From Spartobacteria bacterium (GTDB lineage: Bacteria; Verrucomicrobiota; Verrucomicrobiia; Chthoniobacterales; UBA6821), in assembly GCA_947487385.1 (NCBI GenBank), contig CANKWU010000009.1:1-64000 (forward strand): a stretch of 64,000 nucleotides of DNA. Direction: 5' to 3'. Positions within the stretch are counted from its first letter, which is position 1. Every line of letters starts with the position of its first letter. The translations under genes were made by a program, and so were the position numbers. The notes under the pieces were generated by a model. It had not been told where the DNA came from and did not search any database. It saw nothing but the letters and a program-made list of their open reading frames with translations. Below, one piece after another: positions 1 to 64,000 of the stretch.

Positions 1-263
1 TTAGAGGCATTAGTCGCATAACCCACATAAGTATTGGAGTAGGCATTGGTGCCAGAGGTGAAGTTGGTGGTCTGACCGGAGGAGTTCGATCCGACATAGA
101 GGTCGGTGCTTTGTGCCTGAACTCTACCCATCAATCCCAGGCTCATCCCCAGACCTCCTAGGAGGATCAAGAGGAAGGAATAAAAGTTGGGAGATTTGGG
201 AAGTTGCGACTTTCCCGGAAACCTAATCACCGTAGATCGTGCAGTGTCTACGTGTTTCTCCAT
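1..263 (-). CDS. Autotransporter-like secreted protein, N-terminal fragment
   Basis: Open reading frame running off the left edge; only the first 87 codons are present. It starts with about 27 polar residues, then a hydrophobic core (about residues 28-45) and a likely signal peptidase I site after VQAQ near residue 51. This long signal peptide resembles those of autotransporters. The mature part begins STDLYVGSNSSG and is rich in Asn, Ser, Thr and Tyr, as in the repeat-rich passenger domains of verrucomicrobial autotransporters. The ATG at 263 lies at the predicted transcription start of a near-consensus promoter. An in-frame ATG at 284 would lie between the -35 and -10 boxes and is unlikely. 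Family assignment is inferred from composition only; the passenger and barrel lie outside the window. Confidence 0.6.
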   Translation of the reverse strand, partial: MEKHVDTARSTVIRFPGKSQLPKSPNFYSFLLILLGGLGMSLGLMGRVQAQSTDLYVGSNSSGQTTNFTSGTNAYSNTYVGYATNAS

Positions 264-269
264 ATAGAG

Positions 270-297
270 AGTATATGAAGACATCTATAGTTGTCAA
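270..297 (-). promoter_or_regulatory. Sigma-70 promoter of the autotransporter-like gene
   Basis: On the minus strand TTGACA (297-292) and TATACT (275-270) are separated by 16 bases. This is close to the sigma-70 consensus. The expected start of transcription, about 7 bases past the -10 box, coincides with the A of the ATG at 263, so the mRNA may be leaderless. Confidence 0.65.
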
Positions 298-431
298 AGA
301 TTCAAATAAAATATCATTTCCCTCTTAAATAGAAGAGTTGAGAGGTTGGAGCGGAAAGGCTCCAGGATCATGGCTTCGGCAAAGAACAATCGCGCTATCG
401 CGAGGGCAAACATCCCAAGAGTGTTGAACCC

Positions 432-2444
<2,013 letters not shown>

Positions 2445-2658
2445 GAAGGATAAGAACTTGGAAGCAGGGAAACGGGAGGGGTAGAATAATCAGGGTTGCA
2501 GGAGAACAGGAAGCAATTGAGGGATTTTCTAAGGTTCCCTTACGACGGGTGGACAAAGGCCGATATCTGCTCGCAACTGATGCCATAGTTGCCGACCTCA
2601 GGATGAAGCGTGGCGCGAAATTAAAAAGGGTATCTCTTCTTCAGAAGGAACATTCTGA

Positions 2659-4035
2659 TTATTTCTGATTGACGTAAAAGTAACTGCCAACAGCACGACA
2701 TAGTTCGAATTGAGACTTATTATATGCGGCAAGGATGTTTACGTAATCGAGCCTGATCTGAGTGATAGTTCTTTCAGCATCAATGGCCTCCATGACTTCC
2801 GCTACACCGAATTCCTTGCGTTCGCACGTAACCACCAAAAATTTGTTGGCGGCTATGAGTGCTTTCTGAGCTGTGGAAATTTGGCTACCCAGAGAAAGCA
2901 TCCGTGTGTGCGCATCCACGACCTGACGAATGACTTCGTTGCGATACTTTTTGTTTTCCAACTCGCTCTCCTTGACTTGGGCGCTGGCTTTGTCGATTCG
3001 CCCCTTATCGAAAAGGCCGCCCGGCCCGATTTTCCAAGAGATTCCGACAAAGTAATCGGTGGAATTGTTAAAATTATTCGCACCGGCATTCCCCACGCCT
3101 CCTCCAAGGCCACCCCAGAACGTTGCCATCCCAAGAGTGGGAATGGCGGGCCCGTAAACTGCCCCGGACTTGGTGGTTCGAGCGGCTTGAACTTGAGCGT
3201 TTGCTTTAAGAAGCTCAGGACGGAAAGCTAGGGCCTTTCCTACCAAGGACCCAAGCGTCTCTTTTTCGTCGAAGAACGAAATAGGCGTGAGGTTGGTCTG
3301 GTCGGGGACAAGCTCAATAGCGGGATCAAGATTGAGGATTTGCGACAGCCAGGCGGCGGCGATTCTTTGATGTGCCCGAGCTTGCTCCAGAATGAGTTGG
3401 AATTTTTGCTCCTGGGTGACCGCCTGATACATGTCCCCTTTAAAGGAGATACCGCTATTGGCTGCGCGTTCCACCTGACTGGAGTAGCCGCTGGCGATGT
3501 GCAGGGATTCGTCCGCAACATCGACTGCGGCCTTGGCTGCGGCAAGGTCGAAGAAGGCAACGGCTGCCTGATAAATAGTATCCTGCCACTGGGCATCCGT
3601 GGCATGCTTGGCGGCTTTGACGAGCTGATGAGTGGCAAGGGAGTTGTAGATGGCCTCGCCGATTTGAATCTCCGATAAAAACCCTCCGCCTACACGAGTT
3701 TGCTGCTTGTCGACATCGACTATCGGACCATGCACTTCCTGTATATTGCCGTCGTGCTGCGCGAACCCGGGGCCCCCGGAAAGCGAGGGAACGAATTTCT
3801 CGAGAGCAATCAGGTGATTCGCCCTCGCCTCGATTAGCCGCTGTTCGACAATCTTAATGTCGAGATTATTGACTCCCGCAAGGCGCAGCGAAGCTGTGAG
3901 GTTAATATGTTGAGGAGCGCCATCCGCGGAAGCTCTTTCCACCTCCTCAGACGCAGAGGCGCAACAGGGCAGGAGAGGTGCAAAGCATAAAGCGAGGGCG
4001 TAAAATGCGATGAACCGGTGATCCGTGATTCTCAC
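2659..4035 (-). CDS. TolC-family outer membrane efflux protein
   Basis: A 458-residue outer membrane factor that would form the exit duct of the RND pump encoded just upstream. The N-terminus is a signal peptide with a hydrophobic stretch to about residue 27 (ending near CCASAS). The sequence then shows the two-fold OEP repeat with long helical segments such as LIEARANHLIALEKF and the second-repeat ARTTKSGAVYGPAIPTLG region. Its start overlaps the stop of the adaptor gene by four bases (ATGA), so translation is probably coupled. It is the last gene of purN-pump-adaptor-TolC. The Cys pair in the signal region raises the option of a lipoprotein, but the lipobox is poor. Confidence 0.85.
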   Translation of the reverse strand: MRITDHRFIAFYALALCFAPLLPCCASASEEVERASADGAPQHINLTASLRLAGVNNLDIKIVEQRLIEARANHLIALEKFVPSLSGGPGFAQHDGNIQEVHGPIVDVDKQQTRVGGGFLSEIQIGEAIYNSLATHQLVKAAKHATDAQWQDTIYQAAVAFFDLAAAKAAVDVADESLHIASGYSSQVERAANSGISFKGDMYQAVTQEQKFQLILEQARAHQRIAAAWLSQILNLDPAIELVPDQTNLTPISFFDEKETLGSLVGKALAFRPELLKANAQVQAARTTKSGAVYGPAIPTLGMATFWGGLGGGVGNAGANNFNNSTDYFVGISWKIGPGGLFDKGRIDKASAQVKESELENKKYRNEVIRQVVDAHTRMLSLGSQISTAQKALIAANKFLVVTCERKEFGVAEVMEAIDAERTITQIRLDYVNILAAYNKSQFELCRAVGSYFYVNQK

Positions 4036-5084
4036 TTTGGTTCAATGGTTTGAATAGCCTGGCCCTCGGTGAGGGGGCGCTTTCCTGGGAGAATAATTTT
4101 TTCATTCGGAAGAACCCCTTCCAGAACCTCGACATTTAAACCATCATCAAAGCCCACTTTGATGGGAGTTTTCCTTGCCTTCCCGTCCACTGATTTCATG
4201 ACCGAGGATGACGCCTTTTCGGTGACGATAGCACCCTTTGGTAAAAGGAGGACATCGGGATGTTTTTCGACGCCAATGCTGGCGCGTGCATACATGCCAG
4301 GACGGAGAACCAGACTGGCGTTGGGAATATCCGCTTCTACAAGCATCGCTCGAAGCGTCCCATCCAGCTCATAACTAAAACGGGTGACAGAACCCGTAAA
4401 GGTCTGGCCAGGAAGGCCTTCGACACTGAATTTGACCGGTTGGCCATTTTTGACGAGCGAGGCGTCGGCCTCAGGAATAGCTATCTGCATCCGGACAATA
4501 CTAAAGTCCGCAAGCGTGAAAAGCGCCGCATTGTCGGGGACGCTTCCCGTGCTGGCAGCGGGAACAAATGCACCCGGATCCAAATATCGCATCGTAATGA
4601 CGCCATCGAAGGGGGCTTTGATCTTTGCGAAGTTCTGCATGGTTTCAATACGGCTGATCTCTGCCGAGCTGACCTCAAGGGCTGCCTCCGCCTTGTCCAC
4701 GGCAATGGGAACGATCAAATCGGGCGCCCGTTTACCCGCCTCGCGCAAGCGTCTGGCCTCTGCTTCGGCCAGTTTCGCATCGGCTTTAAATTTCCGGAGG
4801 TCGGCATCTAACTCGGGAACTTCGATTTCAGCCAGAAGCTGTCCCTTTCTAACACTATCGCCTTTATCAACCGTGACCTTTCCAAGATAGCCGCCGACCC
4901 TTGCATAGAGGGTGGCCTGCTGATTGGCATGAATCGAGCCGGGGAGGGTGACAAAGCGGATAATTTCGCCTCGCTGCGGCTGGACTGTCTGAACTTGAGG
5001 GGCGAGATCGGCTCCTGTCGACGTTTCGGGAATAGCAAGCGTTAGAAATAGGATGATGATAAGCCTATGAGTAATGGTTTGCAT
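4032..5084 (-). CDS. RND efflux periplasmic adaptor subunit (HlyD/AcrA type)
   Basis: A 350-residue membrane fusion protein linking the inner-membrane RND pump to the outer-membrane channel. There is a signal peptide (about 1-24), a lipoyl/barrel-sandwich half starting at YARVGGYLGKVTVDKGDSV, a helical hairpin rich in Ala, Glu and Arg (LAEAEARRLREAGKR), the second half ETMQNFAKIKAPFDGVIT, then beta-barrel and membrane-proximal domains. It is short compared with AcrA (about 397). It lies 5 bases after the pump gene and overlaps the TolC gene by ATGA. Confidence 0.88.
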   Translation of the reverse strand: MQTITHRLIIILFLTLAIPETSTGADLAPQVQTVQPQRGEIIRFVTLPGSIHANQQATLYARVGGYLGKVTVDKGDSVRKGQLLAEIEVPELDADLRKFKADAKLAEAEARRLREAGKRAPDLIVPIAVDKAEAALEVSSAEISRIETMQNFAKIKAPFDGVITMRYLDPGAFVPAASTGSVPDNAALFTLADFSIVRMQIAIPEADASLVKNGQPVKFSVEGLPGQTFTGSVTRFSYELDGTLRAMLVEADIPNASLVLRPGMYARASIGVEKHPDVLLLPKGAIVTEKASSSVMKSVDGKARKTPIKVGFDDGLNVEVLEGVLPNEKIILPGKRPLTEGQAIQTIEPK

Positions 5085-5089
5085 GGGGA

Positions 5090-8000
5090 TCAGGTGGCTT
5101 TTCCTTCCGGAATAAAAGTGACTGGGGAAATATAGTGGTTGCTGGTTGGATCTTCCGCGTCAAGCGAGACCGAGACGCGTCCGGAACGTTGGCGGACAAT
5201 GGAAAATATCACCGGTAAAATGAAGAGCGCAGCGATTGTGGAAGCGAACAAACCGCCGATGACGGCCCGACCGAGAGGCGCGATCTGTTCGCCTCCTTCG
5301 CCCAGGCCGAATGCCATCGGAAGCATTCCCGCCATCATGGCGAAGCTCGTCATAAGAATCGGCCGAAGGCGGCTCGTCGCACCCTCGATAGCGGCGGCGG
5401 GTGAAGCTGCTCCGCCGAGCCTTGAGCGCTCCGCAAAGGTCACGAGCAGGATGGCATTGGCCATTGCCACGCCAACAGCCATAATCGCCCCAATCGCCGA
5501 CTGAATGTTGACGGTCGTGCCGGTAACCCAAAGCATTGATGTCACACCGGCAAGGACCGCAGGAATTGTCGAGACGGCCACAAGCGATAGCTGCGCAGAC
5601 TGAAAGTTCGCCGTCAGCAGCAGAAAAATCACCAGAACCGCAACCAGCAATCCGGAGCGAAAGCCACCGAGGAGTTCCCGGAGAGTAGGAATCTGGCCTC
5701 GAATGTTCACCGTGGTCTTTGCCGGCAATGGGCCGATGTCCGAGATTGCCTTTTCAACAGCACGGGACACATGGCCGAGATCGGAATGGTAAATATTGGC
5801 CGTGACGGAGACAACGCGGCTCATATTGTAGCGCTCGTACTGGCCCACGGCGGCTCCCGGAGCAATCGAGGCGATATTTCGGAGCAGGACGCTACCGCTT
5901 ATTTTGCTGGTGACGGGCACGTTTTTTAAATCCTCGATTGAACGGCTTTCGGTTTGAGGGATTTGTACCTGGAGGTTGTAGCTGACGCCGGACTTCGAAT
6001 CGGCCCAGTAGTTGGCCGTCGTGAATCGGCTTGAGGTTGTGGCTGGCACCAGAGAATGGGTGACATCGCTCATACTCACGCCCATCAGTCCGGCGCGTTC
6101 GCGATCCACATTCACATCCACCGTGGGGTAATCCAACGACTGGGCAAATTGAATATCCCTCAGTTCGCGGACCTGTCTGAGTTTTTGGTAAATCTTTTCC
6201 GCATATTCACGACTGACGGCTAAGTCGGGGCCGCTTACGGCGACCTCAATGGGCGTGTTCGAGCCAAAGCTCATTACTCGATTCACGATGTCGCTTGGTT
6301 CAAAGGAAAAGAGCACTTGTGGCATCTCCACGGCAAAACGTTTGCGCAGGCGTTCTTTTAATTCCTCGGTGCGGACTGTAGCTCCATCCCTCAACCGGAT
6401 AGCAAGCCAACCCTCCTCAGGCCCACCGTTCCAGAGATGAATAAAGTTGATTGGGTAATTAGACCCGTGCACGCCGACAAGTCCGATGGTGAGCGCAATG
6501 TTCTCCTTGCCTACTTCATCTGCAATGATGTCGAGCGCCTGTTTTGCATAAATTTCGGTGTTTTGCACCTGCGTTCCGGAGGGCGCGCGGAGGCGCATTG
6601 CGAATTGGCCCGTGTCGGCGTGCGGAAAGATTTCAAGGCCCAGTTGGCTTCCAAAGCTGACGATCACAAGAGCGGTTACTCCAAGATAAGAACCCAACAG
6701 CACCCACCGAAGCCGCATGGATTGCTTTAAAAGTTGCCCATAGCGTGCACGCAGGCGTGCATAAAATGAGGCATCTTGGATTTCCCCCTCATGCCCGCGC
6801 ATGAACCAAATGGACAGGATGGGTACCAGGGTGCTGGAAAGTATGTAGGAGGCCGCCATGGAAAAGCCGACTGACAGAGCCAGCGGCGTAAAGAGAGCCT
6901 TGGCGGGACCGGTCATGAACAACGCCGGAAGAAAGACTGCCAGAATGCAGAGCATGGCAAGGAATCTGGGGAGGGTTGTCTCTCGGGTTGCGTTGAGGAC
7001 CGACAGGCTAAGGGGAGTTCCTTTGGCCAGATAGGAATGAATGTTTTCGACGGTCACCGTGGCTTCATCGATCAGGATGCCTACGGCCAACGCCAGGCCG
7101 CCAAGCGTCATAATGTTCACGTTCTGTCCGGTGAGCCAGAGTGCGAAACAGGCAGCAAGTAGCGATATTGGAATATTAATCACAACAATCAAGGCGGACC
7201 GCCAATCGCGCAGAAAGAGGAGCACCATGAGCCCCGTGAGAACAGCCCCGATTAGGCCTTCCTGGACGAGCGAGTGAATGGAATGCAGAACAACTGGCGT
7301 CTGGTCGAATTCAAAACTGACCTTAACGTCCTCAGGGAGTACGCTTTGGAATTTCGCAATGTTCTTTTTGACGAGATCGACGACGGCTAGGGTGGAGGCA
7401 TCCGCGCGTTTTGTTACAGGCATATAAACAGTGCGCTTTCCGTTCACCAATGCGTAGGAAGTAATGATGTCGGAGGTATCCTGTACTTTGGCCAGATCGC
7501 GGAGCAGGACCGCGCCGGTAACACTGGTCTTGATCGTCAGGCTCTCAAGATCCTTGATGTTTTTGGCCACAGCATTCATGGACACGATAGGGTATTGATC
7601 TCCTAGATTAATGTTGCCTGACGGGCTGATTAGATTGGCCTCGGAAATCGCTTGGACAATGGAATCCGGCGAAAGGTTATAGGAACGCATCTGTTCGGGA
7701 TTGATATTGATGACAATCGTGCGGGCGCTGCCTCCAAATGGGGGAGGTGCCGAGACGCCTGGTAACGTCGCAAAGACTGGCCTCACAAGGTTTAGCGCCG
7801 CATCTTGGATTTGGCCGACTGTCCGTTCAGGGTTGTCACTCGAGAAAACGAGATAGCCGACCGGCACGCTTCCCGCATCAAATCTCGTGATGAAAGGCCC
7901 GGGGGTTCCAGCTGGCATGAATGCGCGGGCGCGGTTCACGTAGGCTACGGTCTCAGCCATTGCGCTCGACATGTCAGTGCCGGGGTGGAATTGGAGCTTC

Positions 8001-8272
8001 ATGATGGAAGCTCCCTGGATTGATTTCGATTCCACGTGTTCGATGCCGGTGATGTAGAGGAAGTGATATTCGTAATAGAAGGTGAAATAGCCCTCCATTT
8101 GCGCCGGATCCATACCACCGTAGGGTTGAGCAACGTAAATTGTGGGAACTCCCAGGGATGGAAAGATGTCCCGTGTCATCCGTTGAATGGAAAGAAAGCC
8201 CCCCAGAATAATCGCTATGACGAGAACAATAACCGTCAATGGCCGTCGTAATGATAGGGTTACAATGTTCAT
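5090..8272 (-). CDS. RND efflux pump permease (AcrB/HAE1-like subfamily)
   Basis: A 1060-residue inner-membrane proton-driven exporter with twelve predicted helices and two large periplasmic loops. It begins with the family N-terminus MNIVTLSLRRPLTVIVLVIA. In TM4 the proton-relay pair of AcrB (D407/D408) is D402/E403 here (GILIDEATVTVEN). In TM10 the AcrB lysine K940 is replaced by Ala at about residue 938 (GVAMANAILLV). The DE pair and missing lysine point to a distinct RND branch, so substrates cannot be guessed from AcrB. The start codon overlaps the purN stop (ATGA), and adaptor and TolC genes follow directly. Confidence 0.9.
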   Translation of the reverse strand: MNIVTLSLRRPLTVIVLVIAIILGGFLSIQRMTRDIFPSLGVPTIYVAQPYGGMDPAQMEGYFTFYYEYHFLYITGIEHVESKSIQGASIMKLQFHPGTDMSSAMAETVAYVNRARAFMPAGTPGPFITRFDAGSVPVGYLVFSSDNPERTVGQIQDAALNLVRPVFATLPGVSAPPPFGGSARTIVININPEQMRSYNLSPDSIVQAISEANLISPSGNINLGDQYPIVSMNAVAKNIKDLESLTIKTSVTGAVLLRDLAKVQDTSDIITSYALVNGKRTVYMPVTKRADASTLAVVDLVKKNIAKFQSVLPEDVKVSFEFDQTPVVLHSIHSLVQEGLIGAVLTGLMVLLFLRDWRSALIVVINIPISLLAACFALWLTGQNVNIMTLGGLALAVGILIDEATVTVENIHSYLAKGTPLSLSVLNATRETTLPRFLAMLCILAVFLPALFMTGPAKALFTPLALSVGFSMAASYILSSTLVPILSIWFMRGHEGEIQDASFYARLRARYGQLLKQSMRLRWVLLGSYLGVTALVIVSFGSQLGLEIFPHADTGQFAMRLRAPSGTQVQNTEIYAKQALDIIADEVGKENIALTIGLVGVHGSNYPINFIHLWNGGPEEGWLAIRLRDGATVRTEELKERLRKRFAVEMPQVLFSFEPSDIVNRVMSFGSNTPIEVAVSGPDLAVSREYAEKIYQKLRQVRELRDIQFAQSLDYPTVDVNVDRERAGLMGVSMSDVTHSLVPATTSSRFTTANYWADSKSGVSYNLQVQIPQTESRSIEDLKNVPVTSKISGSVLLRNIASIAPGAAVGQYERYNMSRVVSVTANIYHSDLGHVSRAVEKAISDIGPLPAKTTVNIRGQIPTLRELLGGFRSGLLVAVLVIFLLLTANFQSAQLSLVAVSTIPAVLAGVTSMLWVTGTTVNIQSAIGAIMAVGVAMANAILLVTFAERSRLGGAASPAAAIEGATSRLRPILMTSFAMMAGMLPMAFGLGEGGEQIAPLGRAVIGGLFASTIAALFILPVIFSIVRQRSGRVSVSLDAEDPTSNHYISPVTFIPEGKAT

Positions 8273-8868
8273 TTTGGAGAAGGAGTTTTCCCTCGAATTG
8301 TCCCTGCGAATTCGCGGACGATACGAGGATAGAGCTCGTGCTCAGCCACCTGGATCCGAGCATGCAGCGACTCGGCGGTATCACCAGGAAGAACGGGAAC
8401 GTAGCTTTGACCCAAAATCGCGCCCGTATCGACTCCGGCATCGACGAGATGGACAGTGCAACCGGCTTCGGACACGCCTGCCTCGAAGGCCTGACGCCAG
8501 GCCTCCAGTCCTCGGAAGGCAGGCAGGAGCGATGGATGGATATTCAGGATACGGCCAGGGAAGGCCTGCAGAAGGGGGTCCTTGATGACCCGCATGAATC
8601 CCGCCAGCACGACGAAATCAACCTTGGCCTCCCGGAGTAAGCGGACAATTTCTTCCTCTGCTTCGGATGACATCTTCGTCCGGAAGGAACCCGGAGCGAC
8701 AAAGTGACAGGGGATTTCAAACTCCCGGGCCAGATTCAGAATGCCCGCATGCTCTACATCGGAGAGGACGATCACTGGGTGAGCACCCAAGGTTCCGAAC
8801 TGAAAAGCCTCCGCTAGGGCTCTGAAGTTGGATCCTTTTCCCGATCCAAGCACCCCGAAACGGAGCAT
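8269..8868 (-). CDS. purN: Phosphoribosylglycinamide formyltransferase, PurN type
   Basis: A 199-residue GART that transfers formyl from 10-formyl-THF to GAR, the third step of purine synthesis. It opens with LRFGVLGSGKGSNFRAL, the phosphate-binding loop of the family. The catalytic Asn-His motif is seen in ILNIHPSLLPAFRG, and the catalytic Asp in GCTVHLVDAGVDTGAIL. The ATG at 8868 gives the conserved N-terminus; a longer in-frame extension to 8988 would run into the terminator and rpmA. The stop overlaps the RND pump start by ATGA, an unusual partner for a purine gene. A terminator separates it from rpmA upstream. Confidence 0.92.
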   Translation of the reverse strand: MLRFGVLGSGKGSNFRALAEAFQFGTLGAHPVIVLSDVEHAGILNLAREFEIPCHFVAPGSFRTKMSSEAEEEIVRLLREAKVDFVVLAGFMRVIKDPLLQAFPGRILNIHPSLLPAFRGLEAWRQAFEAGVSEAGCTVHLVDAGVDTGAILGQSYVPVLPGDTAESLHARIQVAEHELYPRIVREFAGTIRGKTPSPK

Positions 8869-8890
8869 GGGAGATTCCCGGGAGGCCGAT

Positions 8891-8924
8891 AAAACAGAAA
8901 CCCCCGGCATGTGAGTGCCGAGGG
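8891..8924 (-). terminator. Rho-independent terminator after rpmA
   Basis: Nine-base-pair stem (8901-8909 with 8916-8924) and six-base loop. On the minus strand the stem is followed by TTTCTGTTTT. It ends the rplU-rpmA transcript just before purN. Confidence 0.85.
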
Positions 8925-8959
8925 TGTTCATCCCTTCTTGATGGGAAGAGAAGAGAGCC

Positions 8960-9229
8960 TTACTTGGCGGAAGCCTCTGCCGAAACAACAGGATCGACGT
9001 TCACGCGGCGACCGGCCTGATCGAAGCGTACCTTGCCCTCGATGAGAGACCAGATCGTGTAGTCACGTCCAAGACCGACATTGCGGCCGGGAACAAATTT
9101 GGTTCCACGCTGGCGGATGATGATATTGCCAGCGATAACGGTCTGATCACCGAATTTCTTCACACCGAGGCGTTTGCTTTCGCTATCGCGTCCATTCTTG
9201 ACGCTTCCCTGTCCTTTTTTATGTGCCAT
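8960..9229 (-). CDS. rpmA: 50S ribosomal protein L27
   Basis: An 89-residue L27, the large-subunit protein reaching the peptidyl transferase centre. It starts [22 protein letters not shown], with the typical basic N-terminal tail and no cleaved extension, followed by [27 protein letters not shown]-type family sequence. It lies 50 bases downstream of rplU, the usual order. A strong terminator follows. No Shine-Dalgarno precedes the ATG. Confidence 0.97.
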
Positions 9230-9279
9230 GGCGGTAGGTGGGTTGGATTAAAGGTTTGGTTGAAAAAAGTGACGAATGA

Positions 9280-9594
9280 TTAGGCAGAGATCTTGGTGAT
9301 CTTGAGCTCGGTGAGCTGTCGGCGATGACCGACGGTGCGGTGATAACCTTTGCGGCGTTTGAACTTGAAGGCGATTACCTTCTCATCCTTGTACTGATCG
9401 ACGACCTCGGCCTGGACCGTGGCTCCGGATACGTGCGGCGTGCCAAGGGTGACCTTGTCGCCGTTCACGATGAGGAGGACATCGCTGAAAGTGGTCTCTT
9501 TGCCGGTTTCGACAGCGAGCTTCTCGACACTCAGGACGTCTCCCTCGGAGACGCGGTACTGCTTGCCGCCGGTTTGGATGATTGCGTAGGACAT
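9280..9594 (-). CDS. rplU: 50S ribosomal protein L21
   Basis: A 104-residue L21, a 23S rRNA-binding protein. The ATG at 9594 gives the conserved start MSYAIIQTGGKQYRVSEGD, and the C-terminus keeps FKFKRRKGYHRTVGHRR. A longer frame to 9687 adds residues that do not resemble L21. It forms the standard rplU-rpmA pair. The bases before the start are pyrimidine-rich with no Shine-Dalgarno. Confidence 0.97.
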   Translation of the reverse strand: MSYAIIQTGGKQYRVSEGDVLSVEKLAVETGKETTFSDVLLIVNGDKVTLGTPHVSGATVQAEVVDQYKDEKVIAFKFKRRKGYHRTVGHRRQLTELKITKISA

Positions 9595-9672
9595 GGGAAA
9601 ATCTTTGGAAAAGGAGTAAGAGGATGCCACGGAAGAGTTCGGGAGACAACAATATTTTTGTTTTTTTCCCTC

Positions 9673-9700
9673 TTGCCCGAATGTCATCTCCCCGTATGAT
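9673..9700 (+). promoter_or_regulatory. Promoter of tRNA-Leu
   Basis: TTGCCC (9673-9678), a 16-base spacer and TATGAT (9695-9700). Transcription would start about 10 bases before the tRNA, as expected for a single-tRNA unit. Confidence 0.5.
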
Positions 9701-9716
9701 GTTCAACCCATCTCTT

Positions 9717-9800
9717 GCTCGGGTGGTGAAATGGCAGACACGTGCGTTTAAGGGGCGCATGCCGAAAGGCATGAGGGTTCGAGTCCCTCCCCGAGCACCA
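9717..9800 (+). tRNA. tRNA-Leu, anticodon AAG, CCA encoded
   Basis: Class II tRNA of 84 bases. The acceptor stem GCTCGGG pairs fully with CCCGAGC (9790-9796), followed by A and an encoded CCA. The anticodon stem TGCGT/GCGCA (9743-9747/9755-9759) encloses the loop TTAAGGG, which puts AAG at 9750-9752. The long variable arm TGCCGAAAGGCA (9760-9771) and T arm GAGGG-TTCGAGT-CCCTC fit leucine identity. A34 is rare in bacterial leucine tRNAs, where GAG is usual; reading CUC would need deamination to inosine. Confidence 0.93.
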
Positions 9801-9801
9801 C

Positions 9802-9820
9802 CTCCAGCCCTTGGCTGGAG
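9802..9820 (+). terminator. Hairpin immediately after tRNA-Leu
   Basis: Perfect eight-base-pair stem CTCCAGCC/GGCTGGAG with a three-base loop, two bases after the CCA. No T-run follows, so it may be a processing or pause structure rather than a full intrinsic terminator. Confidence 0.45.
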
Positions 9821-9825
9821 TGGAA

Positions 9826-9898
9826 GAAAGTAAAAGGTATAAGGTGTAAAAGTCCTTTGTCGGTCAACTGACCTTAAACCTTCCTACCTTTTACCTTC
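9826..9898. repeat. Intergenic inverted-repeat element
   Basis: Two arms of 29 bases (9826-9854 and 9870-9898) are near-complementary, with a few mismatches and G-T pairs. They are made of short A/G words such as GTAAAAGGTA. The loop contains the palindrome GGTCAACTGACC. The right arm reaches the stop codon of the exonuclease gene. Similar A/G-word inverted repeats occur near 11664 and 63038. Confidence 0.6.
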
Positions 9899-10472
9899 AC
9901 ACCAACAGAGTCTCCGCCGGATGATCGGCGATTCCGCTCAGTTCGATGAGTTTCTTGAGCAGAAGCAGAGACGCCAGCGCATCCGAGAGCGCCTCGTGCC
10001 ATCGAAAATCAGGAAGCAAGGCGCGCGCCTCCGCCTCCAGTGAGAGTTCTCCTGCCAGCCCGGAGAGAGAATAGGAGGAACGCCCTGTCAGAATCTTGCG
10101 ACTTAGCGTCAACGTATCAATCCAGGGGCCGAACCCATGCATAGGAAAGGCCCGCAGGTAACGCTTTTCCGTTCCGACTCCATGGGCAACCATCCAGCGC
10201 CCTCCAAGCCGCTGCTTCAGCTCGGGCCAGAGAGAGAGGAGTTCGGGGGCATCCCGAAGATCCTCATCGGTAATGCCATGAATCTGGCGGGCCGTCCAAG
10301 TCACGGGACGTGAGGCCTTGAGATAACTCCGGTAGAAGGAGTCGGACGACACGGAGAGACCCTGCATCCAGACAACGCCTAGCTGGACAGGAATGCCGGC
10401 TTCGTTCGGGCGCTCTCCGGCAGATTCAAAATCAAGCGCCGCAAAGGACAGCTCCCCGACGGTTAGTGCCAC
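9897..10472 (-). CDS. DEDDh-type 3'-5' exonuclease (RNase T / DnaQ fold)
   Basis: A 191-residue exonuclease-fold protein. The first acidic pair is D14 and E16 in FAALDFESAG, a middle segment reads ARQIHGITDEDLRDAP, and the late His/Asp pair is WHEALSDALAS. These are the metal ligands of DnaQ-like nucleases. The GTG at 10472 sits 13 bases after the aroG stop; longer starts would overlap aroG. Substrate (DNA repair, polymerase proofreading or RNA trimming) cannot be told from sequence. Likely cotranscribed with aroG. Confidence 0.8.
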   Translation of the reverse strand: MALTVGELSFAALDFESAGERPNEAGIPVQLGVVWMQGLSVSSDSFYRSYLKASRPVTWTARQIHGITDEDLRDAPELLSLWPELKQRLGGRWMVAHGVGTEKRYLRAFPMHGFGPWIDTLTLSRKILTGRSSYSLSGLAGELSLEAEARALLPDFRWHEALSDALASLLLLKKLIELSGIADHPAETLLV

Positions 10473-10485
10473 GGGAGAGAAGAAG

Positions 10486-11538
10486 CTATGACCTGCGGAG
10501 AAGTTCCGCGGTCGACTCCCAGTCGAGACAGCCATCCGTGATCGAGACCCCATAACGAAGCTTGGAAGGATCACCTTCCAGCGATTGGGCCCCATGCTCG
10601 ATATGGCTCTCCAGCATCGCTCCGACGATATCGGAACGGCCCGCGGCTCGCTGCTCCAAGACGCTGTTCCAGACCTCAGGCTGACGCGCCGGATCCTTGC
10701 CGCTGTTGGCGTGGCTGCAATCGATCATGATGGCCGTCGGAACGCCTGCAGCCTTGAGCTTGGCGGCGGCATCCGCGGTCTGATGGGGATGATAATTCAC
10801 CCCGTCGCGTCCACCGCGGAGAACGAGGTGGCCGTCGGGATTGCCCGCTGTCTTGATGATGCTGGTCATACCCTCTTGGTCGATGCCGAGAAAACTGTGG
10901 GGACTGCGAGAGGAGCGCATAGCATCGATGGCCGTCTGGATGCTGCCATCTGTGCCGTTCTTGAAACCGATCGGCATCGAGAGACCGCTGGCCATCTCAC
11001 GGTGTGTCTGCGACTCGGTGGTGCGGGCTCCGATCGCCGACCAGCTGATCAGGTCGGCGATGTACTGGGGCATGATCGGGTCGAGCACTTCCGTGGCTGC
11101 CGGCAGTCCAAGGGCAGCGACATCGAGCAGGAGCTGACGGGCCACCTTGATGCCATGCTGCATGTCGCCGGAATCATTCAGGTAAGGATCATTGATGAGC
11201 CCCTTCCATCCCACCGTCGTGCGGGGCTTCTCAAAATAGACGCGCATCACGAGGAAAAGTTTGTCTTCAACCTCCTTAGCGAGATCCGCAAGGCGGCGCG
11301 CGTAGTCGAGAGCGGAAACAGGATCATGGATTGAGCAAGGGCCGACAATAACGAGAAGACGGGGGTCCTCGCCGCGCAGAATGCGGCGGCAGGTCTCGCG
11401 GTATTCAGTTACCTCGGCAAGAATTTCAGCACTGGCAGGGAGTCTCTCCTTGATCTCGCGGGGAGAAACAAGACGTGTCACACCGCACACGCGGGTATTC
11501 TCGGTGCGGGGCTTCTCAGAAGTGTCTGTCGTGGTCAT
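10486..11538 (-). CDS. 3-deoxy-7-phosphoheptulonate synthase, class I (AroF/G/H)
   Basis: A 350-residue DAHP synthase, first enzyme of the shikimate pathway, condensing PEP and erythrose 4-phosphate. Family motifs: LVIVGPCSIHDP (about 62-73), KPRTTVGWKGLINDP, the GARTTESQTHRE motif and the metal/substrate segment MIDCSHANSGKDP. Length equals the E. coli AroF/G/H isoenzymes. Which aromatic amino acid inhibits it cannot be read. An exonuclease gene follows after 13 bases. Confidence 0.95.
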   Translation of the reverse strand: MTTTDTSEKPRTENTRVCGVTRLVSPREIKERLPASAEILAEVTEYRETCRRILRGEDPRLLVIVGPCSIHDPVSALDYARRLADLAKEVEDKLFLVMRVYFEKPRTTVGWKGLINDPYLNDSGDMQHGIKVARQLLLDVAALGLPAATEVLDPIMPQYIADLISWSAIGARTTESQTHREMASGLSMPIGFKNGTDGSIQTAIDAMRSSRSPHSFLGIDQEGMTSIIKTAGNPDGHLVLRGGRDGVNYHPHQTADAAAKLKAAGVPTAIMIDCSHANSGKDPARQPEVWNSVLEQRAAGRSDIVGAMLESHIEHGAQSLEGDPSKLRYGVSITDGCLDWESTAELLRRS

Positions 11539-11644
11539 GGTCGCGCTAAAGTCTCTAAACCGCCTCCAGGAGTTGAAGGCCTTTTAGGCCCACTAAGGAG
11601 GGCTGAATAAGATCCATGCAGATGGGGTGGATTGCAACTCGCAA

Positions 11645-11663
11645 AAGGAGGCTTCACCTCCTT
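11645..11663. repeat. Short perfect hairpin AAGGAGG/CCTCCTT
   Basis: Seven-base-pair stem with loop CTTCA in the aroG-yajQ gap (245 bases), directly beside a longer inverted repeat (11664-11746). No T-run follows, so a terminator role is uncertain. Confidence 0.4.
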
Positions 11664-11746
11664 GGTAAAAAGTTGGAAAGTAAAGCGTAACAAGGCTCAC
11701 TCGGGAGGGGGCGGCATCATCTGCCCCAACTTTCCCACTTTTTACC
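11664..11746. repeat. Intergenic inverted-repeat element before yajQ
   Basis: Arms of 18 bases at 11664-11681 (GGTAAAAAGTTGGAAAGT) and 11729-11746 pair with a single mismatch. The 47-base spacer contains a smaller G/C stem (GGGGC with GCCCC). It is followed by further words of the type TTTTAACTTTTTCACTT up to the yajQ start. Confidence 0.6.
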
Positions 11747-11783
11747 TTTTAACTTTTTCACTTAAACCTTCACCCTTACGCAC

Positions 11784-12272
11784 ATGCCAACCTTTGACGT
11801 TGTTTCGGAAATCGAGCGGATGGAGATCGAGAATGCCGTGAATCAAGCGGTGAAGGAGCTTGCTACCCGCTTCGACTTCAAGGGAAGCAGTGCCAAAATC
11901 GAATTGACCAAGCCGGAGTTGATCACTCTTTCTGCCGAGGATGGCAATAAGCTCAAAGGTGTCCGCGAGATTATGGTAGCGAAACTCGCCAAACGCGGCA
12001 TCGACCTTCGCAACGTGGAGCAGAAGGATCCATCCGTCTCCTCGATCGGGAATACACGGCAGGAGTTCGTGATTACCCAGGGACTCGACGGCAACAGGGC
12101 CAAAGAGATCACCGCCGCCATCAAGGCGGAAAAGTTCAAGGTGCAGGCTTCCCTACAGGATCGTCAGGTGCGTGTCACCGGTACCAAGCGGGACGAACTT
12201 CAGGAGGTCATCGCCTTCCTGAAGGGGAAGGACTTTGGGGTGTCGTTAAGCTTCAAGAACTTTAGGGACTAA
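11784..12272 (+). CDS. YajQ-family nucleotide-binding protein (DUF520)
   Basis: A 162-residue YajQ-type protein with two ferredoxin-like subdomains. It begins MPTFDVVSEIERMEIENAVN and carries the family segments LATRFDFKGSSA and VTGTKRDELQEVIAFLK. Homologues bind nucleotides, and some bind cyclic di-GMP, but the role here is unknown. It ends tail to tail with hldD, the stop codons overlapping by three or four bases. The upstream gap holds an inverted-repeat element rather than a clear Shine-Dalgarno. Confidence 0.93.
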   Translation: MPTFDVVSEIERMEIENAVNQAVKELATRFDFKGSSAKIELTKPELITLSAEDGNKLKGVREIMVAKLAKRGIDLRNVEQKDPSVSSIGNTRQEFVITQGLDGNRAKEITAAIKAEKFKVQASLQDRQVRVTGTKRDELQEVIAFLKGKDFGVSLSFKNFRD

Positions 12273-13270
12273 CCAACCGAGGCCTCGTCTCCCAGATGCT
12301 TGCCTGGGACGAGATAGTTCCGCACATAGTCGCCCACGGATTCCTCTAGCGTGGTGGTGGGAGTCGCCCAGCCAGTGGCGCGGAGTCGGCTGACATCGGC
12401 GCAGGTGTGGTACTGATACTGGTTCCGAATAGGATTCGGCATATCGATGAACTCGATCTTCGGCTTGCGGTCCAGTGCCGTGAAGAGAGCCGTCGCCAGA
12501 TCGACCCAGGTGCGGGGTGTTCCTGTGCCGATATTGAAGAGGCCGTTGGCTGTTGGTGAGTCAGCGATGTGGAGCGTCATGGCCACGGCATCCTTCACAT
12601 AGACAAAGTCGCGGACTTGCTCCCCATCCTTGTACTCAGGACGATGGCTCTTGAAGAGACGGACTTGGCCGCTTTCAAGGATCTGTTCGTAAGCCTTCGC
12701 AACAAGGCTACGCATCTCTCCCTTGTGCCCTTCATTGGGACCGAAGACGTTGAAGTATTTGATGCCGGAGATCCGGTCGAGCCAGCCATTGCGCTTCGCT
12801 TGCAGATCGAAGAGGTGCTTGGAGTAACCGTAGGCGTTCAACGGACGGAGAGTCTCAAGATAATCGATGCCGTCATCCATGCCGCGCGTCCCGTCACCGT
12901 AGGTGGCGGCGGAGCTGGCGTAGACGAAGCGAATACGACGCTGCAGCGACCACTGGGCAAGGCGCTTGGTGTAGCCGAAATTATTCTCCATGAGATAGCC
13001 GGCATCGGTCTCGGTCGTCGCGGAGCAGGCGCCGAGGTGGAAAATGGTGCGAATCGAGTCGAGGCTCTCCGGCTCGCACTCAAGCCGGTCAAGGAAGGCG
13101 TCGGCCTGCATGAAGTCGTCGAAGCGCAGCGGGGAAAGGTTCTTCCATTTTTCATCCTTCCCGAGGACATCGGTGACGAGGATATCTTCCTGGCCGCGCA
13201 GGTTGAGGGCATGGATGAGGGCGCTTCCGATCAGGCCAGCGCCGCCGGTAACAAGGATGGATGGAGACAT
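12269..13270 (-). CDS. hldD: ADP-L-glycero-D-manno-heptose 6-epimerase
   Basis: A 333-residue short-chain dehydrogenase/epimerase making the heptose donor of LPS inner core. It has the NADP-binding loop VTGGAGLIGSAL (7-18), the HldD-specific FHLGACSATTETD, FVYASSAATYGDG and the catalytic Tyr/Lys in NAYGYSKHLFD, followed by GIKYFNVFGPNE. These separate it from generic UDP-sugar epimerases. It lies 5 bases after the TPR gene, so the two are likely cotranscribed. Confidence 0.9.
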   Translation of the reverse strand: MSPSILVTGGAGLIGSALIHALNLRGQEDILVTDVLGKDEKWKNLSPLRFDDFMQADAFLDRLECEPESLDSIRTIFHLGACSATTETDAGYLMENNFGYTKRLAQWSLQRRIRFVYASSAATYGDGTRGMDDGIDYLETLRPLNAYGYSKHLFDLQAKRNGWLDRISGIKYFNVFGPNEGHKGEMRSLVAKAYEQILESGQVRLFKSHRPEYKDGEQVRDFVYVKDAVAMTLHIADSPTANGLFNIGTGTPRTWVDLATALFTALDRKPKIEFIDMPNPIRNQYQYHTCADVSRLRATGWATPTTTLEESVGDYVRNYLVPGKHLGDEASVG

Positions 13271-13275
13271 GAATT

Positions 13276-13953
13276 TTATTGTTTGTTTTGATTGAGTCCG
13301 CTCTCGTCAAGTTCCTCCTGGAAGATCTCGGTTTTTTCACCAAAGATGCTTTTGGCAACCTTGATGTACTGGGAGGCTTTTGAAGGATCTCCCTTTTTGT
13401 AGGATCGCGCGGCGGAAGCGTAATACCAAGCCGGAGTATTGCTGGGGGTCGGGGAATCGAAAAGTCGCTTCTGGAGCTCTGGATCGGCATTTCGGGCGAG
13501 CAGCAGAAGGAGAAGTTTATACTCCACCAGTTCGTTGTTAGGCTGATCGATCAGAAGGTTCCTGAAGTAGGTGATCGCCGAGTCCCACTGCTGCTGGAGA
13601 GCAAGGAGAGCGCCAAGGTTGTAGCTGGCCGGAAAGAAGCGCGGGGAGGCTTTTAGGGCAGACTCGTAGCAGAGGCGCGCTCCTGCATAATCTTTGGTCT
13701 TGGTCAGGATCGCCCCTTTTAGATTCAAGACGGTTGGATCCTCAGGACGGAATTGAAGTGCGGGCCTGAGATCCGAAAGAGCTTTCTGATAATTCTTCTG
13801 TTCCAAGGCATCCAAGGAGGCCCTCATGGCGGCATCGGCATCCAAGCCGGAGACCTGAGCATTCAGTGTCCTGAATGCCATGAGGCTTAGAAATAAAAAA
13901 AACAAGTTTCCTGCGGACAAAAACCGAAAAGTCTTTGGCTGCGACATGCTCAT
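13276..13953 (-). CDS. Secreted tetratricopeptide-repeat protein
   Basis: A 225-residue protein with an N-terminal signal peptide (hydrophobic about 13-28, likely cut after LNAQ) and at least three TPR units, for example YQKALSDLRPALQFRPEDP, YAGARLCYESALKASPR and WDSAITYFRNLLIDQP. It is likely a periplasmic protein-protein adaptor. The ATG at 13953 is chosen because a longer frame overlaps the divergent gene. Its stop is 5 bases before hldD. No specific function is recognised. Confidence 0.75.
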   Translation of the reverse strand: MSMSQPKTFRFLSAGNLFFLFLSLMAFRTLNAQVSGLDADAAMRASLDALEQKNYQKALSDLRPALQFRPEDPTVLNLKGAILTKTKDYAGARLCYESALKASPRFFPASYNLGALLALQQQWDSAITYFRNLLIDQPNNELVEYKLLLLLLARNADPELQKRLFDSPTPSNTPAWYYASAARSYKKGDPSKASQYIKVAKSIFGEKTEIFQEELDESGLNQNKQ

Positions 13954-13971
13954 GTTCAACGATTGAGCAGC

Positions 13972-14796
13972 ATGAAGATAGCACGTCCAGTATGGCAACA
14001 AGATCTTAGAGAAACTAAAGAACCCTGGTTTCAAAATGGCTGCTTGTGGCGGAGGATTTTCCGCTCCACGGCTCTGATCCTGTTGCCCTGCCTAATTCCC
14101 TGTCTTTTCCCCTACTTGACCCTTAACGTATGGGGCGACCAATCCTTTGCCGTGGCGCTTCCGGAACTGGAGGGGCCAGTGACGCTCGGGATCTTCTCCG
14201 AAGAGGGAACCCTTGTACGGCTTCTCTATCGCGAGGCACCCGTGCAATCCATTCCAGCCGGACTCAATGGGCTCATCATGACCTGGGATGAAAAAGATGA
14301 GCAGGGGCACCCCGTGACGGCAGGCACCTATTGGGCGAAAGGATTGGTTCACGGCCCGCTGTCTGTCTCCTGCCTGCCGTTCTCGGAACTTCACAATGGT
14401 CCGATGCTGCCACCTTGGCCCGTTGTGTGTGCATCCATGCCGGTGTTGGAAAATAGTCTCTCTGTTCGTGCTGCCAAAGATGCCTTGATAGAAAAAAAAA
14501 CTCTTCTCTCAGTGAGTGCAAGCCTTGATGGAAACGCCTGCATCCTTGCCGTGGAGGGGCTTCCGATTCTTTCCATTCCCCTGCCCTCCGAGATAAACAA
14601 GCATTCACCACAAAGCATCCGCCTCGCCCATAACCTCAATGAGGGAAGAGCCTCCCTTATGATCGAGCAACCCAAAGGAACAAGCACCTACGTGATCGCA
14701 GGCCTGGACCACTTGGTTCCCCTTTCGGCAGGAAAGCTGGAAGTCTCTTCAGATGCTTTCCATTCCTCCCCGTCTGCTGGAGAATCCGTCCCATGA
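13972..14796 (+). CDS. Secreted protein with a FlgD-like Ig domain
   Basis: A 274-residue protein with a late hydrophobic segment (about 33-53) acting as signal or anchor. The next 70 residues match a FlgD Ig-like fold: GPVTLGIFSEEGTLVRLL, then MTWDEKDEQGHPVTAGTYWA, the usual WDGxDxxGxxVxxGxYxY pattern. The remaining 150 residues are not recognised. Such domains often occur in surface or T9SS-type proteins, though no sorting domain is visible here. The next gene overlaps by ATGA, so the pair probably acts together. Start at ATG 13972; a TTG lies nine bases earlier. Confidence 0.65.
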   Translation: MKIARPVWQQDLRETKEPWFQNGCLWRRIFRSTALILLPCLIPCLFPYLTLNVWGDQSFAVALPELEGPVTLGIFSEEGTLVRLLYREAPVQSIPAGLNGLIMTWDEKDEQGHPVTAGTYWAKGLVHGPLSVSCLPFSELHNGPMLPPWPVVCASMPVLENSLSVRAAKDALIEKKTLLSVSASLDGNACILAVEGLPILSIPLPSEINKHSPQSIRLAHNLNEGRASLMIEQPKGTSTYVIAGLDHLVPLSAGKLEVSSDAFHSSPSAGESVP

Positions 14797-15359
14797 ACGC
14801 CCTCCGGATCATGCTCATGCTGATGGCCCTCCTGATGGAGGGAGGAGTCGCTATTGCTCAGCAACAGACGCATAAGGAAATCAAAATCCCCTACTCGTTA
14901 GCTTGGGGGGACGGTATCGACAAGGTTCGAGAGATGATCAATGCGGTGAAGGCCCATGAAACGTCCTGCACCGAGAAATCGATCGGCAAAGTTGTTCTGG
15001 AAGCTGAAGGGCTCAGCATAGGCGACACATTGCTGAAAAAGTCGCTCTTCATCTTCAAGGATGGTTCCCTTATTGAGGTAGAACTCCAGTATGACGATCC
15101 TTCCTGGGATGCGGAGAAGACAGTCGACTTCTTCGATCGCACCCGACGCCGCATCGACGAGCGTTACGGCTCCGGCACTCTGCTGGTCAACAAAGTGAAG
15201 GAACATCCCTCAGGGGACAATATTCCGAAGGAAACCACCTACACGCTGATTATCTATCAATGGAGTCAGCCGACTGTGAACCTTGAGCTGAACTACTACA
15301 GCATCGAGGAAAAAGATAAATCCCTGCGCATTGTCTCTCTCCACTATAAGACGCCGTGA
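14793..15359 (+). CDS. Hypothetical secreted protein
   Basis: A 188-residue protein with a signal peptide (about 1-23, cut after VAIAQ). The mature part is a mixed alpha/beta domain with no motif I recognise. It is translationally coupled (ATGA) to the FlgD-Ig protein upstream and followed by a terminator. It is a candidate partner of that protein in the envelope. Confidence 0.6.
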   Translation: MNALRIMLMLMALLMEGGVAIAQQQTHKEIKIPYSLAWGDGIDKVREMINAVKAHETSCTEKSIGKVVLEAEGLSIGDTLLKKSLFIFKDGSLIEVELQYDDPSWDAEKTVDFFDRTRRRIDERYGSGTLLVNKVKEHPSGDNIPKETTYTLIIYQWSQPTVNLELNYYSIEEKDKSLRIVSLHYKTP

Positions 15360-15427
15360 TTAGGAAATAGGAGCTGGAAGATAGAAGATAGGGAAGCAAG
15401 CCGGGGGGTCGAGAGCTTGGATTCAGC

Positions 15428-15449
15428 AAGCTGCCTAAAACAGCTTTTT
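15428..15449 (+). terminator. Terminator between convergent genes
   Basis: Stem AAGCTG (15428-15433) with CAGCTT (15441-15446) followed by TTTG; the T-run covers 15445-15449. A larger imperfect stem, AAGCCGGGGG (15398-15407) with CCCTCGGCTT (15456-15465), surrounds it and is followed by TTTAA. Together they separate the plus-strand secreted proteins from dinG. Confidence 0.55.
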
Positions 15450-15492
15450 GATAAGCCCTCGGCTTTTAACCCTCGTCTCTCTTCTCAGATCA

Positions 15493-17508
15493 CTAAGCTA
15501 TCTCCACCGGGCACTCTGGCAGCGCCTTGAGGAAGGCCTTGCCGTAGGGACGGGAAAGAATGCGACTGTCTAGGATCACGATGGAGCCTCGATCCTTAGA
15601 GCTACGGATGAGCCTACCGACTCCCTGACGGAGTTTCAGGATCGCCTCAGGAAGTGAATAAGTTTGAAAGGGATCACCTCCCGCGAACTCAATCTCCTCC
15701 AACTTTGCCTCGGTGAGGGGATGGTCGGGGGTCACGAACGGAAGCCTCGTGATAATCACGCTCGAAAGAGCCTCGCCAGGCAGATCCACACCCGTCCAAA
15801 AGCTATCGGTCCCGAACAGCACGCTCTCCCCGTCCTCGCGAAAGCTCTCCAGCATGCGCGAACGCGAGAGCTCTCCTCCCTGCACGATGAGATTCCATCC
15901 TTTCTTCTCGAAGAAATCTCCCATCCGGGCGGCGACCGACTGCATGGTCCGGTAGCTTGTGAAGAGGACGAAGGCCCGGGCACAACTCTCCTCGGTGAAG
16001 TGGCTGATCCATGTGGCTAGCGACTCCTCATACGTGGGATCCTTCGGTTCCGGCATCTTGCGTACGAGATGGAGCTTCATCTGCTTTGAGTAATCGAACG
16101 GGGAGCCGAGCTGCAAAGAGGGCACCTCCAGGGCCCCGACACGGCCCCGGAAATAATCGAGTTCGGAAGATCCGACGGAAAGCGTCGCACTGGTCATGAC
16201 CGCAGTGCTGCCTTCGCGAAAAAGAAGCCTGCCCAAAAGCGGTGCCACAGCCACGGGTGCCGCATGCAAACTGCACCAGGAGGCGGTCTTGCCGTTCCGC
16301 TCGACCCAGTAGACATGCCCCGGTTCGCTCTGGGAGAGAAAATCGATGAGCCCTGCCCTGGATGTCCTCAGTCTCGAAGCGACTTCGGAAAGCTCCCCCT
16401 TCAGCCCTTCCTCCTCGGCCTTTGCGGCGGCGGTGCCGGCGGAATCAGCCAAGCGGGCCAAACTTTCCGAGAGAGGACTTTCCGAGACGGCTTCGATAAG
16501 ATCGGCGGATTGATCCCCGCGCACGCGGCATTCCCTTCCCTGCCGGAAGGTGCAGGCTCCGGCAATCGAGTCAAAGAAGCGGTCGATTTCAGGGATCAGA
16601 TCCGCAGCGGTGCTGATCCCCTCGTTGTGTCTCGCCTGCTGGAGAAGTCCCTTCCGGGTTCTCGGGTTGTAAAGACGCTGGATCGACTGCCGGAGACCGT
16701 ACTGAGAGAGGGAAAAACCGAGATGCCGTGAGGCCACCTGCTCGACTGTATGAGCCTCGTCAAAGATCACAAAATCATCAGGAAAGAGATACCCTATCCC
16801 CTCGTCCTCGGGGTCTCCAAGAAGGGTGAAGAAGAGGGTGTGATTGAGCACAAGAACCTGGGCCGACTGCGCACGACGACGTGCCGATTGATAAAAACAT
16901 CCGGAGTCACGGCCACATGTCTTGGGTGTGCAGAGATGCTGCTCACTGCAAACTTGGGCCCAAAGTTGCGGCGCAGGCTCGAAAGGAAGATCACTAAGCG
17001 AGCCATCGGCAGTCGTTGAGGCCCACTCCCGGATGCGCTCCAGCTCCGGCTTCTCCTCGGTGGTGAAGAGATCGCCGCCATGGCGAAGAGCTCGGGCAAG
17101 TCGGGTAGGACAGACATAATTCTGACGCCCCTTCAGAAGGACTGCCTCGAACTCCTCCCCGATCAGTCCCCTCACTAAGGGCACATCCTTGTAGAGCAGT
17201 TGTTCCTGAAGGTTGATGGTGTGGGTGCTGATCAGGGCCTTTCGACCCGTCCTGATGGCATGAAGAACAGAGGGGATCAGGTAGGCGAGGGATTTCCCGA
17301 CACCGGTTCCCGCCTCAACCACAAGATGAGAGCGATCTGCCAACGCCCCGGCCACGCCTTCGGCCATGCGCTGTTGCTCGGGACGCCATTCAAAACCCCG
17401 GATCGAGGCAAGCGATCCCTTCGGCCCGAAGAGTTCCGCAATCTCACGCGCAAAGCCTCCGGTCAAAGACTGGGCGTAGGGAGAAAGTTCTTCATTGATG
17501 GAAATCAT
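15493..17508 (-). CDS. DinG/YoaA-type Fe-S helicase
   Basis: A 671-residue superfamily 2 XPD-like 5'-3' helicase for recombination or damage tolerance. Walker A is EAGTGVGKS (65-73). The Fe-S cysteines are probably C133, C193 (or C187), C198 and C204 in the segment between VCPTRLAR and GCFYQS. The DEAH box is FDEAH (249-253). Late motifs include SATLSVGSS, FTSYRTMQ, FGTDSFWTGVDLPG and RQGVGRLIRS. It lies divergently from the Lpt permease gene. Confidence 0.9.
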   Translation of the reverse strand: MISINEELSPYAQSLTGGFAREIAELFGPKGSLASIRGFEWRPEQQRMAEGVAGALADRSHLVVEAGTGVGKSLAYLIPSVLHAIRTGRKALISTHTINLQEQLLYKDVPLVRGLIGEEFEAVLLKGRQNYVCPTRLARALRHGGDLFTTEEKPELERIREWASTTADGSLSDLPFEPAPQLWAQVCSEQHLCTPKTCGRDSGCFYQSARRRAQSAQVLVLNHTLFFTLLGDPEDEGIGYLFPDDFVIFDEAHTVEQVASRHLGFSLSQYGLRQSIQRLYNPRTRKGLLQQARHNEGISTAADLIPEIDRFFDSIAGACTFRQGRECRVRGDQSADLIEAVSESPLSESLARLADSAGTAAAKAEEEGLKGELSEVASRLRTSRAGLIDFLSQSEPGHVYWVERNGKTASWCSLHAAPVAVAPLLGRLLFREGSTAVMTSATLSVGSSELDYFRGRVGALEVPSLQLGSPFDYSKQMKLHLVRKMPEPKDPTYEESLATWISHFTEESCARAFVLFTSYRTMQSVAARMGDFFEKKGWNLIVQGGELSRSRMLESFREDGESVLFGTDSFWTGVDLPGEALSSVIITRLPFVTPDHPLTEAKLEEIEFAGGDPFQTYSLPEAILKLRQGVGRLIRSSKDRGSIVILDSRILSRPYGKAFLKALPECPVEIA

Positions 17509-17615
17509 GGGCGCTGGTCGGAAGGTCAGGTGTTTACGATTGCAGAATCCGACGCAAGGGACACAGAATCGTGTTCTTTCCGGCCTCCTGCAACGGGTTT
17601 CTGCCGGTGACTTCC

Positions 17616-18743
17616 ATGACGATCTTAGACCGCTACCTACTCAACAAGTTTCTCATCCCGTTTTTTTACTGCGTTTCCGGGTTCGTCTCGGTCTGGCTGG
17701 TCTGGGACCTTAGCGTCAACTTACCGGATTTTCTTTCCGGACATTCCACCTTTGCCCTTGTCACGCGCTACTATCTCCTGCAGATCCCAAGCGTCATCGT
17801 CCTAAGCGTGCCCGTGGGGCTTCTCCTCGCACTACTCTATACACTCACCCAGATGTCCAGGCGTAACGAGATCATCTCCATGCTTTGCGCAGGCATCAGC
17901 CTCTACAGGATTTTTGTACCGCTCGTGATTGTGGGACTGCTCATGACGGCTTTCCTGAGCGCCCTCAATTACCGCCTGGCTCCGCAGGCAGGTTCCTCGA
18001 GCGAAGAGATCAAGAACGAAATCAAATCGGGACATAAGCCCTTCCATGGGATTGGCAAACACCTTTTCCGCAACCGCGAGGACCGTCGGCTTTGGTATCT
18101 CACGGCGCTGTTCGTCAAGGCTAACCAGGCCATGAATGTCGAGATCATCCAGCAGAACGAGTCGGGGGTCGTGACGGAGAAATGGTATACTCCCCACGCC
18201 TCCTATATCCCGGAGACAGCAACCTGGTTGCTCATGGATGCTAGGCATGTGATGGTCGATGAATCCGGAAACCAAGTCTCCTCGGAGTTCTCCCCTCGCT
18301 TGGAGATCAAAGGCTGGCATGAGACTCCCTGGAAAATCGCCAGTTCGACGATGAACTCCGAATTCATGGGGCTCCCTGAACTTACCAATTACCTGCGCTA
18401 TAACTCTGAGTTTCCAGAGACACGCCTTGCGCCTTTCGTGACACATTGGAACTACCGCTGGGCCTTGCCGTGGATCTGCCTTGTGGTAATCTTCATTGCA
18501 GGCCCGATGGGAGTGGTCATAGGGCGCCGTGGGATCATGGGAGGGGTTACTGCGGCGACAGGCCTCTTTGCAGCGTTGATTTTCTCAAGCAGCCTTTTCA
18601 TAGCACTCGGCAAGGGGGATCGTATCCCAGGATGGGTTGCAGGATGGGGGCCGATCCTGATTTTCCTCTCCATCGGCCTTCTCCTCTTCTGGATCAAGGC
18701 AACGGGAAGGGATCTCCCAAAGTTGCGGTTGCCCAGCTTGTAA
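17616..18743 (+). CDS. LptF/LptG-family LPS export permease
   Basis: A 375-residue YjgP/YjgQ protein, a transmembrane part of the LptB2FG extractor that moves LPS from the inner membrane. It has three N-terminal helices (IPFFYCVSGFVSVWLVWDLS, VIVLSVPVGLLLALLYTLTQ, IFVPLVIVGLLMTAFLSALNYR), a periplasmic jellyroll and three C-terminal helices. The family loop MSRRNEIISMLCAGISLYRI is clear. ATG 17616 gives the usual ILDRYLL N-terminus. LptF and LptG cannot be separated here, and no second permease is adjacent. Confidence 0.88.
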   Translation: MTILDRYLLNKFLIPFFYCVSGFVSVWLVWDLSVNLPDFLSGHSTFALVTRYYLLQIPSVIVLSVPVGLLLALLYTLTQMSRRNEIISMLCAGISLYRIFVPLVIVGLLMTAFLSALNYRLAPQAGSSSEEIKNEIKSGHKPFHGIGKHLFRNREDRRLWYLTALFVKANQAMNVEIIQQNESGVVTEKWYTPHASYIPETATWLLMDARHVMVDESGNQVSSEFSPRLEIKGWHETPWKIASSTMNSEFMGLPELTNYLRYNSEFPETRLAPFVTHWNYRWALPWICLVVIFIAGPMGVVIGRRGIMGGVTAATGLFAALIFSSSLFIALGKGDRIPGWVAGWGPILIFLSIGLLLFWIKATGRDLPKLRLPSL

Positions 18744-18768
18744 TCTTGGATTAAGGTCACGAATTCCA

Positions 18769-19338
18769 ATGCAGCAGGACTGGAACATCAAGGCGCGCTC
18801 CGAGATATGCGAAGCCACGGGACAACCTTTTACCGAAGGGGAAATCTTCCATACAGCCCTCTTCGCTGATGGCCAAGGACTACGCAGAAGCGACCTCTGC
18901 GAGGAGGCTTGGAAGGCTCGTTCGCTCGACGCAACCTCCGAGCCTCCCTTCTCTGCATGGCGCTCCAAATTCGAACCCCCTGCTCCTCCCCCTCTGGAAC
19001 CGCTGCCTCGGGATGATGCCGAAGGGATGCTGCGCAGGCTGATTGAAAGCAATGATCCGGCCCACACCAACACTCGCTACCTTCTAGCCGTCATGTTGGA
19101 ACGCAAACGGATTCTGAAACCCCAACCCTCACCTGACAAGGCCACGCTGATCTACGAACGGGCAGGAACCGGCGAGACCTTCATCATCATCGATCCGAAT
19201 CTTTCCCTCTCTGATCTGGTCGCTGTGCAGGAAGAGGTCTCGGCACTCCTATCGGGCCTCTCGGCACCCGCAGTGCCTCCCGTGCAAGAGACGACTGCTT
19301 CGGATGCGGACACATCCTCTCTGGCTGAGTCGGCCTGA
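18769..19338 (+). CDS. Conserved-looking hypothetical protein
   Basis: A 189-residue soluble protein. The first 50 residues are compact (RSEICEATGQPFTEGEIFHT, then RRSDLCEEAWKAR), with cysteines near 14 and 44. A Pro-rich linker (about 69-79) is followed by a helical segment, then a strand-like stretch TLIYERAGTGETFIIID. The C-terminus is low complexity (Ala, Pro, Ser, Thr). I recognise no domain. It sits between the Lpt permease and a tRNA-dihydrouridine synthase, 25 and 18 bases away, probably in one transcript. Confidence 0.6.
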   Translation: MQQDWNIKARSEICEATGQPFTEGEIFHTALFADGQGLRRSDLCEEAWKARSLDATSEPPFSAWRSKFEPPAPPPLEPLPRDDAEGMLRRLIESNDPAHTNTRYLLAVMLERKRILKPQPSPDKATLIYERAGTGETFIIIDPNLSLSDLVAVQEEVSALLSGLSAPAVPPVQETTASDADTSSLAESA

Positions 19339-19356
19339 AGCAACTCTTCACGCTTC

Positions 19357-20337
19357 ATGGAGAAGGGCTCCCTTCCTCTCTTCCTGGCCCCCATGGCGGG
19401 AGTCACGAATTCGATCTTCCGCACCATCTGCAAGGATAAGGGTGCCGATATCCTGACCACGGAGTTTGTCTCTGCGGATGGAATCATGCACCGGAATGCT
19501 CGAACACGGGGATATGTGGAGTTCACTCCCCTGGAGCGTCCGATGGGGGTGCAACTTTTTGGAGGGGATCCTGAACGGTTGGCGGATGCTGCCAAGCAAG
19601 TCATCTCCTGGGTTAATCCGGACTTTATCGATATCAATTTCGGCTGTCCGGCCACCAAAGTGGTCTGCCGCAACGGCGGTTCCTCGCTCCTGCGCGACTG
19701 CCCACTACTGGAAAAGGTTGCCGATGCCGTCGTGCGTGCCTGTGCCCCATTGCCCGTCACCGCCAAGATCCGTATCGGATGGGATGCCAACACCATCAAT
19801 GCGGTGCAGACGGCGAAGCTCCTGGAGGGATCCGGCATCAGACGCATCGCCGTGCATGGCCGTACCAAAGCGCAGGGGTACTCGGGCGAGGCCGATTGGG
19901 ATGTGATCGCCTCCGTTGCCTCTTCTGTCTCTGTTCCAGTCATCGGCAACGGAGACATCGCTGATGGAGCAATGGCTCTAGAGCGAATAAAAACAGGCGT
20001 CTCGGGCCTGATGATCGGGCGGGCAGCGATGACCAATCCCTGGATTTTCACCGAGGTGAAGGCCTCGCTTGAAGGCCTTCCCTACACTCCTCCATCGCTA
20101 GAGATGAGATGGGAACTCGTGCGCCGGCATTGCTCCGAAGAGGTGGCCTCCAAAGGAGACGAACGCTTCGCGATGCAAGGGATGCGCTCACGCCTGATGG
20201 CCTACACTCGTGGAATGCCGGCCGCCCGCCCCCTCCGCGCGAGTCTGTCGGCTGTTGGCTCGCTGATGGAACTCGATGCCATCATTGAAAACCACCTAGT
20301 GGAAATTCCAAAAGAGCCAGTGCTACTGGCTTCTTAA
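19357..20337 (+). CDS. tRNA-dihydrouridine synthase (DusB-like)
   Basis: A 326-residue FMN TIM-barrel enzyme reducing uridines in tRNA D-loops. It shows FLAPMAGVTNSIFR (9-22), the catalytic-Cys segment DINFGCPATKVVCRNGGSSLL-type sequence around residues 93-112, VTAKIRIGWD, VHGRTKAQGYSG and IGNGDIADG for FMN binding. The extra Cys in KVVCRNG is unusual but outside the active position. DusA/B/C type cannot be fixed, though the pattern is nearest DusB. It converges on the histidine kinase gene. Confidence 0.92.
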   Translation: MEKGSLPLFLAPMAGVTNSIFRTICKDKGADILTTEFVSADGIMHRNARTRGYVEFTPLERPMGVQLFGGDPERLADAAKQVISWVNPDFIDINFGCPATKVVCRNGGSSLLRDCPLLEKVADAVVRACAPLPVTAKIRIGWDANTINAVQTAKLLEGSGIRRIAVHGRTKAQGYSGEADWDVIASVASSVSVPVIGNGDIADGAMALERIKTGVSGLMIGRAAMTNPWIFTEVKASLEGLPYTPPSLEMRWELVRRHCSEEVASKGDERFAMQGMRSRLMAYTRGMPAARPLRASLSAVGSLMELDAIIENHLVEIPKEPVLLAS

Positions 20338-20365
20338 ACAGAATCCTGGAATCCTAGAAACATCC

Positions 20366-21646
20366 TCAAACTGGCAGGAAAATCGTGAATGTGGAGCCAT
20401 AGCCGGGTCGGCTATCCAGGGCCATACGTCCTCCATGTGCCTGAACAACATTCTTCACAATCGACAACCCCAGACCAGTGCCACCTGTCTGACGAGCACG
20501 ATCACCACCGACACGATAAAAGCGCTCGAAAATATGGTCCTGATCATGGAGAGGAATACCGGGGCCATGATCCCGGAAACTAATGGCCATTTCCATTCCT
20601 TGCAGCGATGCGCAGATCACGACATCTCCACCATCACCTTCAGGAGAAACGCCGTGGCGAAGGGCGTTGACCAGCAGATTCGAGAAGGCCTGTTCGATCC
20701 TGTAGGCATCGACTGGGACATCCGGAAGTCCTGAGCCGATCTCCAACCGGACGCGAGCGCCACGACTTTTTGCCTCACTATCCAGCTGCTCTATCACACT
20801 TGAGAGGATCTCTCCGAGGTTCGTCGGAAGAGTCTCGAGGCGTCCCCCTTTTTCCTCCATACGACTGATAGTGAGAAGATCTTCGATCAAATGATTCAAA
20901 CGGTCAGCATGACGCCGCATCACAGTTAATGATTTTCGCGTCATCTCGCGACTCAGGCCTCCCTCTTGAAGAGTCTCTAGGTAGCCGTTGATGATCGAAA
21001 GGGGCGTGCGAAACTCGTGCGAGACATTGGCCACAAATTCCCTTCTAACGGACTCCAATTCCCGCAGCCTTGTTACGTCATGCAGCACCATGAGGCACCC
21101 TCCTGGGGAATTCATGTCGGGGGTCTTGAGTGGGGCAGCTGTCACCACCAGATGGCATCGGTCACTCCTTCCCGGGATACCGAGGGTCAACTCACCTCGT
21201 TGCACTTCACCTGTTTCTGTAGCGCGTTGGGCCACTCCTTGGAGCTCGTGTCCCATGAATACTTCCGGCAGCAAAAGACGCCTCACTTCCCCGCGCAGAT
21301 TAAACATCGAGATGGCTGCTTTGTTCACCAGACGAATACGCAGGTCCTCTCCCGTAATGACCACCCCCTCCGTCATGCTTTCCAAGATGACAGAAATGCT
21401 GAATTCCTCCTCGGCAAGAAGGCTCTTCTGCCGGGCGAGAGTCTCCGCGATGACTCGTAATTCTCCAGCGGTCTTTCTGAAAAGGACAGGCAATCCATTC
21501 AGAATCACTGGTCTAAAATCGCCCCCGGCTATCCTCCTGAGGATTTTTAATAGTTCCCCAGCAGGAAGCACGATCCCGGAGATCAACCACCAGAGAGAGC
21601 AAACGGCCAGGAACAAACTTGCTGCCCAGACAACATCCTCACGCAT
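20366..21646 (-). CDS. PhoR-type sensor histidine kinase
   Basis: A 426-residue membrane kinase with one clear N-terminal helix (about 5-27), no sizeable periplasmic domain, a PAS domain (about 80-200; ILESMTEGVVITGEDLRIRL) and HisKA/HATPase domains. The phospho-accepting His is H210 in FVANVSHEFRTPLS. N, G1 and G2 boxes are NLLVNALRHG, DHGPGIP and GGTGLGLSIV. It overlaps the response regulator stop by eight bases. The architecture is that of PhoR, which senses phosphate status via partners, but no pst/phoU genes are nearby. Confidence 0.9.
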   Translation of the reverse strand: MREDVVWAASLFLAVCSLWWLISGIVLPAGELLKILRRIAGGDFRPVILNGLPVLFRKTAGELRVIAETLARQKSLLAEEEFSISVILESMTEGVVITGEDLRIRLVNKAAISMFNLRGEVRRLLLPEVFMGHELQGVAQRATETGEVQRGELTLGIPGRSDRCHLVVTAAPLKTPDMNSPGGCLMVLHDVTRLRELESVRREFVANVSHEFRTPLSIINGYLETLQEGGLSREMTRKSLTVMRRHADRLNHLIEDLLTISRMEEKGGRLETLPTNLGEILSSVIEQLDSEAKSRGARVRLEIGSGLPDVPVDAYRIEQAFSNLLVNALRHGVSPEGDGGDVVICASLQGMEMAISFRDHGPGIPLHDQDHIFERFYRVGGDRARQTGGTGLGLSIVKNVVQAHGGRMALDSRPGYGSTFTIFLPV

Positions 21647-22325
21647 TGGGAATCATAAATCGATAGCCCTCACCCCGGATAGTCTCCAAATAGGCCGAAT
21701 AAAGGCCTAGCTTTTCACGAAGGCGGCGCATGTGGGTGTCGACCGTCCTCGTATCGACTGTGCTGCGATACCCCCAAACCTCATGGAGTAGTTCATCACG
21801 AGTTTGAATCGCTCCTGCCTTACCAATGAGAAGAGAGAGCAATCTGAACTCCGTCGAGGTCAGGTCTATCCGCTGACCATCAAGCATCACTTTTAACGTG
21901 GTGCGATCCAGAATGAAAGGACCCGAAGCAGCTAGTTCAGGATCAACGGCCGGACGCGCCCTTTTAAGCAGGGATTGGATCCTGAGAAGGAGTTCCCTCG
22001 GACTGAACGGCTTCGGCAGATAATCATCGGCTCCCAGTTCCAGCCCCTTGATCCGGCTTTCCGACTCTCCCTTGGCACTAAGGATCAGAAGCGGGATATC
22101 AGCAGTGCGCTCATTGGCCTTTAACTTCTTGGCAACCTCGAATCCATTGAGGCGGGGAAGCATAATATCGAGAATGATCGCATCCGGACACTCAGCGACG
22201 GCAAGAGATAGCCCCTCCACCCCATCAGCAGCCACAATGACCCTGAGCTTGGCCTTTTTCAGATGATACCGGATCAGATCCGACACATCCTCTTCATCTT
22301 CAATAACAAGAATAGTCTCGGACAT
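21639..22325 (-). CDS. PhoB/OmpR-type response regulator
   Basis: A 228-residue regulator. Receiver domain (1-120): acidic pocket IEDEEDV, phospho-acceptor D53 in ILDIMLP, Ser/Thr in ILSAKGE and Lys in DYLPKPFSPRELL. The C-terminal winged helix (about 135-225) carries LTSTEFRLLSLL and RTVDTHMRRLREKLG, the DNA-recognition helix. It is paired with the kinase downstream. An orphan terminator on this strand (22433-22497) lies upstream of its start and could act as an attenuator. Confidence 0.92.
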   Translation of the reverse strand: MSETILVIEDEEDVSDLIRYHLKKAKLRVIVAADGVEGLSLAVAECPDAIILDIMLPRLNGFEVAKKLKANERTADIPLLILSAKGESESRIKGLELGADDYLPKPFSPRELLLRIQSLLKRARPAVDPELAASGPFILDRTTLKVMLDGQRIDLTSTEFRLLSLLIGKAGAIQTRDELLHEVWGYRSTVDTRTVDTHMRRLREKLGLYSAYLETIRGEGYRFMIPNA

Positions 22326-22432
22326 GGTTTCTACGGTAGTAATGGAAGCCCTTGCGCGTTGTAGGAGCTACCCGAGTTGTGGCACGGTGGCAAGTGTCTC
22401 TTTGAAATATCGGGGTTTTCGCGAAGACTATG

Positions 22433-22497
22433 AAAACAAAAAGCGGACCGCCTGATTCATCCCGGAAAAACCATGAAACCGGAATGAGGCGGCCCGC
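22433..22497 (-). terminator. Strong terminator on the minus strand with no gene upstream
   Basis: Bases 22443-22453 pair with 22487-22497 (one mismatch), extended by ATTC/GAAT. On the minus strand the stem is followed by TTTTTGTTTT (22442-22433). No minus-strand gene precedes it because pfkA is on the plus strand. It may end a small RNA, act as an attenuator of phoB-phoR, or stop antisense transcription. Confidence 0.6.
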
Positions 22498-22593
22498 CCC
22501 CAATGTTAACCTATATATTCTGACATCCGCTCTAGGCATCCGTTCAAAGTTTTTTTTCGTTTCTTTGTTTTTTTTGACATTCTGCTATTCTCA

Positions 22594-22625
22594 GGAAGGC
22601 CACATCCTCCTGTGGCTTCCCTTTT
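22594..22625 (+). promoter_or_regulatory. Leader hairpin just upstream of pfkA
   Basis: GGAAGGCCACA (22594-22604) pairs with TGTGGCTTCC (22611-22620) apart from one bulged G, with loop TCCTCC, followed by CTTTT. This is terminator-like and ends seven bases before the ATG at 22632. There is no free Shine-Dalgarno in front of pfkA. Confidence 0.55.
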
Positions 22626-22631
22626 AAGATC

Positions 22632-23630
22632 ATGAAAACCATCGGCGTATTGACATCGGGCGGAGATGCCCCAGGAATGAATCCTGCGATTCGAGCGGTC
22701 GCGCGGACCGCTGCCCAACAAAACTGCCGTGTGGTTGGCATCAATAACGGGTATGATGGGATTTTCGACGGAAATATCGAGGAGCTCAGCAATCGCAGCC
22801 TAGCCTCGATAATCGACCGGGGCGGGACAATCCTTCAATCAAGTCGCTGCAAGCGGATGTATAGCCCCGAAGGAGTGGATGCCGCACGGGCTCGTCTTGT
22901 AGAACTCGGCATCCAGGGTCTGGTCGTCATCGGCGGAGATGGTTCCTTGACCGGAGCTCGAGAACTCGCACGACGAGGCACTCCCGTGGTGGGGATTCCC
23001 GCCAGCATCGACAACGACCTCTTCGGCACAGAAATGGCCATCGGCGTCGACACCGCAACCAACACGATCATGCAATTGGTCGACAGGATTCGGGACACAG
23101 CCAGATCTCACCGTCGCTGCTTCCTCATCGAGGTCATGGGCCGCAATTCCGGCTACCTCGCCCTCGCGACGGCTATCAGCTCGGGCGCCTCGGTCGCCGT
23201 CATTCCCGAGTTCCGTTACAACATGGAGAATATAGTCTCCCTGCTTCACAAGCGCTACGAAGAGTATCGTGGCAATTCCATCGTGATGCTAGCGGAAGGC
23301 GTCTGCGGTGCTGAAGCCTTCATGGAGCGTATGCAGGAAGCCGTTCCCGGAGGGGAATTCGAGCAGGAAATCCGCATTACCGTTCTGGGTCATGTGCAGC
23401 GCGGGGGTGTTCCGACCCACTTCGACCGCATGCTCGGCGCACGATTTGGCGAGCTGGCAGTTATGGGACTGCTCCAGCAGGAGACGGGATGCATGACGGC
23501 GCTAGCAAAGGGGCGCACCACACTGATTGACCTCGATCAAGTGATCGGAAAGAAAAAACATCCAGCCCCGGAGATCCTACGTCTTGCCAGGAATCTGAAG
23601 GTTGAGTTCGGCGACACTGTCGAACTCTGA
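22632..23630 (+). CDS. pfkA: ATP-dependent 6-phosphofructokinase
   Basis: A 332-residue PfkA-type enzyme phosphorylating fructose 6-phosphate in glycolysis. The N-terminus TIGVLTSGGDAPGMN, the ATP-site GGDGS (101-105; glycine favouring ATP over PPi) and the catalytic loop PASIDND (123-129, in place of the common PGTIDND) are clear, as are VMGRNSGYLA and LGHVQRGG. Length and order match bacterial ATP-PFK (about 320). The message has a strong hairpin before the start, so leader control is likely. Confidence 0.93.
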   Translation: MKTIGVLTSGGDAPGMNPAIRAVARTAAQQNCRVVGINNGYDGIFDGNIEELSNRSLASIIDRGGTILQSSRCKRMYSPEGVDAARARLVELGIQGLVVIGGDGSLTGARELARRGTPVVGIPASIDNDLFGTEMAIGVDTATNTIMQLVDRIRDTARSHRRCFLIEVMGRNSGYLALATAISSGASVAVIPEFRYNMENIVSLLHKRYEEYRGNSIVMLAEGVCGAEAFMERMQEAVPGGEFEQEIRITVLGHVQRGGVPTHFDRMLGARFGELAVMGLLQQETGCMTALAKGRTTLIDLDQVIGKKKHPAPEILRLARNLKVEFGDTVEL

Positions 23631-23672
23631 TATCTAAACATCTCTGCCTGCTACCCTGATAGGTTCACCCCG

Positions 23673-24362
23673 ATGGAATCCCTCCTGACCCTCTCCATCG
23701 GGGATTATCGCGCTGTTGAGCTGAGCATGCGCTTGACAGTGACACTGATCGTCATGACGGCGCTACTCCAAATTCTTTGCCTCAGTGTTGTTGAACGTCG
23801 ATTTCGACTTCCCCTGATCTTCTCTTCCGTGGCCTTGTTGGGAGCAGCATGGTTTGAATCGGGCACCTGGGTCGCCTGGAAGGAGGCCTTCGAACTCGCT
23901 GGCACCACCTACTGTGTCACCGGTCACCTGCTAGCTGGAGAAGACCGGATCATCGCATTGTCCCTAGCTCTTCCGGCGATTCTTGTCAGTTTTGGCTTAC
24001 TTCATCTTAATCCCCAAGAAAAAGGGTTCCGCAATCTGTGTTGGACCGCTCTGGGATGGTCCGTTCTTGGGCCGTTTTTTCAGTTTGTGTCGCTGGTCGG
24101 GTTTGCAAGCTGTTTAGCTCAGATTCGCAGAGTCTTGCGGGGAGCACCTTCAATCGTTGCCATCACAAGCATGGCTCTTGGATTTGTTGTCACAGAGCTT
24201 GGCTTCTTCCACCTACTCCCGCTGGGAAAATTGGCAGGAGAGAATCTGGTCAGGGGAGAAATTATCCATTCCCTCTGTGACATTCTTGCACTGGTTGTTC
24301 CGGGAGTAGCCCTACTGATTGGCATACTCAAGATCTCCGGAGAGGAACCGAAATCCGCTTAA
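23673..24362 (+). CDS. Rhodopsin-like membrane protein without the retinal lysine (Rh-noK candidate)
   Basis: A 229-residue polytopic protein with six or seven hydrophobic segments (about 18-40, 47-68, 91-111, 121-150 which may hold two, 159-184, 197-220). Segments align by eye with microbial rhodopsins. The B-C stretch WVAWKEAFELAG then TYCVTG and DRIIALSLALPAILVSF (91-107) matches the helix C pattern RYxDWLLTVPLLLxE, keeping R92 and P101, with Ala95 at the proton-acceptor Asp. Helix F reads GFVVTELGFF like GWAIYPVGYF. Helix G reads LCDILALVVPG like LADFVNKILFG, keeping D203 but with Leu207 where the Schiff-base Lys should be. So retinal could not attach. The protein is shorter than proteorhodopsin (about 250). 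Fold assignment is my inference from motifs; an unrelated membrane protein remains possible. Confidence 0.5.
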   Translation: MESLLTLSIGDYRAVELSMRLTVTLIVMTALLQILCLSVVERRFRLPLIFSSVALLGAAWFESGTWVAWKEAFELAGTTYCVTGHLLAGEDRIIALSLALPAILVSFGLLHLNPQEKGFRNLCWTALGWSVLGPFFQFVSLVGFASCLAQIRRVLRGAPSIVAITSMALGFVVTELGFFHLLPLGKLAGENLVRGEIIHSLCDILALVVPGVALLIGILKISGEEPKSA

Positions 24363-25555
24363 TTCAACGCCTGCTTAATCGCCTCCACCACCTGCTGCTG
24401 CTCATCAGGTAGCAGTCCGGGGAAAATGGGCAGGGCAAGGCTCTCTTTGGCCGCTTGCTCGCTTGCTGGGAAGTCGCCCTGCTTGTGACCGAGGTAGGCA
24501 AAGCACTCCTGCAAATGGAGCGGCACGGGATAGTAGATGGCGCATCCGATCTTATGCTCTGAAAGGTAGGCCATCACGGCGTCACGCTTGGGAAGTCGGA
24601 TTACATACTGATGGTAGATGTGATGATCACGAAGTCCCGAGGCGGCAAACGGTTCGGCGGGAAGGATGACCCTGTCGAGAAGACCAGCGGAATCAAAGAT
24701 CTCCCTATAAGAGGCTGCATTCGCTCGGCGCGTGGCATTCCATCCATCCAGGAAGGGAAGTTTGGCCCTCAGGACGGCAGCTTGGATCGCATCGATGCGG
24801 AAGTTTCCCCCCACGACCTTGTGGTAGTAACGCTGCTCCATGCCATGATTGCGAACACGACGGAGCTTGTCAGCCATCTCCTCGTCCAAGCAGAGAGCCA
24901 CTCCGGCATCTCCGGCAGCACCCAGATTCTTGCTGGGGTAAAAGCTGACGTAGGAGGTAGGGGCGATGAGTCCTGCGGACTTGCTTCCTGACTTCGAAGG
25001 ATATTTCGCCCCGAGGATTTGCGCGGCATCCTCAAGGATCTCAATCCCGAATTCCTCGGCCACCGAACCGATGGCATCCATGTCGGAGCATGTTCCAAAA
25101 AGATGAATCGGAACGATGAGACGGATCCGATTTCCCTTGGGGGATCGAAGGTTGCCGTCGGCATCCTTCTCAAGAGAGGAAAGCAATGCCCGCAGGCTCG
25201 CTGGATCCATCATAAAGGTCGCTGGATCGATATCGCAGAAGAGAATCTCGGCACCTGTGCGATGAATACAGCCCGCAGTCGCAAAGAAGGTATAGGGAGT
25301 GGAGATGACGGCATCACCCACTCCGATTCCCATGACCATCATCAGCGCTAGATGGGCATCCGTTCCAGAGGACATTCCGACCGCATGACCTCCGCCGAGA
25401 TAAGCTATGAGGTCGCTCTCGAAGGCCTCCACTTCTGCACCAAGAACATACCCACGATGTCCTAGAACACGCGTAGCAGCCTCGCAGACAGCCTCATCGA
25501 CCTGCGTTCCGAGACGGCTCAGGTCAAAAAGTGGAACGGAAATAGGTAGAGACAC
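24359..25555 (-). CDS. DegT/DnrJ/EryC1-family PLP aminotransferase
   Basis: A 398-residue sugar aminotransferase of the DegT fold, acting on nucleotide-linked keto sugars for surface polysaccharide. It starts VPLFDLSRLG, has the substrate-phosphate loop GMSSGTDAHLALMM, the PLP-aspartate segment ILEDAAQILGA, the Schiff-base Lys in SFYPSKNLGAAGDAG and the late GCAIYYPVPLHLQ motif. The GTG at 25555 avoids overlapping pal. Its stop overlaps the rhodopsin-like gene tail to tail. Exact sugar substrate is unknown. Confidence 0.9.
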   Translation of the reverse strand: MSLPISVPLFDLSRLGTQVDEAVCEAATRVLGHRGYVLGAEVEAFESDLIAYLGGGHAVGMSSGTDAHLALMMVMGIGVGDAVISTPYTFFATAGCIHRTGAEILFCDIDPATFMMDPASLRALLSSLEKDADGNLRSPKGNRIRLIVPIHLFGTCSDMDAIGSVAEEFGIEILEDAAQILGAKYPSKSGSKSAGLIAPTSYVSFYPSKNLGAAGDAGVALCLDEEMADKLRRVRNHGMEQRYYHKVVGGNFRIDAIQAAVLRAKLPFLDGWNATRRANAASYREIFDSAGLLDRVILPAEPFAASGLRDHHIYHQYVIRLPKRDAVMAYLSEHKIGCAIYYPVPLHLQECFAYLGHKQGDFPASEQAAKESLALPIFPGLLPDEQQQVVEAIKQALN

Positions 25556-25587
25556 CTTGTACGAAAGGGATTGAAAGCAGGGAAGGA

Positions 25588-26088
25588 TTACTTCACAACG
25601 CCGAACTCGGCCCGACGATTCTTCGCCCAAGCGGAATCGTTACTGGCGGGATCGACAGGCATTTCGGAGCCAAAGCTGACTGTCTGGACATTATTGGCCT
25701 TCATGCCTTTCGTTATCAGTGCCTCGCGCACAGCAAGAGCGCGCTTCTCACCAAGACTGCGGTTGTATTCCTGCGTGCCACGCTCGTCAGTGAATCCGGC
25801 AACAATCACCGTCTTGTCGCTTCCCTTGAGGGCATCCGCAACAGCGTCAACCTTAGATTCTTGGTCGGGAGTCACCGTGGAGCTATCATATCCGAACTGG
25901 ACAGATGCATACTGGCCGCGCTGCACGTTCGCACCCATGAAGTTGGCACCCTCAGTCCGTTCTCCAAGCGGCGTTCCGCTCACATAGTCGCCGTCTACGC
26001 CTGCGTATTGCTTATTCTTTTTATTGGCGCAACCGGAAAGTGCCAGCAGGGCAGTGAGGAAAAAGAACGTAAAGGTTTGAAAACGCAT
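25588..26088 (-). CDS. pal: Peptidoglycan-associated lipoprotein, OmpA-type
   Basis: A 166-residue outer membrane lipoprotein. ATG 26088 gives a lipoprotein signal with lipobox ALSGC (Cys about 19). The OmpA-like domain shows VQFGYDSSTVTPDQ, then VAGFTDERGTQEYNRSLGEKRA, which keeps the Asp/Arg peptidoglycan-binding residues, and NRRAEF at the end. It is part of the Tol-Pal link between outer membrane and cell wall. tolB is directly upstream; tolQ, tolR and tolA are not in the window. Confidence 0.88.
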   Translation of the reverse strand: MRFQTFTFFFLTALLALSGCANKKNKQYAGVDGDYVSGTPLGERTEGANFMGANVQRGQYASVQFGYDSSTVTPDQESKVDAVADALKGSDKTVIVAGFTDERGTQEYNRSLGEKRALAVREALITKGMKANNVQTVSFGSEMPVDPASNDSAWAKNRRAEFGVVK

Positions 26089-26178
26089 GAATCTATACAG
26101 AGTCAAAAGGGGGAAAAGATCAAGAGCGAGAGTGTAATTTCTTAGCAGGGTGGTTTCCTGCAAAGGCTTCTTGGTGGA

Positions 26179-27324
26179 CTATCGCGTCCAAGTCGGTTCC
26201 GTGACCTTGCCGAGACCGCTGATTATGGGAATGAATTTCCCAGTTGGCACATCAAGCAAGGAAATTGTGCTGCCGGTACTGTAGACGATATGGCGCGAAT
26301 CGGCCCCCCAGACAGGATTCTCACCTTGGGCGACGATCCGAGCACCACCCCCATTAAGATCCATCACTGCTATGGAAAAACCTCCCCCTGAACGTACATT
26401 AAAGGCGAGTCTTTGGCCATCGGGTGACCAGCTCGGTTCAGTGCAGTAACCGAATCCTGTTGGGAGAAGGCGTCCCCCCCCACCCGTCGAAGAGATCCTG
26501 TAGAGTTGCGGTGCGCCGGTCTCATCGCAGGAGTAGATGATCTCACCAGCGTTTGGTGACCAAGCAGGGCTCGATTCGGCCCCTCGTGTGTGAGTCAGAC
26601 GACGTGCCCCCCCACTCAGGCCGACCACATAAAGCTCGGGATTGCCATCCTTGCTCAGAGAGCATGCGAGAAGGTTCCCGTCAGGGGAAAAACGTGCCCC
26701 GGAGTTGGTCCCGGGAAATTTGACTAAGCGGATACGGGCTCCCGTCACTAGATCAATAAGGTAGATGTCTGCATAACCAGCCTGATAGCCGGTATAGGCG
26801 AGTCGATGACCATTGGGGCTGAGTGCCGGCGAGACACTCAATCCGTTGTCATGGGTGAGTTGACGGCCATTGGAGCCGTCATAGTCGGCAAGGTAGATCT
26901 CCTTCCTTCCGCTCCTGTTGCTCACGAAGGCTATCGTGCTGGTGGCAATACCCTTGTGACCGGTTAATGTTTGGACAATATCATCCACAAACTGGTGGGC
27001 GGCCATGCGGGGAGCTCCAGCGTAGTTCTTGGAAAGCACCACCTCACCTCCCTTCACGACTTTTCCCTGAAGAACTCCTCCGGCAAAGGTGCCACTGACA
27101 GTGAAGGAAGCTATTCCGGGCTGGACCAATGCAAACCATCCCGCAAGCGTCAGGTCATTCTGGACAATCTTAGAAGCAAGGACTCCTTCGCTGCCACCGA
27201 TCCCGGCGAAGGCGACATTCAGCGCATCACTTTTGCGGACGGTTATTGTCGGAGCATCAGTCGCTTGGAGCGAAACTCCTAAAAGGTAAACAGCAACAAG
27301 AGGAAGGAGTCGGCGGCGGAGCAT
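26179..27324 (-). CDS. tolB: TolB-like beta-propeller protein
   Basis: A 381-residue periplasmic Tol-Pal component. There is a signal peptide (about 1-22, cut after LQA), an N-terminal TolB domain (TITVRKSDALNVAFAGIGG) and a six-blade propeller with repeats such as IAFVSNRSGRKEIYLADYDG, LSPNGHRLAYTGYQ and WSPDGQRLAFN. It precedes pal by 90 bases, the common order. ATG 27324 is preferred to a TTG six codons earlier. Confidence 0.85.
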   Translation of the reverse strand: MLRRRLLPLVAVYLLGVSLQATDAPTITVRKSDALNVAFAGIGGSEGVLASKIVQNDLTLAGWFALVQPGIASFTVSGTFAGGVLQGKVVKGGEVVLSKNYAGAPRMAAHQFVDDIVQTLTGHKGIATSTIAFVSNRSGRKEIYLADYDGSNGRQLTHDNGLSVSPALSPNGHRLAYTGYQAGYADIYLIDLVTGARIRLVKFPGTNSGARFSPDGNLLACSLSKDGNPELYVVGLSGGARRLTHTRGAESSPAWSPNAGEIIYSCDETGAPQLYRISSTGGGGRLLPTGFGYCTEPSWSPDGQRLAFNVRSGGGFSIAVMDLNGGGARIVAQGENPVWGADSRHIVYSTGSTISLLDVPTGKFIPIISGLGKVTEPTWTR

Positions 27325-27360
27325 GGTATTTGTTTGCTCCAACTAGGAGCGAAAGGCAAG

Positions 27361-28236
27361 TCAGCGTGCGCTCCGGTAGCGGGGTCTCGTAGCGTATGAT
27401 CCCGGTAATTCGAGTCGCACAGAAAAACGACGCGCTCCCGCAAGAGCTTTTTTTACCTTGGCATCCTCGGCAGACCCCTCGATCTCAAGATAAAAGACAT
27501 AGGTCTCGGGATGTCCGGGAACAGGACGGGAAACAATTCTGCAAAGATTCACCCCAGCATGGTCAAAGGGTCCAAGAAACCGGTAAAGACTGCCCGAAGT
27601 CTGAGGAAGGGCTGCAACGATTGCGGTCTTGCAGCGCTTCTCTTTGGGCGATTTGGATGCCGTAGCGGAGATCACGAAGAAATGAGTGACATTCACCGCC
27701 TCAGGGCGGACGGGAAATTTCAGAACGGAAAGACCATAAAGCTCCGCAGCCCCGGGAGCGGCCAGGGCGACTGAAGTGACAGAAAGCGCAGCCTTTTTGG
27801 CAGCTTCCGCCGTGCTCGAAGTCTCAATCATTGTGACGCCCGGCAGATTTTCCATGATCCAGTCACGATGATGCCGGAGAGGCATCACATGGGAGTAAAC
27901 TGACTTCAACTTCCCGAAAGCTGGGCCATCATGCCCTAGCAAGGCGAGGCGGACGTCAAGGGCAAGTTCCTCATTAATGAAAATCTTGCCGGCCTGCTCA
28001 ATAAGAAGGTCAACCGTCTCGGTAATGGTACCCCCTGAGGAGTTCTCAATCGGCACAACACCCAACTGGGCCTGTCCGGAATGGACGGCATGAAACACCT
28101 CGGTGATGGTGGTCATGGGAAGCCCAGACCGTTTTGGAAAACGTTTCAGCGCAATCAGATGAGAAAAGGTACCTTCAGGGCCAAGATAAGCAACCTTGCC
28201 GGGCTTTGTTGACTTAGCAGTTTGGGAAGATGGCAT
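27361..28236 (-). CDS. pheA: Prephenate dehydratase (monofunctional)
   Basis: A 291-residue enzyme converting prephenate to phenylpyruvate for phenylalanine synthesis, with no chorismate mutase domain. The PDT domain has VAYLGPEGTFSHLIALKRF, VPIENSSGGTITETVDLL and the active-site region NVTHFFVIS, where the usual TRF is THF. The C-terminal ACT domain reads GSLYRFLGPFDHAGVNLCRIVSRP, where the Phe-binding ESRP motif is VSRP. Both changes may alter activity or feedback. ATG 28236 is preferred over a TTG upstream. tolB follows after 36 bases. Confidence 0.88.
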   Translation of the reverse strand: MPSSQTAKSTKPGKVAYLGPEGTFSHLIALKRFPKRSGLPMTTITEVFHAVHSGQAQLGVVPIENSSGGTITETVDLLIEQAGKIFINEELALDVRLALLGHDGPAFGKLKSVYSHVMPLRHHRDWIMENLPGVTMIETSSTAEAAKKAALSVTSVALAAPGAAELYGLSVLKFPVRPEAVNVTHFFVISATASKSPKEKRCKTAIVAALPQTSGSLYRFLGPFDHAGVNLCRIVSRPVPGHPETYVFYLEIEGSAEDAKVKKALAGARRFSVRLELPGSYATRPRYRSAR

Positions 28237-28366
28237 GTCTATAAGATTTATGAGGATTGAACCTTGTTCCTGCAAGTCTGAGCAAAAAGATAAGGTTTAG
28301 CTCACAAGAATGGGGGATTGATTTCCAGATTGCCCGGATGCATGAGGATGAGATGCTAACTACCGC

Positions 28367-28807
28367 ATGATCCGGATCATTCTCATCTTTGGCCTGCTCG
28401 CTCCCCTCTACGGTTCTGGATGTGCTTACCTCAATGTTCAGGCCAAGGGTCTACAAGCAGGCCATCAAATCGCCAACACTCAACCATCGGCCAAACAAGG
28501 CCTTATTTATCGCCTAACTCACCCTGCGAACTTCTTCCATTTTATTCCGCGGAAAAAGCAATCTCAACAACCAAAAAGAGCGGTCGCCCTTCTCACCGTT
28601 GGAATCATTAAGACCATCTCAAACGACGGGAGTTATGTGATTGCAGAACTGGAACCGGGAATCATGGTTGCCGCAGGCACCTCCGTTCTGATCACGGAAA
28701 ATGGCGGGGAAACGGCACATCTCAAGGTCGCAGAAATTACCCCTCCTTACTTCGTCGCTGAGATAGAGCATGGCCACCCGGATCTCGGAGACTTGCTGAA
28801 GCAATAG
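28367..28807 (+). CDS. Hypothetical lipoprotein
   Basis: A 146-residue protein with a short hydrophobic N-terminus and lipobox YGSGC (Cys about 19), so probably a lipoprotein. The middle is basic and Gln-rich (about 40-70). The C-terminal half is beta-rich (AVALLTVGIIKTISNDGSYVI... LEPGIMVAAGTSV), resembling a small OB-like or SH3-like fold. No family recognised. It stands alone, divergent from pheA. Confidence 0.6.
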   Translation: MIRIILIFGLLAPLYGSGCAYLNVQAKGLQAGHQIANTQPSAKQGLIYRLTHPANFFHFIPRKKQSQQPKRAVALLTVGIIKTISNDGSYVIAELEPGIMVAAGTSVLITENGGETAHLKVAEITPPYFVAEIEHGHPDLGDLLKQ

Positions 28808-28920
28808 TACCCTAAAAGACCAAAATAAAGCCACCAAACACCGACATGATCCTAACCATTGGGATTTAGGAAGACGGGGAGAGATTGACTTCAGGCCCTG
28901 ACTCCAAGCACTATCTGCAA

Positions 28921-28935
28921 CATTAATCACATTAA
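28921..28935. promoter_or_regulatory. Direct repeat before marR
   Basis: CATTAA is repeated at 28921-28926 and 28930-28935, nine bases apart, 39 bases before the marR start. This is a possible operator or promoter element for the regulator's own operon. Confidence 0.25.
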
Positions 28936-28973
28936 GTAACTCTTCGAGGTTGCTTTGAGATAAACACCCTTTC

Positions 28974-29453
28974 ATGACGCCATCTGAGGACCATCCACTC
29001 AACCAGCTTAACCCCCTCAATCTTGGGGAGGTGGATTCCCTTGCCGAGATCATTATGGTGATGCAGCGCCGCTTCTTGTCCAGCCTGATGGGCGAGCTGG
29101 CCCGGGGGAAAGTCTCCTTCCCACAGTTTTTCCTGCTTGGGCATCTCTCTTCTCAAGGGCCTTCCGGAATGAGCTGCATTGCCGCACTGATGGATCATAG
29201 CATGCCGGCGGCGACTGGGCTTGTGCAGCGACTTGAAAAACTGGGCTATGTAAAACGCTCCAAAGACAAGGACGATCAGAGAAAAGTGCTGGTTCAAACA
29301 ACCACCAAGGGAAGCCGTCTTGTGGAGGGAGTCCGCACGGAAATGGCAACCAACCTCGCTAAGGTAATGGATCTTCTGGAGCCTACCGAACAACGGTCTT
29401 GGCTGAATATTTACAAAAAAATACACGCCTACTGCGAGTCCAACTATCGATGA
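28974..29453 (+). CDS. MarR-family transcriptional regulator
   Basis: A 159-residue winged-helix regulator. Dimerisation helices flank a DNA-binding core: SFPQFFLLGHLSSQGPSGMS, recognition region MDHSMPAATGLVQRLEKLGYV and the wing KRSKDKDDQRKVLVQTTTKG. MarR proteins usually repress an adjacent efflux gene and release on binding a phenolic or similar ligand. Its stop overlaps the TolC gene start by ATGA, supporting control of that exporter. Confidence 0.9.
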   Translation: MTPSEDHPLNQLNPLNLGEVDSLAEIIMVMQRRFLSSLMGELARGKVSFPQFFLLGHLSSQGPSGMSCIAALMDHSMPAATGLVQRLEKLGYVKRSKDKDDQRKVLVQTTTKGSRLVEGVRTEMATNLAKVMDLLEPTEQRSWLNIYKKIHAYCESNYR

Positions 29454-31603
29454 AGACCTCCTCAAAACTCAAGCTGACTCTCTACTCCATCGGTTCCGCA
29501 GCTCTAGGCATGCTGATCTCTCCCACGGGAGTAGCGCAATCCCCGACGAATAGCGATGCACTGGTTGGCATTCCTAGCGTTACAGCGCAAGCGATGGATG
29601 ACTCGAACTCGAACTCCATTGTCGCCACGAACTTCCCCTCGCAGTCAGATCAGTCAATAAGCGGGATTTCTGTCGGCGCTCTAGCTCCCTACCAGGCACA
29701 GACAAACGCCCCCATCCTTGCGACCAACTTGCCCTCTACCGATGACCAGCCCCTCTCTGCTTCGTCCGTGCTGCCTGCTCTTTCGACCAACCCTCCCATG
29801 CCACCGCAGGGATTGGATGCAGGGACAAACGCCCTGACTAATCTCCCCATCATCACGCCACCGGATCTTCCTATTGCGGCACCTATCACGAATGCAATCA
29901 CCCCCTCGTCGCTTCCAGCGCCACTCCCTGAGACCACGACTGGCCCATTTCCGATGCCCACTCCAACAACCAATAATTTCGGGCTGATCGACAAGATCAT
30001 GAGTCAGATCAAGGATGTCCCCCTCACCGCCGAGGCTCTCGCAAAAGCCGGCAACAAAGTCGTTCCGGGAATCATCGCCAAGGATGCCAAGAGAATGAAT
30101 ATCGATGAGACGGTGCAATATGCCCTGTCCCATAATCCCGATATCCTGACCGCCGTCCAGAACATCCAGAGAGCCTCTGGCAACTACATCAACGTCCGCG
30201 CAGGCCTCCTTCCGAAGCTCAATGTCCTGCCCGCTTACACCTGGCTCGACCCCAACATCCAGAATGGTCAGAAGGCTCCCGGAGCCTCCAGCACAGGCAT
30301 TCCCAGCGTTCAAGTCAACCAAGCCTGGAACATCAACTTCCAGGGGACTCAGCTTCTTTATGACGGATGGAAAACTCCCTCCCTCACAGACGCGGCCAAA
30401 CTCTCCGAGCAGATCGCTTACTTCCAACTTCGTCAGACTCTCGATCGTGTGGTGGCCGACGTGGTGCGACAGTTCTACCAAGTCGTTTTGAACCGCGCCC
30501 TTGTTATCGCCAACGAGCAGCAGGTCTCCCTTTACAAAACCCAAGTCACCGACCAGCAGAGTCGTTACGATGCAGGGACAGTTCCTCGATTCAATGTGCT
30601 CCAAGCTCAGGTTCAGATGGCCAACGCCATGCCTCCCTTGATCGCTGCGGAAAACAACCTGCGCGTCTCGATGTTCCGCCTTGTCCAGCTCATCGGCATG
30701 GACTACCCGAATATTCAGAACATCAAACTCCCCTTTGATGTGCAGGGGGAACTCGGCTACTACCCCCGCAAGATCGACGAAAATGCCTCGATCCACACCG
30801 CGCTCCAGCGCAATCCCCAACTCAAGGCCCAGCGCTCGAACATCCTCGTTACTGCAAAACAAGTGACCGCCGCCATCTCGGGTTGGCTTCCGACGCTTAA
30901 TGCCAACGGGGGCTATCAGATCCAGAGTTACAAGTATGACCAGTCCCTCTCGGAAACCATCGAAGGATGGTTCTTTGGTGCCACCGGCAGCTGGGCGATC
31001 TTCGACGGCCTAGCCACGTACGGCTCGGTCAAGCAGGCAAAAGCGACCATGCAGAACGCCAAGATCGCCTATGATAACAACGTCCGCGGCGTCGTCACCG
31101 AGGTCCAGACAGCCATCTCCAACCTCCAACAGGCGAGAGAGACGATCGAAAGCCAGAAGGCCACCGTGGAACAGGCGGCCGAGGCGCTCCGACTCTCCCG
31201 TGAGCGACTCGATGCGGGAGCTGGCGTGCAACTCGACGTGATCAATGCGCAGGTTCAACTTCTCCAGGCCCAGACCGCGGTTCTCTCAGCCCTCTTCCAA
31301 TACATCGCGGCCACTGCGGAATATGACCGGGCCCTCTCACTGCACACACAGTACGAGGAACTCTTTGATGACCCATTGAACAAATGGGAGAAAGCCCGGT
31401 ACCAATCCCTCAATGCCGAGAATCGGACCCGTCCACAGCTCCCTAGGTCGATGCGTAAAAATGATCCACTGCCGCCGGGGGTCCAGTTTGACGATCTGAT
31501 CAAAAGCTCCACCGTACGGAAACAGGAGCAGCCTCTCGACGCGAAAGACAAAGGCAAAACAGCTAAGGGCACGAAGAAAACCGACAAGAAATCCGTCGAT
31601 TGA
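29450..31603 (+). CDS. TolC-family outer membrane protein with long N-terminal linker
   Basis: A 717-residue outer membrane factor, far longer than TolC (about 490). Signal peptide about 1-30 (cut after GVAQ). Residues about 31-175 form a low-complexity linker rich in Ser, Pro, Asn, Thr with repeated ATNFPSQSD/ATNLPSTDD-type units. The OEP domain follows (about 200-640): NIDETVQYALSHNPDILTAVQNI, RFNVLQAQVQMANA, AEALRLSRERLDAGAGVQLDVINAQ-type sequence. The C-terminal 70 residues are Lys-rich. It is coupled to marR upstream and to pgeF downstream (TTGA). No pump or adaptor gene is adjacent. Confidence 0.85.
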   Translation: MKTSSKLKLTLYSIGSAALGMLISPTGVAQSPTNSDALVGIPSVTAQAMDDSNSNSIVATNFPSQSDQSISGISVGALAPYQAQTNAPILATNLPSTDDQPLSASSVLPALSTNPPMPPQGLDAGTNALTNLPIITPPDLPIAAPITNAITPSSLPAPLPETTTGPFPMPTPTTNNFGLIDKIMSQIKDVPLTAEALAKAGNKVVPGIIAKDAKRMNIDETVQYALSHNPDILTAVQNIQRASGNYINVRAGLLPKLNVLPAYTWLDPNIQNGQKAPGASSTGIPSVQVNQAWNINFQGTQLLYDGWKTPSLTDAAKLSEQIAYFQLRQTLDRVVADVVRQFYQVVLNRALVIANEQQVSLYKTQVTDQQSRYDAGTVPRFNVLQAQVQMANAMPPLIAAENNLRVSMFRLVQLIGMDYPNIQNIKLPFDVQGELGYYPRKIDENASIHTALQRNPQLKAQRSNILVTAKQVTAAISGWLPTLNANGGYQIQSYKYDQSLSETIEGWFFGATGSWAIFDGLATYGSVKQAKATMQNAKIAYDNNVRGVVTEVQTAISNLQQARETIESQKATVEQAAEALRLSRERLDAGAGVQLDVINAQVQLLQAQTAVLSALFQYIAATAEYDRALSLHTQYEELFDDPLNKWEKARYQSLNAENRTRPQLPRSMRKNDPLPPGVQFDDLIKSSTVRKQEQPLDAKDKGKTAKGTKKTDKKSVD

Positions 31604-32271
31604 ACGAACGCCATCCCACTGTTGAAGTTATCCAGATCCCCGCACGGTGCTCAGTGCATCACGTCGCCGCACGGTTGATCGGACGGATTCCCAAGGTTGA
31701 GGTTGCACTGGAGCGAGATGCGGCGATGGCGGCACTGGCGCCACATCAATTCAACTTGCTCATAGAGCAAGGGCTCGGAAGTTTCCCCTTGGTCACTGCG
31801 GAACAGGTTCACGGAAATCATGTAGCCTTTGTTAGGGAACCTTCGTCATCGCCAATTCCAAATTCTGACGGCCTACTCACCACAGTACGGGGAATCACCC
31901 TTGGCATTTCTGTTGCTGATTGCGCCCCAGTCTGGCTGGTCGCCAAGGATGGATCAGCAGGAGGGCTACTTCACTCGGGGAAAAAAGGAACAGAACTGGG
32001 AATCGTCCCGGAAGGCATTCGCTCCCTCTGCTCCATGACGACTCTCTCTCCCAAAGATCTTATTTTAGTCATCGGTCCTTGCATTCGCCCACCCTGCTAC
32101 GAGGTTGATTTCGCTGCAGAAATCAGGCGTCAGGCCCATGAAGCTGGCTTGACAGATATCCTCGACGATTGCATTTGCACGGCATGTCATCCTGAGCGCT
32201 ACTACTCGTACCGGCGGGAACTCGGACTGACAGGACGGATGCTAGCCACACTCACACTTCTTCCCTTGTAA
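31600..32271 (+). CDS. YfiH/PgeF-family (multicopper-oxidase-like) purine nucleoside enzyme
   Basis: A 223-residue member of the family variously described as polyphenol oxidase, purine nucleoside phosphorylase or peptidoglycan editing factor. The metal-binding residues are H71 (AEQVHGN), C108 (SVADCAP) and H125 (LLHSGKKGTE, where many members have HAGWRG). The C-terminus has IGPCIRPPCYEV and RYYSYRRE. The TTG start overlaps the TolC stop. Its place after an efflux gene does not settle its function. Confidence 0.82.
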   Translation: MNERHPTVEVIQIPARCSVHHVAARLIGRIPKVEVALERDAAMAALAPHQFNLLIEQGLGSFPLVTAEQVHGNHVAFVREPSSSPIPNSDGLLTTVRGITLGISVADCAPVWLVAKDGSAGGLLHSGKKGTELGIVPEGIRSLCSMTTLSPKDLILVIGPCIRPPCYEVDFAAEIRRQAHEAGLTDILDDCICTACHPERYYSYRRELGLTGRMLATLTLLPL

Positions 32272-32278
32272 TCCTGAA

Positions 32279-32998
32279 ATGAGAAGGGAATTTGATCCGA
32301 ACGTTCCCGAGCTAATGGATCTAGCCGTCCTGGAGAACGGAAAACCCTCTGCACAACTGGAACAGGATCTTGCGAATCTCCGCTGGCTCAACCGACACTT
32401 CGGAGCCCTCTCTATCCTTCACTGTTTTCTGAAACGCTGGTTCTTAAAACGCCTTCCTGGAGGCCCATCGCTCCGAGTTCTGGACCTGGCGACTGGGGAG
32501 GGTGACCTCCCAAGGGAATTAGTCCTCTGGTGTCGCGAGCGGGGTCTTTCAGTCGCTGTCGATGCGGTCGATAGGAATGAAGCCACCTTGGCCGTTGCAA
32601 GAGAGAGAAGTCGGGATTTTCCCGAGATCACCTTCCATCATGGAGATATTCGGAGTTGGGGCTCCGGTTCGTGGGAGCTGGTTTTATGCTCGTTGGTGCT
32701 TCATCACTTCAGCGATGAAGATGCCGTTCAGGTCATGAAAAACGCTAGGAGACTTTCCTCGGATCACCTGCTAATGGCGGACCTGGAGAGAAGTCGCTGC
32801 GGCGCTCTCGGAATCTGGCTGCTAACCGCCCTCTTACTAAGAGAGCCGATGACCCAGCACGACGCCCGGCTCTCGATCCGCCGTTCCTTCTCCTTTGCGG
32901 AATTTCGATCATTGGCCCTTGCTGCCGGATGGAACACTTTCGGGCACGCTCGGTTTCCTATCACACGCCAATCAATCTGGATAGATCGGGTTGAGTAA
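32279..32998 (+). CDS. SAM-dependent methyltransferase
   Basis: A 239-residue class I methyltransferase with motif I VLDLATGEGD (about 67-76), a motif II acid in VDAVDRNEATL, motif III HHGDIRSW and LVLCSLVLHHF. A helical insert near the end (GIWLLTALLLREPMTQHDARLS) is common in small-molecule or quinone-like methyltransferases. Substrate unknown. It is the last gene of marR-tolC-pgeF-methyltransferase, seven bases after pgeF, so a substrate linked to efflux is conceivable. Confidence 0.85.
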   Translation: MRREFDPNVPELMDLAVLENGKPSAQLEQDLANLRWLNRHFGALSILHCFLKRWFLKRLPGGPSLRVLDLATGEGDLPRELVLWCRERGLSVAVDAVDRNEATLAVARERSRDFPEITFHHGDIRSWGSGSWELVLCSLVLHHFSDEDAVQVMKNARRLSSDHLLMADLERSRCGALGIWLLTALLLREPMTQHDARLSIRRSFSFAEFRSLALAAGWNTFGHARFPITRQSIWIDRVE

Positions 32999-33006
32999 AG
33001 ATTCTT

Positions 33007-35469
33007 TCAGTTCCCTTTGGAAATACTCGGCGTCGGCTTAGGAGTCGCTTTTCCCTTGGGAAGGAGCTTGGGACGCCACTGGGGATGCTTTGCGGATCCC
33101 GTCGACTCGTACTCGAAGATTTTACTGATCAGGAAGGTTGCAAGCCCCGGTATTCCCTGGGCATTAAGCCTGATACTCATATCCATGCTGTCGTCGAGGT
33201 AATAGATTTTGCCATGCCCAATCATGTTGAAGCCCGTGCCCTCAATGAGCAGATCCCGAGTGGTGATGGTGCCATCCTTAACACTGAAATCGGTGGTCGC
33301 TTTTTTTGCCGATTGGTAGCCCAAACCGGGAATCACATCATTAAGCAGAAGAGACAGGGGGCCTAGGATCGGCATGGCCAGAACATTGCCGTCGCGGATC
33401 AGGAGATTTCCCTTGCCGATCATAGCCCTGTCATTGCCCCCAACCGCTCGGAAAGTATAATTTCCGGTTAATTTACCGCTAGACTCATTGTAATCGAAAT
33501 AGAGCTTGGCGAGTGTCTTGAAATCAACGTTCTCCAAGTGCACCGAGGCCCCGTAACTGGTATCTCCCGGCATCACGGAAACATCAGCTTTCAGGGCAAC
33601 ATCACCACCGAACAGGCGCGACTGAGGCAGGTCGATCTGGAGCTTCTGCCCCTTTAGCAGCACAGTGCCAGATGTTGGTCCAAACGGAAGATCCTTCCCG
33701 ATCAGCGTGTACCCCAATCCCTCGGATGCCATTAACTGAATGCGAAGGTCGTTTTTATCGGGATCATGCAACCCGACTTTACCCGTGAGTTGGATATTGG
33801 GGGCTTTGACAAAGCGGTAATTCTTTAGCGACTGGGCAATACGTGGATCGATCCAAGTCATCATTTTTACCGGATCAAGCGTGGACTGTATCTTTGGAAA
33901 GAGCCCTTCCCAGTTCTTGTAATCATAGACGAACTCTCCGTGACCCGACCCCTCACCCATCCTCACCAGGATATCTCGGAAGGTAATGGCTCCGTTGGCT
34001 GCCAAGAATTTCGCGCTCAGCCCGTCGATCCAAGCTCCCCTCATGGCCGCCTTCCCGAGATTCAAACTTCCACTCCCCTGAAGTTGGAGGGAGTCAAGGA
34101 GAGGAGCTCCACCATCGAAGCTTATTTGCAGAGGTTCCTTGAAATTCATCGCCTCGAGGGCTTCGCGGGTTTTTCCTCCTGTCATCGGAGCAAACTTTGA
34201 GGGGAGGAGAGTTGCCTTCAGACGAAGGCGGTTGTCACCTGGAGCAACCATGATGTCGGCGTCGATTGTTCCGGATTCACCGGATGCGTGAAAGTCCCGA
34301 ACGAGAAGCTTCTCCTGCCTTAGAGCCACTCCCGCGGAGAGCACATCGAAGATGACTCCTCGGAAACCGATATGCCCCGTATTGAACCGAGCGATTCCCT
34401 CAAGAGCAGGTTTGCCCGAAAGCCAATCTGCGGAAAGCTTCCCCTCAATATGTAGCGGGTCTCGGCAGATCCAGTCGCTCATCTTCTTTGGTGGCAGAAG
34501 CAACGCTGGCAGCACGCTACTGCTCACCATTCCTGAAAACTCGAGAAACGCATTCTTGTTGCGAAAATCTGCCTTTCCTTCAGCTTGAAGGATCCCGGCG
34601 CCATCATCCGTCAAAAGCCTATCCAAGGTTAATTTGCTGTCCTGATAATGAAGCTCCAGTCCAATCCTCTGAAATGGTATGGCGTGCCACTCTCCGGGAC
34701 CTGTCCGCAACTCTGCCCTGTCCACTCTCAGGCTTTCAGTATCACCGAGATCTCCCCCAGCTATCATGGTGAGCTGTGGCTTGCCTTCTTTCCAGTGAAT
34801 GGACTTCAACTCCCGTTGAATCGTATCAATGGCTTGCGCCGTCTTTCCCGGTCCTTCCTGAGAAACCGGCTTGGGTGAGAACTTTTGGGGATTCAGGAAG
34901 GATCCAGAAACGCTCACCTTGACCCCGGCAATCTCAAAGGTTGCCGAACTCAATCGAAACTGGGAGGGGGGACAGATAATCAGGCCACGGACATGATCGA
35001 GTCTGAGCCGAGGCTCCTCGGAGGGCCCCAAGGGGATATCAAGGGTGGCATCCCTGAGAAAGATCTGCTCAAGATGCGGGTCACGTCGCAAGAGCGAATC
35101 CATATTCATGGAGACGGCAATCCTGTTGGCGGAAACAATCAATCTCCGAGCCGGCGTTAGATCGTGAATCTGTAGTCGATCGAGGATAAATCCTCGTGTC
35201 GGGCTGAAAAGCACACGCCCAATACTGACGCTGTAGAACTTGCCTCCGAGCAGCCCTTCCGCCTTTTCGCGCACGGTATCTCCCAGCCCATATGTCGAGG
35301 TGATGACTAGGATGATAGGAATCCCAAGGAAGAGAAAAAAGAAGAGGAATCCAAAAAATGAAGCGGCCATGTATCGGAACAAATGCTCCAGCTTGCCTTT
35401 GAATGTACTGCGATCCGTGACTTCACCCCTCCTTTGCCGGGAAATGATAGTTGCTCTCGGATTGCTCAT
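33007..35469 (-). CDS. AsmA-like inner-membrane-anchored protein
   Basis: An 820-residue protein with one N-terminal helix (about 31-57) and a very long periplasmic beta-rich part. The C-terminus is typical of AsmA/YhdP-type proteins: ILGPLSLLLNDVIPGLGYQS, TTDFSVKDGTITTRDLLIEG, then MDMSIRLNAQGIPG. Such proteins are thought to bridge the membranes and move phospholipids to the outer membrane. A Pro/Lys-rich tail follows. The start is ATG 35469, with a GTG one codon earlier. priA ends 52 bases upstream. Confidence 0.8.
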   Translation of the reverse strand: MSNPRATIISRQRRGEVTDRSTFKGKLEHLFRYMAASFFGFLFFFLFLGIPIILVITSTYGLGDTVREKAEGLLGGKFYSVSIGRVLFSPTRGFILDRLQIHDLTPARRLIVSANRIAVSMNMDSLLRRDPHLEQIFLRDATLDIPLGPSEEPRLRLDHVRGLIICPPSQFRLSSATFEIAGVKVSVSGSFLNPQKFSPKPVSQEGPGKTAQAIDTIQRELKSIHWKEGKPQLTMIAGGDLGDTESLRVDRAELRTGPGEWHAIPFQRIGLELHYQDSKLTLDRLLTDDGAGILQAEGKADFRNKNAFLEFSGMVSSSVLPALLLPPKKMSDWICRDPLHIEGKLSADWLSGKPALEGIARFNTGHIGFRGVIFDVLSAGVALRQEKLLVRDFHASGESGTIDADIMVAPGDNRLRLKATLLPSKFAPMTGGKTREALEAMNFKEPLQISFDGGAPLLDSLQLQGSGSLNLGKAAMRGAWIDGLSAKFLAANGAITFRDILVRMGEGSGHGEFVYDYKNWEGLFPKIQSTLDPVKMMTWIDPRIAQSLKNYRFVKAPNIQLTGKVGLHDPDKNDLRIQLMASEGLGYTLIGKDLPFGPTSGTVLLKGQKLQIDLPQSRLFGGDVALKADVSVMPGDTSYGASVHLENVDFKTLAKLYFDYNESSGKLTGNYTFRAVGGNDRAMIGKGNLLIRDGNVLAMPILGPLSLLLNDVIPGLGYQSAKKATTDFSVKDGTITTRDLLIEGTGFNMIGHGKIYYLDDSMDMSIRLNAQGIPGLATFLISKIFEYESTGSAKHPQWRPKLLPKGKATPKPTPSISKGN

Positions 35470-35521
35470 CACTCAACTTTCTGGATTGAAGAGTCTCTTG
35501 TAAAGCAGTGGAAGAGGTTGC

Positions 35522-37768
35522 CTATATCAACGAGTAGGGATCAACATCGACGGTGAGGATAATCCCCTCGGGAAGCTTGAATTCCAAGGCAACCTCGCGG
35601 ACAAGTCTGGCTAACACGACGCCTGATTTCGCCTTGAGAGTCACTTGGTACCGATACTGTCCATGAGCCCTCTCCAGAGGGGCGGGAGATGCCTCGGATA
35701 CCTCGACGGAGGAAGGAGCTTTGATACGTAAGACTTTCGCGATCAGATCCGCAGAACGCGTTGTTTTTTCGAGTGAGACACCGCGAACTTTGATCAGAAT
35801 CATCCGGGTGAATGGCGGGTGCCGGAATGCCTCCCGAAAGGAGATCTCTTGCTCGAAAAACCCAGCGTAATCGTGATGCCTGGCATGCTGAATCGAAGGA
35901 CTTGCGGGCGAGAATGTCTGGACGATTACCTCCCCCTCGGTTTCCCCGCGACCAGCGCGACCAGCAACCTGCGTCAGAAGCTGAAAAGTCCGTTCCCCCG
36001 CACGGAAATCCGGAGAATGAAGGCCGATATCGGCATTGATGATGCCGACCAGCGTGACGTTTGGAAAATCGAGGCCCTTGGCGATCATCTGCGTGCCAAG
36101 CAGAATATCGATCTGGCAAGCCCTGAATTTTCCTAGCACGTCGGCATAGGAGCCTCGCCGAGACATGGTGTCAGCATCCATCCGTGCCAGTCGCGCCTTG
36201 GGAAAAAGCCGCCTGATCGTCTCCTCGACCCGTTGAGTGCCGATACCGGAATGCTGGATCCCAGGATCCTTACATTCGGGACATCGCTCGGGCGGCTTTG
36301 TCCCATGGCCGCAGAGATGACAGGCAAGCCGGTTATCCGCACGATGCAGTGTCAGGGAGAGACTGCAATTCGGGCAACGGCAGACATGGCCACACTGGTG
36401 GCAGAGCATCGAGGTCGAGTAACCACGCCTGTTCAGGAAAAGAATGGTCTGCTGGCCGGCCTCGAGCCGTTTGGTTATCGCCATTTGTAACGGCGCAGAG
36501 AGTCCTCCCTCCGACTTCGAACGCTTCCCTTGAAGCCGTAGATCCACCACCCGAATCAAGGGCATGAGTTGACCATCAGCACGCCGGGGAAGCTGCAGAA
36601 GGGTGTATTTGCCGCGTTGGACGTTCTGAAAACTCTCTACCGATGGGGTGGCGCTTCCAAGAATCACAAGAGCCTTTTCCAGTCTTCCGCGCATCACTGC
36701 AACATCGCGGGCATGGTATCGGGGTGTCTCCTCCTGCTTGTAAGTATTTTCGTGCTCCTCATCCACGATGATGATTCCCAGATTCTTCAGGGGCGCGAAG
36801 ACCGCACTGCGTGCGCCGATGGCGATTCGTGCTTCGCCACGCTGAAGACGCATCCACTCCTCACGCCGCTCGGCATCGGTCAGATGGCTATGAAGAACAG
36901 CGACGCCGGCCCCCTTGGTGCCAGCATGATCAAAGCGGGATCGGAAACGCTCCACGGTCTGCGGCGTCAGGGCGATCTCGGGCACAAGCACAAGGCCACT
37001 CTTGCCTGAATCAAGGGTACGGGCCAGAGCCCGGAGATAAACTTCCGTTTTTCCGCTCCCAGTGACTCCATGCAGCAGATAGGGAGAAGGAGCTGTTGCG
37101 TTAGCATCTACTTCATCAAGAGAACGCTCCAGTGCACTGACTACTCCCTGCTGATCAGCATTGAGCTTTGGAATTTTCCCCGGAAGGATCTCCTCGTTTT
37201 CGAATTCCACTCCCCTCCTGCGCTCAAGATCAATCCGAATCCACCCCCCTCCAACGAGCGCCTTCAGTGAGGACTCGGAAGCATCGCATCGACTCAATAA
37301 TTCCTGTGTGGAAATCGGTTCAGAAAACGTCTCGAAATGCTTGAGGATGGCAGCTTGCTTCGGAGCACTTTTTTCAATCCTTTTCAATTCCTCAGCCTTA
37401 ATCATTCCGACTAGCGAAACCATCCGGACCTTCCTGCCAGCAATCGTCTCACCTCTCATCATGGGGGGAAGCATGGAGCGCATGACCGAAGCGATTGGAG
37501 CGCAGTAATAATCAGCCATCCAATGCCCCAGACGCATCATGATGGGAGGAAGGCTTGTCTCTTCACCAACCAGAGCCTCAAGCGGCCTGATTCCAGCAAC
37601 ATCAGAATCGTCGAGCAGTTCAATCACGGTCCCCACCACGCGTCGGTTTCGTACCATCACGATAACCCGGGAGCCGACCGTGACCTGATCTAGAAGATCC
37701 GTAGGAACAGAGTAATCCAGCTTCCTCCCCTCGGATCGGTCGATCAGGATGCGAGCGAAAGGAGGCAT
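35522..37768 (-). CDS. priA: Primosomal protein N' (PriA helicase)
   Basis: A 748-residue replication-restart helicase. It has the N-terminal 3'-DNA-binding domain (1-100), Walker A GVTGSGKT (234-241), the DEEHE box, and the zinc-binding insert with eight cysteines in CHQCGHVCRCPNC and CHLCGHG...RCPEC. Helicase motifs GTQMIAKGLDFPN and QVAGRAGRG follow. Length fits the family (about 730). Confidence 0.95.
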   Translation of the reverse strand: MPPFARILIDRSEGRKLDYSVPTDLLDQVTVGSRVIVMVRNRRVVGTVIELLDDSDVAGIRPLEALVGEETSLPPIMMRLGHWMADYYCAPIASVMRSMLPPMMRGETIAGRKVRMVSLVGMIKAEELKRIEKSAPKQAAILKHFETFSEPISTQELLSRCDASESSLKALVGGGWIRIDLERRRGVEFENEEILPGKIPKLNADQQGVVSALERSLDEVDANATAPSPYLLHGVTGSGKTEVYLRALARTLDSGKSGLVLVPEIALTPQTVERFRSRFDHAGTKGAGVAVLHSHLTDAERREEWMRLQRGEARIAIGARSAVFAPLKNLGIIIVDEEHENTYKQEETPRYHARDVAVMRGRLEKALVILGSATPSVESFQNVQRGKYTLLQLPRRADGQLMPLIRVVDLRLQGKRSKSEGGLSAPLQMAITKRLEAGQQTILFLNRRGYSTSMLCHQCGHVCRCPNCSLSLTLHRADNRLACHLCGHGTKPPERCPECKDPGIQHSGIGTQRVEETIRRLFPKARLARMDADTMSRRGSYADVLGKFRACQIDILLGTQMIAKGLDFPNVTLVGIINADIGLHSPDFRAGERTFQLLTQVAGRAGRGETEGEVIVQTFSPASPSIQHARHHDYAGFFEQEISFREAFRHPPFTRMILIKVRGVSLEKTTRSADLIAKVLRIKAPSSVEVSEASPAPLERAHGQYRYQVTLKAKSGVVLARLVREVALEFKLPEGIILTVDVDPYSLI

Positions 37769-37941
37769 GGAAAAGAAGGATGAAACAGTTTTAGTCTACT
37801 GCGACGAACAAGACCCATCAAAGGCGAACAGCTGGCTTCTGACACGAATATCGAGAAACGCACAAAAAAATTCCTAGTTACCTTTCATCGTCCAGGATTT
37901 TTTGAACAGTTTGAAAAAGCCTAACTGAAACCCTCTTCAAA

Positions 37942-37964
37942 AATCCCCTTTGCAGGATTGAATC
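37942..37964 (-). terminator. Weak terminator after ilvB
   Basis: AATCC/GGATT stem with an eight-base loop followed by TTTG on the minus strand, 40 bases past the ilvB stop. The stem is only five base pairs, so this is tentative. The rest of the 231-base gap to priA shows nothing clear. Confidence 0.35.
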
Positions 37965-37999
37965 ACCGTCAATCTGTCCGAGCAAATCCCGGAAAATCC

Positions 38000-39787
38000 C
38001 TACTCGGTGATAATATCCTTGTAGGTCTTGCCCGACGGGATCATCGGAAGAACATGCTCCGTGTAGGGGGTCATGACATCCAGAACATAGGTCTCCTTGG
38101 AGTCGAGCATGCGCTGAAGGGCAGCCCGAAGGTCTTTCTTGTGCAGCACACGCTCGGCAGGAACACCGAATCCATGACAGATTCCGAGATAGTCGGGATA
38201 AATGCGCTTCAGGTCCTTGGGATCACCAAGGAAAGTGTGACCTCGGTTACTATCGTAGAAGCGATCCTCCCACTGCACCACCATGCCAAGATGCTGGTTA
38301 TTGAGAATGATAACCTTGGAGGCGATTCCGTCGATATGAGCCGTAGCCAGTTCCTGGACATTCATCAGGAAAGAACCATCGCCATCGATATCAATCACCT
38401 GCTTATCAGGTCGGCCAAGTTTTGCGCCCAAAGCGGCGGGGTAGCCGAACCCCATCGATCCAAGACCTGCAGAAGTCACGAGCGTGCGGGGCTCGGTGAA
38501 GTTGTAGTACTGGGCGGCCCACATTTGATGCTGCCCCACGCCGGTGGTGATGATGGCGTCCCCCTTGGTCAGCTCCATCAGGAGTTCGATCACATGCTGA
38601 GGCTGGATCGCATCAGGCGTGTCCTTGTAGCGGAGAGGATGATCCTTCTTCCACTTGGAGATCTGCTTGTACCAGGCAGGGAAGCGAGTGTGATCTTTCT
38701 TTACCGGCTTCCTGCCGGCCCGATCGAGTTCCTTGTTAAGGCGCGCGAGGGCATCCTTCACGTCACCGAGGATTGGAAGCTTCACAGCGCGATTCTTGTT
38801 AATCTCGGAGTTGTCGATATCGATGTGAACGATCGTTCCGTGCTCGCAGAATTTCTCGACCTTACCGGTCACACGATCGTCGAATCGGACACCGATAGCC
38901 AGCAGCAGATCAGCCTCGTTGACAGCATTATTGGCATAAACCGTGCCGTGCATACCAAGCCACTTGAGCGAAAGAGGATGAGTCTCGGGAAAGCACCCGA
39001 TCCCCATCAACGTCGTGGCCACAGGAATCTGGGAACGTTCGGCAAACTCGGTCAACTCCTTTGAGGCTTCCGCAGTGATCACTCCACCCCCGCAATAAAT
39101 CATCGGTCGCTTCGCCGAGGCGATCAGGCCGAGCATCTCCTGAAGGGCAAGATCATCCGCACGGCGCACGGGATTGTAGCCTCGAAGAGTGATGCCCTTC
39201 GGGAAGATTGGCTGGGCTGTCTGGTTCTGGATATTCTTAGGGATATCAACGAGCACCGGACCCGGACGTCCGCTCTGGGCGATATGAAACGCCTCCTTGA
39301 TGATCCGGGGAATATCATTGATATCCCAGACTAGGTAACTGTGCTTCACCACGGGAAGCGTCATCCCGAAGAAATCAGTCTCCTGGAAGGCGCCGCGGCC
39401 GATCATTTCCTGGGGAACCTGTCCCGTGATCGCGACAAGGGGCACGGAGTCCATGTAGGCATCGGCGATGCAGGTCACCAGATTCGTGGCGCCAGGGCCG
39501 GAAGTCGCCATACAGACGCCGGCCTTGCCAGTCACGCGAGCATATCCCTCAGCTGCAAATCCCCCTCCCTGCTCATGGCGGGGCAGGATGGTACGGATCC
39601 TCTTTGACTTGGTCAGAGCCTGATGGATTGGCATCGAACAACCGCCCGGATAGGCAAAAACGAAATCAACCCCCTCACGCTCTAGGGATGCTACCAAAAT
39701 CTCTGCGCCATTCATAACGACACCACGCTCAAGACTGGAGGAGGTTTTAATGGGCTTGGATTTTTTGGTTGCTGATTTTGAGACCAT
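38000..39787 (-). CDS. ilvB: Acetolactate synthase large subunit
   Basis: A 595-residue ThDP enzyme joining two pyruvates (or pyruvate and 2-ketobutyrate) for branched-chain amino acids. The catalytic Glu is E72 in [17 protein letters not shown]. The ThDP-Mg motif is [15 protein letters not shown] with [12 protein letters not shown]. The FAD region and the quinone-like loop are typical of AHAS rather than catabolic ALS. An N-terminal basic tail of about 20 residues precedes the domain. The small regulatory subunit ilvN/ilvH is not adjacent. Confidence 0.93.
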
Positions 39788-39834
39788 AACAATGGTTTAG
39801 TGTCATCGAATGACGATGGCGATGTCGAGAGACA

Positions 39835-39865
39835 AAAAAAGGGGTGGAGAGTTCCCCTCCACCCC
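39835..39865 (-). terminator. Terminator after the pseudopilin gene
   Basis: Perfect nine-base-pair stem GGGGTGGAG/CTCCACCCC (39841-39849 and 39857-39865) with a seven-base loop. On the minus strand it is followed by six T (39840-39835). It separates the pilin gene from ilvB. Confidence 0.9.
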
Positions 39866-39906
39866 TTTGATTAAAAAAATTGCTAAGGGTACGAAGTCCC
39901 TTGCTC

Positions 39907-40482
39907 TTAGTCCCCGAGAACTGTGAGATTCGTGCTCAAGGTGACACCATTCAAGGCAGCTCCAACCAAGACAGGATTGGTTCCCGAGATGCTGATTGCC
40001 TGCCCCTGTACGGTCACAACGGCAGCTCCCTTCCCATTGTAGGGAAGTCCTGCACTCACATTGGTAGTTCCAGAAGTGAGACCGGCTGCGATCATAATAT
40101 TGTTGGAAGAATCTGATTCCGAGACCGAATAGACCGTGGAATTGGAACCATTTACCTTAAGAAGTTGATAGAACGAATTTGTCGACGGGATGTAGGCAGG
40201 AGCCAAGTTGGTAGCCCACATCTGGATAGTGGTATAATATTGAGGAAATCCCATATTCGTTCCAGCCACCTGTCCATCCATGTAAGCGCTGTGGCTTGCC
40301 AGATAGAGCTGGCGGAAATTGCTGACTTGCTGGGTAATCTTACCCTTGACCAAGGCTCCGGTAATCGCAGGCAATGCCAGAGCTGCCAGGACCGCGATGA
40401 TCGAGATAACGACGAGCAACTCGACGAGGGTGAAAGCGGCTAACTTACCGCCTAGGGTTTTGAGGGACTTGAAGGTTTTCAT
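39907..40482 (-). CDS. Type II secretion-type pseudopilin / prepilin
   Basis: A 191-residue protein with a class III signal: positively charged leader, prepilin cleavage at A16-F17, then FTLVELLVVISIIAVLAALA with Glu at mature position 5. The C-terminal globular part is rich in Asn, Ser, Thr and ends with two beta repeats. Ala at -1 instead of Gly is common in PVC proteins of this kind. It stands alone, so it is likely an abundant structural or carbohydrate-related pseudopilin assembled by machinery elsewhere. A strong terminator follows. Confidence 0.88.
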   Translation of the reverse strand: MKTFKSLKTLGGKLAAFTLVELLVVISIIAVLAALALPAITGALVKGKITQQVSNFRQLYLASHSAYMDGQVAGTNMGFPQYYTTIQMWATNLAPAYIPSTNSFYQLLKVNGSNSTVYSVSESDSSNNIMIAAGLTSGTTNVSAGLPYNGKGAAVVTVQGQAISISGTNPVLVGAALNGVTLSTNLTVLGD

Positions 40483-40624
40483 GGGGTAGATTACTTTTGA
40501 TTAGCGAGTTTTGTTTGGCTGAAATTGCTAGCAACTGAAACATGGATTTACGCAATCTTCCGGTCAAGCGCTGATTTTACCTTTTGCACTTTTATCAATT
40601 GGCAATCGGAAGCCTGGGAAACAA

Positions 40625-42868
40625 TCAGGGAACTTTTAGGATCAGAACGGCCAGCGGCGGGAGATCAATTACGATAGAGTGATCTCGTCCATGAGCTCCA
40701 ATACTCACAGATTCAATGTTAGCATTGATCACACATCCGCTACCCCCGAATTGCTCAGCGTCAGAATTGAGCATTTGCTCATAATGTCCCACAACAGGCA
40801 CCCCGATCCGATACCCATGCCGGACCACTGGTGTTGCATTGACGACCACTAGGAGATCATGCCCGACACCAGCAGGGGCCTTACGGAGGAAGGACCAGAC
40901 CGTATTCTCCGCATCATGGAAATCGATCCACTCGAATCCCTCGGGTCGGTCATCGAGCAGCGTCAGAGCTGGTTCGCTTCGGTAAAATTCGTTGAGTCGC
41001 TTCATCAGGCACTGCATTCCCGAATGGGGCTGATGCTCCAGCAGGTGCCAGTCGATGCTTTGGTCGTGATGCCACTCGCGCCACTGCCCGATTTCTGAGC
41101 CTTGGAAAAGCAGTTTCTTCCCCGGATGAGTCCACATCCAGCTCAGGAACATCCGAAGATTCGCCGCCTTCTGCCAGTCATCCTCCGGCATTTTATTCAT
41201 CAAGGATCCCTTGCCATGCACCACCTCGTCATGGCTCAGCACCAGCATGAAGTGCTCATGGTAGGCATAGAGCATGGAGAAGGTGATCTCTCCCTGATGA
41301 TGCTTCCGGTGAATCGGCGAACGGGCAATGTAATGGAGTGAATCGTTCATCCAACCCATGTTCCATTTGAAACCAAAACCGAGTCCCCCCTCGTAAACGG
41401 GCTTCGAAACACCGGGCCATGCCGTTGACTCCTCGGCGATCGTCACGACGCCGGGGTGGCGGGCGTAGCAGGCGATGTTGAAGGCCTTCAGGAATTCGAT
41501 CGCCTCGAGATTCTCCCGCCCTCCGAAGCGGTTCGGAATCCACTCCCCGGCATCGCGCGAATAATCGAGGTAAAGCATGGAGGCGACAGCATCCACGCGA
41601 AGACCGTCGATATGGTACTGCTCGAGCCAAAAGAGCGCATTGGAGATCAGGAAATTTCGAACTTCATTGCGTCCGTAGTTGAAGATCAGCGTCCCCCAGT
41701 CGCGGTGCTCACCAAGTCGTGGGTCCTCGTGTTCATAGAGTGCCGTGCCGTCGAAACGCGCCAGGCCGTGGGCGTCCTTGGGAAAGTGTCCCGGTACCCA
41801 GTCAAGGATGACACCGATACCCGCCTGGTGGAGAGCATCCACAAGATGGCGAAATTCGTCTGGTGATCCGAACCGGCTGCTCGGGGCAAAGAAATTGACC
41901 ACCTGGTAGCCCCATGACCCGTCGAATGGGTGCTCCATGATAGGAAGCAACTCCACATGCGTGAAGCCCATCTCCTTCACATAGGCGACCAGTTCCCCGG
42001 AGAGCTCCAGATAGCTGAGAGGCCGATCCTTCTCCTCGGGGCGCCTGCGCCATGATCCGAGATGGACTTCATAGACAGACATTGGCTCCGCGTAAGCATT
42101 GCGGAGCGCACGCTGTTCCATCCACAGGCTATCATTCCAGGCATAACGGCCAAGATCGGTCACCATGCAGGCTGTCCTCAGATCATGCTGGGCAAAAAAT
42201 CCATAAGGGTCCGTCTTCAGAAAGACATCCCCGTGGGGACCGCGGATCTCGAATTTGTAATGCTCTCCCTCGGCAACTCCGGGAATGAAGATTTCCCAGA
42301 CACCAGATCCACCCAGACGCCTCATCATGTGACGGCGACCGTCCCAGGCATTGAAATCTCCGACAACGCTCACCCGCTGGGCGTTCGGAGCCCAGACAGC
42401 AAAAGAAGTTCCCGTAATGCCATCGATACTACGCGGATGAGCCCCCAGAACATTGTAAGCCTCCAAATGTTCCCCCTGCCCAAGCAGATAGAGATCCATC
42501 TCCCCGAGTGTCGGGGCAAACGCATACGCATCCCGGGAATGAAGCGCCGAGCCGTCGGCAAGAACGACTTCAAGTTTGTAGGCAGACCCTCCGGAGGCAA
42601 GGGCTAGGCCTGTCTCGGCCTCGAACAATCCCTCCGCATGCACCTTCGTGAGAGGGAGCTTCTCCCCATTGGAAAAACTCAGGGCGACGCTGGAAGCCCC
42701 TGGATAAAAGACACGAGCAATGGTCCCACCTGACTCAGTGTCATGAACCCCCAAAATACGATGGGGGTCACAATGCCTGCATTCCAATAACGGATAGAGA
42801 TCTTCTAAGGAGAGAAGCTCGGAAGCCGAAATGCTCTCAGCAGGAATGGGCATGCAACACTTATTCAT
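40625..42868 (-). CDS. glgB: 1,4-alpha-glucan branching enzyme
   Basis: A 747-residue GH13 enzyme adding alpha-1,6 branches to glycogen. Domains in order: N-terminal CBM48-like module (about 20-120), a second module with [22 protein letters not shown], the catalytic barrel and a C-terminal beta domain. Catalytic residues sit in [17 protein letters not shown] (nucleophile Asp), [11 protein letters not shown] (Glu) and [13 protein letters not shown] (Asp). Length matches bacterial GlgB (about 730). No other glycogen gene is adjacent. Confidence 0.95.
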
Positions 42869-42938
42869 CGCATCACAATGATCCCCAATCCATCGAACGA
42901 CAAGGTCATCCGCTCCATGGCAACTCGAAACGCGAGGG

Positions 42939-43877
42939 TCAGATAGCCTCGAATCGACTGAGTGTGCGAAAGATTTCGTAGCGCTCGGAGATGTCGGCCT
43001 TTGTCACCGTCCTCAGGCGATCCATGCTAAAGGACTGGACGTTGAAGCTCGCAAGCACGCTTCCCTCCACCACAGCTTGGCGAAGGTATTCAAAAGGTAT
43101 TTCTTTTTTCTCACTCAGTTCTTCATCGCTCAGATGGCGGCTGGCCAGATATCCGGCCAAACCACCGGCAAAGCAATCGCCAGCACCGGTCGGATCATGA
43201 ATGTCCTCAAGGGGGTAGGCCGGGCAACTGAAGAACTGTCCATTACCGAAGAGCAGGCAACCATGCTCACCCTTCTTGATTGCCACGATGGAGGGACCCA
43301 TCTCGCGGATACGGCGTCCCGCCTTGATCAGACTGGTCTCACCGGTGAGTTCCCGGGCCTCTCCGTCGTTCAGGATCAGCATGTCGACGCGGGCAATCAG
43401 ACGCACCAATTCCTCCTTCGCAATGTTGATCCAGAGATCCATCGTGTCGGCGATCACAAAATGCGGGCGGATCAACTGATCGAGCACATGGTGCTGGAGT
43501 GCCGGAGCGATATTGCCGAGTAGAACCATCCTGGCAGACCGATACGACTCAGGAAGGTCGGGCGTGAAATTCTCGAAGACGTTCAGCTCCACGGAACGGG
43601 TCTCGCGCTGATTCATGTCCCACATGTATTCCCCTGACCAACGGAAGGTCTTTCCGGGAACCATCTGAAGCCCCGTCAGGTCAATGTTCCGGCTCTTGAA
43701 AAACTCGATATTCTCCTTTGGAAAATCATCTCCCACAATTCCCACAAGATTCACTGGGGAAAAGAAACTGGCTGCCATGGCAGCATAGGATGCGGAGCCA
43801 CCCAGAATATCGGCACGCTCCTCGAGTGGTGTTTTAACCGTATCGAGTGCTATGGAACCAAGGACAAGAAGGGACAT
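42939..43877 (-). CDS. PfkB-family carbohydrate/nucleoside kinase
   Basis: A 312-residue ribokinase-like kinase. It has the Gly-rich start [11 protein letters not shown], a [14 protein letters not shown] phosphate region and the PfkB signature [16 protein letters not shown] with the catalytic Asp in GAGD. Substrate may be ribose, adenosine or another sugar; the sequence does not tell. It follows secDF after 55 bases on the same strand, with a purine-rich spacer of words like GAAAAGTG (43885-43925). Confidence 0.85.
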
Positions 43878-43932
43878 GGATGTGATGAGATGAAAAGTGA
43901 AATGTGAAAAAGTGGGGAAGATGGGTTATCGG

Positions 43933-46230
43933 CTATTTACCGGAGGCTGCCTTCTTGGCCCCAAGCTTGGAGCACCAGAGAACGATCGGTGAGGCCACGA
44001 AGACGGAGGAGTAAGTTCCGACAAGAATGCCGATAAGAATTGCGAAGGCGAAATCCTTGAGCACAGCTCCACCGAAGAAGAAGAGAGTCGCCACGGAGAG
44101 GAGAGTCATGCCCCCAGTCAGCATCGTACGGCCGAGTGTCTCATTGATGCTGCGATTCATGAGTGCCTCGATGCTTCCGCCTGTGCGATTGCGTAGTCCC
44201 TCGCGGATACGATCATAGACGACGATGGTGTCGTTAATCGAGTAACCGGCGATCGTCAGGATAGCTCCCACCATCACGAGCGAAAGCTCGCCCCCGGTGA
44301 GAGAAAAGACGCCAACCGTAATGATCACATCGTGAAGGAGCGCCACAAGAGCACCCACCGCGAAGGAGAACTCGAAACGAAGCGTCACATAAATGAGGAT
44401 GCCTACCATGCCCAGACCTAGAGCGAGGAGCGCTTTCTTGGCGAATTCAATGCCGATCTGCGCGCCAACTTTTTCCTGCTGGGCGGCAACGAGCTTCCGG
44501 TCAGTGAAGCTGGCCTTCAACTTGTCGAAGATCCGACTGGAAGTGTCTTCAGCACTCCGAATAGCAATCATCTGCTGAGTGCCGGCTTGTTCCAGCTGGA
44601 TGGTTTCTTCCGTAAGGTGAAGAGGCTCAAGCGCGCCACGAACCTCGTTCACGGTCAGAGCCGGCTTGGAGTCAATGACAAGGAGATCGCCTCCCCGGAA
44701 ATCGATGCCGAAGTTGTTGGCCCCGCGCACCGCAAAGAAGGCAATGGATCCGCCGATGAGAATGAGCGAGACAAAGACGGCAATCATTCTCTTGCCCAGG
44801 AAGTTGAAATGATGAGTTGGTGCTAAGTTCGCCATGGTGAGGCGCTTCAAGCCGGCATATTTCATCATCCAGCGGAACGCGGTGCGGGTAAAGAGGACTG
44901 CCGAGAAGAGCGAGGCAACGATGCCAAGCATCAGCGTGACAGAGAAGCCACGCACAGGACCAGTGGCTTGCCAGAAGAGAATACCAGCCGTGATCAGTGT
45001 CGTGGCATTCGCATCGAAGATCGCGCCGAAGGCCTTACTGTAGGCGCCGTCGATGGCCGCCCCGAGCGATTTGCCTGCTGCAAGTTCCTCGCGCAGGCGC
45101 TCATAGAGCAGAACGTTTGCATCCACGGCGAGGCCAATCGTCAGAATGATACCAGCGATGCCAGGCAGGGTCAGAACGAAATGGAACATCGCCATCATAC
45201 CGAAGAGCAGGATGATATTGATCCAGAGTCCAATAAGAGCCACAGATCCGGCGAGTCGGTAGTAGAAGAGGACAAAGAGCATCACCAAGGCGAGGCCTCC
45301 GATGCCCGAGACAATGCCGCTACGGATCGAGTCCTGTCCTAGTGTGGGGGAGACACTCCGGGTCTCCTCGATCGTCACGGGAGTGCGGAGCGGATTCTCA
45401 AGAACACTTGCGAGCTCGCGGGCCTCTTTTTCTTTATAATTACCCGTGATCTGGGCCTGCCCCCCGGCAATAGGGCTCTTGACGGAAGGTGCGGTCACAA
45501 CCTTGCCATCCAGCAGGATGGCTAGCCGTCCCTGATGAGGTGCCAGTTGCTGTGTCAGTTCGAAGAAGGTCTTGGCCCCCTCGCCGTCGAGATTGAGCGA
45601 GACCCCATAACCCTGCTGATCGAAGAAAGCAAAGGCCTTGGTCACATGCTCACCAGTCAGGTCAGCCTCTTTCTTCACAAGCAGGCGCTCCTTGATCTCC
45701 TTGCCCTGATAGTTTTGGACATGCTCCTTGATGACGAATCCCGGTGGCAGGATCGCCTCCCCCTTGTCGATCTGGGCGATCAGTGCAGCGGATCCCGGAT
45801 GAACTTCGGCGAACTCGAGCTTCGCAACCTGTTGCAGCTGCTCCTTGGTGGACTGAATCTGCCCTGGGTCAAGGCCCGGGATCTGTACAAGAATCCTGCT
45901 CGAACCCTGCGGCACAATGACTGGCTCGCTGACGCCGAATTTATCAACGCGCTTGCGGATTACCTCGACCGCCTGCTGGAGCATGTCGCCGGTGATAGTC
46001 TGGTCATTCTGCGGCACTAACTGAAGCAGGAAGGATGTGCCGCCGCGCAGGTCGAGCCCTAGATGTATCTTCTTAGCGGGAGGAGTCGCCGAATCGATGC
46101 AGAAGAGCAGCAGTAGAATCGTCAGGACAGCGCCGAGCCAGCGCTTCTTGCCGTCACTCTCTGTCGCAAAGTACCAGGCAAACAGGCCCAGAATCAGGAG
46201 TCCGAAGAAAAAGGTGAGCAGAGGTGTCAT
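43933..46230 (-). CDS. secDF: SecD-SecF fusion protein
   Basis: A 765-residue fusion of the two Sec accessory membrane proteins that use proton motive force to help protein export. The SecD half has IHLGLDLRGGTSFLLQL (about 57-73), a periplasmic P1 domain and TM block with GLAVDANVLLYERLREEL. The SecF half begins near residue 470 (NFLGKRMIAVFVSL, NFGIDFRGGDLLV) and has YSINDTIVVYDRIRE. Fusions like this occur in several phyla. yajC is directly upstream. Confidence 0.95.
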   Translation of the reverse strand: MTPLLTFFFGLLILGLFAWYFATESDGKKRWLGAVLTILLLLFCIDSATPPAKKIHLGLDLRGGTSFLLQLVPQNDQTITGDMLQQAVEVIRKRVDKFGVSEPVIVPQGSSRILVQIPGLDPGQIQSTKEQLQQVAKLEFAEVHPGSAALIAQIDKGEAILPPGFVIKEHVQNYQGKEIKERLLVKKEADLTGEHVTKAFAFFDQQGYGVSLNLDGEGAKTFFELTQQLAPHQGRLAILLDGKVVTAPSVKSPIAGGQAQITGNYKEKEARELASVLENPLRTPVTIEETRSVSPTLGQDSIRSGIVSGIGGLALVMLFVLFYYRLAGSVALIGLWINIILLFGMMAMFHFVLTLPGIAGIILTIGLAVDANVLLYERLREELAAGKSLGAAIDGAYSKAFGAIFDANATTLITAGILFWQATGPVRGFSVTLMLGIVASLFSAVLFTRTAFRWMMKYAGLKRLTMANLAPTHHFNFLGKRMIAVFVSLILIGGSIAFFAVRGANNFGIDFRGGDLLVIDSKPALTVNEVRGALEPLHLTEETIQLEQAGTQQMIAIRSAEDTSSRIFDKLKASFTDRKLVAAQQEKVGAQIGIEFAKKALLALGLGMVGILIYVTLRFEFSFAVGALVALLHDVIITVGVFSLTGGELSLVMVGAILTIAGYSINDTIVVYDRIREGLRNRTGGSIEALMNRSINETLGRTMLTGGMTLLSVATLFFFGGAVLKDFAFAILIGILVGTYSSVFVASPIVLWCSKLGAKKAASGK

Positions 46231-46310
46231 TAAGAGTGTGCCGTCGGGGCGTAGAGACGTCAGGGTGTCTTGGGTGCTGTCAGCGAAGATCGCCTTGAAT
46301 CGCTTCGTGA

Positions 46311-46667
46311 TTAAGAGGCCGGGGTCTCCGTCGATTCCGCGGCGGAACGGTCCAGCACAGTGGCAACAGCTGCCTTGTCGATCTCGATCTTCACATTGTC
46401 AGCAACCTTCAGCAAGACGGTACGATCCTTCACGTTGGAGATCATGCCGTGAATACCGGCGCTGGTGACGACCTTGTCTCCCGTCTTGATCGATTCGATA
46501 AGCTTCTGCTGCTCCTTACGCTGCTTCTGCTGGGGGCGGATCAGGAGGAAGTAGAAGATGACACCGATGAAGATGAGCGGCGCAAACTGTGTGATAGGGC
46601 TGGGTGCCTGTGCTCCAGCGGTAGAAGCGGCATCAAGGAGTAAAAGTGCTGTTGCGGAAAAAACCAT
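46311..46667 (-). CDS. yajC: Preprotein translocase subunit YajC
   Basis: A 118-residue Sec accessory protein with one membrane helix (ITQFAPLIFIGVIFYFLLIRPQQ-type, about 25-45), followed by the family sequence KQRKEQQKLIESIKTGDKVVTSAGIHG and VKDRTVLLKVADNVKIE. It is 80 bases before secDF, the usual order, and the two are likely cotranscribed. Confidence 0.93.
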   Translation of the reverse strand: MVFSATALLLLDAASTAGAQAPSPITQFAPLIFIGVIFYFLLIRPQQKQRKEQQKLIESIKTGDKVVTSAGIHGMISNVKDRTVLLKVADNVKIEIDKAAVATVLDRSAAESTETPAS

Positions 46668-46764
46668 AGTCTCCCTTGGTAGACTAGGAAGCGGCTCAAG
46701 GGCAAGGCCTCTCTCCTCATTAGCGTAAAAGGCTTCAACCTAATCCGCTGCCATCCCATGCGAC

Positions 46765-47496
46765 TCAGTGTCCCAGATAGGCAGCCTGTATCTCGGGGCG
46801 GCTCTTTATCTCAGAGGAGCGGCCTTCTAGGTGGATGTGACCGGTCTCGAGAACATAGGCATAGTTGCTGATTTTCAAGGCAAGCGAGGCATTCTGCTCC
46901 ACGAGCAGCATCGTTATCCCTTGCTCCTTATTCAATGCCACCAGGCGCTCGAAAATGGTCTCCACGAGCAGGGGGGCTATCCCGAGCGAGGGCTCGTCGA
47001 GCATGAGACAGCGAGGCCTTCCCAAGAGAGCGCGGCCGATCGCGAGCATCTGCTGCTCTCCGCCACTGAGTGTGCCAGCCCTCTGGGTGATACGCTCCTT
47101 GAGTCGGGGAAAAAAAGCGCCGACCCATTCCAGATCGGCGGAGATCTCCTTACGATCGCGCCGGAGATAAGCACCCATCATCAGGTTCTCCTTCACCGTG
47201 AGATCGGGGAAGACAAGACGCCCCTCGGGGACATGAGCGAGGCCGTCGGCGACAATCCTGTGAGCTGGCCATCCGGCAATTTCATTGCCATCGAGTTTGA
47301 TCGATCCTGCAGAGGAGGAAACAAGTCCCGAAATCGCACGAAGCGTCGTGGATTTACCGGCACCATTGGCCCCGATGAGCGTGACAATGCTTCCCTTGGG
47401 AACTTTCAGCGAGAGGCCATTCAGCGCACGAATCCCGCCGTAGCATACCTCTAGTCCGGAGAGTTCCAGCATCGGGTGAAGAGAATTAAGGCTCAT
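46765..47496 (-). CDS. livF: Branched-chain amino acid ABC transporter ATP-binding protein (LivF)
   Basis: A 243-residue ABC ATPase. Walker A is GANGAGKST, signature LSGGEQQML, Walker B CLMLDEPSLG, with the LivF-typical DEPSLGIAPLL. It overlaps livG by ATGA. Together with LivG and LivM it would import amino acids such as leucine or another small amide. livH and the binding protein are missing here. Confidence 0.92.
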   Translation of the reverse strand: MSLNSLHPMLELSGLEVCYGGIRALNGLSLKVPKGSIVTLIGANGAGKSTTLRAISGLVSSSAGSIKLDGNEIAGWPAHRIVADGLAHVPEGRLVFPDLTVKENLMMGAYLRRDRKEISADLEWVGAFFPRLKERITQRAGTLSGGEQQMLAIGRALLGRPRCLMLDEPSLGIAPLLVETIFERLVALNKEQGITMLLVEQNASLALKISNYAYVLETGHIHLEGRSSEIKSRPEIQAAYLGH

Positions 47497-48284
47497 CCAA
47501 CAACCTCCCCATGATCTTTCCCGAGATAGGCTGTGATAACCTTAGGGTTGGCACGGATTTCTGCGGGCGTTCCTGAAGCGAGCACCTTTCCTTGATCCAG
47601 AACATAAAGACGCTCGCAGATGCCCATCACGACCTTCATGTCATGCTCGACAAGTAGCACCGCCGTGCCGAATTCATCACGGACGAGCGCGATCAGGCGC
47701 TTCAGTTCCTCCTTCTCGGTCGGGTTCATTCCCGCGGCGGGTTCATCCAGCAGCAGAAGTCGTGGCTTGGTGGCAAGCGCCCGGACGATCTCCAGGCGAC
47801 GCTGGTCCCCGTACGAAAGACTGCGGCTGGGATGCAGCGCCGCATGCTCGAGTCCGAAATAGGAAAGCAGCCGGCGACCCTCCTCTTGGATCTCTTCTTC
47901 CTCGCTGCGGAAGGATCTCCCGCGGCGCACGGTGTTAAAGAGTCCATTGCGCAACCGGGCAATAAAGGAGGTCCGGACATTCATTCCCACATCGAGTGAT
48001 CCAAAGAGACGGATATTTTGAAAGGTACGCGCCATGCCGAGCGTGTTGATGGCGTGGGATGGCAAACCCGCCACATGAGCCCCCTCAAAGAGGATCTCTC
48101 CCTCGGTAGGCCGATAGACGCCTGTCAGGATATTGAAAAGAGAGGTCTTGCCTGCACCATTCGGCCCTATTAATCCAAGCAACTCCCCCGCCTCAATCTT
48201 GATCGAGACATCCGTAAGGGCGGCAATACCTCCGAAGCGGAGAGAGCAGTTCCTCACCTCAAGCAGTGAATGTTTCGTGCTCAT
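47493..48284 (-). CDS. livG: Branched-chain amino acid ABC transporter ATP-binding protein (LivG)
   Basis: A 263-residue ABC ATPase with Walker A GPNGAGKTS, LSYGDQRRLEIVRAL as signature, LLLDEPAAGMNPTEKEEL (the LivG-specific AAGMNP motif) and the C-terminal extension with RANPKVITAYLG. Overlaps livM and livF by ATGA each, so the three are translated in a coupled set. Confidence 0.93.
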   Translation of the reverse strand: MSTKHSLLEVRNCSLRFGGIAALTDVSIKIEAGELLGLIGPNGAGKTSLFNILTGVYRPTEGEILFEGAHVAGLPSHAINTLGMARTFQNIRLFGSLDVGMNVRTSFIARLRNGLFNTVRRGRSFRSEEEEIQEEGRRLLSYFGLEHAALHPSRSLSYGDQRRLEIVRALATKPRLLLLDEPAAGMNPTEKEELKRLIALVRDEFGTAVLLVEHDMKVVMGICERLYVLDQGKVLASGTPAEIRANPKVITAYLGKDHGEVVG

Positions 48285-49303
48285 GAGGCGTTACAGGACG
48301 CGTTTCCGGATTCAGTTTCCGTTCCCTTTTTCAGGGGAAGAAACCTGCGGAAGAAGGAGCCTAAGGCTTCCGTCGGGCGAAAGATCATGAAAAGGATGAT
48401 GATGAGGGCATACACAACCATGCGGTACTGGGAAAGGTCACGCAGCCATTCATTAAGCAGAGTGATCAGGATCGCCGCCACAGCCACCCCCACAGGCCTG
48501 CCAAGCCCCCCGAGGATGACCATCACAATAATCTCGAAAGAACGAAGAAAATTGAATCCCTCCGGGCTAATGAACTCGACGGCATGGGCATAGAGGGCTC
48601 CGGCAATCCCGGCGAAGAAGGCACCGATCACAAAGGCCGTGATCTTGAACCTTGTCGTGTTGATTCCCATTGCCGCGGCGGCGATCTCGTCGTCCCGCAC
48701 GGCCTGGAACCCACGGCCGAAGGTCGATCGGACCAAGGCGATCATCGTGTAGAGGGTCACGGCGGCAAATCCGATCGCCCAGAAGAGATTCGTCGCCGGC
48801 AGAATCCCCTCCATGCCTCGCGCACCACCGACGGCATTGGTGTTCTGAAGCAGGACTCTGATGATTTCCCCGAAGCCAAGGGTCACCATCGCCAAATAAT
48901 CCCCGCGCAGACGAAGCGACGGCCCACCCACAATCATCCCCGCAAAGGCGGCAATCAGCCCTGCGATGAAAAGCACAGGAAGAAAGGTCACCTGGGAGGC
49001 CCAGGAAGTTCCTGTCCACGCCAGATGAGGAAGCAAAGCCGGCAGCGCTTTGCCTGTCAGTATTGCCGAGGAATACGCGCCGACCGCCATGAAGGCGGCA
49101 TGACAGAGAGAGAACTGCCCGGTCTCACCCATGATGAGATTCAGGGAGACAGCTAGAATGACATTGATGGAGGCAAAGAGAATGACCTGCGTCGTGTAGG
49201 GATCGATCCATCCGCCGCAGAGTTGAAGGAGCGCAGCTAAGGCGATCCCGGCAGCCAGGGCAAGGCGCGGATTCTTAATTCGGTCATGATAGGAACGAAA
49301 CAC
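48281..49303 (-). CDS. livM: Branched-chain amino acid ABC transporter permease (LivM)
   Basis: A 340-residue permease with about nine helices. The cytoplasmic loop GGPSLRLRGDYLAMVTLGFGEIIRVL and the late motif FEIIVMVILGGLGRPVGVAVAAI are characteristic of LivM. It starts at GTG 49303, 27 bases after the DUF309 gene. Its usual partner permease LivH is not adjacent. Confidence 0.92.
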   Translation of the reverse strand: MFRSYHDRIKNPRLALAAGIALAALLQLCGGWIDPYTTQVILFASINVILAVSLNLIMGETGQFSLCHAAFMAVGAYSSAILTGKALPALLPHLAWTGTSWASQVTFLPVLFIAGLIAAFAGMIVGGPSLRLRGDYLAMVTLGFGEIIRVLLQNTNAVGGARGMEGILPATNLFWAIGFAAVTLYTMIALVRSTFGRGFQAVRDDEIAAAAMGINTTRFKITAFVIGAFFAGIAGALYAHAVEFISPEGFNFLRSFEIIVMVILGGLGRPVGVAVAAILITLLNEWLRDLSQYRMVVYALIIILFMIFRPTEALGSFFRRFLPLKKGTETESGNASCNAS

Positions 49304-49330
49304 GTTGAGAGATTAATTCGAAAGCTGTGG

Positions 49331-49813
49331 TTAATCGGAGCCTTTTCTGCCGCCGGGATTCGGCAACGCTGGGGCCGATTCAGGAGTCCAGGGATTTTCA
49401 ATGAACTCGGATTGTTCCAAACTCGTGATCACACGCCGGCAGAGAGAAAGCACCTGCGCAAGGTCCAGGCCATGATGCACGGGCCCGTAGGAATCAAGGT
49501 TCGCTTCAGCCAAGCGAAAAAGTCGCAGTGCAGGATGCAACCGGCGGCCATGCTTCGGATGGTCAGGGTGCATATTCTGAAGGCGGAGATGGACGAATCC
49601 TCCGGCAAGTTGGATCAGTCCTTTATAGAAGGCGTAATCGGGGGCCTCCCGGCCAATCTTTAGCCAGAGGTGCTCCAGCACATCATGAGCCTCGTAGTAT
49701 CTCTGGGAATTAAAACACTCGAAGTAGCCAAGATAGCAGGCATCGAAGGAACTCTTGCTGCTACTTCCCTCCAATTTTTTCACCAAGAACTCCATCCGTT
49801 CTGATTTTTTCAT
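49331..49813 (-). CDS. DUF309-family protein
   Basis: A 160-residue all-helical protein with the DUF309 core YYEAHDVLEHLW (about 38-49) and FYKGLIQLAGGFVHL, keeping the His/Glu pair that suggests metal or ligand binding. Function of the family is unknown. It sits between a glycosyltransferase and livM with 27-29-base gaps, so may be cotranscribed with both. Confidence 0.8.
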   Translation of the reverse strand: MKKSERMEFLVKKLEGSSSKSSFDACYLGYFECFNSQRYYEAHDVLEHLWLKIGREAPDYAFYKGLIQLAGGFVHLRLQNMHPDHPKHGRRLHPALRLFRLAEANLDSYGPVHHGLDLAQVLSLCRRVITSLEQSEFIENPWTPESAPALPNPGGRKGSD

Positions 49814-49842
49814 GGGTGTTCAACGTTCTTCTTTCGCCGATT

Positions 49843-51081
49843 TCAATCGAGAACGGAACGTGTTTTTCCTGAATAGTTGCGCCCCTTCCAACGAACCCCC
49901 GTCGTCTGGCAAAGTCTCCAGCTATTGAGCGCAATCAGAAGCGCGAGGATCACCGCGAAAGGATGAGCAATGAAACCAAGCCATGAAGTACGGAACCGTA
50001 TCATGATCAGCAGTCGCATCCCCATGATCAGGAGCACCATGATCGCAGGGGCTTGAAAAGGCGTTTCTTTGAGTGCCAGCAAAAAAAACGGCAATAAGAA
50101 GAGACTGAAAATCACCACGCCAAAAAGAGCAAAGCCGAGATGAGACTCCTCAAAGACAGGCCGGAGATTCTTGGAGAAACCTTCCCAGAGTTCCGGGAAG
50201 CCGCAATACATTCTGCACTTGAGAAGATCGATGCCGTCAGCATTCATCAGGCGCATTCCCTCGCCGGTTCGTGAAGCCACTAGTCGGCCGAAAGCAATAT
50301 CCTCTACCAAATGATCCTTCAGAGCCTCGTGCCCCCCGAGAGTCTTGTAGGAGGAATGCTTGAAAAGAAGGAACTGACCATTGGCCGCCCCAAGCATAGC
50401 CAACCGAGCCCGTGGCAACCCCCAGCGTGCCACGCACTCCGGCTGCTCCTGCAGAAAGCGGAGGAGCGGGAAAGGATGGAAGGCCATGAAGAGAAGGTAA
50501 CCCAAGGGGATTACCAATTTCTCGGACCAGCTGCCCGTGATCTGATCCGGCCAGAGGGAGAGAAGATCGGCCCTTGTGGAAACGGAGCATGCAAGCGCCG
50601 AACGGACGCATGCGGGACCATGGATTGTGTCGGCATCCGTGAAGAGAAGATGCGTGCTCTCCGGTGAGACTGCCAGAGAAAGCTGATGACAGGCCCAGTT
50701 TTTGCCAACCCACCCCTCGGGCAATTCCTTTCCTCGAAGCAAACGAAGACGAGCTCCGGGCTCTTCGACGAATCCTAGCTCCCGGGCGATCAAGGCAGTT
50801 TCATCCGTTGAGCGATCATCCAGGACGATAATCTCCCGTGCCGAAGGCTCCTGAGCGATCAGTGAAACAAGGCAGTCGCGAATGCGTCGCTCCTCGTTGC
50901 GGGCCGGCACTAGGACAGAGACATCCTGAATCCCAATTTTCCCGGCCTCTCCAAGAGGCGTCGGCTTCAACCTCCGCAAAAGCCTCATATTCATGAGGCA
51001 ATGAACGAAACAGAGCGCCAGCAAGGGGATAAACACACCCCAGCTCAGCAACTGCGACAGGAGGTGGAATAACTCCTGCAT
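49843..51081 (-). CDS. Membrane glycosyltransferase, GT2 family
   Basis: A 412-residue GT2 enzyme with an N-terminal helix (about 12-30), the GT-A domain VSVLVPARNEERRIRDCL, LDDRSTDETA, FTDADT and VEDIAFGRLVA, and three C-terminal helices. The DxD is DAD. The layout is close to CrtQ/HpnB-type enzymes linked to carotenoid or hopanoid glycosylation, but no such pathway genes are nearby, so the acceptor is unknown. Confidence 0.82.
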   Translation of the reverse strand: MQELFHLLSQLLSWGVFIPLLALCFVHCLMNMRLLRRLKPTPLGEAGKIGIQDVSVLVPARNEERRIRDCLVSLIAQEPSAREIIVLDDRSTDETALIARELGFVEEPGARLRLLRGKELPEGWVGKNWACHQLSLAVSPESTHLLFTDADTIHGPACVRSALACSVSTRADLLSLWPDQITGSWSEKLVIPLGYLLFMAFHPFPLLRFLQEQPECVARWGLPRARLAMLGAANGQFLLFKHSSYKTLGGHEALKDHLVEDIAFGRLVASRTGEGMRLMNADGIDLLKCRMYCGFPELWEGFSKNLRPVFEESHLGFALFGVVIFSLFLLPFFLLALKETPFQAPAIMVLLIMGMRLLIMIRFRTSWLGFIAHPFAVILALLIALNSWRLCQTTGVRWKGRNYSGKTRSVLD

Positions 51082-51111
51082 GGAAATCCCTCGGCAATCG
51101 AAAAATCGACC

Positions 51112-51858
51112 CTAGCCGTTATCCGGATCAGCTTTTTTCCTCTTCTTGTGATGGACGGGCGTGTCGGAGGGTGACGGTGAAGGGGTTGCCCTGGAGGAAG
51201 CATCGACAGCAGGAGGAAGTCCCAAGGGAATGCTTGGCTCCACGCGGATCTGCTGAAGTCGACGCAGATAGGCGGCGTGCATGGTATCGATCCATTCAGC
51301 GATCGAGGGATCAATCTTCTTCATACGCTTAGCGAGCAGATCGTAGTATTCACGGAGGGTTTCACGCTTGGTCTCGTCGCTCTTTGCCTTATCGCTCTTG
51401 GTAAGAAGGGAAGCGAGACTCTCCTCTTTGTCGGCCTTCACCTTGGCCGCGTAATACTTAGCCTTCTGGTCCTGACGCTGTTTTTCCTCATTCCCTGCGG
51501 AATTGATCGGGGAGGGTTGCCCAGGCTCGATCGGGGGCGGGATCAAGGAGTTGGGGTCACTCTGCGGGGGGTTCTGCCCCGGGGATCCAACTCCGGAGTT
51601 GGCAGCAGGGGCGAGCGGATCAACGGGCGTTTCAGCATTCGAGGCAGACTGACTTGATGCGGGGGCAACGGCATTGGACTCCGGGGCAGCAGGGGTCGGA
51701 GCGAAAAGAGAGGGAGCGGATGTTGCGACAGGAGCGGGATTATCTTGAATCTGTAGAGGAGCCGCAGGAACATTCGAGGAGGCCTGATCCTGCGCGAAGG
51801 CAGGCTTTGCATTGACGCCGAAGGCAATCAATAGACAGACAAGGAATAGGTATTTCAT
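51112..51858 (-). CDS. Proline-rich secreted hypothetical protein
   Basis: A 248-residue protein with a signal peptide (about 1-22, cut after AFAQ). Residues 23-120 are Pro/Ala/Ser/Asn-rich and probably disordered. A helical, charged segment follows (about 121-200; EEKQRQDQKAKYYAAKVKADKEE, then SIAEWIDTMHAAYLRRLQQIR). The tail is basic (HHKKRKK). No family recognised. The glycosyltransferase gene begins 30 bases downstream. Confidence 0.6.
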   Translation of the reverse strand: MKYLFLVCLLIAFGVNAKPAFAQDQASSNVPAAPLQIQDNPAPVATSAPSLFAPTPAAPESNAVAPASSQSASNAETPVDPLAPAANSGVGSPGQNPPQSDPNSLIPPPIEPGQPSPINSAGNEEKQRQDQKAKYYAAKVKADKEESLASLLTKSDKAKSDETKRETLREYYDLLAKRMKKIDPSIAEWIDTMHAAYLRRLQQIRVEPSIPLGLPPAVDASSRATPSPSPSDTPVHHKKRKKADPDNG

Positions 51859-51949
51859 TAGAGGATGTTATTGAAGTGAGTGCTCTTTACGAGCCAAGTA
51901 CTTGTCAAAGAAACAAAAATGGGAGGTTATAGCAAGATATGTGCCGAGC

Positions 51950-53149
51950 ATGACCGAGACGCAGCCCCTAACTCCCACCGGACATCCGATGGAAATGCCC
52001 ATCCGACTCGGGATGCTCTCAACATTCCGGAGCCGTAAGGGCTTTGTCTGGCTCGACTCCTCACTGCGTGTTCCGGGTGACATGTCGCTGACAGCTTCGG
52101 ATCCCGATCTCATCATCGAGGGAGGTGCATCCGAGTGGCATCTTCTGGAAAAAGAACTCGAGGCCAGAAAGCGGTCGCCCATCGATTCCGGAGGCAAGCC
52201 TGACGGAGCAGCAATCGGATACTTCCGTTTTGACGGTTCGTTCCGTTTTGCTTTCTACGATCAGTTGCATCTGGAGATGAATGCCTCCTTGGTGGAAAGT
52301 GATTCATCACCCTGGCCATCCTTGGATTTTCAAGCCGAGACCGGTCGGGAGGAGTATCTGCAGAATGTCCGTCGCGCTCTGGAATACATTGCGGCTGGTG
52401 ACATCTATCAGGTTTGCCTCTCCCATCGTTTCTCGACCTCGTTCCAAGGTGATCCCTGGCCTCTCTATATAGCCTTGCGAAAAGCATCACCGGCGCCGCA
52501 TGCCGCCTACCTAACTTTGGAGGACGAGACGATACTCTCCAGTTCCCCGGAGTGTTTTCTCAAAATGAGCGGGCGCACCATCTCGACCAGACCAATCAAG
52601 GGAACACGTCCCCGGCGTCAGGCAACTGCGGAGGACGAGCGCGAGGCGCAGGAACTGCAATCCTCACCTAAGGAGATCGCCGAACTGATTATGATCACCG
52701 ATCTGGAGCGCAATGACTTGGGCTCCGTCTGCGAGTATGGAAGCGTCTGCGCCCCGCGCCTTGCAGAATTGGAACGCTACGCCCAGGTCTTTCACCTTGT
52801 CTCGACTGTCGAGGGCAATCTTCGGGAGGGCGTCTCACAGGTTGCTGCGGTGGCAGCCTGCTTCCCCGGAGGATCGATTTCAGGAGCTCCAAAAAAAAGA
52901 GCCCTAGAGATTATCAGTGAACTGGAGCCGACACCACGCGGACTTTTCACGGGAGCCATCGGCTACTTCGGCTACAATGGGGAGAGCCAGTTCAGCATAG
53001 CAATCCGTACCATTGTGATCCGCGATGGAGAGGCCTCTTTTCATGTTGGCGCGGGCATCACAGCCGACTCCGATCCGGAAAGGGAATGGGAAGAGACCCT
53101 CCACAAGGCTGCTGGAATCCTTATGGCGGCAAAGGCCGTGAATAAGTAG
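51950..53149 (+). CDS. pabB: Aminodeoxychorismate synthase component I
   Basis: A 399-residue chorismate-binding enzyme. The diagnostic PIKGTRPR (Lys where TrpE has Ala) points to PabB, making 4-amino-4-deoxychorismate for folate. Other motifs: SPKEIAELIMITDLERNDLG, GSISGAPKKRALEIISELEP and GIGGG-equivalent HVGAGITADSDPEREW. The ATG at 51950 is preferred to a TTG 16 codons earlier. pabA and pabC are not adjacent. A bidirectional terminator follows. Confidence 0.85.
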   Translation: MTETQPLTPTGHPMEMPIRLGMLSTFRSRKGFVWLDSSLRVPGDMSLTASDPDLIIEGGASEWHLLEKELEARKRSPIDSGGKPDGAAIGYFRFDGSFRFAFYDQLHLEMNASLVESDSSPWPSLDFQAETGREEYLQNVRRALEYIAAGDIYQVCLSHRFSTSFQGDPWPLYIALRKASPAPHAAYLTLEDETILSSSPECFLKMSGRTISTRPIKGTRPRRQATAEDEREAQELQSSPKEIAELIMITDLERNDLGSVCEYGSVCAPRLAELERYAQVFHLVSTVEGNLREGVSQVAAVAACFPGGSISGAPKKRALEIISELEPTPRGLFTGAIGYFGYNGESQFSIAIRTIVIRDGEASFHVGAGITADSDPEREWEETLHKAAGILMAAKAVNK

Positions 53150-53206
53150 GTATAGAATACGCAACCAGCCTTAGCCCTGAAGAGACGGGCAGCCATCAGC
53201 AGAAAA

Positions 53207-53236
53207 AAAGGCCCGGAAGTTTTCTCCCGGGCCTTT
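53207..53236. terminator. Bidirectional terminator between pabB and the RRM gene
   Basis: Ten-base-pair stem AAAGGCCCGG/CCGGGCCTTT with a ten-base loop. On the plus strand it is followed by TTTGATT and on the minus strand by a T-rich run, so it serves both convergent genes. Confidence 0.9.
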
Positions 53237-53282
53237 GATTGAAAAAGTCCCCATTCAGGGACTGGGTGAAAATCTAGAAGAC

Positions 53283-53729
53283 TTAGCGGTAGTCCTGACG
53301 TCCGCCACGGTCATCGCCACCACCACGGTAGCCACCGCCGCCGCCACCTCGGTAGCCGCCGCCACTACCACCACGGTCGCCGCCACCACGGTAGCCACCA
53401 CCGCCGCCGCCACCACCACCACGGTAGCCTCCTCCGCCACCGTATCCACCACCACCACCGCCGCCGCCACCACCGCGAGGACGATCCTCCATCGGACGGG
53501 CTTCATTGACAGTGAGATTGCGCCCACCCATGTCGGCGCCGCTGAGTCCCGTGATCGCCGCGCGACCTTCGTCATCGGTGCTCATGGTGATGAATCCGAA
53601 TCCGCGTGAGCGGCCTGTCGTGCGGTCTATCATGACGATTGCGTCTGTGACAGTGCCGTGAGCGCCGAAAACCTCGCGGAGGTCAGCGTCGGTTGCTGAG
53701 AAGGGAAGATTCCCGATATATAACTTCAT
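53283..53729 (-). CDS. RRM-type glycine-rich RNA-binding protein
   Basis: A 148-residue protein with one RRM (about 2-78): RNP2 LYIGNL and RNP1 RGFGFITM (42-49). The tail (about 85-148) is almost pure Gly with Arg and Tyr (RGGYRGG-like), an RGG-box suited to RNA binding or phase separation. Such proteins occur in cyanobacteria and PVC bacteria, often cold-induced. The long leader (304 bases to the next gene) would fit post-transcriptional control. The tail's GC-rich DNA is coding, not a separate repeat. Confidence 0.93.
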   Translation of the reverse strand: MKLYIGNLPFSATDADLREVFGAHGTVTDAIVMIDRTTGRSRGFGFITMSTDDEGRAAITGLSGADMGGRNLTVNEARPMEDRPRGGGGGGGGGGYGGGGGYRGGGGGGGGGYRGGGDRGGSGGGYRGGGGGGYRGGGDDRGGRQDYR

Positions 53730-54033
53730 ACTGCTTGTTTTTGTTGGTTCCTGTTACGCTGACGGCTACTTCTTGGAATGCACCAGTTCCTCACCTGAGG
53801 ATACGTGGAGCAGTCCTCCCGACCAGCGGGGAACCTGCATTGCCTGAATCGCTATCATCGAACTTCGACCTCAAGCTATGGTGATGCCGAGCCACTTTGG
53901 CAACAGAATTTATCAATGTGACGCTTTCGTCACACTTTGGTTACAAGCGGTTCACTCCTTCAAAATCCTGATTTCGGTTGAAAAACATTGAAGTCACGGG
54001 ACAAATGAGTGATCACCTAGGGAGTTCACCATA
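53730..54033. other. 304-base divergent gap between the RRM gene and a lipoprotein
   Basis: The gap holds CCTCA-CC-TGAGG and a perfect seven-base-pair palindrome at 53917-53934. No protein-like frame is visible. It probably contains promoters for both divergent genes and a long leader of the RRM gene, but I see no consensus promoter. Confidence 0.4.
53917..53934. promoter_or_regulatory. Palindrome TGTGACG-N4-CGTCACA
   Basis: Perfect inverted repeat of seven bases around CTTT, 100 bases before the lipoprotein start and 190 before the RRM gene. It could be an operator. It resembles a CRP site but has the wrong spacing (eight bases between TGTGA and TCACA). Confidence 0.35.
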
Positions 54034-54447
54034 ATGAAACAATCACTCCGCTTACTCCCCTTTCTCCTAGTCTTAATCTTGGCGGGATGCGCTGACAACG
54101 AAACACCGGCTCCAAGGAAGAAGCATGCTGCCGCCACCGTCACCGATTCCCAAGAAATAAGCACCTCAACTTCCACCAATGGAGTTGCTCTCGAAGATGG
54201 GATTGTAACCGACACCAACAGCGCGGTGACCAACTCAATCTCCAGCCCTGCCAATCCCTTTGCCACTCCGACTCCAGTTCCCGTGGCCGCTCCCCGTGAT
54301 CTCCCTTACGGAACCCCTGTTCCAGGAAAGCCCGGTTTTGTGACCAGCCCCCACTCACCAACCGCCGGTTATGTGGATGTCCGCGGTTTTCCTCCTGGCT
54401 CCGAGGTCAAGGATCCCTACTCCGGAAAGGTCTTTCTGGTTCCCTGA
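54034..54447 (+). CDS. Hypothetical lipoprotein
   Basis: A 137-residue protein with lipobox LAGC (Cys about 19). The mature part is a Thr/Ser/Asn/Pro-rich linker (about 30-95) followed by a short C-terminal segment (GKPGFVTSPHSPTAGYVDVRGFPPGSEVKDPYSGKVFLV) that is compact and resembles small envelope proteins of this lineage. Function unknown. It begins a plus-strand run, 10 bases before tyrA. Confidence 0.65.
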   Translation: MKQSLRLLPFLLVLILAGCADNETPAPRKKHAAATVTDSQEISTSTSTNGVALEDGIVTDTNSAVTNSISSPANPFATPTPVPVAAPRDLPYGTPVPGKPGFVTSPHSPTAGYVDVRGFPPGSEVKDPYSGKVFLVP

Positions 54448-54457
54448 TCCGCTCCGC

Positions 54458-55357
54458 GTGAGCACTCCGGCAGTCAAGAGCGATACGGCAACCGCCAGAC
54501 GCGTCACGATATTCGGCCCGGGCCTGATCGGCGGCTCGATCGCCTTGGCTCTTCGAAGCCGCTCTCCAGGCACTAAAATTTCGGCGTGGGCACGCAACGA
54601 AGAAGCCTTGCATGAACTCAGCAGCAGAGGTCTAGCTGATTCTGTCTCCACTGACCCAGCTGCTGCCGTTGAAGCAGCGGATCTCGTCGTGCTTTGCACC
54701 CCGGTCGGCAGCATGGAAGGGCTGGCAAGGAGCATGACTCCAGGCCTTTCGGCTACGGCAGTCATCACGGATGCAGGAAGCGTTAAAGCCTGCGTCGTCG
54801 ATCAACTCACCCCGATTCTGGGGGAAAATTATGTAGGCGCCCACCCGATGGCCGGTAGCGAACGGGCAGGGCTCGGGGCCGCACGCGAAGACCTGTTTAT
54901 GGGGGCTTCCTGCCTTGTCACTCCTTCCCTGAAAAGCGCTCAAAGTGCCCTCGGCAAGGTAAGAGGATTCTGGCAGGACCTTGGTTGCGCCGTCACAATA
55001 ATGAGTCCTGTCGAGCACGACCGTCTGGTTGCCCGACTCAGCCACCTGCCGCACGCCCTAGCCTATGCCCTGATAAATCTTGTCATCGATACGCTTCCGG
55101 AAGGATCTCAGCAACTGGCCGGGGGCAGCTTCCGTGACGCCACACGCGTTGCCGCAAGCAACCCAGAGCTCTGGACAGGAATCCTTACCTCTAACGGCCC
55201 GGAGGTTGCCGCAGCCCTACGGGAAATGTCCAAACTCTTGAAAGCGATGGCCACCGCGATCGGGGATGAAAACCCCGACTCGCTTCTCGATTTTTTGAAG
55301 AGGGCAAGGCACCATCGCAATGAGCTTTCACTCCCTGCCTCCGAACGCGCAGCCTAG
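54458..55357 (+). CDS. tyrA: Prephenate dehydrogenase (TyrA type)
   Basis: A 299-residue NAD(P) enzyme making 4-hydroxyphenylpyruvate for tyrosine. Rossmann motif is VTIFGPGLIGGSIALAL (about 15-31). The substrate region shows DAGSVKACVVDQL, VGAHPMAGSERAGLGAA (the GSE/H motif) and SHLPHALAYAL. No chorismate mutase domain is fused. The GTG at 54458 is 10 bases after the lipoprotein; earlier starts overlap it. aroA is 8 bases downstream. Confidence 0.9.
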   Translation: MSTPAVKSDTATARRVTIFGPGLIGGSIALALRSRSPGTKISAWARNEEALHELSSRGLADSVSTDPAAAVEAADLVVLCTPVGSMEGLARSMTPGLSATAVITDAGSVKACVVDQLTPILGENYVGAHPMAGSERAGLGAAREDLFMGASCLVTPSLKSAQSALGKVRGFWQDLGCAVTIMSPVEHDRLVARLSHLPHALAYALINLVIDTLPEGSQQLAGGSFRDATRVAASNPELWTGILTSNGPEVAAALREMSKLLKAMATAIGDENPDSLLDFLKRARHHRNELSLPASERAA

Positions 55358-55365
55358 AAATTTTC

Positions 55366-56673
55366 ATGCATACTTTCACTGTCCATCACTGCGAGCCAAT
55401 CCGCGCCACCATCACTATTCCGGGAGATAAGAGCATGTCTCATCGGAGCGCCATGTTTGCCTCTCTTGCAGAGGGGCGGAGCACGATCACCGGTTTCCTG
55501 GAGAGTGAGGACTGCCTCTCCACTGTCAATGCGATGAGAGCGCTCGGAGCCCACATCGAGCGCACCGCCACCGGCACCTTTGTCGTGGAAGGCAAGGGAG
55601 GACACTTTTCTGCGCCAGCCACTAATGTCGATTGTGGCAACTCCGGCACCACCATGCGTCTTCTCTCCGGCATTCTGGCAGCCCAGCCTTTTAGCTCTCG
55701 CCTTACCGGCGATGCCTCACTCTCAAAGCGCCCGATGGGACGGATCATCAAGCCACTCACCGAGATGGGGGCTCGCTTCAGCTCTGAAGGAGGAGAAGGG
55801 AAGCCGCCGTTGGTGGTCGAGGGAGGGGTAGTTTCACCCCTCCACTATGAGATGCCAGTTGCCAGTGCCCAGGTGAAGAGTGCCATCTTGCTCGCAGGTC
55901 TTTCAGCCGAGGGAGAGACCAGCGTGGTGGAACCCGCAGCCTGCAGAGATCACACGGAGCGGATGCTTCAAGAGTTCGGTATTTCGCTGGATCTTGGGAA
56001 AGCTGACGCTAACGGCCGCCGCCGCATCGCTCTCAAGGGTCCCCAACAACTCAAGGCCCGAGACTTTGCCGTGCCAGGCGATATCTCAAGTGCCGCCTTC
56101 TGGCTTGTGGCTGCTTCAGCCAAGGCAGGATCCGATGTCACGATGCCTGGCGTGGGACTGAACCCCACTCGCACCGGCGTCATTGCTGTACTCCGTCGCA
56201 TGGGGGCAACGATCGAGGCCACACCAGTAGACCCTGATACAGCCGAACCACTTGGCACCGTCCGCGTGCTCGGCAGCAAACTCCACGGCACCGTGATCGA
56301 GGGGGCCGAGATTCCGAATGTCATCGATGAACTTCCCATCCTTGCGGTGGCCGGAGCACTAGCCCAAGGCACAACCATCATACGTGACGCCAAGGAGCTT
56401 CGAGTTAAGGAGACCGACCGCATTGCCGCAGTCGCTGGAAATCTTCGCGCCATGGGCGTACCCGTTACCGAGACAGAGGATGGCATGGTTATAGAAGGCG
56501 GGCACCCGCTGAAAGGGGCGCAACTCGAGTGCTTTCACGATCACCGCATCGCAATGGCTTTTGCCATTGCAGGACTCTTCGCCGAGGGGGAGACAGTCAT
56601 CAATCATGTGGACTGCGTGGCCACCTCCTATCCGACCTTCGGCTCAACGCTCGAGTCGGTACTGGCCGCCTGA
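55366..56673 (+). CDS. aroA: 3-phosphoshikimate 1-carboxyvinyltransferase (EPSP synthase)
   Basis: A 435-residue enzyme transferring the PEP enolpyruvyl group to shikimate 3-phosphate. Motifs: TIPGDKSMSHRSAMFASLA (the PEP/S3P loop), DCGNSGTTMRLLSG, LTGDASLSKRPMGR, IPNVIDELPILAVAGA and AKELRVKETDRIAAVAGNL. Length and motifs fit bacterial EPSPS. It sits within a tyrA-aroA-cmk-plsC run, a common aromatic and nucleotide arrangement. Confidence 0.95.
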   Translation: MHTFTVHHCEPIRATITIPGDKSMSHRSAMFASLAEGRSTITGFLESEDCLSTVNAMRALGAHIERTATGTFVVEGKGGHFSAPATNVDCGNSGTTMRLLSGILAAQPFSSRLTGDASLSKRPMGRIIKPLTEMGARFSSEGGEGKPPLVVEGGVVSPLHYEMPVASAQVKSAILLAGLSAEGETSVVEPAACRDHTERMLQEFGISLDLGKADANGRRRIALKGPQQLKARDFAVPGDISSAAFWLVAASAKAGSDVTMPGVGLNPTRTGVIAVLRRMGATIEATPVDPDTAEPLGTVRVLGSKLHGTVIEGAEIPNVIDELPILAVAGALAQGTTIIRDAKELRVKETDRIAAVAGNLRAMGVPVTETEDGMVIEGGHPLKGAQLECFHDHRIAMAFAIAGLFAEGETVINHVDCVATSYPTFGSTLESVLAA

Positions 56674-56681
56674 ATAATTCC

Positions 56682-57338
56682 ATGGCCGGACGCGTCATCG
56701 CCATCGACGGTCCCGCAGCCTCCGGGAAGAGCAGCGTATCCCGGGGAGTTGCCGCTGCACTAGGCTGGTTCTTTGTTAGCTCCGGCCACTTTTACCGGGC
56801 CATCGCCTGGGGCACCGTGCGCGATCAGATCTCATCAAACTCACCCGATTCTTTGATCGCCTGGATTGCCACGCGCAAACTCACTCTCCTTGAAGACGAA
56901 GACCCCACAAAAGGCGTCTCCCTCTTACTGGATGGGGAAAATGCCTCACCTCACCTCTCGGATTCACAGGTGGCGACCACGGTTTCCGTAATCGCCGCAA
57001 TGCCTGCCGTGCGTGATTTCATCAATGCCAGACTCCGCGCCTTGTCAGAAAACCATGATCTGGTCATGGAAGGTCGTGATATCGGCTCCGTTGTCTTTCC
57101 GCTGACCCCATGGAAATTCTACCTCGACGCCTCTCCCGAGGTACGTGCCCGCCGTCGTGCCAGTGAGGGAGCGATCGATACTGTGAGCGAACGTGACAGA
57201 CTTGACTCAACGCGAGCGACTGCCCCATTGACTGTTCCTCCGGGCGCCATTGTCATCGACACGACACACCTGACCCTGGATCAAGTAATCCAGACGGCAC
57301 TGGAGCATCTCCATCTTCCAGAGCTGACCACCGGCTGA
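56682..57338 (+). CDS. cmk: Cytidylate kinase
   Basis: A 218-residue CMP kinase with Walker A DGPAASGKSS (about 8-17), LDASPEVRARRR and the CMP-binding MEGRDIGSVVFP. ATG 56682 is used because earlier frames overlap aroA. Its stop overlaps the plsC start by one base (TGATG). The rpsA gene that often follows cmk is replaced here by plsC. Confidence 0.93.
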   Translation: MAGRVIAIDGPAASGKSSVSRGVAAALGWFFVSSGHFYRAIAWGTVRDQISSNSPDSLIAWIATRKLTLLEDEDPTKGVSLLLDGENASPHLSDSQVATTVSVIAAMPAVRDFINARLRALSENHDLVMEGRDIGSVVFPLTPWKFYLDASPEVRARRRASEGAIDTVSERDRLDSTRATAPLTVPPGAIVIDTTHLTLDQVIQTALEHLHLPELTTG

Positions 57339-58036
57339 TGATGAGCTTCACCTACTACTTCTGGTACACGCTCTCGAAGATCGCGGCGCGTTTCTTTTTC
57401 AGCTTCCGAGCGGTTCATCCGGAGCGGATGATCGAAGAGGGACCTCTCATTCTTGCCTCCAATCACCAGAGCTATTTCGATCCCCCGCTGGTTGGCATCT
57501 GCTCACGACGAGGCGTCTATTATCTCGCCCGCAAAACCCTTCTTCAGATCCCCTTGCTGGGAAAGCTTCTCCCTCACATTAATGTCATCCTCGTCGACCG
57601 CGACGGTAATGACATGTCGGCACTCAAGACTGTGATCCGCACAGTCAAATCGGGCAACGCCGTCGTCCTCTTTCCCGAGGGAACACGATCGGTGGATGGT
57701 GCTCTCCAACCTGCAAAAGCCGGGATCGGCCTAGTCATTGCAAAGACCCGGGCCCCCGTGCAACCGATGCGCATCTTCGGCTCCCACGAGGCCTTTCCGA
57801 AAGGATCAGGAAAAATTTCCCTGACTCCAATCAGCGTCGTGGTAGGCAACCCGATCCGTTTCACACCCAAGGAACTGGATCCAGCTACCCACGGCGGCGA
57901 TGACCGGGCGCTTTATCAACATCTTTCAAATCGTGTCATGGAAGCGATCGGAGCCCTCTCGCTTCCGGAGTCATCCCCGTCGTATTCCCAAACTTCCTCA
58001 GCCTTGCCATCATCGCCTCCGATGCCGAATCTGTAA
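57338..58036 (+). CDS. plsC: 1-acyl-sn-glycerol-3-phosphate acyltransferase
   Basis: A 232-residue inner-membrane PlsC-type acyltransferase adding the sn-2 acyl chain in phospholipid synthesis. The catalytic block is NHQSYFDPPLVG (NHx4D). The substrate motif FPEGTRS and a later GNPIRF follow. A short Ser/Pro tail ends the protein. It is coupled to cmk and followed by an ABC ATPase gene after five bases. Confidence 0.88.
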   Translation: MMSFTYYFWYTLSKIAARFFFSFRAVHPERMIEEGPLILASNHQSYFDPPLVGICSRRGVYYLARKTLLQIPLLGKLLPHINVILVDRDGNDMSALKTVIRTVKSGNAVVLFPEGTRSVDGALQPAKAGIGLVIAKTRAPVQPMRIFGSHEAFPKGSGKISLTPISVVVGNPIRFTPKELDPATHGGDDRALYQHLSNRVMEAIGALSLPESSPSYSQTSSALPSSPPMPNL

Positions 58037-58041
58037 CCTTC

Positions 58042-59031
58042 ATGAGCGAATCAAAGACCCATGCCATCATCATCAGCGATCTGGTGAAATCCTTTGGAGA
58101 ACGCCGTGCGCTCGACGGAATCTCCCTCGAGGTGCACCGAGGCGAACTCTTCTGCCTGCTAGGACCGAATGGTGGAGGAAAGAGCACTCTCTTCCGAATC
58201 CTGGCGACCCTCTCCCTTCCCGACTCCGGCACGGCAAAAATCGCGGGTCATGATGTAGTTTCAGACGCAGCTGCAGTCAGGTCCCGACTCGGCGTTGTCT
58301 TCCAGTCACCAAGTCTCGACGGCAAGCTGACCATTCTGGAGAACCTCCGTTGTGGCGGTGCCCTTTACGGGCTTACTGGAGGGGAACTCGAATCCCGGAT
58401 CATTGAGGCCACTAAGGCCCTCAACCTAACAGACCGACTTAATGACATTGTCGAGACCCTCTCCGGCGGACTTCAGCGCCGTGCTGAAATCGCGAAGTGC
58501 CTCCTGATCCGTCCAGAGGTGCTTCTGCTCGACGAGCCCTCCACAGGACTCGACCCTGGAGCCCGCCTTGATCTCTGGGCTGCCCTGGAAAAACTCCGAA
58601 ACGAGCACAATGTCACCGCTCTCTGCACCACGCATCTCATGGAGGAGGCGGCGCGAGCCGACCGGGTCGGCATTGTCAGTTCCGGAAAACTTGTGGCCCT
58701 TGGCACTCCCGATGAACTCACCGCGGCCATCGGCGGCGATGTGATCAGCCTAGGAGTTTCCAAAGAAACCGGAGCCGATATACTCGCAAAACTCATCACT
58801 TCGATGACCGGCATACCCGCGACAGTCGTGGAGGGAGAGGTTCGCATCGAGCACGTCGAGGCCTATGCGCTTGCAGCACGTCTGGCCGGGGAGTTTCCGA
58901 AAGAGATCACCTCCCTCCGAATCGCCCGACCAACTTTAGAGGATGTCTTCATCGCAAGGACAGGGCGCCTCTTTGCCGATCAGGATCTGGAGCCAGACAT
59001 GAATGCGCCCGTTAAGAAAAAGAAGCACTAA
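58042..59031 (+). CDS. ABC transporter ATP-binding protein (ABC-2 type exporter)
   Basis: A 329-residue ATPase with Walker A GPNGGGKST (Gly in place of the common Ala), LSGGLQRRAEIAKCL, Walker B VLLLDEPSTGLDPGARLDL and HLMEEAARADRV. The C-terminal 90 residues form a NodI/DrrA-like accessory region. It pairs with the permease gene 19 bases downstream. Cargo (drug, lipid or polysaccharide) cannot be told. Confidence 0.88.
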   Translation: MSESKTHAIIISDLVKSFGERRALDGISLEVHRGELFCLLGPNGGGKSTLFRILATLSLPDSGTAKIAGHDVVSDAAAVRSRLGVVFQSPSLDGKLTILENLRCGGALYGLTGGELESRIIEATKALNLTDRLNDIVETLSGGLQRRAEIAKCLLIRPEVLLLDEPSTGLDPGARLDLWAALEKLRNEHNVTALCTTHLMEEAARADRVGIVSSGKLVALGTPDELTAAIGGDVISLGVSKETGADILAKLITSMTGIPATVVEGEVRIEHVEAYALAARLAGEFPKEITSLRIARPTLEDVFIARTGRLFADQDLEPDMNAPVKKKKH

Positions 59032-59050
59032 GTTGCCAAAGCAGTTCTTT

Positions 59051-59854
59051 ATGAAACCTACACGCCTTCTCTGGACTCCCGCCCTCGCATTCTGGTGGCG
59101 CGACGTCATTCGCTTCCTGCGTCAGCGCAACCGCATTATCGGTGCTCTGGCCACTCCGCTTGTCTTCTGGCTGCTTGTCGGTTCAGGCTTCGGACCCTCC
59201 TTTCGCAATCCCAGCGCCCTGACTTCCGCCGCTGCCACGGGCAGCTATCTAGCCTATTTCTTTCCCGGCACTCTGGTGCTGATCATGCTCTTTACCGCGA
59301 TCTTTTCCACGATCTCGGTCATTGAGGACCGTCGCGAGGGATTCCTTCAGGGCGCGCTCGTTGCACCGCTCTCCCCATGCGCGATTCCACTCGGAAAGTT
59401 CCTGGGAGGAACAACCCTTGCGGTGCTTCAGGCAGCGTTGTTCTGCGTGCTGGCGCCGCTGGCAGGCCTGCCGATCGGTTGGCATCAGGCGGCTCTACTG
59501 CTGCCAGCCCTCGTATTTGTCGGCTTCGCAATGACAGGGATGGGCTTCCTCGTTGCCTGGCCTATGGACTCAACCCAGGGATTCCACGCAATCATGAACA
59601 TCTTCCTGATGCCTCTCTGGATGATGTCCGGAGCACTCTTCCCCATGCCTGAGGGAACCGGCTGGCTCTACTGGGCCGGAGCGCTCAACCCCGTCAGCTA
59701 CGGTGTCACGGCAATCCGTTCAGCCTTTACTGCGACCAGCGGAACTGTACTGCCCGCAGGATATCTGACAGGCCTCGTCGTCACGGCGCTCTTTGCAGCC
59801 GTGATGTTTGTGATCAGCGTTAGCCTAGTTTCCAAGCGCTCCAAGCGTAACTGA
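59051..59854 (+). CDS. ABC-2 type transporter permease
   Basis: A 267-residue permease with six helices and the family start LAFWWRDVIRFLRQRNRIIGALATPLVFWLL. Late motif MPLWMMSGALFPMPEGTGWLYWAGALNPVSYGVTAIR is typical of ABC-2 exporters such as NodJ/DrrB-type. ATG 59051 is used; a longer frame overlaps the ATPase gene. It forms the exporter with the ATPase upstream. Confidence 0.87.
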   Translation: MKPTRLLWTPALAFWWRDVIRFLRQRNRIIGALATPLVFWLLVGSGFGPSFRNPSALTSAAATGSYLAYFFPGTLVLIMLFTAIFSTISVIEDRREGFLQGALVAPLSPCAIPLGKFLGGTTLAVLQAALFCVLAPLAGLPIGWHQAALLLPALVFVGFAMTGMGFLVAWPMDSTQGFHAIMNIFLMPLWMMSGALFPMPEGTGWLYWAGALNPVSYGVTAIRSAFTATSGTVLPAGYLTGLVVTALFAAVMFVISVSLVSKRSKRN

Positions 59855-59871
59855 GTCAAGCCATCCTATCC

Positions 59872-61692
59872 ATGGGGAACCTGCCTGACTTATTTGAAGA
59901 ACTGAAGTCTGCAGTGCTCTGCGGTGATGGAGCGATGGGCACTCTCCTGGCCGAGAGAGGCGTTCCCACGGGAAACTGCTTTGAGGAGCTCTGCCTCTCT
60001 CAACCGGAAACGATCTCCTCCATTCACCACGAATACTTGGAGGCCGGAGCCCAACTCATCACCACCAACTCATTCGGAGCGAATGGACGCAAGCTTCTCA
60101 CGTTCGGTCTCGAGGGACGGGCGGAGGAGATCAACAGAGCGGCTGCCCGCTTGGCTCGCAAGGCTGTGGATGTCTCTGGAAGGCCTGCCCTGGTTGCCGG
60201 AAGTGTGGGCCCTCTTGGTACTCACCAAGCGGAAGCAGACCAGAACCAAGAAATTCTTTTCCGAGAGCAGATCAACGGTCTCCTCGAAGGGGGTGCTGAT
60301 CTGATCCTGCTAGAGACCTTCCAGGATCCCGAAGAGCTCTCGCTAGCACTACAAGTAGCCAAATCACTCGGCAACAAGCCGGTCATCACCCTGATCGCCT
60401 CTCCCGAGAGTGGGCGCCTGCCCGGCGGAGCCTGGATCGGGGATGTCTTGGAATATCTCGAAAGCCAAGGGGCTGATCTCGTGGGTCTGAACTGCGTGAA
60501 CGGTCCCCAGGCGATGCTCCGCCTTGTCGAAAAAATCGCACCCTCTCGCCCTCTCGCCGTCTATCCTAATGCCGGTCGCCCCACCTATCAGGAAGGCCGC
60601 ATCGCTTACGGCACAACACCCGAATATTTTGCCGATCTAGGCCGCCGGATGGCCGAGGCTGGCGCCGCCTTGGTCGGCGGCTGCTGCGGAACCTCACCTC
60701 TTCATATCAAGGCGCTTGGTAAAGCACTGCAAGGTCTCAAACCGATAGCACGACAGACAACGGGAGTCGTCACTAGTCAGGAAACACCCCCGGCCCCGCA
60801 ACCCACCGAAAAAAACATTCTCGACCTGATCTCGGAGGGAAAGACCGTGATCGTTACGGAGCTCGATCCTCCCAAGACACTTCCTTTGGAAAAATTCTTC
60901 ACTGCCGCCGAAGCAATCACCCGAGCGGGAAGTGATGCCATCACTCTGGCCGATAACTCACTTGCTATCCTGAGGGTCAGTAACTTCGCCGTGGCCGCGA
61001 TGTTGAAGCAGCGGGGGATCACACCACTCCTTCACGTGAGTTGCCGCGACCGCAACGTGATCGGCCTGCAGAGTGAGCTCCTCGGCATGGCAGCTATGGG
61101 AATGCGCCATGTGCTTGCCCTGACGGGAGATCCCGCCAAAGGAGGAGACCATCCCGACGCAACCTCCGTGTATGACGTGAACTCCGTCGGCCTTCTGGAT
61201 ATCATCCGCAGACTGAACGAGGGATATACGCTGGCTGGGACCGACCTGCAGGCGCGGCCCGATCTCATTGCGGGATGCACCTTTAACCCTAATGCCCGGA
61301 GTCTCGACACGCAGATCCAGCGCCTCGAGCGCAAGATCAACGCCGGCGCGCGCTATGTGATGACACAACCGGTCTTTGAAACCGCCTTGGTGGAAGAGAC
61401 CGCCAAACGAACTGCTCACTTCGGAGTACCGGTCTTTGTCGGCGTCTGGCCTCTGCTTAACGGACGCCAGGCCAAGTTCCTGCATAACGAGGTACCTGGC
61501 ATCACGATCCCCGCTTCCGTCATGGCCAGGATGGAAGGTCTTGAGGGAACCGACGGACGCAAGGAAGGCGTGACTGTCGCTAAAGAAGTCACCCGCGCTG
61601 TTCTGGATCACTTCCCTGGAGTCTACTTCATGACGCCATTCCTGGCCTACCAGACCACCGAAGAACTCTCTGCATTCGTCAGGGGAAAATAG
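59872..61692 (+). CDS. Homocysteine S-methyltransferase / methylenetetrahydrofolate reductase fusion
   Basis: A 606-residue YitJ-like fusion. The N-terminal half (about 1-290) is a MetH-like homocysteine methyltransferase: LCGDGAMGTLLAERGVPTGNCFEEL, and the zinc ligands in GLNCVNGP and VGGCCGTSP. The second half (about 320-600) is a MetF-type FAD TIM barrel: VTELDPPKTLPLEKF, VLALTGDPAKGGDHP and AGARYVMTQPVF. Thus it joins one-carbon reduction to methionine formation. It is the last gene of the plus-strand run and converges on the CDGSH gene. The fusion is known elsewhere; substrate details are inferred. Confidence 0.88.
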   Translation: MGNLPDLFEELKSAVLCGDGAMGTLLAERGVPTGNCFEELCLSQPETISSIHHEYLEAGAQLITTNSFGANGRKLLTFGLEGRAEEINRAAARLARKAVDVSGRPALVAGSVGPLGTHQAEADQNQEILFREQINGLLEGGADLILLETFQDPEELSLALQVAKSLGNKPVITLIASPESGRLPGGAWIGDVLEYLESQGADLVGLNCVNGPQAMLRLVEKIAPSRPLAVYPNAGRPTYQEGRIAYGTTPEYFADLGRRMAEAGAALVGGCCGTSPLHIKALGKALQGLKPIARQTTGVVTSQETPPAPQPTEKNILDLISEGKTVIVTELDPPKTLPLEKFFTAAEAITRAGSDAITLADNSLAILRVSNFAVAAMLKQRGITPLLHVSCRDRNVIGLQSELLGMAAMGMRHVLALTGDPAKGGDHPDATSVYDVNSVGLLDIIRRLNEGYTLAGTDLQARPDLIAGCTFNPNARSLDTQIQRLERKINAGARYVMTQPVFETALVEETAKRTAHFGVPVFVGVWPLLNGRQAKFLHNEVPGITIPASVMARMEGLEGTDGRKEGVTVAKEVTRAVLDHFPGVYFMTPFLAYQTTEELSAFVRGK

Positions 61693-61733
61693 CGGCCAGA
61701 ACCTCTTCTTGTTTTCATTCTCAAGAAGTCCTA

Positions 61734-61750
61734 GGGGGTGACGAGCCCCC
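61734..61750 (+). terminator. G/C hairpin after the MetH/MetF gene
   Basis: GGGGG and CCCCC around TGACGAG, followed by TTAACC, between convergent genes. The T-run is weak. A second stem CTTCTTG/CAAGAAG lies just before it. A modest terminator. Confidence 0.4.
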
Positions 61751-61772
61751 TTAACCTAAATCGTTATGCTCT

Positions 61773-62012
61773 CTAGAGGCTTTTGTGAGAGCCGTCACAG
61801 AGGGGGGCGTTGCCGCTGTGCTTGCAGCCACAGAAGTAAACGGGTCCATCTTTCTCGGCAGTGTAGGGAATGGGGGAGAATTCAGATCCCTTGTGGGAGC
61901 CATCGCAGAAGGGCTGCGTGGCGCTCTTACCGCAGGAGCACCAATAGTAGGTCTTGCCTGCCTCGACAGTGACCGGGATAGGGGATTTTTGAGCGATGGT
62001 GGGTTCGGACAT
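61773..62012 (-). CDS. Dual CDGSH-type iron-sulfur protein
   Basis: A 79-residue protein with two CDGSH motifs: C25, C27, C36, H40 and C61, C63, C72, H76, each the 3-Cys-1-His site for a [2Fe-2S] cluster. Single-motif proteins pair up as dimers; here both sites are in one chain, as in some bacterial MitoNEET-like proteins. Role probably redox or Fe-S handling. It is convergent to the MetH/MetF gene and divergent from the nitroreductase. Confidence 0.88.
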   Translation of the reverse strand: MSEPTIAQKSPIPVTVEAGKTYYWCSCGKSATQPFCDGSHKGSEFSPIPYTAEKDGPVYFCGCKHSGNAPLCDGSHKSL

Positions 62013-62131
62013 AAGAGTGATGGTTGGGGATTTTTGGGTATTGAACTTTTTACTTAACGCCGTTAATCATTTGATCGAATCTCTGCAAATAGCAACACGA
62101 TACTTTTCTATCCATCCAACACCAATAGACC

Positions 62132-62785
62132 ATGAGCCACACCATTCCCGAATCCCAACTCCTGGACGCCCTGAACTGGCGCTACGCCACCAAGTCGTTC
62201 GACTCCTCGAAGAGGATCTCCGAGCCCACCTGGAAGACCTTGGAAGAGTCCTTGGTTCTTTCACCCTCCTCATTCGGCTTGCAGCCCTACCGCTTTTTCG
62301 TGGTGAAGGATCCTGCCGTGCGCACCCAACTCCAGCCTCATTCCTGGAACCAGACCCAGGTAGTCGATGCATCCCACTACGTTGTCTTTGCCGGTCGCAC
62401 CGCCATGACAGAGGCCGAAGTGGACCGTTTTCTGAACCGCATCGTCGAGGTACGAGGTATTCCCCGTGAGTCGCTTGAAGGGTATCGCGGAATGATGTAC
62501 GGGAGCCTCCTCTCTCCGGGTACCGAAGCCCGCATCCCCCATTGGGCAGCGCTTCAGGCCTATATTGCCTTGGGCAATCTCATGACTTCGGCAGCCCTGC
62601 TCGGCGTTGACACCTGCGCCATCGAAGGATTCGCTCCGGCGGAATATGACTCCATTCTGGGACTTAAGGAGCAGGGATATGCCTCCGTCGTCTGCTGTGC
62701 TCTTGGATATCGTTGCCCAGAGGACAAGTATGCCACTGCCGCCAAGGTGCGCTTCCCAGTGGCTGATCTTGTTAAGACAGTCTGA
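62132..62785 (+). CDS. NAD(P)H-dependent nitroreductase family protein
   Basis: A 217-residue FMN enzyme of the NfsB type. FMN-binding motifs: WRYATKSFDSSKRI (about 16-29), LSPSSFGLQPYRFFVV and a late GLKEQGYASVVCCALGYR. It could reduce nitroaromatics, quinones or flavins. A small HTH-like gene begins two bases after its stop, likely cotranscribed. Confidence 0.88.
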   Translation: MSHTIPESQLLDALNWRYATKSFDSSKRISEPTWKTLEESLVLSPSSFGLQPYRFFVVKDPAVRTQLQPHSWNQTQVVDASHYVVFAGRTAMTEAEVDRFLNRIVEVRGIPRESLEGYRGMMYGSLLSPGTEARIPHWAALQAYIALGNLMTSAALLGVDTCAIEGFAPAEYDSILGLKEQGYASVVCCALGYRCPEDKYATAAKVRFPVADLVKTV

Positions 62786-62787
62786 TC

Positions 62788-63024
62788 TTGGAGAAGGAAC
62801 TAGAACGGGATCTCGGAGAACAGCCCCTGAACTGCCTTATGGTGGAACTGGGGTTGAAATCCCATGATCTCGTAGCCGCCTCCACGGAGCAGATCACCCA
62901 TAAGATGGTTCAGCGCGGTTGTAAGGGGCGAAGACTCACCAAGAACGTTCAGGGTAAACTTCTCCGCGCCCTCAACACGGCAACGGGCAATACCTATGTT
63001 GTTGCCGATCTTTTCAACTATTGA
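62788..63024 (+). CDS. Small conserved-looking protein, possible HTH
   Basis: A 78-residue protein starting at TTG, two bases after the nitroreductase stop. The sequence AASTEQITHKMVQRGCKGRRLTKNVQGKLLRALN (about 30-63, described in pieces: STEQITHKMVQRG and GRRLTKNVQGKLLRALN) resembles a LacI/XRE-type helix-turn-helix followed by the usual hinge-like helix. The C-terminus ends YVVADLFNY. No specific family is recognised. It may regulate its own operon or be a small structural protein. Confidence 0.55.
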   Translation: MEKELERDLGEQPLNCLMVELGLKSHDLVAASTEQITHKMVQRGCKGRRLTKNVQGKLLRALNTATGNTYVVADLFNY

Positions 63025-63037
63025 AAAGGCAGGAGAT

Positions 63038-63178
63038 TTAATATGGAACTCAGGAACTCAGGAAGGGTTGGAGGTCCGAAATAAGATAAAATCGTATGAG
63101 ATGCTGTTGGGGCATGTTGATCAGGATCTTTAAAAAGTTTCTTCACTTTCTTTTCTGAGTTCCTGAGTTCCATATTAA
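63038..63178. repeat. Intergenic element with perfect 24-bp inverted repeats
   Basis: Bases 63038-63061 and 63155-63178 are exact reverse complements. Each arm contains GGAACTCA in tandem (GGAACTCAGGAACTCAG). The 93-base spacer includes A/T-rich and TTTCTTCACTTTC-like stretches. It sits in the gap between the small HTH-like gene and trhO, five bases before the trhO start codon. No transposase is present. Confidence 0.85.
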
Positions 63179-63183
63179 TTTCT

Positions 63184-64000
63184 GTGGCTTCCCATCCTCC
63201 ATCACAGCTTCCGTTCCTCAACATTGCCGCCTACAAGTTTGCGGAGTTGACCGACCTTCCAGAACTGCGCGCGCGGTTAAAGGCCGAGTGCCTCGCTTTG
63301 GAACTCAAAGGGAGCATTCTGCTCAGCCCCGAAGGTATTAATCTTTTCATCGCCGGGGAATCGAACGCCGTGGAGTCGTTGCTTGAGATACTCCGCTCAA
63401 TTCCTGGTCTCGAAACGCTTGAGGTCAAGCGCAGCGAGAGCGACGCGCAGCCCTTCAACCGGATGCTCGTGAAGTTGAAGGAAGAAATCATCGCCTTCGG
63501 TGTCGAGGGGATCAATCCAGCCCGTCACACCGCACCGAAGATTTCCGCGAAGGTACTCAAACAGTGGCTGGATGAGGGAAGGGAGTTCACCCTGCTCGAT
63601 ACTCGTAACACTTACGAAGTGAAGCTCGGCACCTTCGCCGGAGCCGTCACGCTACCGATCCGCCACTTCCGGAAGTTTCCCGAGGCCGTGAAGCAGCTTC
63701 CCGAGAAGATGAAAGAGGTTCCCGTTGTCAGCTTCTGCACCGGAGGGATTCGTTGCGAGAAGGCCTCACCACTCCTAGAGCGTGAGGGTTTCCGAGAGGT
63801 CTACCAGCTGGAGGGAGGCATCCTGAAGTATTTCGAGGAATGCGGTGGAGCCCACTGGAACGGCGAATGCTTCGTCTTCGACAAGCGTGTGGGTGTCGAT
63901 CCCACACTACAGGAAACCAACAGTCAGCTCTGCTTCGCCTGCACCGAACCATTGACCGAGGAAGAGCTCAAGGATCCTCGATATGTTCCCGAGATGAGCT
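63184..64000 (+). CDS. trhO: tRNA uridine(34) hydroxylase (TrhO), partial at window end
   Basis: 272 codons present, cut by the right edge. An N-terminal acylphosphatase-like domain (about 10-100; [18 protein letters not shown]) is followed by a rhodanese domain with the active-site loop [13 protein letters not shown] (catalytic C185) and a [17 protein letters not shown] Cys-containing tail. The family hydroxylates U34 of some tRNAs. The start is GTG at 63184, just after the inverted-repeat element; no ATG gives a better N-terminus. Confidence 0.88.

Follow-up and report, generated by a model that had tools for sequence, protein, structure and literature searches.

A tRNA-Leu with anticodon AAG replaces tRNA-Leu(GAG) in most members of a freshwater family of Chthoniobacterales and probably decodes CUU and CUC through inosine

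The window (the whole 64-kb stretch of DNA that was analysed) came from a draft genome assembly (2.05 Mb, 48 contigs, 94.5% complete) of a member of family f1 of the Chthoniobacterales, Verrucomicrobiota, a freshwater group. Its sole tRNA gene, at 9717–9800 bp on the forward strand, was called by ARAGORN as an 84-nt class II tRNA-Leu with an encoded CCA end and anticodon AAG (9750–9752 bp, forward strand; position 34 is at 9750, an A in the window). The same gene was recovered in an RF00005 search of the genome with 46.2 bits (cut-off 29) and was matched by orthologs in relatives. A fast Rfam scan of the window at gathering thresholds listed no tRNA, despite that score in the genome search. 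In the ARAGORN drawing the arms were paired throughout, including G-U pairs at 26:44 and 31:39, and the anticodon loop UUAAGGG was flanked by the stems UGCGU and GCGCA, with U31 opposite G39. The first-pass annotation had described a tRNA-Leu with anticodon AAG and a fully paired cloverleaf; both descriptions were confirmed, the two G-U pairs being counted as paired. The gene was an intact class II tRNA-Leu gene with A34.

A sigma-70-like promoter (TTGCCC-16-TATGAT, 9673–9700 bp, forward strand) ended 16 bases before the tRNA gene, and two promoter-like sites were found in the region compared with 0.2 expected in shuffles. A similar element was seen by eye upstream of the gene in six of seven other genomes inspected from g1, the genus of the host; in the remaining one (G002) the hexamers were too close together. 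Directly after the CCA end an eight-pair hairpin (9802–9820 bp, forward strand) was read by eye, which had no T run and so was not called a terminator. A hairpin with altered letters was visible at the same place in four g1 genomes with AAG (G003, G004, G008 and G012) and was not evident in three g1 genomes with GAG that were inspected in the same way. The divergent neighbour of the tRNA gene was rplU, encoding 50S ribosomal protein L21 (9280–9594 bp, reverse strand; TIGR00061), which served as a marker of the orthologous locus, and the downstream neighbour (9897–10595 bp, reverse strand) encoded a 3′-5′ exonuclease of the DnaQ kind, with matches below curated cut-offs.

Of 58 genomes searched for the tRNA, 52 gave a match (in G054 the gene was cut by a contig end, and the anticodon was taken from its sequence). 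Among the 19 readable orthologs of family f1, 15 carried AAG, of which 11 were in g1 (G000, G001, G003, G004, G005, G008, G009, G010, G012, G013 and G015) and four in g2 (G016, G017, G018 and G020). The four with GAG (G002, G006, G007 and G014) all belonged to g1, and three further members of the family (G011, G019 and G021) gave no match. All 33 readable orthologs from the other families of the order carried GAG, while three genomes there were without a match. Besides the host genome, the identical 84 nt occurred in 11 family genomes, with matches of 99% over 84 nt in one more and over 81 nt in another. Comparing the anticodon in relatives had been proposed in the first-pass annotation, which left a choice between lineage decoding and a recent base change; the first of these holds, AAG being shared by two genera, and the second fails as a description of a lone change. 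Across the class, the pattern of the AAG tRNA was present in 10 of 384 genomes, all from f1, and the same pattern with G34 in 106 of 384; the rest matched neither, so the pattern covers part of the class.

The rplU gene adjoined the tRNA gene at 18 of the 19 f1 loci (14/15 with AAG, the exception being G010, and 4/4 with GAG), and at four of 11 loci examined from other families. Since rplU lies beside both forms, AAG and GAG are alleles of one locus. The host gene is thus orthologous to tRNA-Leu(GAG) of other Chthoniobacterales, which stands beside rplU in four genomes of the same genus. Compared with the GAG tRNA of g1, the host tRNA differed at 6 of 84 positions, namely A34 and five more (the 28:42 pair, a T-stem pair and a T-loop base).

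A genome-wide search for a separate tRNA-Leu(GAG), also suggested beforehand, detected none in the host draft or in any other of the 15 AAG genomes of the family, all of which were drafts; in these genomes AAG replaces GAG. The same search was permissive: tRNAs with UAG or CAG at 74–77% identity surfaced in several genomes. In the host assembly 38 tRNA hits were obtained, with a leucine set of AAG, UAG, CAG, CAA and a short, odd UAA. Neither tRNA-Leu(GAG) nor Gly-GCC, Ile-GAT or Val-GAC was among these 38 hits. Because the host set has such gaps, a missing GAG there alone is weak evidence, and it is the family-wide pattern that provides real evidence.

Codon use was heavy in CUC. In 42 open reading frames of the window (1929 leucine codons), CUC made up 31% and CUU 25%. 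In RpoB and RpoC, CUC was the top leucine codon throughout the 11 AAG genomes of g1 (36–54%), and CUU was commoner than CUC in three AAG genomes of the low-GC genus g2. The ratio CUC/(CUC+CUU) was compared with the average over the Val, Ala, Thr and Pro boxes, after 80 frames with an unusual amino-acid composition had been removed. The slope was 0.43 for 13 AAG genomes, where it hinged on three members of a single low-GC genus, and 0.87 for nine GAG genomes, with few independent clades in the comparison. In the three genomes of low-GC g2 the CUC share (0.41–0.49) was above that of the other boxes (0.30–0.33). In GC-rich g1 it was below the other boxes in AAG and GAG genomes alike, the mean gap being about −0.10 with AAG versus −0.07 with GAG, a small contrast, and in three lower-GC GAG genomes (G028, G038 and G046) it was within 0.03 of the other boxes. 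As tRNA-Leu(IAG) is described as equalising CUU and CUC (PMC13249217), a pull towards equality of the two codons, in the few clades compared, fits the direction expected if I34 equalises them.

The host encoded tRNA-Arg(ACG) and an intact tadA (NF008113, 159.5 bits, cut-off 150) with the motifs HAE and PCPMC (PCxxC). A tadA gene was located in 12 of the 15 AAG genomes of the family, two of these copies being cut at contig ends, and was not found in the AAG drafts G005, G009 and G016. A second TadA-like deaminase was encoded elsewhere in the host assembly (contig C39:4544–4861, L040) with 67.6 bits, below the family cut-off.

We propose that the gene is a functional chromosomal tRNA-Leu in which G34 was changed to A34 within f1, that TadA very likely deaminates A34 to I34, and that the IAG anticodon reads CUU and CUC; we estimate the probability of this reading at about 0.83. 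In outline, G34 of tRNA-Leu would have mutated to A, and TadA, already required for tRNA-Arg(ACG), would deaminate the new A34 to I34 despite A35, its specificity having presumably been broadened to accept A35 beside the C35 of tRNA-Arg(ACG). The tRNA-Leu(IAG) so formed would then decode CUU and CUC; alongside tRNA-Leu(UAG) it could also read CUA. A broadened TadA would be a likely corollary of lineage decoding. Such an enzyme is known, as the TadA of S. pyogenes deaminates tRNA-Leu(AAG) and that of E. coli does not, with I34 on this tRNA demonstrated in S. pyogenes and also reported from O. oeni (PMC11472039). The earlier remark that confines A34 mostly to tRNA-Arg(ACG) holds as a rule, but it overlooks these known cases in Lactobacillales.

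Alternatively, A34 might stay unmodified, so that CUU would be read well and CUC weakly, much of the CUC being carried by tRNA-Leu(UAG) through extended wobble. Unmodified A34 tRNAs are reported from some bacteria (PMC8266599), modest pairing of unmodified A with C is described (PMC11066159), and tRNA-Leu(UAG) is present in the host genome. We nevertheless consider this unlikely. Plain A34 reads CUC poorly and CUC is the leading leucine codon of RpoB and RpoC in every AAG genome of g1, which together make inosine produced by TadA likely; in g2, moreover, CUC:CUU exceeds the C:U ratio of the other boxes, the opposite of the effect that a poor reader of CUC would have.

It is far less probable that a GAG tRNA was missed in the drafts and that AAG is an accessory or decaying copy. 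All the family genomes are indeed drafts, and the host assembly is without several standard tRNAs, but a GAG match was obtained in none of the 15 AAG genomes, and the AAG gene occupies the very locus that holds GAG in relatives. It is also intact, nearly invariant and preceded by a promoter-like element; for a gene in this state at the rplU locus, a pseudogene is unlikely. An error of sequencing or assembly at 9750, or a chance occurrence, can be ruled out for practical purposes by the eleven other family genomes with the identical 84 nt, A34 included, and nothing was found in favour of it.

The history of the anticodon was followed on a second, quick tree built from RpoB, RpoC, L21, PurN and AroG (26 rows, with G016 excluded for its long branch). 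On this tree g1 and g2 were separate and the four GAG genomes were nested among the AAG genomes of g1, so that at least three changes were needed. A single GAG clade, with the four held together, was not rejected (p-AU 0.285), and an earlier tree from fewer genes did not resolve the backbone of g1. The GAG tRNA of g1 matched the GAG tRNA of a different family, f10, at every one of 82 nt, which makes an exchange or replacement of alleles possible. The distribution may be explained by repeated change, by allele exchange, or by a single gain and a single later replacement.

This is a known kind of decoding in a new lineage, the Verrucomicrobiota. It resembles the tRNA-Leu(AAG), read as IAG, of Streptococcus, Lactobacillaceae and Oenococcus (PMC13249217 and PMC11472039) in its class II structure, in the use of AAG for GAG and in the presence of tadA. 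It differs from those in belonging to Verrucomicrobiota, in occurring in a GC-rich genus (g1) where CUC rather than UUA dominates, in the presence of both anticodons in one genus, and in that I34 is here a prediction. With the general bacterial conversion of tRNA-Arg(ACG) to ICG by TadA it would share the enzyme family and the expected wobble chemistry, but it concerns a leucine tRNA with A rather than C at position 35. Whether such recoding reaches beyond Lactobacillales is asked in PMC13249217, and PMC11472039 raises the question of how TadA comes to accept an additional tRNA. With both anticodons at one locus, g1 offers a natural comparison in which the broadening of TadA becomes testable.

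A scan of genome contigs gave 52 stretches, in 48 of which ARAGORN called a complete tRNA-Leu(AAG); in the other four the match lay near an end of the stretch. Thirteen stretches were from the present family, and others were labelled Nitrospirota, Nitrospinota, Bacillota (mostly Clostridia), Firestonebacteria and Desantisbacteria. Further metagenome-assembled genomes (MAGs) with tRNA-Leu(AAG) were labelled Elusimicrobiota, Fibrobacterota, Myxococcota, Pseudomonadota or merely "bacterium". One identical tRNA-Leu(AAG) was shared by the MAGs labelled Pseudomonadota, Myxococcota and delta proteobacterium. The Nitrospinota tRNA was that of three Nitrospirales MAGs, and its genome alone showed GAG as well, a result expected of misbinning. 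Given the shared tRNAs and the fallibility of labels and binning, nine other phyla are labelled, of which about seven are safer. When a pattern allowing A or G at position 34 was applied to 36 of these genomes, 35 yielded AAG alone and one yielded both forms, a count that GAG tRNAs with other loops would escape. The contig scan demanded one form of the loop, so the true spread is likely wider than counted. In PMC13249217, tRNA-Leu(AAG) is placed almost entirely in Bacilli, with Mycoplasma and Prochlorococcus named as hints beyond Lactobacillales; the spread among MAGs is wider than in that survey. Among the titles and abstract openings listed by literature searches, none mentioned tRNA-Leu(AAG) for Verrucomicrobiota, and older surveys could list some of the phyla.

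TadA sequences were aligned across the order. Column 109 (numbering of the host protein) corresponded in the alignment to a His of the E. coli enzyme, which we take to be position 96. Among the AAG genomes of the order in which the region was present, 9 of 11 had Asn at this column and two had His (G010 and G015), compared with His in 27, Leu in six and Asn in none of 33 GAG genomes; Asn was also present in three f1 genomes without a located tRNA. The association of this column with AAG comprised 2–3 independent pairs only, too few for significance. When all columns were checked within the family, nine others had an AAG-majority residue missing from the four GAG members, and columns 90, 122 and 152 split AAG from GAG about as well as 109 did, in nine or ten AAG genomes. 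The AAG-majority residues of these three columns occurred in 7, 15 and 13, respectively, of 29 GAG genomes outside the family, and Asn at column 109 in 0 of 29. Several columns thus divide AAG members from GAG members, so the case is proven for no single residue, and the odds that column 109 is a switch are lowered. The two AAG genomes with His indicate either that Asn at this column is dispensable or that the work is done by another change.

Outside Verrucomicrobiota, 34 AAG genomes were searched for TadA, with E-values up to 1e-20 and only eight genomes over the curated cut-off. In 30 of them the aligned residue, read by eye, was Leu (9), Asn (6), Gln (5), Ser (5), Ala (2), Gly (2), Phe (1) or His (0); this set held AAG genomes only. 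Two solved TadA structures among the best matches, 7cph and 2b3j, had Leu or Met at that column. TadA base-editor variants carry H96N (PMC11369719 and PMC12442613); here a natural Asn is found at the residue aligned with that His. In the base editors, H96N belongs to a set of engineered changes that act on DNA, whereas here it is an association in one family. We advance only tentatively, and with some doubt, the idea that bacterial TadA came to accept leucine tRNA on many independent occasions, with the residue aligned with His96 of E. coli as one switch. Under this idea, the change of G34 to A would go with Asn in Verrucomicrobiota, and Asn occurs in several AAG Clostridia and Gln in AAG Nitrospirales. 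If it were true, nature and directed evolution would have reached the same route to a looser choice of substrate.

Leucine tRNAs are of class II. The odd member of the host set, 73 nt long with anticodon UAA, had a short variable loop and so a class I shape (contig C2:100486–100558; L028:1501–1573). It was 99–100% identical in 12 of 16 g1 genomes, and eight of the 12 loci shared an upstream gene that was judged by eye to encode a cytochrome bd oxidase subunit. In g2 and other families, ARAGORN called 17 of 18 matching loci as class II tRNA-Leu(UAA) of 83–88 nt and one as Leu(CAA). A class II UAA tRNA was absent among the 38 hits of the host draft, which is without other tRNAs too. The short gene looks like an additional tRNA or a bacterial tRNA-Leu stripped of its long arm; no comparable short tRNA-Leu was met in the titles and abstract openings listed by literature searches. 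Reassignment of UUA was considered and showed no sign, with 73% of the weight of 11 UUA codons in RpoB and RpoC of g1 falling at leucine columns.

On contig C19 of G003 (L351:1670–1707, 7937–9199 and 9245–9317), the first 38 nt of the short UAA tRNA were repeated 7.5 kb away, and a gene that by eye resembled a tyrosine recombinase adjoined the intact copy. The arrangement may reflect an integrative element whose site is the 5′ half of the tRNA, as far as the anticodon loop. Half copies of the short UAA tRNA were also present in G001 and G013.
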